Shown here: one piece after another, positions 1 to 37,028 of the stretch | Layout: the number at the start of each line of letters is the position of its first letter | Numbering within the stretch: position 1 is the stretch's first letter | Source: Bacteroidia bacterium | GTDB lineage: Bacteria > Bacteroidota > Bacteroidia > CAILMK01 > JBBDIG01 | Reading direction: 5' to 3' | Assembly: GCA_040880525.1 (NCBI GenBank) | Contig: JBBDIG010000018.1 | Coordinates: 1-37,028, forward strand | DNA: 37,028 nt | Made by a program: the position numbers and the translations under genes | The notes under the pieces: model-generated | What the model was told of the DNA's origin: nothing | The model's input: only the letters and a program-made list of their open reading frames with translations | Database searches by the model: none

Positions 1-67
1 CAAAACGAATTAAATCAGCACTTTAGGATTGCGATCTAAAAGCCTATACCTATAATTAATAATTTAA

Positions 68-2491
68 ATGAATAAGAAAGGATCGCTAAATCATCACCTT
101 CTGTTTTTTACCAGGTCAACGTTGGTTTTTCTATTGATCCTGCTCCTGCTCAGGATCGTTGAATACTTCTCTTTTGATGCAATTCATTCAGTAAATAATA
201 ATTTTTGGGAATATCCTGCAGAAGGATTGCTCTCTGATCTCATTTTCGGTTGCGGGGCATCAGCCGTTTTATTCATTCCCTTTTTCCTTCTTTCCTTTCT
301 TTCCGCCCGGGCCGGAAGATCCTTTCTGGTCATATTTCAAATTATTCTGTTATTGTTCAGCGCCATGCTGGCCGAGTACTTTGTAACAACCCTTGCGCCT
401 TTAGGAGAAATATTGTTCATCACACCGTGGAATGAAGTGAAGCATATTGTATTCAGTTCAGTAAATCCTGATCTACGCGTGATTTTAATTTTGCTTATTC
501 CCCTGCTTTTTGTTCCCATCTGGTTTGCAATTAAAAAAATAACCGGTCCAAGAATTATCTTACCCATGTTCTTATTGATTATAGCTGGAGCCATTTTAGA
601 ATTTTCCTATAAAATATATAACATCGAAAATTTTTCATCTTCTCTGAATTATTACCAAAGCATCAGCAAACCCTCATACTTGCTAAAAGAGAGCTATGAC
701 TATTATATAAAAGTTGATCGAGATTTAGATTTTAACAGTCCTGAATTCCGGGAGATCATTAAAGATTATCATCAAAAGGCAGTTTCTTTTGAAACGGACG
801 ATGAGCGCTTTCCGATGTGGCACAAGGCGGGAAAACCGGAAGATGTGCTCGGCCCTTTTATGAATTTAAAGGCACAACCACCTATCATTGTTTTTTTAAT
901 TGTAGAAGGTTTGGGGGGCGCTATTTCCGGGGATAATTCTTATTTAGGAAGCTTCACGCCTTTTCTCGATTCACTGGCCAACCATTCATTGTATTGGCCC
1001 AATTTTATTGGAAACGGACAGCGAACTTTTGCCGCCATTCCTTCTGCAACTGGGGCGCTACCTTTTGGCCGCGAGGGCTTTACCGAACAAAGGGAAGAAA
1101 TGCCCCGGCACCTTTCTCTTTATTCCATTTTAAAAAAGAACAACTACCACACTGGCTTCTTTTATGCCGGCTGGGCAGGTTTTACTTCCATGGATTATTA
1201 CTTTCAGTATCATAACGTGGACCTGTTGGTTGAAGATGTAAATTTCCCTGACTCCTTTAGCAAGCATGGCTACGTTTGGGGATACCATGATGAAGACCTT
1301 TATTTAAGGTATTTTCAAATGTTGGATTCTTTAAGGAATGAAAATGTTTTGCAACCGTTGATGAATACGCTGCTCACTTTATCAACGCATGAGCCTTTCA
1401 GAGTACCGGGCATTGCGTCCTATATTGAAAGGGTTGAGCAAATGGTAGATACTTCTTCAATTAATGAGAAATATAAAGAAAGCATACTTCAAGGTGCCGG
1501 CATTTATGCCAGTTACCTGTATGCCGATAAAGAAATACAGGACTTTATAGAAGAATATAAAAAAAGGCCGGATTATGAAAATACCGTTTTTTTCATATTT
1601 GGAGATCACCGGATGACTGCTTCGATCAGAGATGAAATTGATATGTATCACGTCCCTTTGCTGGTATATTCGCCATTGTTAAAGCGCTCTAAAAAAATGG
1701 CTGCTATTAATTCGCAGCGAAACCTTATGCCGACAGTGCTCAACCTTATGCACCAAAAATTCGCGATTGATCTTCCGCCAGGGCAGCATTGGTTTGATTT
1801 GGCGCTGGATACAGTTGCCGGCTTTCGCAATATTCATCAGATCCCTTTGATGACCACCGAACGGACTACCAGTGATTTTATTGACGGATTGCATTTTATC
1901 ACCGGTGATATTTTGCACCAGATTAATCCTGATATGTCCCTGACCAGATTGCCGAATGACAGCACCTACCAACCCCTGAGGAAACAAATAAGGAGAAAAG
2001 CTGATCTCCATCAAATTGTGGGAGAATATGTCTGCGTAAGAAATCGTCTGATACCAAAGGAAGTCATGGATGAATATCTCTCTCCCAGGGTATTATTCGA
2101 TGGTAAAGATGTTTTACCGAAAAAGATCAAATTCAATGAGGATAAGGAATGGGATAGCATTTACAGCCGCATACCTGTTCCGGATGACGCATTAAGTTTT
2201 GTTGAAATAAGTTTTGATGTGGCAACTGACGATCCGGGCCAACTTCCCCTTATAGTTTTTCAGGTGAATGATAAAAACAACAAGCAACTGGAATGGCTAC
2301 AGATTGAAGTAAAGGACAGGCTGTATGGCCCTGAAGGCGGACCTTACCGGTTTCTGTACAAGCATATCATAAAACCCAAACAAGGAATGACACATAATAT
2401 ACGCTGTCTGATCTGGAGTCATAAAAAAAGTGAATTCACGCTGCTGGAACTCACGGGGAGGGTTTATACTTATAATGGGGATATTCCTTGA
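68..2491 (+). CDS. LtaS/MdoB-like membrane sulfatase-fold phosphoglycerol transferase family protein
   Basis: The 807-residue product has about five hydrophobic segments in its first 182 residues (near 15-30, 55-80, 88-108, 137-155 and 164-182), then an extracytoplasmic alkaline-phosphatase/sulfatase-fold domain. Residues 271-290 hold the first metal-binding strand with E280. GQRT (317-320) supplies the likely nucleophile T320, and GDHR (512-515) gives a second metal site with D513 and H514. In LtaS and MdoB this layout transfers phosphoglycerol or related head groups on the outer face of the cytoplasmic membrane. The substrate here is unknown, since the phylum generally lacks lipoteichoic acid. 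A C-terminal region of about 150 residues after 650 looks like a beta-rich extension and is not recognised. The ATG follows an AT-rich leader. The fold and superfamily are confident; the exact reaction is inference. Confidence 0.85.
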   Translation: MNKKGSLNHHLLFFTRSTLVFLLILLLLRIVEYFSFDAIHSVNNNFWEYPAEGLLSDLIFGCGASAVLFIPFFLLSFLSARAGRSFLVIFQIILLLFSAMLAEYFVTTLAPLGEILFITPWNEVKHIVFSSVNPDLRVILILLIPLLFVPIWFAIKKITGPRIILPMFLLIIAGAILEFSYKIYNIENFSSSLNYYQSISKPSYLLKESYDYYIKVDRDLDFNSPEFREIIKDYHQKAVSFETDDERFPMWHKAGKPEDVLGPFMNLKAQPPIIVFLIVEGLGGAISGDNSYLGSFTPFLDSLANHSLYWPNFIGNGQRTFAAIPSATGALPFGREGFTEQREEMPRHLSLYSILKKNNYHTGFFYAGWAGFTSMDYYFQYHNVDLLVEDVNFPDSFSKHGYVWGYHDEDLYLRYFQMLDSLRNENVLQPLMNTLLTLSTHEPFRVPGIASYIERVEQMVDTSSINEKYKESILQGAGIYASYLYADKEIQDFIEEYKKRPDYENTVFFIFGDHRMTASIRDEIDMYHVPLLVYSPLLKRSKKMAAINSQRNLMPTVLNLMHQKFAIDLPPGQHWFDLALDTVAGFRNIHQIPLMTTERTTSDFIDGLHFITGDILHQINPDMSLTRLPNDSTYQPLRKQIRRKADLHQIVGEYVCVRNRLIPKEVMDEYLSPRVLFDGKDVLPKKIKFNEDKEWDSIYSRIPVPDDALSFVEISFDVATDDPGQLPLIVFQVNDKNNKQLEWLQIEVKDRLYGPEGGPYRFLYKHIIKPKQGMTHNIRCLIWSHKKSEFTLLELTGRVYTYNGDIP

Positions 2492-2640
2492 TTCGCAACG
2501 GAATGGAGGACTAAAGATATTCTGGAGCGGGATGTCGGGCAACCATTTAATATCCTCCTACAGTTTCACATTGAATAAAATCTGCATTAATGAGCTGGCC
2601 GAGCTGATGGACGGCAGGAAAATCATTAAAGGCTCTAAGT
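2492..2640. other. short gap between convergent genes
   Basis: This stretch separates the sulfatase-family gene from the minus-strand restriction endonuclease gene. A plus-strand reading frame runs through it but overlaps the end of the sulfatase gene and has no recognisable features. It could be a decayed gene end or nothing. No convincing terminator hairpin was found. Confidence 0.3.
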
Positions 2641-3381
2641 CTACTTCTTAATCTCTCCTGAATTGAACTTTACCAGCTTCTCCCAATCAATTGCACCATT
2701 TTCATCGCAAAAATCATTGCTGAAGGTGCGGGTGAATTTGTTGATCATCTGTGAATAAGACTCCATGAATTCTTCATTCTTTTCTTTAGCTTTATGTCCC
2801 AGAGGTTCTATAATGTCCGTGTAGAGATCAGGATTATCAGAAATGAATTCCCAAAAACGCTGTCCACAATACTTGAAAAATTCACCTTTATCAGGATTGT
2901 TATCTCTGCCGTAGCAGCAACCGTTTACTGCCACCACATTCACTCCAGAATTGCTAGTACGCAGAACGATCTTTGCCTTTTTGAAGTCAGTGATCATCTT
3001 AGCGATTTGACTGCTATTTCCCCAATTTGGACCAGATTTGATATTGACAAGATATCGCCTGTCGTCCTTATCAAATTCTAGATCAATACCATTAATGCCG
3101 GACTTCCTGCCGTTGTAGACTTTTTCGTTGATGAATATTGCCAGACCTTCCAACCAATCACCGAAAATTCCCTCCTCACTTGATGAGATATGAGCATCCA
3201 CAATTCCTCTAACAATTTCATCAGCTGTGAGAATATGTTTGGCTTTGAATAGATAGGGGTTTTTTCGTCTTAAGACTCGAACTAAGCTCAAATTATCAAG
3301 ACTTTTTATCCGCTTCTTGTGGAAGATTCCAATATTCTCCTCAACGTACTTTGATACTTCCGTTAGCTTTAGTCTTGCCAT
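2641..3381 (-). CDS. type II restriction endonuclease, PD-(D/E)XK-like (possibly PmeII family)
   Basis: The product of about 246 residues probably cleaves DNA at the site protected by the adjacent methyltransferase. Numbered from an in-frame TTG two codons upstream, the candidate core is E80 (DWLEGLAIFIN), D102 (GIDLEF) and N115-I-K117 (YLVNIKSGPNWGNS). This resembles the acidic-residue plus xIKSG pattern of several type II enzymes, including the PmeII group, but the usual D/E before x-K is an Asn here. I start it at the ATG at 3381; the TTG at 3387 is an alternative. The gene overlaps the end of the methyltransferase gene by about 40 bp on the same strand, a usual arrangement for a restriction-modification pair made from one transcript. 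The function rests mainly on context plus the motif. No controller protein gene is visible. Confidence 0.75.
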   Translation of the reverse strand: MARLKLTEVSKYVEENIGIFHKKRIKSLDNLSLVRVLRRKNPYLFKAKHILTADEIVRGIVDAHISSSEEGIFGDWLEGLAIFINEKVYNGRKSGINGIDLEFDKDDRRYLVNIKSGPNWGNSSQIAKMITDFKKAKIVLRTSNSGVNVVAVNGCCYGRDNNPDKGEFFKYCGQRFWEFISDNPDLYTDIIEPLGHKAKEKNEEFMESYSQMINKFTRTFSNDFCDENGAIDWEKLVKFNSGEIKK

Positions 3382-4219
3382 ATTCAACTTTTGGTTCTAA
3401 TAGGTAATGATCAACTGATGGAATTTCTTTCCTTACCATCTCATAGTATTCTGGGACGATTTCGATTCCGATTGAATTGCGCTTCATTCGATGCGCTACG
3501 TAATTTGTTGTTCCAGATCCCATGAATGGATCGAGAACGGTATCCCCCTGTTTTGAAAAGAGTTTGATGAACCACTCCGGTAATCCTTCAGGAAAGGCAG
3601 CACTATGATTTTTGTTATTGCATTCTGTAGCCAGATGAAGCACGTTAGTTGGAAAGGCCTTCTCCCTAGTAAGCCAATTTGATATGTTCTTCCCGAAACC
3701 ACTTCCCACCTTTGATTCATCCCTTGCCTTGTCAGTTTTGCTCAATTTTTTGAGTCTTGTTTTGGCCCAATCTCCCATTGGGACCATGACCTCTTCCTGA
3801 TACATGTTAAAATTCTTCTCCTTATTAAATTGAAGAATCCTTTCCCAGGCATCACGAAAGCGATTGGGCCATTTCCCAGGATAGCTGTTCTTTTTATGCC
3901 AAATGAATTCTTCTGTCCATAACCATCCCTGCCTTCGCATCTCTAAAATGAGCTCTAGGACGTAGGTACTGCGCTCACCACTAACCACCTTCTCTTTAAT
4001 GTTCAGGACAAAAGTGCCTTTGGGATTCAAAACCCTTAGCAGTTGTTCAGTTATAGGTAAGAACCACTCCACATACTTCTGATGAGGAATACCACCGTAG
4101 CTGGTTTTCCTCTGATCAGCGTAGGGTGGTGATGTGAAAATGAAATCCACCGAATTATCTGGAATTTCTTCCAGAATTTCTCGGCAGTCACCTAAATACA
4201 AATCTGTTCTTAACTCCAT
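3341..4219 (-). CDS. DNA methyltransferase (beta class, probably N4-cytosine) of a type II R-M system
   Basis: This 292-residue S-adenosylmethionine-dependent methyltransferase has the permuted beta-class order. Catalytic motif IV TSPPY is at 29-33, near the N-terminus, and the AdoMet-binding motif I DPFMGSGTT is at 230-238, followed by IGIEIVPEYYE. An S-P-P-Y catalytic tetrad is typical of N4-cytosine enzymes, although N6-adenine specificity is not excluded. The gap between motifs IV and I holds the likely target-recognition region (about 100-190). Length is normal for the family. The gene lies upstream of the endonuclease gene and overlaps it, so modification is made before restriction. The start is the ATG at 4219, a few bases after a TAAATTTG box. 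Confidence 0.93.
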   Translation of the reverse strand: MELRTDLYLGDCREILEEIPDNSVDFIFTSPPYADQRKTSYGGIPHQKYVEWFLPITEQLLRVLNPKGTFVLNIKEKVVSGERSTYVLELILEMRRQGWLWTEEFIWHKKNSYPGKWPNRFRDAWERILQFNKEKNFNMYQEEVMVPMGDWAKTRLKKLSKTDKARDESKVGSGFGKNISNWLTREKAFPTNVLHLATECNNKNHSAAFPEGLPEWFIKLFSKQGDTVLDPFMGSGTTNYVAHRMKRNSIGIEIVPEYYEMVRKEIPSVDHYLLEPKVEYGKTKANGSIKVR

Positions 4220-4223
4220 GAGG

Positions 4224-4231
4224 CAAATTTA
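4224..4231 (-). promoter_or_regulatory. possible Bacteroidota -7 box for the R-M operon
   Basis: On the minus strand, TAAATTTG matches the TAnnTTTG -7 consensus of Bacteroidota primary sigma promoters. It ends only four bases before the methyltransferase ATG, so a transcript from it would be almost leaderless. No good -33 TTTG was found at the right distance. Confidence 0.35.
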
Positions 4232-4459
4232 ACGGAGTGTGTTGAAAGGTGAAGGAATTGAGGGAAGTTGTTTTAAACAAACTGTGCATAGCTATTTCTG
4301 CGGCTGTGTATTCAAGTTCATAGAGTTCGTGGAAGTTGACTGTGTATCATTGCCAAAGGTGGTTCAATGATACCTACAAGGCTATGGATTTATAAATGAG
4401 AATATGGCTTCGTGAAATAGTATCAAATAGAAGGTTTAGAAAAAAACTGCTTCTATGAC
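4232..4459. other. intergenic stretch with one perfect inverted repeat
   Basis: No gene is supported here. The only clear structure is a 9-bp perfect inverted repeat at 4344-4373, GTATCATTG and CAATGATAC around a 12-base loop. It could be an operator or a weak hairpin. It has no adjacent T-tract. Confidence 0.4.
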
Positions 4460-4626
4460 TTAACTTAGTGTCCATTCAAATATATCAACTCCAGACTTGC
4501 GGTGGCCTAACTGAAGCGCGAGTGCAGTGCCTCCCACCAGCACAAACTCCTTCAGGTAATCCCGCGCGCCATGGAGCTGCTCAGTAATTCCAGGAGGGGC
4601 GGTTTAACTGCTGCTGTATATAACAT
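4460..4626 (-). pseudogene. remnant of an AbiEii-like nucleotidyltransferase toxin gene
   Basis: Read on the minus strand from the ATG at 4626, this matches the first ~45 residues of the intact nucleotidyltransferase gene at 8473-9084. The same PPLLELL start is present. After a frameshift caused by about two extra bases in the run around 4566-4570, it continues through the motif VLVGGTALALQLGHRKS. It then diverges and stops at 4460-4462. The rest of the toxin, including most catalytic parts, is missing. It overlaps the remnant of its partner gene as the intact pair does, so both genes came in as one module and then decayed. Confidence 0.85.
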
Positions 4627-4745
4627 CTGAATTCTGTGATCGGAACATCAGAGTAAGCGCTGCAAAAGTGCAGAACCCGGTCGTCCAGATACCGGAGACT
4701 GGTGACAATCTCCTTTAGCCCAGGCTTTCCCTGTAGCAGCAGGAT
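4581..4745 (-). pseudogene. remnant of a DUF6922-family gene (partner of the AbiEii-like toxin)
   Basis: The minus strand encodes the C-terminal ~53 residues of a close homologue of the intact DUF6922 gene at 9039-9395. Shared stretches include YLDDRVLHFCSAY, PITEFRCY and the terminal NRPSWNY before the stop. Upstream of about 4745 the similarity ends, so the 5' half, with the LFWDVD motif, is gone. The reading frame of what remains is open, suggesting loss by deletion rather than slow decay. Confidence 0.85.
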
Positions 4746-4846
4746 TTACTATAATTTAATGGTCAGTTTTTTAATCCTTTATTTTCTCGTGAAACTTCTG
4801 TGATACTCTTCGGGTAACATTGCACTTTAAACAAAAACCAGTTACC

Positions 4847-5803
4847 ATGAAAATTGAAAAATTGAAATTCCTGCTGATTTTTTTGATGATGTCGAGTATG
4901 TCATTTACCGCATGTAAGGATGACGATGATGACATGCAACCTATGGCTGAGCAACCTGTAGACCCTGATACGGCCCCTAAGGTAAGTGTGGATCGTTTCA
5001 GTGATGAGGCTGCTACATTGATGATGCGAAGTGCTAATCCAAACCTGCCGGCTGCCAACTCGCCCATAAATTATGATATGCCTCCTTTTATTACCAAAGG
5101 ATTAGGGCCTAATGGGCAAATGGTGGAATACTACAATTTTGACGTACAGCCAACCGATCCGGCACCGATTTTCGTCCTGTTCAGGCAAGGAGAAAGCATG
5201 CCGGTAGACGGACAGCTTAACATCATTGATGTGGTTCCTGGAGATGGCGGCTACAATGATTTTTGGCATGTACACAAAGTTACCGTACCTGCCGATTACA
5301 CTGCCAACGTAGTTACCAGCCGCCAGGAGATTATTGACAAAGGCTACACGATTGAAGCGACCACTACCCTGGTCAACTGTCCGGTGGTTTCTGAAGGCAG
5401 CATCGCTTCCAAGCGCATGGGTGGCGGAACTTCTGGCCTCATCCGCGGATGGTACAAAGACCAGGTGGTCCTTTATTTCTCTTTTGAGGAAAAGAACCTG
5501 ATGACAACTGGAAGCAACATGGTCCCGATTTCACCTATCTATGTCACTTTCAATAAGAATCCAGATATGAATGATCCCACCAGTGGGCCGCCTTCCGGCT
5601 TCGTTACAGAAATGTGGTCAGCCCAGACCCACAATGTGGTGGCAACCATCCCATCTGATGCCGGTTATTCCCCGCTCTGGTCGGTGAGTGTCTATGACAA
5701 TATGGATTTTGACAACGTAATGGATTTGTCCTCGGCCCAAAACGCGAACGTATTGGCAATGGGCGTGGCCAATGTGAACTGCCCTATTGTTTCGGTGCAG
5801 TAG
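4847..5803 (+). CDS. secreted lipoprotein, probably surface-exposed
   Basis: The 318-residue product begins with a lipoprotein signal: MKIEK, a hydrophobic stretch to about residue 20, then SFTAC as lipobox. Directly after the cysteine comes K followed by five Asp. This fits the lysine-plus-acidic export signal described for surface lipoproteins of Bacteroidota, so exposure outside the outer membrane is likely. The rest is soluble, Pro- and Gly-rich, with no domain I recognise. Two halves carry similar phrases ending in NCP (near 185 and again near the C-terminus), which hints at an internal duplication. An upstream TTG at 4820 is in frame, but the ATG gives the better signal peptide. It is monocistronic, with a strong terminator behind it. 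The function is unknown. Confidence 0.85.
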   Translation: MKIEKLKFLLIFLMMSSMSFTACKDDDDDMQPMAEQPVDPDTAPKVSVDRFSDEAATLMMRSANPNLPAANSPINYDMPPFITKGLGPNGQMVEYYNFDVQPTDPAPIFVLFRQGESMPVDGQLNIIDVVPGDGGYNDFWHVHKVTVPADYTANVVTSRQEIIDKGYTIEATTTLVNCPVVSEGSIASKRMGGGTSGLIRGWYKDQVVLYFSFEEKNLMTTGSNMVPISPIYVTFNKNPDMNDPTSGPPSGFVTEMWSAQTHNVVATIPSDAGYSPLWSVSVYDNMDFDNVMDLSSAQNANVLAMGVANVNCPIVSVQ

Positions 5804-5832
5804 ACAAAGCCAAATTATTTCTTTGCCTAATC

Positions 5833-5869
5833 AATCCTGCATTTCCAGCCTGGAGGTGCAGGATTTTTT
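5833..5869 (+). terminator. rho-independent terminator after the lipoprotein gene
   Basis: A perfect 9-bp stem, AATCCTGCA and TGCAGGATT, around a 15-base loop is followed at once by a run of T. It lies about 30 bases after the stop codon of the lipoprotein gene and separates it from the two-component genes. Confidence 0.88.
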
Positions 5870-5947
5870 CTGTCGCCTACCAACCTGAATTATCGAAATG
5901 AAGTCTCTGTTATCCTTTCGTGATAAAGGCCTTTTAAATTAGCTGGT

Positions 5948-6646
5948 ATGAAAAACGTCCTGGTAGTAGAAGATGACCGAAATATGGCGGACTTGCTGAA
6001 GATTCACCTGAAGGACCTCGATTGCGAAGTGAAGCAGGCCGGCACAGGTGAAGATGGCCTCCAAGAAGCACTGACTCAGCAATATGACCTGATCATTCTT
6101 GATATCATGCTACCAGAGATGGATGGCATCGAGGTATGTAACCGGATTAGGGCACATGACATCACCACGCCCATCCTGATGCTGACCGCTAAATCAGAGG
6201 AGATAGACAAAGTGATCGGGCTGGAATGTGGCGCAGACGACTACATGACCAAACCCTTCAGCGTCAGGGAATTTATTGCCAGGGTCAAGGCCATTTTTAG
6301 GCGGGAACGCATGATTAAAAAAGAAATTCAGAGCAACGGCCAAAGCATTCTTCGCCTGGGAGAATTAATGATTGATAAGGAAAAACGGAAGGTAGCTATT
6401 GATGATGAACGCATTGAACTAACGCCCAAGGAATTCGACCTGCTGGTTTTGTTGGCCTCGACCCCTGGGAAAAGCTATACCCGCGAACAGATACTGAACC
6501 TGGTGTGGGGCTACGAATTCAATGGCTACGAACACACAGTAAATAGCCATATTAACCGACTTCGTAGCAAAATAGAAAAGAACCTGGGCAAACCCGAATA
6601 CATCCTCACTGCCTGGGGTATAGGATACCGGTTCGCGGAAATATAA
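5948..6646 (+). CDS. OmpR/PhoB-family response regulator
   Basis: This 232-residue two-component regulator has an N-terminal receiver domain (about 1-120) with the acidic pair E8-D9-D10, phospho-acceptor D52 (LDIMLPEMDG), conserved T80 and K102 (TKPF). The C-terminal OmpR-type winged helix (about 135-232) has the typical ELTPKEFDLLVLL, the SHINRLRSKIEKN recognition helix and the GIGYRF wing. Phosphorylation by the kinase encoded just downstream would control its DNA binding. The target genes are unknown. Gene order and proximity make the pair near-certain partners, although about 140 bp of AT-rich DNA separate them. Confidence 0.96.
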   Translation: MKNVLVVEDDRNMADLLKIHLKDLDCEVKQAGTGEDGLQEALTQQYDLIILDIMLPEMDGIEVCNRIRAHDITTPILMLTAKSEEIDKVIGLECGADDYMTKPFSVREFIARVKAIFRRERMIKKEIQSNGQSILRLGELMIDKEKRKVAIDDERIELTPKEFDLLVLLASTPGKSYTREQILNLVWGYEFNGYEHTVNSHINRLRSKIEKNLGKPEYILTAWGIGYRFAEI

Positions 6647-6789
6647 TTCCATTCTATTATTAATTTCAAAAAAAGTTTCTGAATTTGATAGTTTAATTAA
6701 AAAATAGGGAATTAAAATTACACCAATAATCAATGAATTAAATGCCCAATAATAATGAACAATAAAATTAATATTAAATATTGAGCTTG

Positions 6790-8283
6790 ATGACTAAACA
6801 AAAGATCTTTAGTAGCCTTTTTTGGCGGATATCGGCAATCCTGTTGCTGCTACTCGTTGTGACCGGTTTTACCTATGCCTATATCTCTGCCCGCTCTACG
6901 CAGCTCTATTACCAGGAAGCCAATCAACGCCTGAATGCCAAGATTGCGGAGCATATAGTAGGTGACGTCTCTCCTTTTGTGAATGGTGAGGTGAATGAGG
7001 AAGTGGTCAAGGAGCTATTCCACAATATCATGGTAATCAATCCAAGTGTAGAAGTTTACCTGCTTGATGCTCAAGGAAACATCCTTACCTTTTTTGCACC
7101 GGAGAAAAAAATAAAGATTGACCAGGTACCGCTTGGGCCTATGCACGAATTTATTGAGGCAAAAGGTGAAAGTTTTATCACCGGAATAGATCCCCGCCAT
7201 CCCAATACGGAGAAGGTGTTTTCTGCTGCACCTGTAGTGGAAGATGGCCGGATTATCGGCTATATTTACGTGATCCTGGTGAGTGAGGAGTTTGTTTCGG
7301 TCACCGACTTCCTTCTGGGGAGTTATATCCTGCGGCTCGGCACGTTTTCCATGGCCATCGCATTGGTGGCCGCTTTAATAATCGGCCTCATCGCCATCTG
7401 GCTAATTACCAAGTATCTCAACACCATTATCCAGGAAGTAAAACGATTCCAAAAGGGAGATTACAGCGCCCGCATCCCGGTGAAGGACAATGGCGAGCTG
7501 TCGCAAATGGCGGTGGCGTTCAATGAAATGGCCGATACCATTGTAGCCAATATTGAAGAATTGAAGAAGACCCACGACCTGCGCAAAGAACTAATCGCCA
7601 ACGTATCCCACGATCTGCGCACGCCTCTGGCACTAATGAATGGCTACATTGAGACACTCATCATTAAGCAGCAATCGTTGACCCACGAGGAGCGAAAAGA
7701 CTACCTCGATACGGTGGCCCAGAGCATGGAACGTATGCGCAGCATGGTTGACGAGCTTTTTGAACTATCTAAATTGGAAGCCCGCCAGAAACTACCGCAA
7801 AAGGAACCATTCTTCATTAATGAGCTGGTGCAGGATATCACCCAAAAGTACCAACTGGTGGCAGAGGAGAAACGCATCAGCATTCGCCCGGTACTGACCA
7901 AGGACCTCCCGCCCGTATATGCCGATGTCTCGATGATGGAACGGGCTATTCAAAACCTGTTGGACAACGCATTGAAATTCTCCCCCACCGGAGGCATAAT
8001 CACCGTTGAGCTACAGCGCATCAGAAAAGGTGTGGAGGTGCGGGTGTCAGACAACGGCCCCGGAATCCGTCAGGATGAAATGCCCTACATTTTCGATCGC
8101 TACCGCAGTCGCAGCAACCACGGCTCCCTCGATATGATGGGCACCGGCCTGGGCCTTGCCATCGTCAGTAAAATCCTTGACCTGCACGACATCAAAATAG
8201 AAGTAAAAAGCAGTCGCAACAGCGGAACCAGCTTTATCTTTAACCTACCCGAATATGAGAAAAAAGGTGTGATGGCAAAATAA
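6790..8283 (+). CDS. membrane sensor histidine kinase (HAMP-HisKA-HATPase)
   Basis: This is the partner kinase of the preceding regulator. Numbered from an in-frame TTG three codons upstream, it has a first membrane helix (~15-35), a periplasmic sensor of about 140 residues, a second helix (~185-210), a HAMP linker (~211-263), and a HisKA helix with the phospho-acceptor in NVSHDLRTPL (H277). The ATPase domain follows, with N box QNLLDNALKF (391-400), G1 box DNGPGI (424-429) and G2 box GTGLGLA (454-460). The length is normal. The ATG at 6790 is preferred over the TTG at 6781. The extracytoplasmic sensor resembles single-Cache or PAS-like folds in size, but the ligand cannot be read from sequence. 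Confidence 0.95.
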   Translation: MTKQKIFSSLFWRISAILLLLLVVTGFTYAYISARSTQLYYQEANQRLNAKIAEHIVGDVSPFVNGEVNEEVVKELFHNIMVINPSVEVYLLDAQGNILTFFAPEKKIKIDQVPLGPMHEFIEAKGESFITGIDPRHPNTEKVFSAAPVVEDGRIIGYIYVILVSEEFVSVTDFLLGSYILRLGTFSMAIALVAALIIGLIAIWLITKYLNTIIQEVKRFQKGDYSARIPVKDNGELSQMAVAFNEMADTIVANIEELKKTHDLRKELIANVSHDLRTPLALMNGYIETLIIKQQSLTHEERKDYLDTVAQSMERMRSMVDELFELSKLEARQKLPQKEPFFINELVQDITQKYQLVAEEKRISIRPVLTKDLPPVYADVSMMERAIQNLLDNALKFSPTGGIITVELQRIRKGVEVRVSDNGPGIRQDEMPYIFDRYRSRSNHGSLDMMGTGLGLAIVSKILDLHDIKIEVKSSRNSGTSFIFNLPEYEKKGVMAK

Positions 8284-8349
8284 AGAGGGAACCTGCACCT
8301 CTTTCTATAAAATCCTTTTTGACCAGGATTAACGGATTCGCGTAAATCC

Positions 8350-8373
8350 GATCTGCCACTAAATGTGCAGATC
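8350..8373. terminator. weak hairpin after the histidine kinase gene
   Basis: A 7-bp perfect stem, GATCTGC and GCAGATC, with a 10-base loop lies between the converging kinase and nucleotidyltransferase genes. There is no T-tract, so a role as terminator is only possible. Confidence 0.35.
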
Positions 8374-8472
8374 TGAATCGTGAGGAAATCAAGGCATTCC
8401 TGGGTTGCGAGCTGTACTTTGGTCTTGGAAGTGGATATGCAGGTATTTGGAGACGATATCGTCATCTTCCAA

Positions 8473-9084
8473 TCAAATTTTCTGCACCACGCTAATAATT
8501 TTTCGCTTCACCTCTGGCCATGTGATGTCATTTTTTAGTAGCATCGGATCAGGGTCAGATTCTGCATCCACGAAGTAGGTCAGGCTGCGGATTATATGAA
8601 ATATGGTTTCGTGTGGGTACTTCTTCTGGTATAGCGACAGAAGCTCAGTCAACGCATAGTTTTTTAAAAGAAAGTACAGATCGTAAAAATCCTTTTTGCT
8701 TCCCCGGCCGGTAATGGCGTCCAATTTCATTGGGGCAATATCCTCAACTGACAGCATCCTGATTCCTTCATCTTCAATAACCGGTTTCAGAAAGGGATAA
8801 TGAAACCTGATGAAATCCACTTTAATTCCTTGAACCTGACAGATAATTGTCTGCGGGTGCTTTTCCAGCACATGGATTTTATAATCATCCTGCAAATGAC
8901 GAATCACATCATCAGAACTGAAATCAGCCAAAGTAAATAGATATAGGTCAATGGATTTCCGGTGGCCTAACTGAAGGGCCAAGGCTGTTCCGCCCACCAA
9001 CACGAATTGCTGAAGGTAATCCCGCGCCATGAAACTTCTCAATAGTTCCAGGAGGGGCGGTTCAACTGCTTTTGTGTGTAACAT
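8473..9084 (-). CDS. AbiEii-like nucleotidyltransferase, probable toxin (altered catalytic motif)
   Basis: The 203-residue protein has the minimal nucleotidyltransferase signature of AbiEii/MenT-type toxins: LVGGTALALQLGHRKS at 29-44, then S-I-D46-L-Y48-L-F. The family normally carries D-x-D here; the second Asp is Tyr, a single-base change from GAT to TAT. Later motifs are present, such as APMKLDAITGRGSKKDFYDLYFLL (~117-139), which includes the conserved K-D-x-x-D-L helix. Its start lies inside the end of the DUF6922 gene (46-bp overlap), so the two are translated together as a toxin-antitoxin-like unit. Known relatives transfer nucleotides to tRNA or GTP-related targets. With the Tyr change this copy may be inactive or have altered activity. 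A broken homologue lies at 4460-4626. Confidence 0.85.
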   Translation of the reverse strand: MLHTKAVEPPLLELLRSFMARDYLQQFVLVGGTALALQLGHRKSIDLYLFTLADFSSDDVIRHLQDDYKIHVLEKHPQTIICQVQGIKVDFIRFHYPFLKPVIEDEGIRMLSVEDIAPMKLDAITGRGSKKDFYDLYFLLKNYALTELLSLYQKKYPHETIFHIIRSLTYFVDAESDPDPMLLKNDITWPEVKRKIISVVQKI

Positions 9085-9395
9085 CTGAATTCTGTGATCG
9101 GCACGTCAAAGTAAGCGCTGCAAAAGTGCAAAACCCGGTCATCAAGATAGCGCAGGTTGGTGACAATTTCCCGCAATCCTGGCATTCCATAAAATGCCTT
9201 TATCAGTTTGAAGTCCTCCCATGTACCCATTGAAACCACGCGCTGTACGATATAAGGCGCATGTTTCTCAGTATCAATGGTATCACGATCCACATCCCAA
9301 AAAAGTGTTGGTGAAAGATTGGATATGAGCTGTTGCTGCTCTATACTCTTAATGTTCTCCGGTTCCAAATTGCGCTTTTCTTTAATATTCTTCAA
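9039..9395 (-). CDS. DUF6922-family protein, partner of the nucleotidyltransferase
   Basis: This small 118-residue protein carries the LSPTLFWDVD motif (~28-37) followed by a short helical domain with RVVSMGTWEDFKLI and YGMPGLREIV, as in the DUF6922 family. That family is often encoded just upstream of AbiEii-like nucleotidyltransferases in Bacteroidota. By position it is the likely antitoxin or regulator, though this is inferred from gene pairing. The longest frame starts at a TTG (9395) that lies inside the copied mutS-end sequence at 9391-9469. Another TTG nine codons later is possible, and no ATG is available before the conserved motif. This suggests its original 5' end may have been replaced when the module landed here. 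Confidence 0.78.
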   Translation of the reverse strand: MKNIKEKRNLEPENIKSIEQQQLISNLSPTLFWDVDRDTIDTEKHAPYIVQRVVSMGTWEDFKLIKAFYGMPGLREIVTNLRYLDDRVLHFCSAYFDVPITEFRCYTQKQLNRPSWNY

Positions 9396-9469
9396 ATTTT
9401 CAAATTAACACATTTCCAAATCTTCACCCCTTCCCCAACAAACTCTTCAAATAGTTCAGCTTCATCAGC
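9391..9469 (-). repeat. duplicate of the mutS 3' end (copy 1)
   Basis: These 79 bases are identical to 11075-11153. They hold the last 14 codons of mutS, its stop codon and about 33 bases of downstream flank. The flank is of the TTTGAAAATTTGAA type often scattered in Bacteroidota genomes, but the coding part shows this is a copy of the mutS end itself. It is in the same orientation as mutS and separates the DUF6922/nucleotidyltransferase pair from the next module. Confidence 0.93.
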
Positions 9470-9499
9470 TGCCTCTACGTTCACCATCTCCCCAAATCG

Positions 9500-10270
9500 T
9501 TAAAATTCAACTATTTTACCGCTTAAGCTTTTAAAGATAAATCTTCGATGACATTGTAAGGAATTCTTCGGCAATATCTCCTTTGAAATTTCGAACATTC
9601 CACCTAATGGATTATAATGATCACTTGATTTTCCTTCAATTAGAATTCCCCAGTATTCATCTAGAATTCCCCAGTATTCATCGTAGATGTCGCGCATCTT
9701 ATATTTATAGAACTGATCATTAATGGCGGATATCAGACAGTTTAGCTTTTTCTCAGACAAATCGGGAATCCATCTACCTTGATGTACAAACCAACAACCT
9801 TCATCTACTTGGGGAAAAAATGTCGCTTTTATATAATACAAAGGATGGGGTAATTCGCTTTCCTCAGCACATATAATTATTTGATTAAACTCTGACCGTG
9901 ACCAATCCTGTACTTTCTGCTTTTCTAACTCATTAATAATAATGTCAATAGCCTTTGATCTATCTTTAAAAGGACCTAGATTCATTGATACCTGTAAAGA
10001 TTGTCGATGTAAGGCTTCCCACATTTTCTTAGCCCCACCGGCCACCAAAGAGTTTTCGCTGGATTGCCTAATAAATGCTTCGTCTGAAATTGCCTTCATT
10101 TCTATAGCCACCTTTTTCCCCTCTATTAGGTTAATAATAAAGTCTGGTTCCTCCTCTTCATTAATTCCATATTCTATGTCTATAATTTCATTTTCCAAAT
10201 GCATAGCAGAAATGAAACGGTAGAGATAATAGGCTTCCTCATCTTTCTTGGAAATATTCGATTTTTTCAT
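9500..10270 (-). CDS. orphan PD-(D/E)XK nuclease-like protein
   Basis: The 256-residue protein has a candidate nuclease core near residues 42-60: EPDFIINLIEGKKVAIEMKA gives D...E-x-K after a beta-strand, the PD-(D/E)XK pattern. The remaining sequence is unfamiliar. No methyltransferase accompanies it, so it may be a solitary defence or repair nuclease, or an inactive relative. A 21-bp tandem duplication (9641-9682) makes DEYWGIL occur twice in a row near residue 200, an in-frame and probably recent change. The gene starts only 8 bases after the stop codon of a mutS-end copy, as if it had lain directly behind mutS in a donor genome. The nuclease call is moderate; the role is inference. Confidence 0.55.
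   Translation of the reverse strand: MKKSNISKKDEEAYYLYRFISAMHLENEIIDIEYGINEEEEPDFIINLIEGKKVAIEMKAISDEAFIRQSSENSLVAGGAKKMWEALHRQSLQVSMNLGPFKDRSKAIDIIINELEKQKVQDWSRSEFNQIIICAEESELPHPLYYIKATFFPQVDEGCWFVHQGRWIPDLSEKKLNCLISAINDQFYKYKMRDIYDEYWGILDEYWGILIEGKSSDHYNPLGGMFEISKEILPKNSLQCHRRFIFKSLSGKIVEF
9641..9682. repeat. 21-bp perfect tandem duplication inside the PD-(D/E)XK-like gene
   Basis: Two identical 21-base units lie head to tail and keep the reading frame, duplicating seven residues (DEYWGIL). Slippage or unequal recombination is the likely cause. Confidence 0.95.
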
Positions 10271-10278
10271 TTCATTCT

Positions 10279-10422
10279 TCAGTTTTTCCCCAACAAACTC
10301 TTCAAATAATTCAGCTTCATCAGCGCCTCGATAGGCGTCATGGAATCAATCTCAATCTTCTTAAACTCCTCCTTCAGCTTTTGGGCAGCCGGGTCATCGT
10401 ATTCAAAGAGGGATAGCTGTAC
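10279..10422 (-). repeat. diverged copy of the mutS 3' end (copy 2)
   Basis: Positions 10286-10422 align without gaps to 11115-11251 with 7 mismatches in 137 bases. Read as protein, it gives the last ~45 residues of a MutS, ending at a normal stop (10279-10281) with the final residues KSLLGKN instead of KSLLGKG. Four of the mismatches are silent and three give two residue changes. A local duplicate drifting as non-coding DNA should not look so constrained. It looks more like the 3' end of a related but different mutS allele. Confidence 0.92.
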
Positions 10423-10440
10423 ATGAAAAGTTTCGTTCCT

Positions 10441-10459
10441 AATCCCTCATTTAGGGATT
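10441..10459. terminator. short hairpin at the end of the RelE-like toxin gene
   Basis: The 7-bp perfect inverted repeat AATCCCT and AGGGATT with a 5-base loop overlaps the toxin stop codon. It has no T-tract; it may be a weak terminator or a recombination-associated structure next to the mutS-end copy. Confidence 0.35.
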
Positions 10460-10776
10460 GATCTAAGAAGTTCCCGCAGTTCTTTGTCAGTAATATCTGC
10501 CTGCTCCGATTTATCATAAATTGAAAGAAGGTAAACTATCTCGGAAGTAACTACGATGTGCGTAATGATCCTCGCCCCTCCGGATTTCCCCTTCCCTTTT
10601 GATTTTATGGCCAAGCGGATTTTATAGCAGTTATGGCCTATGGCAGTTCCTTGCTCTGGATCATTCCTTAAACTCCTGACAAGTTCAGTATATTCTGATT
10701 TTAAAGAAGGGTACTTTTTAACCAGCCTCTTTAGGAGTTTCTCAAATCTTGGAAGAACCTTGACACTATAATTCAT
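10447..10776 (-). CDS. RelE/ParE-family toxin
   Basis: The product of about 109 residues has the compact basic fold pattern of RelE/ParE toxins: an N-terminal strand (YSVKVLPRFEKLLKRL), a helical hairpin with LVRSLRNDP, then strands CYKIRLAI, GARIITHIVV and IVYLLSIYDKSEQ. Relatives cleave mRNA on the ribosome or poison gyrase; which applies here cannot be told. Its start lies within the last codons of the small upstream gene, an overlap of about 11 bases that couples toxin to antitoxin. The ATG at 10776 is preferred over an adjacent TTG. The pair is the first cargo module behind mutS. Confidence 0.82.
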   Translation of the reverse strand: MNYSVKVLPRFEKLLKRLVKKYPSLKSEYTELVRSLRNDPEQGTAIGHNCYKIRLAIKSKGKGKSGGARIITHIVVTSEIVYLLSIYDKSEQADITDKELRELLRSIPK

Positions 10777-10975
10777 CAATCAGGTCTTCAGCATTTCGTG
10801 CTTCAAGTTTGCCCGCCTTCACCAACTTCAGCTCCTCAACCGCAGCTTTTATATCCTCCATCAGTTCAGCTTTAGCCTCGGTAATTGGAGTAGCCTGTTT
10901 CACAAACGAAAGGCTTTTCAACAGCTCCAGGAAGAAAGCAGCTTTATTATCTTTTATATCCAACAGAATTTTCAT
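10766..10975 (-). CDS. antitoxin of the RelE/ParE-like pair
   Basis: This 69-residue acidic, helical protein is encoded immediately upstream of, and overlapping, a RelE-like toxin. Its N-terminal MKILLDIKDNKAAFFLELLKSL pattern is seen in small Bacteroidota proteins paired with RelE toxins. Its C-terminal helix (ARNAEDLIDEL) would neutralise the toxin. No clear DNA-binding motif is seen, so autoregulation is uncertain. Confidence 0.75.
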   Translation of the reverse strand: MKILLDIKDNKAAFFLELLKSLSFVKQATPITEAKAELMEDIKAAVEELKLVKAGKLEARNAEDLIDEL

Positions 10976-11074
10976 AAGTAGATTTTTTACGTAAAGTTAC
11001 AACAGCAATATTCTTCAAGTTTAACTGATCTGTGTCAATCCGCTTTATCCGTTAAAACTGCGCCCCCTCCCATT

Positions 11075-11251
11075 TTCAAATTTTCAAATTAACACATTTC
11101 CAAATCTTCACCCCTTCCCCAACAAACTCTTCAAATAGTTCAGCTTCATCAGCGCCTCGATAGGCGTCATGGAGTCAATCTCGATCTTCTGAAACTCCTC
11201 CTTCAGCTTCAGGGCAGCCGGGTCATCGTATTCAAAGAGGGATAACTGTAC
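11075..11251 (-). repeat. source copy of the mutS 3' end
   Basis: This is the segment of the intact gene from which the two downstream copies can be recognised: 11075-11153 equals copy 1 exactly, and 11115-11251 matches copy 2 at about 95%. It covers the final ~48 codons, the stop and the adjoining flank. Confidence 0.93.
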
Positions 11252-13720
11252 TTGAGGCTGTATCTGTTTACCGTTGGCTTTTTTGCGGCTGTCCATGCTT
11301 TCCCGCTGGCTCTCCAACTGCACCAGAATCTCCTTGCTGCGCTTCACGATGGCCTCGGGCATACCAGCCATTTGGGCCACGTGGATCCCGAAGCTGTGTT
11401 CGCTGCCGCCTGCCAGCATCTTACGCAGGAAGATCACCTTGTCCTGCACCTCCTTCACACTCACGTGGAAGTTCTTCACGCGCTTCAGCTTTTTGCTGAT
11501 CTCGTTGAGTTCGTGGTAGTGGGTGGCAAACAGCGTTTTGGGCTTGAAGTGATTGGCGTGCAGGTATTCGGTGATGGCCCAGGCGATGCTGATGCCATCG
11601 TAAGTGCTGGTGCCGCGTCCAATTTCATCGAGTAAAATCAGGCTGCGCTTGCTGAGGTTGTTGAGGATGCTGGCACTCTCAATCATCTCCACCATAAAGG
11701 TTGATTCGCCCGAACTGAGGTTGTCGCTGGCCCCCACGCGGGTGAATATCTTATCCACCAACCCGATCCTGGCCTCTTTGGCTGGGACAAAAGCGCCACA
11801 CTGTGCCAGCAGTACGATCAGGGCCGTCTGCCGCAACAGTGCCGATTTCCCGGACATATTCGGGCCGGTAAGGATGATGAGTTGCTGCGTGTCGTTGTCC
11901 AGGTACACATCGTTGGGGATGTACTCCTCGTCCATCGGCAGCCGCTGTTCAATGACCGGGTGGCGCCCATCTTTGATTTCAATAATATGGCTGGTATTCA
12001 CCTCCGGCTTCACGTAGTTGTTGTCGCGCGCCACGGTGGCAAAGGCCAGCAGGCAGTCCAGACGGGCCGCCAGATTAGCATTTTGTTGCACCGGCTGGAT
12101 GTAATCCGTGCAGTAGAAAACAAGGTCCTGATAAAGCTGCGTTTCTACTTCCAGAATTTTCTCCTCGGCATTAAGAATTTTCTCCTCGTATTCCTTCAAT
12201 TCGTCTGTAATGTAGCGCTCGCTGTTTACCAGCGTTTGTTTGCGCACCCATTCCTCCGGCACTTTGTCTTTGTGTTTGTGCGTCACCTCCAGGTAGTAGC
12301 CAAATACGCTGTTAAAGCCGATCTTGAGAGAAGAAATCCCAGTGCGGCCAATTTCCTTCTGCTGCATGTCCACCAAATATTGCTTTCCGGTTTTGGTGAG
12401 ATTGCGGTACTCGTCCAGTTCCTCAGAAATGCCATCGCGGATCAGTTCGCCCTTCGTAATGTTCACAGGCGGATCGTCCTGCAAAGTGCTGCCGATCTTG
12501 TCGCAAACGCTGTCGCAGGGGTTCATCTGCTCCGCCACCTTCATCAGGTTTTCGTTGCCGCTCTCCGTGCAGATGCGCTTGATCTCCCTGATGCAGTTGA
12601 GCGCAGCCATCACCTGGTTCAGCTCGCGCGGGTTGATGCGCTGCATTCCCACCTTGCTAATGAGCCGCTCCAGGTCGCCAATACTGTTGAGTTGCTGCTC
12701 CAGCGCCTCAGTCGTTTCGGAATTTTGGAACAGGTGCTCCACGATATTCTGCCGTTCCAGGATGGGCCGCAGTTCCTTGAGCGGGATGACCAGCCACTGC
12801 TTCATCAGCCGCGAACCCATGGGCGACAGCGTCCGGTCAACGACCTTGATGAGTGGTGTGCCATCAATTTGGTAGGAATCCAGCAATTCCAGGTTGCGGA
12901 TAGTGAAGCGGTCCAGCCACACGTACTTTTCCGGTTCCAGCCTGCGGATGCGGTTGATGTGCGGCAATTGGTTGTGCTTGTTCTCGCTGAGGTAGTGTAG
13001 CGCCACGCCAGCCGCCACTATGCCGGCTTTCATGCTTTCAATACCAAAGCCCTTCAGGTTCTTGGTCTTGAACTGGCTAATGAGTTTCTCCCGCGCATAG
13101 TCGTAGTTGAAAAGCCAATCCTCCAGTACGAAGGTGTAGAAACGGTTCCCGAACTGCTTCTCGAAATTGCCCTGCTTGTCTTTGCTAAACACCACCTCCG
13201 AAGGCTTAAAGCTTTGCAGCAGCGTCTCGATGTAGTCCTTTTGCCCTTCGGTGGTCAGGAACTCGCCCGTGGAGAGATCGAGCAGCGCCACGCCCATGAT
13301 GTCCTCCTCAAAGTGAACGGCAGCCAGAAAGTTGTTCTGCTTGTTCTCCAGCATCTTGTCGTCCACTGAAGTACCGGGCGTTACGATGTCCGTCACCCCA
13401 CGCTGCACAATCGTCTTGGTCTTCTTGGGGTCCTCAAGCTGCTCGCAAATGGCTACCCGCTGCCCGCTGCGGATCAACTTGGGCAAATAGGTATCGAGGC
13501 TGTGATAGGGGAACCCCGCCAGCGCCACATGGCTCGCCTTGCCGTTCGCCCGTTTGGTCAGTGCAATCCCCAGGATCTCAGCCGCCTTCTTGGCATCCTC
13601 GCCAAACGTCTCATAGAAGTCCCCCACCCTGAACAGCAGCAGCGCGTCCGGGTGCTTCCCCTTTATCTGGTAATATTGCTTCATCAGTGGTGTCTCCACC
13701 ACGTCTTTTGGCTTAGGCAT
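11108..13720 (-). CDS. mutS: DNA mismatch repair protein MutS
   Basis: The 870-residue protein is full-length and intact. It recognises mismatched bases and recruits MutL. The mismatch-contacting F-x-E motif is at 35-37 (GDFYETF). Connector, lever and clamp regions follow to about 560. The ABC-type ATPase has Walker A GPNMSGKS (619-626), the signature segment SSGEST (669-674), Walker B LILLDE (694-699) and the H-loop ATHYHE (732-737). The short C-terminal segment ending KSLLGKG is the part copied twice downstream. The ATG at 13720 is preceded by short GAACGCAGAA-like repeats in the leader. It is the ancestral gene of this stretch; the modules behind it are accessory. Confidence 0.98.
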   Translation of the reverse strand: MPKPKDVVETPLMKQYYQIKGKHPDALLLFRVGDFYETFGEDAKKAAEILGIALTKRANGKASHVALAGFPYHSLDTYLPKLIRSGQRVAICEQLEDPKKTKTIVQRGVTDIVTPGTSVDDKMLENKQNNFLAAVHFEEDIMGVALLDLSTGEFLTTEGQKDYIETLLQSFKPSEVVFSKDKQGNFEKQFGNRFYTFVLEDWLFNYDYAREKLISQFKTKNLKGFGIESMKAGIVAAGVALHYLSENKHNQLPHINRIRRLEPEKYVWLDRFTIRNLELLDSYQIDGTPLIKVVDRTLSPMGSRLMKQWLVIPLKELRPILERQNIVEHLFQNSETTEALEQQLNSIGDLERLISKVGMQRINPRELNQVMAALNCIREIKRICTESGNENLMKVAEQMNPCDSVCDKIGSTLQDDPPVNITKGELIRDGISEELDEYRNLTKTGKQYLVDMQQKEIGRTGISSLKIGFNSVFGYYLEVTHKHKDKVPEEWVRKQTLVNSERYITDELKEYEEKILNAEEKILEVETQLYQDLVFYCTDYIQPVQQNANLAARLDCLLAFATVARDNNYVKPEVNTSHIIEIKDGRHPVIEQRLPMDEEYIPNDVYLDNDTQQLIILTGPNMSGKSALLRQTALIVLLAQCGAFVPAKEARIGLVDKIFTRVGASDNLSSGESTFMVEMIESASILNNLSKRSLILLDEIGRGTSTYDGISIAWAITEYLHANHFKPKTLFATHYHELNEISKKLKRVKNFHVSVKEVQDKVIFLRKMLAGGSEHSFGIHVAQMAGMPEAIVKRSKEILVQLESQRESMDSRKKANGKQIQPQVQLSLFEYDDPAALKLKEEFQKIEIDSMTPIEALMKLNYLKSLLGKG

Positions 13721-13724
13721 TTCG

Positions 13725-13757
13725 TTCTGCGTTTTGCGTTCCGAGTTCTGCGTTCAA
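13725..13757 (-). repeat. degenerate short repeats in the mutS leader
   Basis: On the minus strand the leader reads as three or four imperfect units of the GAACGCAGAA kind just before the ATG. Such units are scattered in related genomes. A function is not evident. Confidence 0.5.
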
Positions 13758-13802
13758 AGTTTACGGCTTCTTCCCAATTTCATTCAGTCATTTCCATTAT
13801 CC

Positions 13803-13932
13803 TCATTCTGAGCGCAGCGAAACTCGTCCCGGCCACATTCCGGGAGAATCTCGTGCTTGAGTCACTTGGCGTGGAGCACACTACCAGATTCTTCACTGCA
13901 CTTCACTATCGCTTCGTTTCGTTTAGAATGAC
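13803..13932. repeat. interspersed REP-like repeat, full copy 1
   Basis: The element is bounded by TCATTCTGAG on the left and AGAATGAC on the right, an imperfect terminal inverted repeat. Inside are AGAATCT and AGATTCT arms and a small CCCGG/CCGGG hairpin. A second near-identical copy lies at 19848-19968 and a truncated one at 14828-14906. Elements of this design are frequent in Bacteroidota intergenic DNA. The remainder of the gap between mutS and the next gene shows no gene. Confidence 0.9.
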
Positions 13933-14070
13933 GAGCTTGGTAGAATAGCTTTTATTAATTCTTTAAAGCTGTAAAATTAGGGAGAATGATGGGGAAGGTG
14001 GTGGAGGTTTTGCACAAAGGTTAAGTGAAAGCAGTAGCTACCTTCGGCCTCAAAAACCAGAAAGATCAGG

Positions 14071-14078
14071 TATCTTTG
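14071..14078 (+). promoter_or_regulatory. possible -7 box upstream of the first vapBC pair
   Basis: TATCTTTG matches the TAnnTTTG consensus about 80 bases before the antitoxin ATG. No convincing -33 element was seen. Confidence 0.35.
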
Positions 14079-14157
14079 ACCATCTTCTATTTCAAATGCC
14101 AAACAATGGTAAATCTTTTACTTGTTAATTCAATTGTTAAACTTAATTCTTGATAAA

Positions 14158-14424
14158 ATGAATCAGGTGTTACTTCACAGGCTAAAGGAACTGCCGACCG
14201 ACCTTCAGGCGGAGGTTCTGGACTTCATCGAATTTCTTTTGCAAAAAAAAAGAATAGCAGAACAGGGCGGCCGTGCAGGAGTTAAAAATCAGGAACCATA
14301 CCTCATGGAAAAAAGGCAGAAGCCTTTCAAAAATAAGCAGCCGAAACTCGGCAGTGGAAAAGGTACTTTCACGATGAAACCTGGATTTGATGAACCTTTG
14401 GATGATTTTGCAGCCTACATGTGA
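14158..14424 (+). CDS. DUF2281-family (VapB-type) antitoxin
   Basis: The 88-residue product has the family hallmark near its N-terminus, LKELPTDLQAEVLDFIEFLL. A basic low-complexity linker follows, then a C-terminal acidic tail GFDEPLDDFAAYM that should wrap the PIN toxin. The ATG at 14158 is chosen over an upstream TTG because the family start sits here. Its TGA overlaps the toxin ATG by one base. The homologous antitoxin at 19545-19772 shares the tail almost exactly. Confidence 0.88.
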   Translation: MNQVLLHRLKELPTDLQAEVLDFIEFLLQKKRIAEQGGRAGVKNQEPYLMEKRQKPFKNKQPKLGSGKGTFTMKPGFDEPLDDFAAYM

Positions 14425-14808
14425 TGAAAAACTTGCTGGATACCCATACGTTGATTTGGTTTCTGGAAGATGATCCCCATCTGTCATCCTCAGCCATAAA
14501 TGCCATTGAACATGCTGACGCTATAAATTACGTCAGTATCGGCTCCATCTGGGAAATCTCTATTAAGGTGAGCATTGGCAAACTTGACCTGCATCAACCA
14601 TTTGAAGAGATTGAGCGGTTAATCAACGTGAACGGTTTTATAATACTCCCAATCTCCTTTCAGCACTTGTTGCAATTGCAGCAACTGCCATTTCACCATC
14701 GCGATCCCTTTGATCGTCTTTTAATTGCGCAGTGCCGGGCTGAACGAATGAACGTGATTAAGTAGAGATCAGATATTTGATCTTTATGACAAAGCACGGC
14801 TTTGGTAA
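14424..14808 (+). pseudogene. PIN-domain (VapC) toxin, frameshifted near the C-terminus
   Basis: The frame encodes the PIN ribonuclease motifs LLDTHTLIWFLEDD (first Asp), SIWEISIKVSIGKL (Glu) and HHRDPFDRLLIAQ (third acid). It stops early at 14763-14765 after NVIK. Dropping one base of the AA pair at 14760-14761 restores SRDQIFDLYDKARLW and a stop at 14806-14808, exactly the expected family ending. The shift removes the S-R-D segment that carries the last active-site Asp, so the product as written should be inactive. A sequencing error at this short run cannot be excluded. The partner antitoxin gene is intact. Confidence 0.88.
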
Positions 14809-14827
14809 TTTCAATCATCCAACATTA

Positions 14828-14906
14828 GAAGAATCCGGTGCATGAATCACCGGGCGTGCAACACTCCTCCAGATTCTTAGCTGCGCTTCGTTCCTCTCAG
14901 AATGAC
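14828..14906. repeat. truncated copy of the REP-like repeat
   Basis: This holds the right two-thirds of the element seen at 13803-13932 and 19848-19968, including AGATTCTTAGCTGCGCTTCG and the closing CAGAATGAC. The left end is missing and the sequence is more diverged. Confidence 0.8.
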
Positions 14907-15011
14907 GGATTAAATTAGGCTGTGAAAAAAGGGTAAAATTAGAGAGAACTGATGGGAATGCAGAAGGTGGTTTTGCACAGGGAGTGGATGATACGATTGC
15001 TCAGACATCGT

Positions 15012-15019
15012 TAAATTTG
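15012..15019 (+). promoter_or_regulatory. possible -7 box for the SUMF1-domain lipoprotein cluster
   Basis: TAAATTTG fits the TAnnTTTG consensus and lies 28 bases before the ATG of the first lipoprotein gene. The -33 element is not clear. The three genes behind it have gaps of only 50-60 bp, so one promoter could serve all. Confidence 0.42.
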
Positions 15020-15047
15020 TCAATATTGATCATTGCAAAACCAACGT

Positions 15048-16391
15048 ATGAATAACCTAAGAATACCATCACTGCTCATCCTGACCGCCTTTCTCTGCAC
15101 CTGCTCAAGTGATGTGTATTTTAAAGAAGTGCCGAAAAGAAACTATGCGCTTCCTGGGCAAACGGCCCCACCTGACATGGTATTTATTGAAGGAAATGAT
15201 ACCATGCCTTCCTTTTATGTTGGAATTACCGAAGAACCCAATATCAATTATGTAATTTACCTGCAATGGCTTCACACAGTTTATATAGATTATCCACAAG
15301 TATTGGGGGATGCACTCCCGCACATACCCAATGATTCTGATGCATTAGCATTACATGAACCCTTCATCACGGGTTATTTAACCAATCCTGCTTATGCATA
15401 TTATCCTGTAGTAAACCTGACCTGGAAACAGATTCAGCGATACCTGGCATGGAAAACTGACAGGTTGAATGAAGCAATTCTAATTGAATTAGGATTGGCA
15501 CCTTTTTATCCTGTCCAGGTTAATGAAGAAAATTTTAATACAGAAGCATTTGTTTTTGAGCAATATGACATCAGCCGTTACAAGGAGGATAAGAATCACA
15601 AATTTAATCGGAAAAGTTATCAGGGCGCACTGATGAGCAGAAGTTATAATTCGGGAATATTATTTCCCGGATACCGCTTGCCGACAGAAGCGGAATGGGT
15701 GTATATGAATAGCATTTCCACTCAATCTACTAATAGAATTAATAAAAGCAAGCAACTGCCACCACAACTATATGATGAGGATTTTTTCTTGCTACGATGG
15801 GGAAATTACTTCTGGAGTCGGAGTGGCTTTTATGACAGCGATGCAGAGCAAATAACCAGATTCCATGATAAGGATATCAACCTGCTTTATCAGATTTCCT
15901 CTGCTGGTATTCCTCAAACAAATGAAAACGATAGTATCTCTTATCAAATAGTTCGATCTCTTGAGGAGTATTCAAGTAATTATTACGGTTTAATTCAGCA
16001 GGAGTCAGGTGTTGCTGAAATTCTTCTGGATGAATATGATAGTATCATGACTTTAAATTCAAACTGGTTGGAAGTACTGGATTCGGGTGGGTCTAATTTG
16101 ACCAGTCCAGCTTTGAAAGATTCGGAAGGACGGATGATTGAAAAGGATTCTATTGGCCGAATGAGGGACTTTAGAATTCTTGGTTTCTATCCGAATGGTA
16201 ATGCTATCAAGGTTAGCATAGAGACAGATGGTACATTGCGCAAACGGGTTGTCAGAGGTGGAACGTGGAGAAAGCCAGGGAATTACAGGTCATTTATCTG
16301 GGAAGATCAGCACAGTTCCACGGTCGGTTTTAGGTGTGTGCTACCATACACGGGCACTCCGGTTTTAAAAGATTATAAGGTAAAATGGTAA
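15048..16391 (+). CDS. GldJ/GldK-like SUMF1-domain lipoprotein (tandem copy 1)
   Basis: The 447-residue lipoprotein has the signal LLILTAFLCTC and an acylated Cys at about residue 20. The mature part is a formylglycine-generating-enzyme (SUMF1) fold. It contains PPDMVFIEGNDTMPSFYVG (~45-63), EPNINYVIYLQWL in place of the usual EVTN segment, YPVVNLTWKQIQRYLAWKTDRLNE (~125-148), YRLPTEAEWVYM, and near the end KRVVRGGTWRKPG and VGFRCVLPY. The catalytic cysteine pair of true formylglycine enzymes is not evident, as in the gliding and T9SS lipoproteins GldJ and GldK. A structural or accessory role in the outer membrane is likely. It heads a run of three paralogues. Confidence 0.87.
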   Translation: MNNLRIPSLLILTAFLCTCSSDVYFKEVPKRNYALPGQTAPPDMVFIEGNDTMPSFYVGITEEPNINYVIYLQWLHTVYIDYPQVLGDALPHIPNDSDALALHEPFITGYLTNPAYAYYPVVNLTWKQIQRYLAWKTDRLNEAILIELGLAPFYPVQVNEENFNTEAFVFEQYDISRYKEDKNHKFNRKSYQGALMSRSYNSGILFPGYRLPTEAEWVYMNSISTQSTNRINKSKQLPPQLYDEDFFLLRWGNYFWSRSGFYDSDAEQITRFHDKDINLLYQISSAGIPQTNENDSISYQIVRSLEEYSSNYYGLIQQESGVAEILLDEYDSIMTLNSNWLEVLDSGGSNLTSPALKDSEGRMIEKDSIGRMRDFRILGFYPNGNAIKVSIETDGTLRKRVVRGGTWRKPGNYRSFIWEDQHSSTVGFRCVLPYTGTPVLKDYKVKW

Positions 16392-16448
16392 ATATAGCAT
16401 TGTGACCTCAAATATGTCAGCAACTCACAACCCAAGACCCGAAGAACA

Positions 16449-17720
16449 ATGAGATTTCTTATACTTCTGATTTGTGTTGTTTTCTCGGCCTGTTCCTACA
16501 TTGGGCAAAGCGGGAAAACGCCCATCAACAACTATATCATTCCCGGACAAACGGCACCTCCTGATATGGTATTTATCAAAGGGAATGATACTATGCCATC
16601 CTTTTATGTGTCCACTATGCCTGAACCCAACATTAACTACGTAACTTACCTGCGATGGTTATATAAGGTATATAAAAGTTACCCCCAGGTATTTTGCGAA
16701 GCCTTGCCACATGAATTAAATGATACAGGTGGATTAGAAATAAATGAAGCGTATATCAGAAACTTTTTGACTAATCCTAATTACGCTTATTATCCCGTTG
16801 TAAATCTAACATGGCAGCAGATCCAAAAGTATTTAGCATGGAAAACAGATCGCCTAAACGAGTCCATACTTATTGAAACTGGCACCCTTCCATTTGAGCC
16901 ATACCCGATTAATAATGAAAATTTCAATACCGAAGCTTTCATCTATTTTAGTATAGGACACTTTGCCAACACGTTTGAGTCAAGGTTTGCAAATCGTAAT
17001 GCCAGAAGCTTAAATTCTGGGATTTTATTTACAGGATATCGCCTGCCGAGCGAGGCGGAATGGGAATACATTCGTGAGGGCACTAAAACCTTTGTTTTAA
17101 CCTCTTATCCAGATAGGAAGAATGCTCCATACCAAGTCTATAATGAGGGTTACTTTTTACAGCAATGGGGCACAGATTTTTGGGATGATACTACCGGATT
17201 TGTAAGGAAATATAGAAGTCCACCTTCTTTAATATCGCTGGTTGAGCGAGATAGCTTGTACAGAAACTGTCGAGCCATAGCCCAGTCCATTCTTGCATAT
17301 TCACCAAACGACTTAAATTCTGTGAATCAAACGCAATGTGTATTCGAAATACTTCTTGACAAATACGACTCTAGCCCGGAACTAAATTCAAACTGGATAC
17401 AGGTGCTAAAATCAGGAGGCTTTAATTTGACTGATCCTGGAGAATATAACTTTGATGGGACCCCAGTCAGTCCAGATAGTCTCGGCAGAATGAAATTTTT
17501 TCGAATATTAGGATTATACTCAAATGGCTCACCAGTAAAGGTTAGTTTAGAAACTGATGGTACTCATCGTAAACGTGTTGTAAGAGCTGGGGCCTGCGGA
17601 AATACAACAACTGATCGATCCTTCTTGTGGGAAAATGGACATAGTCCAAAAGTGGGTTTCAGATGTGTGCTGCCGTACACCGGTACTCCAGTACTAAAGG
17701 GACATAAAGTAGAATGGTAG
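16449..17720 (+). CDS. GldJ/GldK-like SUMF1-domain lipoprotein (tandem copy 2)
   Basis: This is a 423-residue paralogue of the preceding gene, with signal LLICVVFSAC. The landmarks are the same: PGQTAPPDMVFIKGNDTMPS, EPNINYVTYLRWL, YPVVNLTWQQIQKYLAWKTD, YRLPSEAEWEYI, KRVVRAGACGNTTTDRSFLW and VGFRCVLPYTGTPV. In the otherwise conserved RGGTW motif this copy reads RAGAC, a notable change in the core of the fold. It is the most diverged of the three and lies 57 bases after copy 1. Gene conversion or relaxed selection could explain the pattern of sharp conservation at the N-terminus and the last 40 residues. Confidence 0.86.
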   Translation: MRFLILLICVVFSACSYIGQSGKTPINNYIIPGQTAPPDMVFIKGNDTMPSFYVSTMPEPNINYVTYLRWLYKVYKSYPQVFCEALPHELNDTGGLEINEAYIRNFLTNPNYAYYPVVNLTWQQIQKYLAWKTDRLNESILIETGTLPFEPYPINNENFNTEAFIYFSIGHFANTFESRFANRNARSLNSGILFTGYRLPSEAEWEYIREGTKTFVLTSYPDRKNAPYQVYNEGYFLQQWGTDFWDDTTGFVRKYRSPPSLISLVERDSLYRNCRAIAQSILAYSPNDLNSVNQTQCVFEILLDKYDSSPELNSNWIQVLKSGGFNLTDPGEYNFDGTPVSPDSLGRMKFFRILGLYSNGSPVKVSLETDGTHRKRVVRAGACGNTTTDRSFLWENGHSPKVGFRCVLPYTGTPVLKGHKVEW

Positions 17721-17771
17721 CAGTTTAGCTGGTTTAACAACAATTTATTGCAAGTAACAATTTTATAAACA

Positions 17772-19102
17772 ATGAAGATATCTAAAATTATAATACTCCT
17801 GACCGCTTCCTTATTATTTATCACTTGCTCAAATAATGTTTATTTCAAGAAAGTGCGTAAAATAAATTTTGCTCTTCCGGGACAAACAGCACCTCCCGAT
17901 ATGGTATTGATTGAAGGAAATGATACTATGCCTTCGTTCTATGTTGGTATTATGGAAGAACCTAATATTAATTATGTGATTTACCTGCAATGGCTTCATA
18001 AAGTTTATTTAGATTATCCCTTTGTACTGTTGCAAGCACTACCTCATATCCCTGGTAATTCCAAAGCCTTGGCGTTAAATGAAGCCTACATCAATGGCTA
18101 TCTAACCAATCCCGCCTACGCCTACTATCCGGTTACAAATCTTTCTTGGGAACAAATACAGAATTACCTGACCTGGAAGACCGACCGGTTGAATGAATCT
18201 ATTCTTATAGAATTAGGTTTTGTGAAGTTTCAACCTGACCAGGTAAATGAAGAAAACTTCAATACTGAAACTTTTATCTATAATCAGTATGATCCTACCC
18301 CCACAAAAAAGGTGAAGGATTATTTTTACAGAAAAGAATCTGAGAGTCTTAGTCGGCTTATGGACTTAAATTCAGGAATAATGTCCCCAGGTTATCGCTT
18401 GCCAACCGAAGCAGAATGGGAATATATTATTAAAACTAAACCAAATTCGGTCAACAACCCAAGGCCAAAAAAGAAAGTAGTTCCTTCTCACTTATATGGC
18501 AATGATTATTTTCCTTTACGCTGGAGCAACTTTTATTGGAATAATATAGATGTAAGTAAATGGCTCCAAATATCGCAAGTATCCCCTCAGCAAGATATTA
18601 ATTTGCTTTACCCGACACCCACGGCAGGTATTCCTAAAATGGGTAAAAAAGATAGCACCACCTTATAGTCCGATCAATTCTGGAGTATCCAAGAAATTAC
18701 TACGGTCCCATCCATCAGAACGAAGGTGTTTCTGAAGTGCTTTTGGATGAGTATGACGCTATTCCCAGATTGAACGCAAATTGGCAAGAAGTACTGGCCT
18801 CAGGCGGATTTGCGGTGAACTCACCTCAATTTGATGAAAATGTTTATAATCCAAGGAAAAACCATCTCGGAAGAATGCCTTTCAGAATATTAGGCGTAGA
18901 TTCAAATGGCGCTCCGCTCAAGGTTAGTCGAGACGAAGATGGGGAAATCCGTAAACGTGTGGTTAGAGGCGGAACCTGGCGTAGCACTGGGGATTTTAGG
19001 TCGTACATTTCAGAAGACCAGCATAGTCCCACAGTTGGATTCAGATGCATATTACCTTATACCGGAATACCAGTAGATAGGAAGTATAAGGTGAAATGGT
19101 AG
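17772..19102 (+). pseudogene. GldJ/GldK-like SUMF1-domain lipoprotein (tandem copy 3), frameshifted
   Basis: The first frame (17772-18668) matches copy 1 from the lipobox (LLFITC) to KKDSTTL, then stops. The second frame resumes a few bases later with VRSILEYPRNYYG and runs to 19102 with KRVVRGGTWRSTG and VGFRCILPYTG. Compared with copy 1, about four bases are lost around 18660-18665, which shifts the frame. Everything else is intact and close to copy 1, so the lesion looks recent. As written, the product lacks the C-terminal third of the fold. It could be a sequencing error or a phase-variable state, but there is no long homopolymer at the site. Confidence 0.88.
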
Positions 19103-19164
19103 GTAATACATTGACTATACCTTCCTCGGCATGTGGAGCGAGGTTCCCACGGTGGATTTCAAAA

Positions 19165-19548
19165 TCACCAAACCCGCTCCGCCCCATATTCAGGGAAAAT
19201 ACTGTCTTTACTGATGAACTTCAAGTTTTCTGAAAGAGATTGAGCGACTAATATCCGGTCGAATGGGTCGCGGTGATGGAGCGGCAATCGTGAAACCAGT
19301 ATGGTATGCTCCACTTTTATCGGCAGAAGCTGAAAATCCTTTTGAAGGATATGTTTTATTGTCTCTTCGAGCGGCTTTTGAAGTGTCAGCTTTCGCAGGT
19401 TCACTTTAATTGCCATCTCCCAGAAGCTTGCGATGCTGATGAAAGCTTCATTAGATGGTTCTTCTAACAACTCCCTTGCTGTAGAGGAGAGTTGTCTATC
19501 ATTCTCGAAAAACCAAATAACCGTGTGCGTATCCAGAAGGAGGTTCAA
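19165..19548 (-). CDS. PIN-domain (VapC) toxin
   Basis: This intact 127-residue PIN ribonuclease has the four acidic positions in LLLDTHTVIWFFEND (D6), SFWEMAIKVNLRKL (Glu), HHRDPFDRILVAQ, and the closing ISKDSIFPEYG segment. VapC toxins cut tRNA or rRNA when the antitoxin is degraded. The start is a TTG at 19548 that overlaps the antitoxin stop codon (TTGA); no in-frame ATG precedes the first motif. It is the counterpart of the frameshifted toxin at 14424-14808, in opposite orientation. Confidence 0.92.
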   Translation of the reverse strand: MNLLLDTHTVIWFFENDRQLSSTARELLEEPSNEAFISIASFWEMAIKVNLRKLTLQKPLEETIKHILQKDFQLLPIKVEHTILVSRLPLHHRDPFDRILVAQSLSENLKFISKDSIFPEYGAERVW

Positions 19549-19772
19549 TACATGTATTCTTTAAAGTCGTCTAATGGTTCATCAAAGTCAGGAGCCATTT
19601 TAAAGGTGCCTTTTAGCGAGCCCGCTTTTCTGGGTGATTTTCCCCTTGTTTTATCCGGGACTGGGGTTTTCTCCTTTTTTGCTTTGTTGAGAAGAAATTC
19701 CACGAAATCCAAGACTTCCTTCTTAAGTTCTTCAGGCAGCAATTCAATTTTTTTATATAGCAGGTTGTCCAT
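19545..19772 (-). CDS. DUF2281-family (VapB-type) antitoxin
   Basis: The 75-residue antitoxin has LLPEELKKEVLDFVEFLL at the N-terminus and the acidic tail DFDEPLDDFKEYMY. The ATG at 19772 follows a purine-rich stretch. Its last codons overlap the toxin start, giving coupled translation. It is closely related to the antitoxin at 14158-14424; the two pairs flank the SUMF1-domain cluster in opposite directions. Confidence 0.9.
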   Translation of the reverse strand: MDNLLYKKIELLPEELKKEVLDFVEFLLNKAKKEKTPVPDKTRGKSPRKAGSLKGTFKMAPDFDEPLDDFKEYMY

Positions 19773-19847
19773 TCTTCTTCCTTTTTGGAGATTAACAGCA
19801 AATTAGCAATTTCTGTTAATAAAACTTTACAAAGTTCTATTCATCTC

Positions 19848-19968
19848 GTCATTCTGCGCAAAAGCGAAACTCGTCCCGGCCACATTCCGGGAGAATCTCG
19901 TGCTTGAGTCACTTGGCGTGGAGCACACTACCAGATTCTTCGCTGCACTTCGTTTCGTTCAGAATGAC
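19848..19968. repeat. interspersed REP-like repeat, full copy 2
   Basis: The element is almost identical to 13803-13932 and in the same orientation, with GTCATTCTG at the left and CAGAATGAC at the right. It shares the interior run from CGAAACTCGTCCCGG to CTACCAGATTCTTC. The rest of this gap of about 290 bp shows no gene. Confidence 0.92.
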
Positions 19969-20060
19969 GTGCAAGAATGGCTTTACCAATCAAACAAGAA
20001 TTCGAGGTGATAGAAAATTAATTACTTAATTATTCTTTATTCCTCTTTAAAATAGCGGCT

Positions 20061-20678
20061 CTATTCCAGCAACCCTTCAAACAACGCATCCAACTCCACC
20101 TCAACTTCCGGGAATTGCTGCGGGGAAATGTTTTCTCCTGCTGCCTTTGGGGGCCAAGAATAGTATTTTCCACTGTCATTCAGATAATTGACGCTGACCC
20201 ATTTCTCCATCGGATTTACTATCCAATATTCCTTTACACCATACTTTTGGTATTCTTCAAATTTTAGTGTCATATCCTTTTTTTGAGTACTTGGCGAAAG
20301 AATTTCGATGACGAAATCAGGCGCCCCTACAATTCCGAATTTCCTGATTTTTGAGAAAGCACAGACGATGCACAGGTCTGGCTGGAAGACGTTTTTAGCC
20401 TTGCGATAATCGTTCTGAGGTGCATCAAGATAAACGTCTACCGGGCTTAGCACCACCCGGCAGGGATTGCCCTTCAGGGAATTACCGAATATCAGGTGCA
20501 GGCGACCCACCAAATCCTGATGGTTAAATCCCGGTCCCGTCATCCTGAAAATTTTTCCGCGAACAAGCTCCACCATCTCCTCGAATTTCCAGGTAATGTA
20601 ATCGCCTGCGGTGTACGTTCCGGAAAGGTCAGGCTCGTTAACCTTAATCAGTTTATCATTCTCAACCGTGTATCCCAT
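20061..20678 (-). CDS. Uma2-family (DUF820) endonuclease-like protein
   Basis: The 205-residue protein has the restriction-endonuclease-like Uma2 fold: an N-terminal helical segment YITWKFEEMVELVRGKIFRM, the central QPDLCIVC strand (~115-122), PDFVIEILSPST (~137-148) with the conserved Asp and Glu, then KFEEYQKYGVKEYWIVNP. The family is very common in cyanobacteria and some Bacteroidota and is assumed to contain nucleases, but no reaction is firmly established. It has a normal length and an intact core. A broken sister copy lies directly upstream. Confidence 0.9.
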   Translation of the reverse strand: MGYTVENDKLIKVNEPDLSGTYTAGDYITWKFEEMVELVRGKIFRMTGPGFNHQDLVGRLHLIFGNSLKGNPCRVVLSPVDVYLDAPQNDYRKAKNVFQPDLCIVCAFSKIRKFGIVGAPDFVIEILSPSTQKKDMTLKFEEYQKYGVKEYWIVNPMEKWVSVNYLNDSGKYYSWPPKAAGENISPQQFPEVEVELDALFEGLLE

Positions 20679-20708
20679 TTTAAAAATCTTTAAAAACTAA
20701 ACGCCAAA

Positions 20709-21109
20709 TTACTCCAGCAACCCTTCAAACAACGCATCCAACTCCACTTTAACTTTCGGGAATTGCTGCGGTGAGAGACTGCCTTGCACCCTCGGTTTCA
20801 AAGTGCGGTATTTCCCATCTTCCAGAAGGTTGATGATCACCATTTTCTCTGCCGGGCTAATCATCCAGTATTCCTTAACGCCATACTTTTCATAAACTTC
20901 CAGCTTGTCTGATGCGGATCCACCATGTTTAATACTCGCTTCAGCACTAATTGATGGTTGGTGACAGGTGCATTCATCCTGAATATCTTGCCATGCACCA
21001 GCTCCACAAGTTGCTCAAACTTCCAGTTGACGTAATCTGCCGCAGTATAGGTGCCGGAGAAATCAGGCTCTTGTACTTCGGGGGATTTGCTTTCGCTTTT
21101 GTAGGTCAT
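20709..21109 (-). pseudogene. Uma2-family gene with an internal deletion
   Basis: The minus strand begins with an intact Uma2 N-terminus (DYVNWKFEQLVELVHGKIFRM) to about 20925. It then jumps, with a change of frame, to the C-terminal part (EVYEKYGVKEYWMISPAEKM) and ends in the same ELDALFEGLLE as the intact neighbour. About 65 residues that would carry the catalytic PDF-IE segment are missing. The shared ends show that this and the 20061-20678 gene arose by tandem duplication. Confidence 0.9.
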
Positions 21110-21535
21110 ACTTCAAAATTAATGAATCCAAATAATTTTGAGGTCAGGATTCTACCACAAAATGCCGTGCATAAAATTCTCCCAATCTCATTAACTTTCC
21201 GCTTCAATTCAACCAATTAACAAAATGAATACCTCTAATTAACAATTATGCTCATTCCCAAATATTAATACACGGACTGAAACCCCGGAGCAAAATAACA
21301 CGCCAAGCACTGAATTTTATTTAAAAAAGAAAATCTAAATTTAACTTAGAAAAAGGCAATACAGTTCGATACGTTCTTCACATGGCCCGAAACTGAAGGA
21401 AATATTGGTTGATTAATTAAAACAATAGCTAAATAAATACTCTTTAATTTTAAAGCTGATCCATCTTATCTCATGAACAACTCTCTCTTTGTTGTTGTCT
21501 GATAGAAAAGCATCACAAAAGTGGGGAAAGTAAAA
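21110..21535. other. AT-rich intergenic stretch, nothing recognised
   Basis: This lies between the broken Uma2 gene and the kinase-fold gene on the opposite strand. No gene, strong hairpin or repeat is visible. It must hold the promoters of the two divergent units, but no clear TAnnTTTG box was found. Confidence 0.4.
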
Positions 21536-22723
21536 ATGGATATATTGTACTGGGTTGCAGGCTTTTTAGTATTGACAGTAGTGATTCCTAACACCACCAA
21601 TTTTAAAGAACGCAAAGCATTTTCAGATAAGCACAGGCTTGAAGAGGCCCGCCTGCATTATCATGCAGACTCCCTGGGAGATTCCATTACTATAATTCCC
21701 GGTAAATTTTACGATCGCGGGTTTTTATTCAAATTTTTCTTTGGAGAAAAATACCGGGAAATCTGGAATACGCCTGTCACTGTGGCGGTATTCGACTATG
21801 AGGAAAATCTGGGTCAACTGAAACCGGTAGATGGAGGAGGTGGGGAACAGACAATTTCTATTGATCTGGAAGATCAGCAGGAACGGGAGTGGTCTCTGCG
21901 CTCTGTGAATAAAGACCAGATTGGCAGCGTACCCAAAATCCTCCGGCCTACGATCGTAAGGGTAATGTTCAGGGATCAGGTTTCGGGGATGAATCCCTAT
22001 GGCGCATTGATCACAAGGAAATTGTCCGACTCACTGGGCATCAAGTCGCTTTCTCCGCGCATGACGTTTGTGCCGTACGATGAAAGGCTTGGTGACTACA
22101 ATGACCGGATGGCGGGAAGGCTGGCGTTTTATGAGGAGAATCTTAATTCATCATGGAAGAATAGCGAGCGCTGGAATAATGCTGACGACATTGTGAATAC
22201 GGAGGATATGTTTGAGATCATGGGAAATACCGTGGTGCAATTCGATACAATGCGCTACCTTAAAAACCGGCTCTTCGATATGCTGATAAACGACTGGGAC
22301 CGGCATAGCGGACAGTGGGAATGGGAAGTGCATGAGGGGGAGGATACAACGCTGCTGGTGCCGATACCCAAAGACCGTGATGTGGCCTTTTTCGTCTTTA
22401 ATGAAGGCTTCATGAATAAACTTGCACTTCTCTTTACCAATCGCCTTCCATCCTTCAGGCCACAATACGGAAATCTGAAGGCCAGGATCAATAGGGAATT
22501 AGATCCGATGATCCTGAAAAAAGTCCCGGTTTCGAAGTTTATACAAACGGCCAAAGAATTACAGGCGGCTATGACGGACGAGATCATCCACGAGGCCTTT
22601 CTTGAATATCCTGATGCTGTGTACGAAATGTTCGGAGAGCAGCACCAGGCCGTGTTAAAAGCGCGCCTGGAAAAACTGACCAGGGAAGCCGAAATATTTC
22701 ACGGAAGGCTGCAGAAAATGTAG
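21536..22723 (+). CDS. membrane-anchored protein kinase-fold-like domain protein (stand-alone)
   Basis: This product of about 395 residues has an N-terminal membrane segment (ILYWVAGFLVLTVVIP) and then a domain I recognise from much larger Bacteroidota proteins, where it sits between a metallophosphoesterase and a surface-antigen barrel. Numbered from an in-frame GTG five codons upstream, landmarks are GGGGEQTISIDL (105-116), RSVNKD (127-132), DQVSGMNPYGAL (152-163), RLFDMLINDWDRHSGQWEWE (250-269) and VPIPKDRDVAFF (280-291). The D-W-D-R-H and P-K-D-R-D clusters look like catalytic and metal loops of the FAM20/HipA-like kinase fold. Activity is not established. The ATG at 21536 is preferred over the GTG. 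Confidence 0.72.
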   Translation: MDILYWVAGFLVLTVVIPNTTNFKERKAFSDKHRLEEARLHYHADSLGDSITIIPGKFYDRGFLFKFFFGEKYREIWNTPVTVAVFDYEENLGQLKPVDGGGGEQTISIDLEDQQEREWSLRSVNKDQIGSVPKILRPTIVRVMFRDQVSGMNPYGALITRKLSDSLGIKSLSPRMTFVPYDERLGDYNDRMAGRLAFYEENLNSSWKNSERWNNADDIVNTEDMFEIMGNTVVQFDTMRYLKNRLFDMLINDWDRHSGQWEWEVHEGEDTTLLVPIPKDRDVAFFVFNEGFMNKLALLFTNRLPSFRPQYGNLKARINRELDPMILKKVPVSKFIQTAKELQAAMTDEIIHEAFLEYPDAVYEMFGEQHQAVLKARLEKLTREAEIFHGRLQKM

Positions 22724-22769
22724 CGCAAGGCAACCCAGAAGTACCGGATTCAGGTAACCATAAAAAACA

Positions 22770-22815
22770 CCACCGGCAACTTGCACAGTAAAATCCTGTG
22801 CAAGACAGCCGGTGG
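22770..22815. terminator. long hairpin between convergent genes
   Basis: Two nested perfect stems form one arm: CCACCGGC with GCCGGTGG, and CTTGCACAG with CTGTGCAAG, separated by small bulges around a short loop. It lies 46 bases after the kinase-fold gene and may terminate transcription from both sides. Confidence 0.75.
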
Positions 22816-22844
22816 CTGGAGAAATGGTTGACAATTTTAAAAAA

Positions 22845-22880
22845 GCAGCCACTTCCCAAGAGGGTCAGGAAGTGCGCTGC
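22845..22880. terminator. second hairpin between convergent genes
   Basis: GCAGC plus CACTTCC pairs with GGAAGTG plus GCTGC with one bulged base. An A-run lies just before it, so on the minus strand the hairpin is followed by a T-run and would stop transcription of the LuxR-type gene. Confidence 0.72.
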
Positions 22881-22908
22881 TTCGAGAAAGGAAAAAAAAC
22901 GGGGGGTA

Positions 22909-23277
22909 CTAAATCACATTCATCAGCCGTGCATTCCAGTACCAATCCATGGTGCTGGCGATATTCAGCTTCTGAATAATATTTCTTCGATGGGTATCAA
23001 CCGTATGTTTTGAAAGACTTATTTCTTCTGAAATTTTTTGACTGGTCTTGCCTTTAGCCACTAATCTCAGTATCTCCAGTTCACGGGGTGTGAGATTTTC
23101 ATCTCTCGGTTCCTGTGCTTTAATACTATCGTCATACTCCTGAAAAGATTTCATGGCATTCTTAGAAATTGAATCCATAACATTCTCTGATTCAAGGGAT
23201 GACATGTGAACCAGTTGCAGTTTACTGAAAACGTGGTCTGGGTCAAGAGGGGCGTAGTTGGTAGTACTCTTTTTCAT
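22909..23277 (-). CDS. small LuxR-type helix-turn-helix regulator
   Basis: The 122-residue protein has a C-terminal LuxR/FixJ DNA-binding domain (~63-118): LTPRELEILRLVAKGKTSQKI, then EEISLSKHTVDTHRRNIIQKL. The first 60 residues are not a receiver domain and resemble nothing known to me, so any input signal is unclear. The motif SxHTVDTHRRNI is complete, and DNA binding is expected. No kinase is adjacent; the converging kinase-fold protein gene may be coincidence. Confidence 0.88.
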   Translation of the reverse strand: MKKSTTNYAPLDPDHVFSKLQLVHMSSLESENVMDSISKNAMKSFQEYDDSIKAQEPRDENLTPRELEILRLVAKGKTSQKISEEISLSKHTVDTHRRNIIQKLNIASTMDWYWNARLMNVI

Positions 23278-23369
23278 AACAGTTGATGGTGATTGATTTC
23301 GGGTGTAAAAGTAGCCCCACCCCTTTCCCGGTTTTATCCCCTGATTCCACCATATCGTCTCCCTGAAAA

Positions 23370-23448
23370 CAGTGAATCAGTAGACAGTGAAGAGTTAATC
23401 AGTGAGGGGTGAACGGTTAGCAGTGCATCTGTGAGCCGTGAAGAGCAA
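23370..23448. repeat. degenerate CAGTGAA/GGTGAA tandem repeats
   Basis: The stretch contains about six imperfect 10-14-base units built on AGTGAA, GGTGAA or TGTGAG. Arrays of this kind are dispersed in Bacteroidota intergenic DNA. It lies upstream of the LuxR-type gene. Confidence 0.6.
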
Positions 23449-23464
23449 GTAGTCTGGGGTCGTT

Positions 23465-23550
23465 GAAAATGCAAATCCTGAAGGGATGCCAGGATTATAG
23501 AAACGGGAAATAAAAAAACCTAAAAACCCCAAAGGGTGTAATGAATTAAA
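23465..23550. repeat. possible CCTGAAGGGATG-type interspersed motif
   Basis: AATCCTGAAGGGATG followed by GGATTATAGAAA, and shortly after AACCCCAAAGGGTG with TAATGA, resemble a short motif often scattered in Bacteroidota intergenic DNA. The remainder of the gap to 23845 is AT-rich with no gene seen. Confidence 0.4.
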
Positions 23551-23845
23551 TCGCTACAAATACTTGTGCTTTGAGGACTTGTTCACACGGCATGGCTAAA
23601 AAGCATAAGCCAGCAGAAAACTTTGAGCAACTTTCTATTAAAATACCAGCAGGAACCTTTTTAAATTTAAATAACAATAAAAGCTAAACCTGAATTTTGT
23701 TTTTATATTTCCTTTAATTTCTAACTAATATAAAAACGTTAATTCAAAAATATTAAATTATATATCTCAGCGAATTTTAATGGCGCAACTGATGGCAGTA
23801 AAAAGATATTTACCGTTGCAATAATTTTTTCCTGAGGCTATGAAA

Positions 23846-24073
23846 TTAATCCTTGCGCCTCCGGGCTTGCTCTTTTTCACGAAACTCTTCCTCCTCGTGG
23901 GAGCGTTCATTAACTTCATCGTCCGGGGCTGATTCTTTTTTGAATTCCTTCATCCCTCTCCCAATGCCCCGCATCAACTCAGGAATTTTCCTGCCGCCAA
24001 ACAGGAGAAGAATAATGACCACAATGAGGATCCATTCAAATCCTCCAGGCATTCCTAAAAATAAGATAATCAT
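23846..24073 (-). CDS. tatA: Sec-independent (twin-arginine) translocase subunit TatA/E
   Basis: The 75-residue protein has a single N-terminal membrane helix (FEWILIVVIILLLFGG), the FGGRKIPELMRGIGRGMKEFKK hinge and amphipathic helix typical of TatA, and a charged tail. It forms the pore-like assembly that moves folded proteins across the inner membrane, using TatC and a twin-arginine signal. No tatC is in the window. A Tat substrate candidate (aminotransferase) is encoded at 29422-30687. A TAATTTCGC box just before the ATG is close to the promoter consensus. Confidence 0.93.
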   Translation of the reverse strand: MIILFLGMPGGFEWILIVVIILLLFGGRKIPELMRGIGRGMKEFKKESAPDDEVNERSHEEEEFREKEQARRRKD

Positions 24074-24097
24074 AATGCGAAATTACGTTTTGTGAAA

Positions 24098-24832
24098 TTA
24101 ACGGGGTTCCAGCAACTGAATGGCCTTTTTGCTCTCTCCACGGCTGGAATTCCGGAATTCATAGTAATGGCTGATTTTATCGCCCTCTGTCACAAAGGCT
24201 TCAACGGGCAGACCATCTCTCCCGTATTTTATCGTTACGTGCCTGCCATTCCGGTGTTCATGGCGCAACTCTTCTCTCATGCGGTTTCCATCATATTTAA
24301 AAAAGGCGGAAGAAAGTGTATCCGCACCTGCAATAAATACCACCCGCTCCAGCAGGCCCGGTTGTTTGTACTGATATATTCTGGTTGCCAATTCATTACC
24401 ATCCGTATCACGATACACCTGCCGCGATAAAAGGCCGTTGTAGCTCAACACATTTTCCAGCAGTATATTTTGCACACAGCCTTTTACCGTAAGTACCACC
24501 TTCCTGTAATCCGGGGAGCCATCATATTTATAGGTTATCACCTCTCGGTTACCAGCCGTTTCTGCTGTATCACAATTTTCTTCAAACAGCATCCAGGTCT
24601 CATCAAAGGGTGATGAAAAGGAAGCGGGAGCGAATTCCTCCTGCACCAGGTGCCCCTCGTCATCGAACCATCGCTGATATATCTCGCGGTTATTTTCGAT
24701 CACAGTCTGCGATGCTACGTTCTGCGCTACAATGCGCTCCTGCTCCGTCATCTGTACACCATTTTTATCTTCATTTCTGCATCCGGCCATCACCACTAGA
24801 AGCAAGAGCAAATATTTACTGTAATTCATCAT
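24098..24832 (-). CDS. hypothetical lipoprotein, coupled to the PLD-like gene
   Basis: The 244-residue product has a lipoprotein signal (KYLLLLLVVMAGC) and then a soluble, beta-rich domain with repeated short strands that end in Tyr-rich turns, such as VLSYNGLLSRQVYRDTDGNELATRI. This pattern resembles the toxin_15/RHS-like or MORN-like antitoxin repeats of Bacteroidota, but I do not recognise a family. Its ATG overlaps the stop codon of the upstream PLD-like gene (ATGA), so the two are translated together and probably act together at the envelope. A second ATG follows directly. Confidence 0.8.
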   Translation of the reverse strand: MMNYSKYLLLLLVVMAGCRNEDKNGVQMTEQERIVAQNVASQTVIENNREIYQRWFDDEGHLVQEEFAPASFSSPFDETWMLFEENCDTAETAGNREVITYKYDGSPDYRKVVLTVKGCVQNILLENVLSYNGLLSRQVYRDTDGNELATRIYQYKQPGLLERVVFIAGADTLSSAFFKYDGNRMREELRHEHRNGRHVTIKYGRDGLPVEAFVTEGDKISHYYEFRNSSRGESKKAIQLLEPR

Positions 24833-27063
24833 TTAATTAAGATTTTCCGGGTAAATGTACTTTTGCCATTGTTGAAATGAAGCAGATAAAAACCGCTGCT
24901 TATTTCCGGCATCGGTAGCTCAAATTTATTGGCGCCTGCCTGCACTTCAAATTGCCGGTGCATCAACTGCTGCCCCTGCAGATTAACGAGCAAAATCTGC
25001 CAAACGCCTGCTTCCGTTACCACCATGCTAACTGGAATATTCTCACCCCGGCTTGTCAGGGTGGGCATCCATGCCATCACCCGGTCTGTCATTTTCTGCT
25101 CTATACCGGTTCCGGGCGAATAGGTGTAGGTTCCGCCATTTTCCCTGAATCGCTGCACCCACTCCTGGAAGTAGATATTCGCAAGGGTATCATCATGGAT
25201 AATAAGCGTGTTTTCATCATTTCGCGTTTCAGCGGCAGTGCTCCAGTTATGGCTACCTGTGATGAGCAATGGATCTGTCTGAACGTGGTATTGATCCACG
25301 ATGGCGTATTTATGATGCAACTGATCGGTGGTTTGCTCATGGCGCAGGCGCTGGCCCAGCGATGATTTTATCAAATTAAAATCGCTTCCGCTGCCGGCAC
25401 TGTCTTCCATCAGGCCAGCCACATAAACCCCGGCATCGTGCCGGTTGATGAGCGAATCTGCCAACTCATTCCGGGTAATCAACAGCGTGGCAAAATAAAG
25501 TTCCTCATCTGCGCTCAGCAGGGCATTTTCAATATGGGCAGTAGTTTGGTCCGTTGGACTGAAATAGAGTTCAACCTCATTGCCGCCAATCTTAAAAAGT
25601 TGCGGAGTATTATTGGTTTTGTCAGGGCCGAATTTCGCATTTCCCGGCACAGGCAATGCTCCGGCTGAACCGTACATTTCCTCGAATTCGAGGACAAAAG
25701 CCCGGGCCAGCGCCTGGTCCTGGATGATGATCACATTATTCGCATCGAAGTCAATCTGGTCGCGCGTAAGGTTTGTGCTGCCGGTCCACACCAGCGGATC
25801 ATCAGGGTTGGAAGATTTACCATCAATTATTACGAACTTATTGTGCATGATCCCATAATCCATTCCTGTCGGGCTTTTGATCACACCAATCCCCGGCCTC
25901 AGCCCATTTAGTCCCAGCATAGCCGTAGAACCGTCCGCAACTATCCTTACGGCCAACCCCCGGTCATAAGCCGAATTGACTGCATCAGTAATATGGGCGG
26001 TGAGGCTGTTATTATTTAAATTGTACAACGCAAGGTCAATACTCTGTTTCGCCCGTCTCAGGTATGCCACCAGCGTATCGTCTATTCCTTTTCCGACAGA
26101 AACCGCAGGCCTTCCGGTATTATAAGAAGTATCCACCGGCAGGTTAAAATATATCTTGACATCTCCGCTTGATAAGGACGCGGTTGACATCATTTGAATG
26201 CTGCTGCGGGAGGTATCGCCATTTGCATCAACGGATAGTCCCTGGACGTTATAAAACGTTGCGGGCGAAAGTCCGGTAAGCATTATCTCATGTTCGGTAA
26301 CCAGGCTGGCATCCGTTTCCTCCCCCATTTCGAGGGCTGCGGAAATTCCATATCGCAAAATTGTATTTCCTTCTTCCTCTGTTTCAAAATATATCTTAAT
26401 GGTAGAAGTCGTCAATTCATGCTGCATCAAAGGAGTTGTGATGACAGGTCCCGCCCCTTGCGCAATATCCATCTTGCTTCGCAGCAACAATTGATAGCTG
26501 CTCTGGTACTGGCTCATAATTCCGGTCAGGGTGACACTATCGCCCGGTATGGGTTCTCCTGCCAGGTCTACATCCTGACCGATACGGATTTGCTTGGTCA
26601 CTCCGCCCCTGGAGATGTCGTAATTGGTATTGCCCGAAAAGAATCCGGTCGCATCTATGCCCACTTTTTCGAAAGTAACAAGCTGCCCTTCATACTGCTC
26701 TGCAAATCCCTGCTGAAGTGACAGAACCTTTGGCGCAGGTAGCAGATTGCCGCTATTTATGACATTCACGTTGGTTACCGGATCCAATTCCAAAAGATTA
26801 TTGAAATCCTTGAGCGTACCGGAAATTACTATGCTATCACCCGTTTGTAATGAAGAGACGGCAGTGCCATAAGCCGCCAGCCCTCCGGTACTATCCTGGA
26901 AGTAGCGTATGATGCCAAACTCACTGCCGTTGGTTACAATCCCCGATACAGTTACGGTACTCCCCGGAGTTTTACCTCTTGCCGAAGCAATGGTTTCCTG
27001 TGCAAATACATTGGATTGTATTAAGATAAAAAAGGCAAGGACCGTATTCAATATTCTGTACAT
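24829..27063 (-). CDS. secreted phospholipase D-like protein with OB-like, FN3-like and T9SS sorting domains
   Basis: The 744-residue protein starts with a cleavable signal peptide (to ~AQ22). Then come two OB-like beta regions (~25-200), a fibronectin-III-like segment (~205-295) and a PLD superfamily catalytic module. Both HKD motifs are complete: H407-x-K409-x4-D414 with a downstream GSTN, and H583-x-K585-x4-D590 with GSHN. They form one active site for phosphodiester cleavage of lipid or nucleic acid. The last ~80 residues form a T9SS type A sorting domain ending in FTRKILIK, so the enzyme is exported across the outer membrane. Extracellular nuclease or lipase activity is inferred; the OB-like regions favour nucleic acid. 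Confidence 0.9.
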   Translation of the reverse strand: MYRILNTVLAFFILIQSNVFAQETIASARGKTPGSTVTVSGIVTNGSEFGIIRYFQDSTGGLAAYGTAVSSLQTGDSIVISGTLKDFNNLLELDPVTNVNVINSGNLLPAPKVLSLQQGFAEQYEGQLVTFEKVGIDATGFFSGNTNYDISRGGVTKQIRIGQDVDLAGEPIPGDSVTLTGIMSQYQSSYQLLLRSKMDIAQGAGPVITTPLMQHELTTSTIKIYFETEEEGNTILRYGISAALEMGEETDASLVTEHEIMLTGLSPATFYNVQGLSVDANGDTSRSSIQMMSTASLSSGDVKIYFNLPVDTSYNTGRPAVSVGKGIDDTLVAYLRRAKQSIDLALYNLNNNSLTAHITDAVNSAYDRGLAVRIVADGSTAMLGLNGLRPGIGVIKSPTGMDYGIMHNKFVIIDGKSSNPDDPLVWTGSTNLTRDQIDFDANNVIIIQDQALARAFVLEFEEMYGSAGALPVPGNAKFGPDKTNNTPQLFKIGGNEVELYFSPTDQTTAHIENALLSADEELYFATLLITRNELADSLINRHDAGVYVAGLMEDSAGSGSDFNLIKSSLGQRLRHEQTTDQLHHKYAIVDQYHVQTDPLLITGSHNWSTAAETRNDENTLIIHDDTLANIYFQEWVQRFRENGGTYTYSPGTGIEQKMTDRVMAWMPTLTSRGENIPVSMVVTEAGVWQILLVNLQGQQLMHRQFEVQAGANKFELPMPEISSGFYLLHFNNGKSTFTRKILIK

Positions 27064-27385
27064 ATCGCCATTGGATAGAAATGAAAAAATTATTTACTAA
27101 AATCAATTCTCGTTTGCGATGCAAAGTTGCTTTAAATTCCGGGAGGGAACGTTAAATTAACGGGAATTATGAGTTTAGCACGCTGGAAGGCAACGGGGAA
27201 AGCTGCTGACAGAAATTTATCTTTAGGCACACCTCGCTGCTATTTTGTGAAAGAAAAATGGATTATCCCTGCAAAATTGGATTGGCATAAATTCAATCAC
27301 TCGTACAGAAAGTCAGGCAATAATCTTTGGGCGACACGGCACCTTGTGTTCTTTGGCATAATTCCATTTCACCCGTTCGCCACGG
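27064..27385. other. intergenic stretch, probable promoter region of the PLD-like gene
   Basis: No gene is supported. About 60-70 bases before the PLD-like ATG, the minus strand reads CAACTTTGC, one mismatch from the TAnnTTTG -7 box. A 75-codon open frame on the plus strand has no family features and an improbable composition. Confidence 0.35.
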
Positions 27386-29062
27386 CTAAGGTTTGACGAA
27401 CTTTTTATAGGCCACTATATTGCCTGCTGTAATTTTCATTACGTAAAAACCAGAAGCAAAATGGCTGATATTACCGTTCCAGCGGAAAATACCTGCTTCC
27501 GCCTCCGCTGTTTGTTGATATACCAGGCTTCCGGCCGCATTGGTAATTTGCAGCGACACCTGTTCCGGCCGGTGCAGGATCATCTCAAGGTTAATATATT
27601 CTTCAGCGGGATTGGGAAATAATTCAAGTTCTGAAAAGGTTTCCTCTTCTATTCCTGAACACGGTGAAACAATCAGCATCACTTCCTTTAGTGCCGCACC
27701 GCTGATGTTCTCCTGATAGACACAATAATAAAAGGAATCAGCTACGGCTGTGGCGGGAGAAAATACAGGGCCTGTTGCTTCCCATCGCGGATGAGATCTG
27801 TTATATGGCAGGCCTTCTGCCTCCACTTCTGCCTTCGTGCCCCGAAACCAGTTGTACCTGCCGCTAAGCCCATTTGTGGGTGAAAGCTCATAAGGTGCCC
27901 ATTGGCATGCTGTAAGATCAGCCGGAAACGCTGGATCAGGCACAGCGGGTATATGCGTGATAATCGAAGTTTTAGGATCGCCCACCACAATAGCCATCCA
28001 TGAAAGAGTAGGGTTTCCGGCATAAAAGCTTTCCGCCAGGTTGTAGGTCATTCCTATTGTGGTATCAGTATACCGGTCGAAAAGTATCTGTACTTCTGTG
28101 ATCGCAAACGAGAAAGGTTCATATACATAAGCGCTTGCTCCTGAACAACCTTCTGCAAAGAGATCTACCACGAGTGACTGTCCGCTGGAAGCCGAATCAA
28201 ATGTACGTCCGCCTGTGGAGACATAGGTTTCCGCTAGAGCAGCCGGCTGCCACGTATTGTGCGGAATGGCGGTTTCCTTATTGGCCCTGCTGTCATTACT
28301 TCCCCAGCTTACGTAGCCCAGCACATTATGCTGGAAACGAATGAAACTGTCAGTTTTATCAAGCAGCACATTCCAGCCCCGATGTTGCAGAATTTGAGCT
28401 GCCGTTTCCATGTTGTTATTCTTGTTGGCATCAATCGGTGAATTTTCCATATCCAGCACAAAAAGCGCTGAATCTTTATTCACCAGCGTATTCGGACCGC
28501 TACGGTCAATCAGGTCATACACGTCCTGCTCATTATAACCGGTAAGTCGCGTAACCAGGTAAATGCCATACTCTGCGCGGGAAAAGTGTTCCTCAGCGCC
28601 AATATAGGGTTGGACACGAAGTATATTGGGTGGGATCACTATATCTCCCAGTCCGATATGTATCTGGAAATCTCCCAGGATAAGCATCAATTCCGCATCA
28701 AATGAAGCGGATTGTGAACCGGTACTTCCCTGCCCGCCCCGGTTGATCTTAAGAGGAACTCCTTTGGTGGTGACGAGATAATTCAGTTTCTGATGCAGGT
28801 TGCGCGCAATAAGGGTATCCTCAATTTGCTTCCTGATGTCAGCCCATTCTGCATCGTCAATCTGCTCGCGTGCCGGAGCGTCAACCATTATCACATTCTC
28901 CAACGGCACCTGTCGTTCCTGTATAAAATAGTTTCCGATATTTTGAGATATTGTGGAATTCATGTTGATGATAAGGCCCACATCGGTGTAGTCCACCGGA
29001 GCCTGGGCTGTAGCCGCTACCGGAAGCAGCAGAAAAGTCAAAAGTCGCAGGAGGTATTTCAT
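27386..29062 (-). CDS. TIGR03790-type secreted protein with T9SS sorting domain
   Basis: The 558-residue protein has a signal peptide (LLRLLTFLLLPVAATAQA) and an N-terminal domain matching the TIGR03790 pattern: VGLIINMNSTISQNIGNYFIQERQVPLENVI, then LNYLVTTKGVPLKI and the central GVLGYVSWGSND-like strand (NVLGYVSWGSNDS). After about 390 residues comes a short Ig-like or linker region (ACQWAPYELSPTNGLSG) and a C-terminal T9SS sorting domain (LELFPNPAEEYINLEM to YKKFVKP). It is secreted, probably surface-attached. The family's biochemical function is unknown. It has its own promoter region and is not coupled to the PLD-like gene 320 bp away. Confidence 0.87.
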   Translation of the reverse strand: MKYLLRLLTFLLLPVAATAQAPVDYTDVGLIINMNSTISQNIGNYFIQERQVPLENVIMVDAPAREQIDDAEWADIRKQIEDTLIARNLHQKLNYLVTTKGVPLKINRGGQGSTGSQSASFDAELMLILGDFQIHIGLGDIVIPPNILRVQPYIGAEEHFSRAEYGIYLVTRLTGYNEQDVYDLIDRSGPNTLVNKDSALFVLDMENSPIDANKNNNMETAAQILQHRGWNVLLDKTDSFIRFQHNVLGYVSWGSNDSRANKETAIPHNTWQPAALAETYVSTGGRTFDSASSGQSLVVDLFAEGCSGASAYVYEPFSFAITEVQILFDRYTDTTIGMTYNLAESFYAGNPTLSWMAIVVGDPKTSIITHIPAVPDPAFPADLTACQWAPYELSPTNGLSGRYNWFRGTKAEVEAEGLPYNRSHPRWEATGPVFSPATAVADSFYYCVYQENISGAALKEVMLIVSPCSGIEEETFSELELFPNPAEEYINLEMILHRPEQVSLQITNAAGSLVYQQTAEAEAGIFRWNGNISHFASGFYVMKITAGNIVAYKKFVKP

Positions 29063-29099
29063 ATCGTATTTTGGAATTAAAACTAATGTGAATCCGAAA

Positions 29100-29107
29100 C
29101 AAATATA
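29100..29107 (-). promoter_or_regulatory. possible -7 box of the TIGR03790-type gene
   Basis: The minus strand carries TATATTTG, a full match to TAnnTTTG, 37 bases before the ATG at 29062. The -33 element is weak. The divergent aminotransferase gene has the same octamer at 29404-29411. Confidence 0.45.
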
Positions 29108-29403
29108 GCGACCCCGGATTCAGGAATGACAGCTTTATTGCTGCTAAATTTTATTCACTTCATGGAATTTATATAAATGTTAATATGAAATTATTTTTTA
29201 ACATTTTGAAGACAATTAAAATAAACCTTACTCTCGCGAATTTAATAGGAGCGAAAAAATGGTTTTATCTTTAATTAATTCATTCATAAAAAAATCTGTA
29301 AAACCAAATAAACAAAATTTCAATCAACAGAAAGCGGATTAATTCCTGAAAATCCAGGGTGTTGTTGATGTTGAAATTAAGCAGGCTGTTTTAAGTTGCA
29401 CTC

Positions 29404-29411
29404 TATATTTG
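29404..29411 (+). promoter_or_regulatory. possible -7 box of the aminotransferase gene
   Basis: TATATTTG lies 10 bases before the ATG at 29422, so the transcript would be nearly leaderless. The 300 bp between this and the divergent gene are otherwise AT-rich with no gene. Confidence 0.42.
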
Positions 29412-29421
29412 TCGCAAAACT

Positions 29422-30687
29422 ATGGTCAATCGCAGAAGATTTATTCGCAACAGCAGCCTTGCCGGCCTGGGGAGCTTTCTCCTGCCCGCAATGGCGTCCG
29501 CACCGCCCGTTCTCCCTCCGTTACCTGCAGGTAGCTTGTCCGGTGAAGGCTACTGGAAGGCGATCCGGCAGCAGTTTCCGCTGATGAGGGAACGCACATA
29601 TTTTAACAATGGCACGATTGGCCCTTCCCCCTACCCCGTGCTGAATGCCGTACAGAAATCATTATGGGAACTGGCTGAGAAAGGAGACTACAGCGGCTGG
29701 GAAGAGGCTATTCCAGCCCTGGCGAAGTTGCTTGGCACTTACAAAGAGGAAATAGCGCTTACCCATAATACTACGGAAGGCATTAACATCGTGGCTTGGG
29801 GGCTGCCCTTCAAACAAGGGGACGAAGTGATAATGACCACACACGAACATGCAGGAAATGCGCTGCCGTGGCTGAACAGGATGCGGATGGATGGAATCGA
29901 AATTAAGGTGTTTGAACCCGCACTTACAGGTGCCGGTAACCTGGAGCGGATCAATAATCTTATAACAAAGAAAACCCGCTGTATAGCGGTTCCACACATT
30001 ACCTGCACCACCGGACTCGTGCTTCCCGTTAAGGACATAGCAAAACTTGCAAGGGAAAGAGGCCTTTATGTATTCTTCGATGGCGCCCATGCTCCCGGCA
30101 GCACTGTTCTGGACCTTCATGACATGGATTGCGACTTTTATGCGGCATGTACGCACAAATGGCTTTGCGGCCCTGGCGGTACAGGTTTCCTTTATGTGAA
30201 AAAAGAAATGCAGGAAGTGCTGCAGCCGGTATTCACAGGGGCTGAAGCCGATCTTGGCTGGGAACTCAACCCGGCAGGTATTTCCGGATTTCAGAACAAC
30301 GCACACCGCTATTATTATGGAACACAGAGTGCCGCCCTTTACCAGGGAGTGAAAGCAGCAGTGGCATTTATGATGGATGCAGGAATGGAGCGCGTAGAAA
30401 AACGTACGCGGGAACTGGCATCCTACCTTCAGCAGCAATTGCTGGAAATGCCGGAACGGGTGTCGTTGCTAAGTGCCACTGAACAGGCGTCCATCGGCCC
30501 GATGACGACCTTCAGGTTAAAGCAACTCCCTTACAAGGAATTCGGCCAGATGGCTTCACAAAATCATTTCAGAATACGGGTGGTTCCTGAAGGCGGTTTG
30601 GATGCAATCCGGGTCTCCACCCACATTTACAATTCCTACCAGGAGATTGATGATTTCGTAGCATTATTGAAAAAAACCGGGGACTGA
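29422..30687 (+). CDS. Tat-exported class V aminotransferase (PLP enzyme)
   Basis: The 421-residue protein begins with a twin-arginine signal (NRRRFIRNSSLAGLGSFLLPA), so it is exported folded, with its cofactor. The fold-type I PLP enzyme follows: THNTTEGINIVAWGL (~114-128), FFDGAHAPG with D220 and H223, and the cofactor lysine K246 in CTHKWLCGPGGTG. It resembles isopenicillin N epimerase-like and cysteine desulfurase-like class V enzymes; the substrate is unknown. Periplasmic PLP enzymes are uncommon. TatA is encoded 5 kb away. The gene stands alone, with a TATATTTG box just before it and a GC-rich hairpin at its stop codon. Confidence 0.93.
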   Translation: MVNRRRFIRNSSLAGLGSFLLPAMASAPPVLPPLPAGSLSGEGYWKAIRQQFPLMRERTYFNNGTIGPSPYPVLNAVQKSLWELAEKGDYSGWEEAIPALAKLLGTYKEEIALTHNTTEGINIVAWGLPFKQGDEVIMTTHEHAGNALPWLNRMRMDGIEIKVFEPALTGAGNLERINNLITKKTRCIAVPHITCTTGLVLPVKDIAKLARERGLYVFFDGAHAPGSTVLDLHDMDCDFYAACTHKWLCGPGGTGFLYVKKEMQEVLQPVFTGAEADLGWELNPAGISGFQNNAHRYYYGTQSAALYQGVKAAVAFMMDAGMERVEKRTRELASYLQQQLLEMPERVSLLSATEQASIGPMTTFRLKQLPYKEFGQMASQNHFRIRVVPEGGLDAIRVSTHIYNSYQEIDDFVALLKKTGD

Positions 30688-30696
30688 CAGCCCCGG
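30670..30696 (-). terminator. rho-independent terminator reading on the minus strand
   Basis: The perfect stem CCGGGG and CCCCGG with an 8-base loop overlaps the aminotransferase stop codon. An A-run precedes it on the plus strand, so the canonical stem plus T-run exists only for minus-strand transcription. It may still act on the plus strand as a weaker signal. Confidence 0.6.
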
Positions 30697-31112
30697 ACGG
30701 CCTCCAAAACCGATACTTCTTTTTGCTATCCTTACAATTGAATTTTGAGTATAGCTAATATGTGGAAAGGCTGTGGAAAACTGCCTGATTTATTTTTATG
30801 GTCCCGGCATACTTTACCTCTAAAAATAGCCGTTTCAGATCATAATGAATGTTTTTTGTTAAAAATCCAGCATTGATATTGTTTGAAATATTGCCTGCCG
30901 AAATGTTAATAAAAAACAAACCAAATGTTTTAAGTGCCTTATTTTTAATTAAAATAAAGGTTGATCTTACACGGTGGAAGCGGGTTGCAGGACATCACCT
31001 GCATCATTATTAAGAATTTATTAATTATTTCGTCAAAGTAAAACAAAGTTGAGAGGCAAAATTTACAGCAGCAAAATAAAGTAAATAAGTAAACCCCATA
31101 AAGTAGACAGCG
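30697..31112. other. AT-rich intergenic stretch, nothing recognised
   Basis: No gene, repeat or strong hairpin is supported. The sequence is markedly A+T-rich and presumably carries the promoter of the small gene at 31113. Confidence 0.4.
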
Positions 31113-31388
31113 ATGAAATTCTGGACATTGAAGCACGACTATTTTACCCCTGATCTTTATCTGGACGCGAGCTTTACGGGCGCGCTTACACTGGAGCAAT
31201 GGTGCAGCGTACTGAAATTGGAAAAGGACAAGTGCCATCAGGCGCTACGGAATTCCAATATGTTCGAGGTTAAGGAGCAGCCTGTAACTACAAGTTATTT
31301 TCAACCCGCCCTTGAACATGCAGATAAAACAAATATGCGGCAAGGCCGGATCCAGCAGGTATTCTTCCGTTTAATGAGCTTCCTATAA
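31113..31388 (+). CDS. small protein of unknown function
   Basis: The 91-residue open frame starts with an ATG after an AT-rich leader and ends 6 bases inside the converging AstE-like gene. Composition is protein-like (mixed charge, aromatic residues, MKFWTLKHDYFTPDLYLDASFTG at the start). A central segment LTLEQWCSVLKLEKDKCHQAL could be a helix-turn-helix-like pair. I recognise no family. A real but poorly conserved gene is plausible; a chance frame cannot be ruled out. Confidence 0.45.
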   Translation: MKFWTLKHDYFTPDLYLDASFTGALTLEQWCSVLKLEKDKCHQALRNSNMFEVKEQPVTTSYFQPALEHADKTNMRQGRIQQVFFRLMSFL

Positions 31389-32402
31389 TTCTTCTTTCAA
31401 CGCTTTATCGTTTCTAAAAGCTTTTTCCATTATATTCTCCTGATCCTCATCTTTAATTGATTCAGGTTCTGCTTTTTCCATTCCTATATGCAATAGAGCA
31501 TCTCCCTGGTGAATAATAGGTTTATTATTGACCGCTATAATATGCCCCGCCACTGGTGATCTCAGGACAATGTTGAACTGGCCAAAAGGGCCACTGATCT
31601 CTCCCACTATTTCATTCTTCTCTACGTAGCCTCCATTTTCTACTTCGGTATGGAACAAGCCTGCAGCCCTGGCCCGTTTCCAGCGGCTCTCCTCGATAAT
31701 AATGCTTTTGCCGGCACGAACTTTTTTATCCGTCATTCCTAAATGCCTGAGCACCCGCACTGTCCCTGCAACTCCTTCCTTCACGGCAAAGTTATCCAGC
31801 CTCATGGCCTCGCCTGCCTCATACACCAGCAAGGGAATATTGGCTCCAATGGCCATCTTTCGCAGCGATCCTTCGCGAAGACGCGACTTCAAAATAAAAG
31901 GTGGTGCAAAGACTTTGGCCAGTTCGAGGCTGGGCGGATGATCATGGGTATATCGAATCTGGGGGTAGTTGCTACGGCTGGCACCTCCGGTATGAAAGTC
32001 AATTCCATACTCAATTGAAGGGAAAATATATTTCATAAAGTGAAATGCGATCCTGCTCGCCAGGGATCCTTCGGCACGGCCGGGAAAGCTTCGATTCACG
32101 TCTTTTCCATCGGGTACCTCCCGTGAAAAATTTATGAACCCATGAATATTGAGAATAGGAATGGCGATGACAGTCCCGGCTACAAGCTCCTGCAACTCCT
32201 TACGAATGAGTCGCCTGATGATCTCAATGCCGTTGACTTCATCACCATGCATCCCGCCCATGAGCAACAGTACAGGGCCATCTTTCTTTCCCCGAAATAC
32301 ATTTACCTGGATATCAATGCTGGTACGGGTAGGAAGATTAGCAACCGGGAGACTTATCTCCTTATGCTCACCTTTTTTAATATAGACCCCGTGAATTTTC
32401 AC
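31383..32402 (-). CDS. succinylglutamate desuccinylase/aspartoacylase (M14-like) family hydrolase
   Basis: The 339-residue zinc hydrolase has ligands in GGMHGDEVNG (H52, E55) and DFHTGG (H137), the DVNRSFPG substrate-binding loop (101-108) and a catalytic Glu in VYEAGE (195 or 198). After about 230 comes the beta-barrel C-terminal domain seen in AstE/AspA proteins. It cleaves an N-acyl or amide bond of a small substrate; which one is unknown. The start is a GTG at 32402 with an in-frame stop directly before it. A TACCTTTG box ends four bases upstream, pointing to a leaderless message. The DUF885-type gene lies 39 bp upstream on the same strand. Confidence 0.9.
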   Translation of the reverse strand: MKIHGVYIKKGEHKEISLPVANLPTRTSIDIQVNVFRGKKDGPVLLLMGGMHGDEVNGIEIIRRLIRKELQELVAGTVIAIPILNIHGFINFSREVPDGKDVNRSFPGRAEGSLASRIAFHFMKYIFPSIEYGIDFHTGGASRSNYPQIRYTHDHPPSLELAKVFAPPFILKSRLREGSLRKMAIGANIPLLVYEAGEAMRLDNFAVKEGVAGTVRVLRHLGMTDKKVRAGKSIIIEESRWKRARAAGLFHTEVENGGYVEKNEIVGEISGPFGQFNIVLRSPVAGHIIAVNNKPIIHQGDALLHIGMEKAEPESIKDEDQENIMEKAFRNDKALKEEL

Positions 32403-32406
32403 CTAG

Positions 32407-32414
32407 CAAAGGTA
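32407..32414 (-). promoter_or_regulatory. possible -7 box in the gap before the AstE-like gene
   Basis: TACCTTTG followed by C matches the TAnnTTTG consensus on the minus strand, 4 bases before the GTG start. It could give an internal promoter within the DUF885-hydrolase operon and a leaderless transcript. Confidence 0.4.
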
Positions 32415-32441
32415 AAGGATAACCTGCCGGGGGATAAATCG

Positions 32442-34277
32442 CTATGCCTCGAAAATTGAAGTGGTGTCGAACTGCCTGGATATGATATATTCTTCCACCT
32501 GGCTTTCCAGCACATCAAGCGGCATGGGGCCATTTCTGGTCAATATTTCATGGAATTCTCTGATGTCGAACTCGTTTCCAAGTTTGACACGAGCGCGCTG
32601 CCGCAACTCCATGATCTTCATCATACCGGCTTTTTCCATGGCTGCTTCGCCCGGAACCGACATTATTCTTATCACATCCTGCTCCACTGCCGGGACCGGA
32701 ATTCCGGTTGTTTTGGCCAGATACTTTATGGCCTCCGACTTCGTCCAGCCCTTCGAATGAATTCCTGCATCCGTCACCATCAGAGCAGTGTAATACAACT
32801 CCATCTGAAGTCGTCCGAGATTGTCAAATGGATTCCGGAAAAAGTTATGTTCATGCGCCAGTTGGGTAGAATACAGCGCATATCCCTGTGTATAGGCAGA
32901 AAAAGGAATTACCTTCCGGAAAGTCGGCATTTTTTCAGGTTTGGAATGCTCCGACAGCAGGTAGTGCTTGCCCGGCTTCCCTTCTGCTACGGCAACTGCC
33001 CTCCATCCAAAGTAAGCGAATCTTGCTGAAGGATCTACAGACAACGCAGCAGGAGCGGTATCTGTAGCAGGCAGATAGCTATGTAAATGGGAATTAATTC
33101 TATTGCCTCTCATCATTCTGATATCAATATCCTCAGCGGGTCTTGAAAAGAATAGATCATAGAAAGCAGTATCCGCCTCACACAATGCTTCTTCTATCTT
33201 GCAGCGCAATTGATATTCTCCATTGCTCTGTGTACTCTTGGTGGATTCCTCAATGCTCAAAAGATACATTTGCTGCCCTACATTTTTGAATTCATAGTTC
33301 AGGCTATCTAAAATTGTATGCATTTCAGTCAGGATACGATCCACCTCATTTTGTCCTTTTGAGTATACTTCATCAGGAGTATAGTTGGCAGTAGTATTAC
33401 GGGCCAGGGAATAAGCATAAAATGCTTCTCCGTTCGGAAGCTGAGAAACACCTGCCGCGTCAGAAGCTTCAGTCAATACGCTCTGACAAAATGCAATGAG
33501 TTTTTCGTATGCAGGATATACACTACACCGGATTTCCTGCTCTGCTTGCCGACATAGATTGCCGGCCTCTTCAGGGTTCATTCCTGGTAACGCATTGATT
33601 TTAACACAAAAGTGCGTGTAGAGAATGTTCTCTTCCGGTGATACAGCGGTAAAGGCCCGCATTTCATCCAGAACTGATTCCAGAAGAAAACGCGGTGGCG
33701 TCATACCTTTTGCCTTCCTTAATTGCAGACCTGTCAGCACTTGCTCGAATTTCGCGTCAAACTTTTTGAGGCGCGCGATATAGCGGTCGGCATCTTTTGC
33801 TGAATTAAGCTCATGCGCACTTACCATGAATGCCGGCAACTCGCGCTGGACTCCATTAACGGGATTCAGCGGATAACTGTGCAGCAGGAAACGCTCTCCC
33901 TTAATATTAGTGGACAGCAGCCATTCCAGAATTTCTCCTGATAGTTTATGCTCGCTACTGATATTCTCCTGATTATAAGCCGCCAGTATTTGCAGGTCCT
34001 TCCGGGCCTTTTGCACATGCTCCCGCTGCGAAGCAATGGATTCATCCGTGAGATCATCCTTATAAAAGGAAAGGCCAAATTGATCCAACCAGTTAATCTG
34101 GCTGAGAAATTCGGGGTCTGATAGCGCCTGCTCCAAAACTACACGCTCATAAAACAAGTGGATGTTGAAAGGCCGGAACCAAACAAGATTCACCGCCCAG
34201 ATGCTCCCGGTCGCCATCACTAACAGCACCAGAGACAAAATAAGCGTCCGTACTTTAATAAAATGCAGATTGATCAT
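32442..34277 (-). CDS. DUF885-family protein with degraded metallopeptidase motif
   Basis: The 611-residue protein has an N-terminal membrane anchor (TLILSLVLLVMATGSIWAV) and the DUF885 fold. PNGEAFYAYSLARNTTANYTPDEVY (281-305), YTQGYALYSTQLAHEHNFF (462-480), MVTDAGIHSKGWTKSEAIKYL (500-520) and LRQRARVKLGNEFDIREFHEILTRNGPMPL (558-587) all match the family. The usual metal motif HExxPGHH reads AEGKPGKH at 431-438: the first His and the His after Gly are lost. The EGW of the family also reads QGY. It may be a non-catalytic relative or have altered chemistry. It is probably co-transcribed with the AstE-like hydrolase gene downstream. Confidence 0.82.
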   Translation of the reverse strand: MINLHFIKVRTLILSLVLLVMATGSIWAVNLVWFRPFNIHLFYERVVLEQALSDPEFLSQINWLDQFGLSFYKDDLTDESIASQREHVQKARKDLQILAAYNQENISSEHKLSGEILEWLLSTNIKGERFLLHSYPLNPVNGVQRELPAFMVSAHELNSAKDADRYIARLKKFDAKFEQVLTGLQLRKAKGMTPPRFLLESVLDEMRAFTAVSPEENILYTHFCVKINALPGMNPEEAGNLCRQAEQEIRCSVYPAYEKLIAFCQSVLTEASDAAGVSQLPNGEAFYAYSLARNTTANYTPDEVYSKGQNEVDRILTEMHTILDSLNYEFKNVGQQMYLLSIEESTKSTQSNGEYQLRCKIEEALCEADTAFYDLFFSRPAEDIDIRMMRGNRINSHLHSYLPATDTAPAALSVDPSARFAYFGWRAVAVAEGKPGKHYLLSEHSKPEKMPTFRKVIPFSAYTQGYALYSTQLAHEHNFFRNPFDNLGRLQMELYYTALMVTDAGIHSKGWTKSEAIKYLAKTTGIPVPAVEQDVIRIMSVPGEAAMEKAGMMKIMELRQRARVKLGNEFDIREFHEILTRNGPMPLDVLESQVEEYIISRQFDTTSIFEA

Positions 34278-35209
34278 AACTGTGTAAATTTTCTTCCAAG
34301 TGGTAAACTCGATTTTTGAAACTACCTACAGTTGTTAGTCATAAGCATTAATACTTATACAAATGCATACGTATTTCATTTGTTCATAAGTATTTCATGG
34401 TATACGCAAAGATTGCTAAATGCCTTTCTCGCGTAAACCAGTTTCAAAATATTTGGGAAAATTCTACACTGTGATTGGGGACTAATCGAAAAAACAAAAG
34501 ACCTTTCACCGCCAAGCTTAGATGATCAGGTGGCTATTTTTGCCAGGAATAATCGGAAATCAAGCACTGACCTATCACTTCTATATTTTGTTAGATTTAT
34601 GAGAGCAAAGATATAATATAAATATCTTAAGGAAGCATTAAATAGTTTAAACCACGTGCCTTTATATGGCTGTTGTCTTTTAAATCGCTTAATAACAGAT
34701 ATTTGCCTAAATTATTCAAATATACTTTTCGCCATAGATTTAGTCGTAAGATATTATGACAAATTGACCATGCAAGACAGTGGGGTTGATAAAGGAGCAC
34801 TGGAGACTCTAATATCGCTCTTCTGAGAATGAATCTGTTGACATCTACAGATGCTCTGTTGCTTATGTCTGCCTCAACAAAATGAAAGGTAGAAAGCCGA
34901 AAATTCCGATAGACATCGGAGGCTGCTCACAGAAAAACAGGACCGAATCCGATTAATTTCGAAAGCAGCCGGACTTTTTCTCTGGATCGCTGAAAAACAA
35001 ATGAAAGATCAGCTTCTTATGGTTTCTCGAACCAATTTCAACAGGGGCTTGTTGGTAATGGGTCAGAGACGTTAGAAAAACGGGGAGAGTTGTGGCTTTG
35101 AGGGCTATAGCTTCGCTAATGTTTCAATGCCTTTTTGCCTAAACCATTTATTGGGCATATTTTTACATTTTTTCAATCAATCAATTTCAATCTCTAAAAA
35201 TTTAAAGAA
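34278..35209. other. long intergenic stretch with a large hairpin; no gene supported
   Basis: About 930 bp lie between divergent genes. Only short open frames are present. A 16-bp inverted repeat sits at 34350-34394. A GGCTGCT/AGCAGCC pair near 34920-34970 encloses about 35 bases and may be another weak hairpin. The stretch may contain worn-out mobile DNA, but nothing can be named. Confidence 0.4.
34350..34394. promoter_or_regulatory. large inverted repeat upstream of the DUF885-family gene
   Basis: AATACTTAT plus ACAAATG pairs with CATTTGT plus ATAAGTATT, a 16-bp stem interrupted only by a two-base bulge, with an 11-base loop. It lies 73-117 bases before the start codon of the DUF885-family gene. 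Position and AT-rich symmetry suit a repressor site or a leader-RNA structure. Confidence 0.6.
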
Positions 35210-37028
35210 ATGATAGAACTATACAAGATGTTCTTACGAATTGGGTTGTTGTCTATTTTGACGTTCACATTTTTCGTCAATATTATTCAGGCACAAACTT
35301 ATACGTTTACAAGTGCCGGGGCTACTGGCAGAGAAGGCCCGACTCAGTCTGAAGTTAATACCGAGTACACGAATACACCATTAGATGGGAAAGTAACAGT
35401 TACTAATGGAATTCAAAAGTGGTCTGTTCCAGCAACAGGCCTGTATGAGATTGAAGTTTATGGAGCTGAAGGAGGTGGCCCGGCTGGTGGTTTGGGCGCT
35501 TATATGAAAGGCACTTTTAGTTTAACTCAAGGGGATTCACTTCAAATCTTGGTAGGTCAGGAAGGTGAAGTCGGAGGATCTCGCTTGTTAACCGGAGGAG
35601 GAGGTGGAGGAACTTTTGTTGTTGATGACAACAACAATCCACTCATTATTGCTGGTGGCGGTGGTGGTGGTGCAGCCATGTTGCCACAACGACATGGAAC
35701 TGCCTCCGCAATAGCAAATGATGGTCAATGTCCTGTTGGGGGAGCGGCTGACAATTGCGATTACAACGGAACCGGGGGAGCTACAAATGAAACATATTCA
35801 CCTGGTGGTGCTTATAGCACTGATGGAGGTACCTCAGGAAGAAGGGGTACTGGTGGTGCTGGTTTCTACTCTGATGGTGAAATTGGACAATCTGTTGCTT
35901 TTTCAGGTTCCGCTCCATCCTCATTTTTGAATGGCGGAGAAGGATCAGATGGTGCACACGCTGATGGTGGATTTGGTGGCGGTGGCGGTGCTTATGAATC
36001 TGGCTATGATGGCGGTGCCGGTGGCGGAGGCTATTCCGGTGGCGGAGGAGCAACCGATCGAAATAATAACTCCGATCAAGTAGGTGGAGGTGGCGGCTCT
36101 TTCAATGCGGGCTCTGATATAGATAGTAGTTCCGGTGTTAAAAGCGGTCACGGCTTGGTTATTATTACCCCCTTATCCACAGGAGCCACCAATGATGTAG
36201 GAGTTGTTTCAATTGACTCCCCTAATGTATATTGTCCTGGAACACACAATGTAGTTGCAACCGTTCAGAACTTCGGCATCAATCAAATTGACAGCGTTAC
36301 ATTGAATTGGAGCGTTGATGGTGTTGCACAAACTTCTGTAAAGTATATAGGTACACTTGATACATTTGGTGGTACAGGTAGTCCGACAGTTCAGGTTACA
36401 CTAGGCAGTTTCAATTTCAGCACTAACGCTCCTTACGACATCGATGTGTGGACTACCATGCCGAATGGTGTAGCAGATACGGTTCCTGCAAATGATCTGG
36501 CAGAGGCTACCAAGCAATCCAGCCTTCCTCCGCCAACCGGTCTGAGGGCATCGGTAGTCAATGCAACTGATGCTGTACTAAAATGGAATGGAGGCTCTAC
36601 GACCAATTCATGGTTATATTCGAATGTAACTTTTGGTAATTCTCCAACGAACCCCGGTACCAGTGTATCAGTAGATTCAGCGGAAATTACCTCACTTTCA
36701 CCCACTACTACTTATGACTTTTATGTGCGTGAAGTATGCCCCACTGGAGATACTTCGGCATGGGCCGGACCATTTACCTACAGGACACCCTGCAGCTCAA
36801 TTCTGAATGGAGATTATACGATTGATCCCGGACAATCTGTATCTCCAACCAATTTTGTGAGTATTGCTGATGCGGTGGACGCCTTGGATGAATGTGGCAT
36901 TAACGCACCGGTTACTTTCAGGATTGCTTCCGGCACTTACAATGAACAGCTTGAACTGGAAGAAATTGCTGGCGCTTCGGCCACCAACACCATTCGGTTT
37001 GTGGGGCCACAAACAGGAACGGCTGAGA
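35210..37028 (+). CDS. large secreted glycine-rich multidomain protein (3' part outside the window)
   Basis: The frame stays open from the ATG at 35210 to the end of the window (606 codons), so the C-terminus is not seen. A signal peptide (LLSILTFTFFVNIIQAQ) leads into a glycine-rich receptor-like domain (~50-320) with many GGGG runs and VEVYGAEGGG-type strands. A CARDB-like beta domain follows (~330-425, DVGVVSIDSPNVYCPGTHNV), then a fibronectin-III-like domain (~435-525, PPTGLRASVVNATDAVLKW) and the start of a further repeat with SIADAVDALDECGI and VTFRIASGTYNEQL, as in beta-helix proteins. This architecture is typical of T9SS-exported adhesins or surface fibres. A sorting domain is expected downstream. 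Confidence 0.85.
   Translation, partial: MIELYKMFLRIGLLSILTFTFFVNIIQAQTYTFTSAGATGREGPTQSEVNTEYTNTPLDGKVTVTNGIQKWSVPATGLYEIEVYGAEGGGPAGGLGAYMKGTFSLTQGDSLQILVGQEGEVGGSRLLTGGGGGGTFVVDDNNNPLIIAGGGGGGAAMLPQRHGTASAIANDGQCPVGGAADNCDYNGTGGATNETYSPGGAYSTDGGTSGRRGTGGAGFYSDGEIGQSVAFSGSAPSSFLNGGEGSDGAHADGGFGGGGGAYESGYDGGAGGGGYSGGGGATDRNNNSDQVGGGGGSFNAGSDIDSSSGVKSGHGLVIITPLSTGATNDVGVVSIDSPNVYCPGTHNVVATVQNFGINQIDSVTLNWSVDGVAQTSVKYIGTLDTFGGTGSPTVQVTLGSFNFSTNAPYDIDVWTTMPNGVADTVPANDLAEATKQSSLPPPTGLRASVVNATDAVLKWNGGSTTNSWLYSNVTFGNSPTNPGTSVSVDSAEITSLSPTTTYDFYVREVCPTGDTSAWAGPFTYRTPCSSILNGDYTIDPGQSVSPTNFVSIADAVDALDECGINAPVTFRIASGTYNEQLELEEIAGASATNTIRFVGPQTGTAE

Follow-up and report, generated by a model that had tools for sequence, protein, structure and literature searches.

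Can a kinase fold work outside the cytoplasm of a Bacteroidia bacterium? The question is raised by a gene in the window, the whole stretch of 37,028 nucleotides analysed here, whose product is made up of a hydrophobic helix at the N-terminus and a single domain. The space outside the cytoplasm is poor in ATP, and kinases are therefore not expected there. The open reading frame originally predicted at 21536-22723 was present on the + strand and ends at the stop 22723, with two alternative starts in the ORF listing, GTG at 21521 and ATG at 21536. The nearest homologue, a 404 aa protein of Fulvivirga sediminis (L022), is 41% identical to the window protein, and the two align colinearly and without gaps beginning at the GTG residue, which favours the GTG start. 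The predicted ligand residues K131, D260 and D285 are present and their numbering fits this start (they are 126, 255 and 280 from the ATG), whereas the start coordinate given with them was that of the ATG. GTG numbering is used below unless stated otherwise. The gene comprises the following features.

21521..22723, + strand: stand-alone kinase-fold gene, 400 aa from the GTG or 395 aa from the ATG at 21536 (ORF, colinearity of the GTG start with L022, AF2 model)
21530..21586, + strand: N-terminal membrane helix or signal anchor, residues 4-22 (Kyte-Doolittle hydropathy, N-flank charge, model helix)
21680..22717, + strand: predicted kinase-fold domain with no Pfam/NCBIfam entry (family profile match over 3-352 of 352; top Foldseek matches all kinases)
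21899..21913, + strand: R-S-V-N-K, candidate donor-phosphate contacts (conservation of R127 and K131; on or just after the strand 118-123, ATG numbering)
22292..22318, + strand: DWDRHSGQW, candidate catalytic loop (conservation; DRH in register with CtkA in the HMM alignment)
22361..22381, + strand: PIPKDRD, candidate metal-binding, DFG-equivalent segment (conservation; position after the model strand pair 261-267/271-278)

The gene looks monocistronic, since about 300 bp upstream of it contain no listed same-strand ORF and a LuxR-type gene follows it in convergent orientation. This small LuxR-type (GerE) regulator, which had been pointed out as a neighbour, is real and located at 22909-23277, but it lies on the opposite strand and is absent beside the L022 homologue. 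A LuxR-kinase operon is ruled out by the convergent strands and this lack of conservation, and the neighbour has no functional weight. No substrate or partner gene of the window protein was evident, and no conserved neighbour was found in the clade of two members formed by the window protein and L022.

The window also harbours three tandem genes for GldJ/GldK-like lipoproteins of the FGE-sulfatase fold (15033-19102). None of the three reaches the curated cut-offs, and the third is interrupted, with its C-terminal part resuming in another frame from about 18737. A Uma2-family putative endonuclease is encoded at 20061-21109, and the adjoining 82-aa ORF, which has a similar N-terminus, is probably a partial second copy. 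The 744-aa secreted protein encoded at 24829-27063 carries DUF5689 and two PLD-like stretches, ends in a T9SS sorting tail, and is a candidate exported nuclease or phospholipase.

Profile search of the window protein matched none of the Pfam or NCBIfam families, and the PADLOC profile PDC-M03A matched it weakly (E 0.041). Its membership in a family is far above chance, because a paralogue in its own genome aligns with it at a pairwise E of 2e-48. Pairwise E-values against other genomes reach 5.9e-64. The profile of an alignment of 64 homologues (A2), the window protein itself being among the 64 rows, matches it at E 9.9e-117. The residues invariant in A2, namely G75, R79, D152, P159, R250, D253, D258, W266, W268, D285 and G296, are all present in the window protein. 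Named genomes gave no matches with the single protein as query, and the alignment query retrieved 80 loci among the matches listed, mostly from Bacteroidota and some from Chlorobi, Balneola and Rhodothermales. In species-representative genomes, an alignment-based scan confirmed at least 589 related stretches out of at least 594 candidates, and 53 of 395 genomes of the same class possess the domain.

Domain partners were surveyed for 143 distinct domains in the fetched loci; these loci are a best-match selection, the counts are not population frequencies, and the classes were set by ORF length, which misfiles a few contig-cut ORFs (e.g. L113). Sixty-seven domains belong to the phosphoesterase-domain-barrel type, 64 to stand-alone proteins with an extra ~130 aa (chiefly lipoproteins of Pontibacter and Hymenobacter), eight to a domain-barrel type and four to a minimal type, of which the window copy is a fifth form. 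The domain had been described as usually accompanied by a metallophosphoesterase and a barrel. This is supported by the 67 domains and by a further copy encoded in the same genome, which lies within a 1238-aa metallophosphoesterase-domain-Omp85 protein (calcineurin-like phosphoesterase and Omp85 barrel), but not by the 64 stand-alone domains. Similar proteins of other Bacteroidota carry the same domain, about 30-36% identical to that of the window protein, fused between the phosphoesterase and the outer-membrane barrel, whereas the window copy has neither partner. The stand-alone form is nevertheless not unusual, contrary to the original prediction: lipoproteins of ~530 aa are abundant in Hymenobacteraceae and other membrane-anchored forms of ~400 aa were found, and the window gene is thus not the only one of its kind. 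It is among the simplest forms of the domain family. One domain-barrel homologue (G083, L015:5558-8131) has lost both the DRH (DWNETTENW) and K131, and its product is probably a dead form fused to the barrel.

L022 and the window protein make up a clade of their own (bootstrap/SH-aLRT 100/98), which lies within a larger, mostly stand-alone group (96/85). Another minimal lineage (G355, G374 and G316) branches elsewhere and ends in CFxC; its members, encoded at L131:5882-7153, L132:5439-6710 and L133:6339-7610, are membrane-anchored proteins of 423 aa each with a conserved terminal C-F-[DE]-C. The minimal ~400-aa forms are probably two lineages. A single origin of all of them looks unlikely, as the bootstrap trees require two changes, one origin was recovered in 0% of 200 trees, and the AU test with the minimal forms forced into one clade gave p 0.06.

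AlphaFold (AF2) produced models with pLDDT 85.3 and pTM 0.84 from 12 aligned sequences, and with pLDDT 91.0 and pTM 0.90 from 64. The order of the model elements is that of a kinase, with a mostly beta N-lobe containing a helix at 140-151, a long helix at 238-250 and the DRH loop, followed by the strand pair 261-267/271-278, the DRD segment and a helical C-lobe (ATG numbering). Foldseek searches of the PDB with both models found CtkA first, then PI4KII and CotH, all top matches being kinases, and HipA, RIO (RIO2), ADCK3 and Fam20C at lower ranks. The best PDB entries give modest TM-scores of about 0.37 (query) and 0.49 (target), none being above 0.49. The predicted fold is thus kinase-like and not an unrelated one. 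Comparison with FAM20C, HipA and CotH had been suggested; the nearest folds are those of CtkA/HipA-like kinases and PI4KII, CotH comes next, and FAM20C is weaker.

Sequence comparison points weakly in the same direction. Searching PDB sequences with the profile retrieved CtkA at E 0.12-0.13 with the DRH loop in register, and the HipA-related PDC-M03A profiles of PADLOC match 44 of the 64 homologues weakly at E <= 0.1 (best E 2.8e-7). PDC-M03A and HipA_C match the same genes, for example G040:C47, G039:C7, G047:C87 and G000:C40. Direct profile-profile links to HipA and CotH, judged by hhalign beside 12 control families, were insignificant: the Bacteroidota HipA alignment gave a probability of 0.7%, similar to the unrelated controls, and the CotH alignment 0.2%, not above them. 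Structure prediction, with its modest TM-scores, and the weak sequence links suggest that the domain is a kinase fold; it could not be assigned to HipA, CotH, FAM20 or PI4K.

The best Foldseek match, the HipA-like Ser/Thr kinase CtkA of Helicobacter pylori (PDB 3akj/3akk; E 1.7e-6 and 2.7e-5), shares with the window family a DRH loop that is in register in the HMM comparison. Nonetheless, CtkA and the window protein are about 13% identical, the catalytic-loop Asn of CtkA is Gln in the window protein, and the DFG-equivalent segment differs from PIPKDRD. Unlike CtkA, the window family is membrane-anchored, lipoprotein or barrel-fused. A DRH-type loop is likewise found in HipA (PF07804) and PDC-M03A, although Pfam HipA_C matched neither the window protein nor any A2 member. 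HipA is cytoplasmic and has an antitoxin partner, whereas no HipB-type antitoxin gene was seen among the adjacent same-strand ORFs of the window gene, which stands alone. The second-best fold group, the type II phosphatidylinositol 4-kinases (PI4KII), matched at E 2.6e-5 and 1.4e-4; the PI3_PI4_kinase family (PF00454) matched neither the window protein nor A2 members, and PF00454 or PI4K-type kinases were absent from 99 class genomes. CotH (PF08757), a spore-coat and secreted kinase family, provides a precedent for a kinase fold outside the bacterial cytoplasm. Its structures 5jd9/5jda matched at E 2e-4 to 5e-4 and its D-x-D type metal segment is similar to the PxxDRD of the window family, while Pfam CotH matched neither the window protein nor A2 members and was not found in the window's genome. 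The secretory-pathway kinase FAM20C also combines an extracytoplasmic kinase fold with a DRH motif. It is eukaryotic and a weaker fold match (E 5e-3 to 4e-2), and its ranks of 18 and 26 with the two models show that it is not the closest fold of the window protein.

The DWDRHSGQW and PIPKDRD clusters were found as predicted, and their Asp residues are conserved among the 64 homologues (D258 and D285 in all, D287 in 63, D260 in 58). R261 is kept in 62 members, H262 in 60, Q265 in 62 (N in two) and W266 in 64; the usual catalytic-loop Asn is Gln in 62 of the 64. In the N-terminal part of the domain, R127 is kept in 63 members (K in the other), K131 in 63, D152 in 64 and E205 in 63. D260, D285/D287 and R127/K131 are present in the window protein, and their candidate roles were assigned by motif register. 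The three ligand residues proposed originally are therefore conserved (63, 58 and 64 of 64 for K131, D260 and D285), but the identity of K131 as the kinase lysine is uncertain. In the AF2 model R127 falls on a predicted beta strand, with K131 right behind the strand, and R127 may therefore be the residue that truly corresponds to that lysine.

The predicted membrane helix was confirmed by hydropathy (19-residue Kyte-Doolittle maximum with mean 1.96, N-flank net +2) and by the model, which has a helix at residues 3-21 (ATG numbering). Both flanks of the anchor are net +2, leaving the charge-based orientation ambiguous. Among homologue ORFs, 121 of 142 possess a lipobox or a hydrophobic N-terminus, as judged by crude rules with automatic start choice. 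In each of the five minimal forms a positive N-terminus precedes a hydrophobic stretch, without a lipobox, and the fused homologues end in the Omp85 barrel. The family probably works outside the cytoplasm, and the simplest reading of the window protein's sequence would be a signal anchor that is not cleaved and a domain located in the periplasm.

Stand-alone copies also occur in pairs. In 24 of them SRR or SRH replaces DRH; these form one clade (SH-aLRT 96), and every one of them shares its locus with a DRH-bearing copy (directly in 23 loci; L009 and L013 cover one and the same region). Such lipoprotein pairs were found in Pontibacter and Hymenobacter (L025, L029, L037, L050, L066, L013 and others), and suggest kinase-pseudokinase pairs. 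In eukaryotes, FAM20C pairs with the pseudokinase FAM20A, which may be a parallel to the stand-alone DRH/SRR genes.

The fused giant proteins have recurrent neighbours; the counts come from related loci without a background frequency, and show conserved order, not independent events. A gene for HD-PycTM, which is Pycsar effector-like, lies at most three ORFs from the phosphoesterase-kinase-Omp85 gene in 41 of 49 cases (for example L021:4661-5992, + strand). An SdiA-regulated-like gene is present within three ORFs in 16 of 49 cases, PPK1 in 12 and a nucleotide cyclase (PycC profile match) in 12, and a histidine phosphatase is also found in these flanks. The neighbourhoods thus display a nucleotide/polyphosphate theme.

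On balance, we consider it reasonably probable that the window protein is an inner-membrane-anchored periplasmic kinase-like phosphotransferase, whose kinase fold is atypical and has its relatives in the group of HipA/CtkA, PI4KII and CotH. The protein would span the inner membrane once, with the N-terminus inside and the catalytic domain in the periplasm, and would transfer phosphate onto an envelope target, be it a protein, a lipid or a glycan. The catalytic base would be D260 in the DRH loop, the metal would be bound by D285/D287, and the donor phosphates by R127/K131 and D152. Computation shows the homology, the predicted fold, the kept motif residues and the hydrophobic anchor, from which the residue roles, the periplasmic side and the activity are inferred. 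The phosphate donor is a problem for this reading, because the periplasm is poor in ATP. Against it also speak the modest TM-scores, the hhalign results for HipA and CotH, the Gln in the catalytic loop, the ambiguous flank charges and the lack of an evident substrate or partner gene.

The same scarcity of ATP would suit a catalytically dead pseudokinase, one that binds a nucleotide, phosphate or polyphosphate and regulates its partners as a scaffold or sensor. The Gln in place of the metal-binding Asn and the ready loss of the catalytic Asp in the family (the 24 SRR/SRH copies and a few barrel-fused ones) are consistent with such a role, but DRH, D285 and D287 are all kept in the window copy. 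Moreover, the Asp-less stand-alone copies are a clade of their own near Asp-bearing copies, which suggests that the Asp matters in the other copies, and we regard a dead window protein as unlikely. An active enzyme might instead transfer another group, such as AMP, which is the group transferred by SelO, or use a donor other than ATP, for example polyphosphate. PPK1 is encoded near the 1238-aa giant of the window's genome as well as near the 12 of 49 giants, and the ATP-poor compartment also fits; PPK1 is, however, not near the window gene, and gene proximity alone is uninformative on the donor, so that this possibility appears quite doubtful. Finally, the helix could have its N-terminus outside, leaving a HipA/CtkA-like kinase tethered to the inner membrane and facing the cytoplasm. 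The positive KERK after the helix and, from the ATG start, the absence of a positive residue before it would fit. Nevertheless, the GTG start is backed by the colinear alignment with L022, in which the N-flank is clearly positive, and export signals or outer-membrane barrels are present in most relatives, which makes a cytoplasmic domain very improbable.

The kinase fold itself is already known; new is a branch of it located in exported proteins, which has no Pfam or NCBIfam name despite the at least 589 related stretches. The literature on the phosphoesterase-Omp85 architecture, in a search with most subscription journals outside its scope, yielded no description of the domain, and the main text of an Omp85 survey (PMC4104836) mentions neither phosphatase, phosphoesterase nor kinase. 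With 400 aa, one domain and one anchor, the minimal window form is a convenient construct for an activity test. We tentatively propose that Bacteroidota may possess an extracytoplasmic kinase family comprising fused phosphatase-kinase-barrel proteins, lipoprotein kinase/pseudokinase pairs and anchored single-domain enzymes, with envelope targets and possibly a non-ATP donor, polyphosphate being a candidate. If the family is active, phosphorylation outside the cytoplasm would be common in a major bacterial phylum, and the source of phosphate outside the cytoplasm would become a sharp question.
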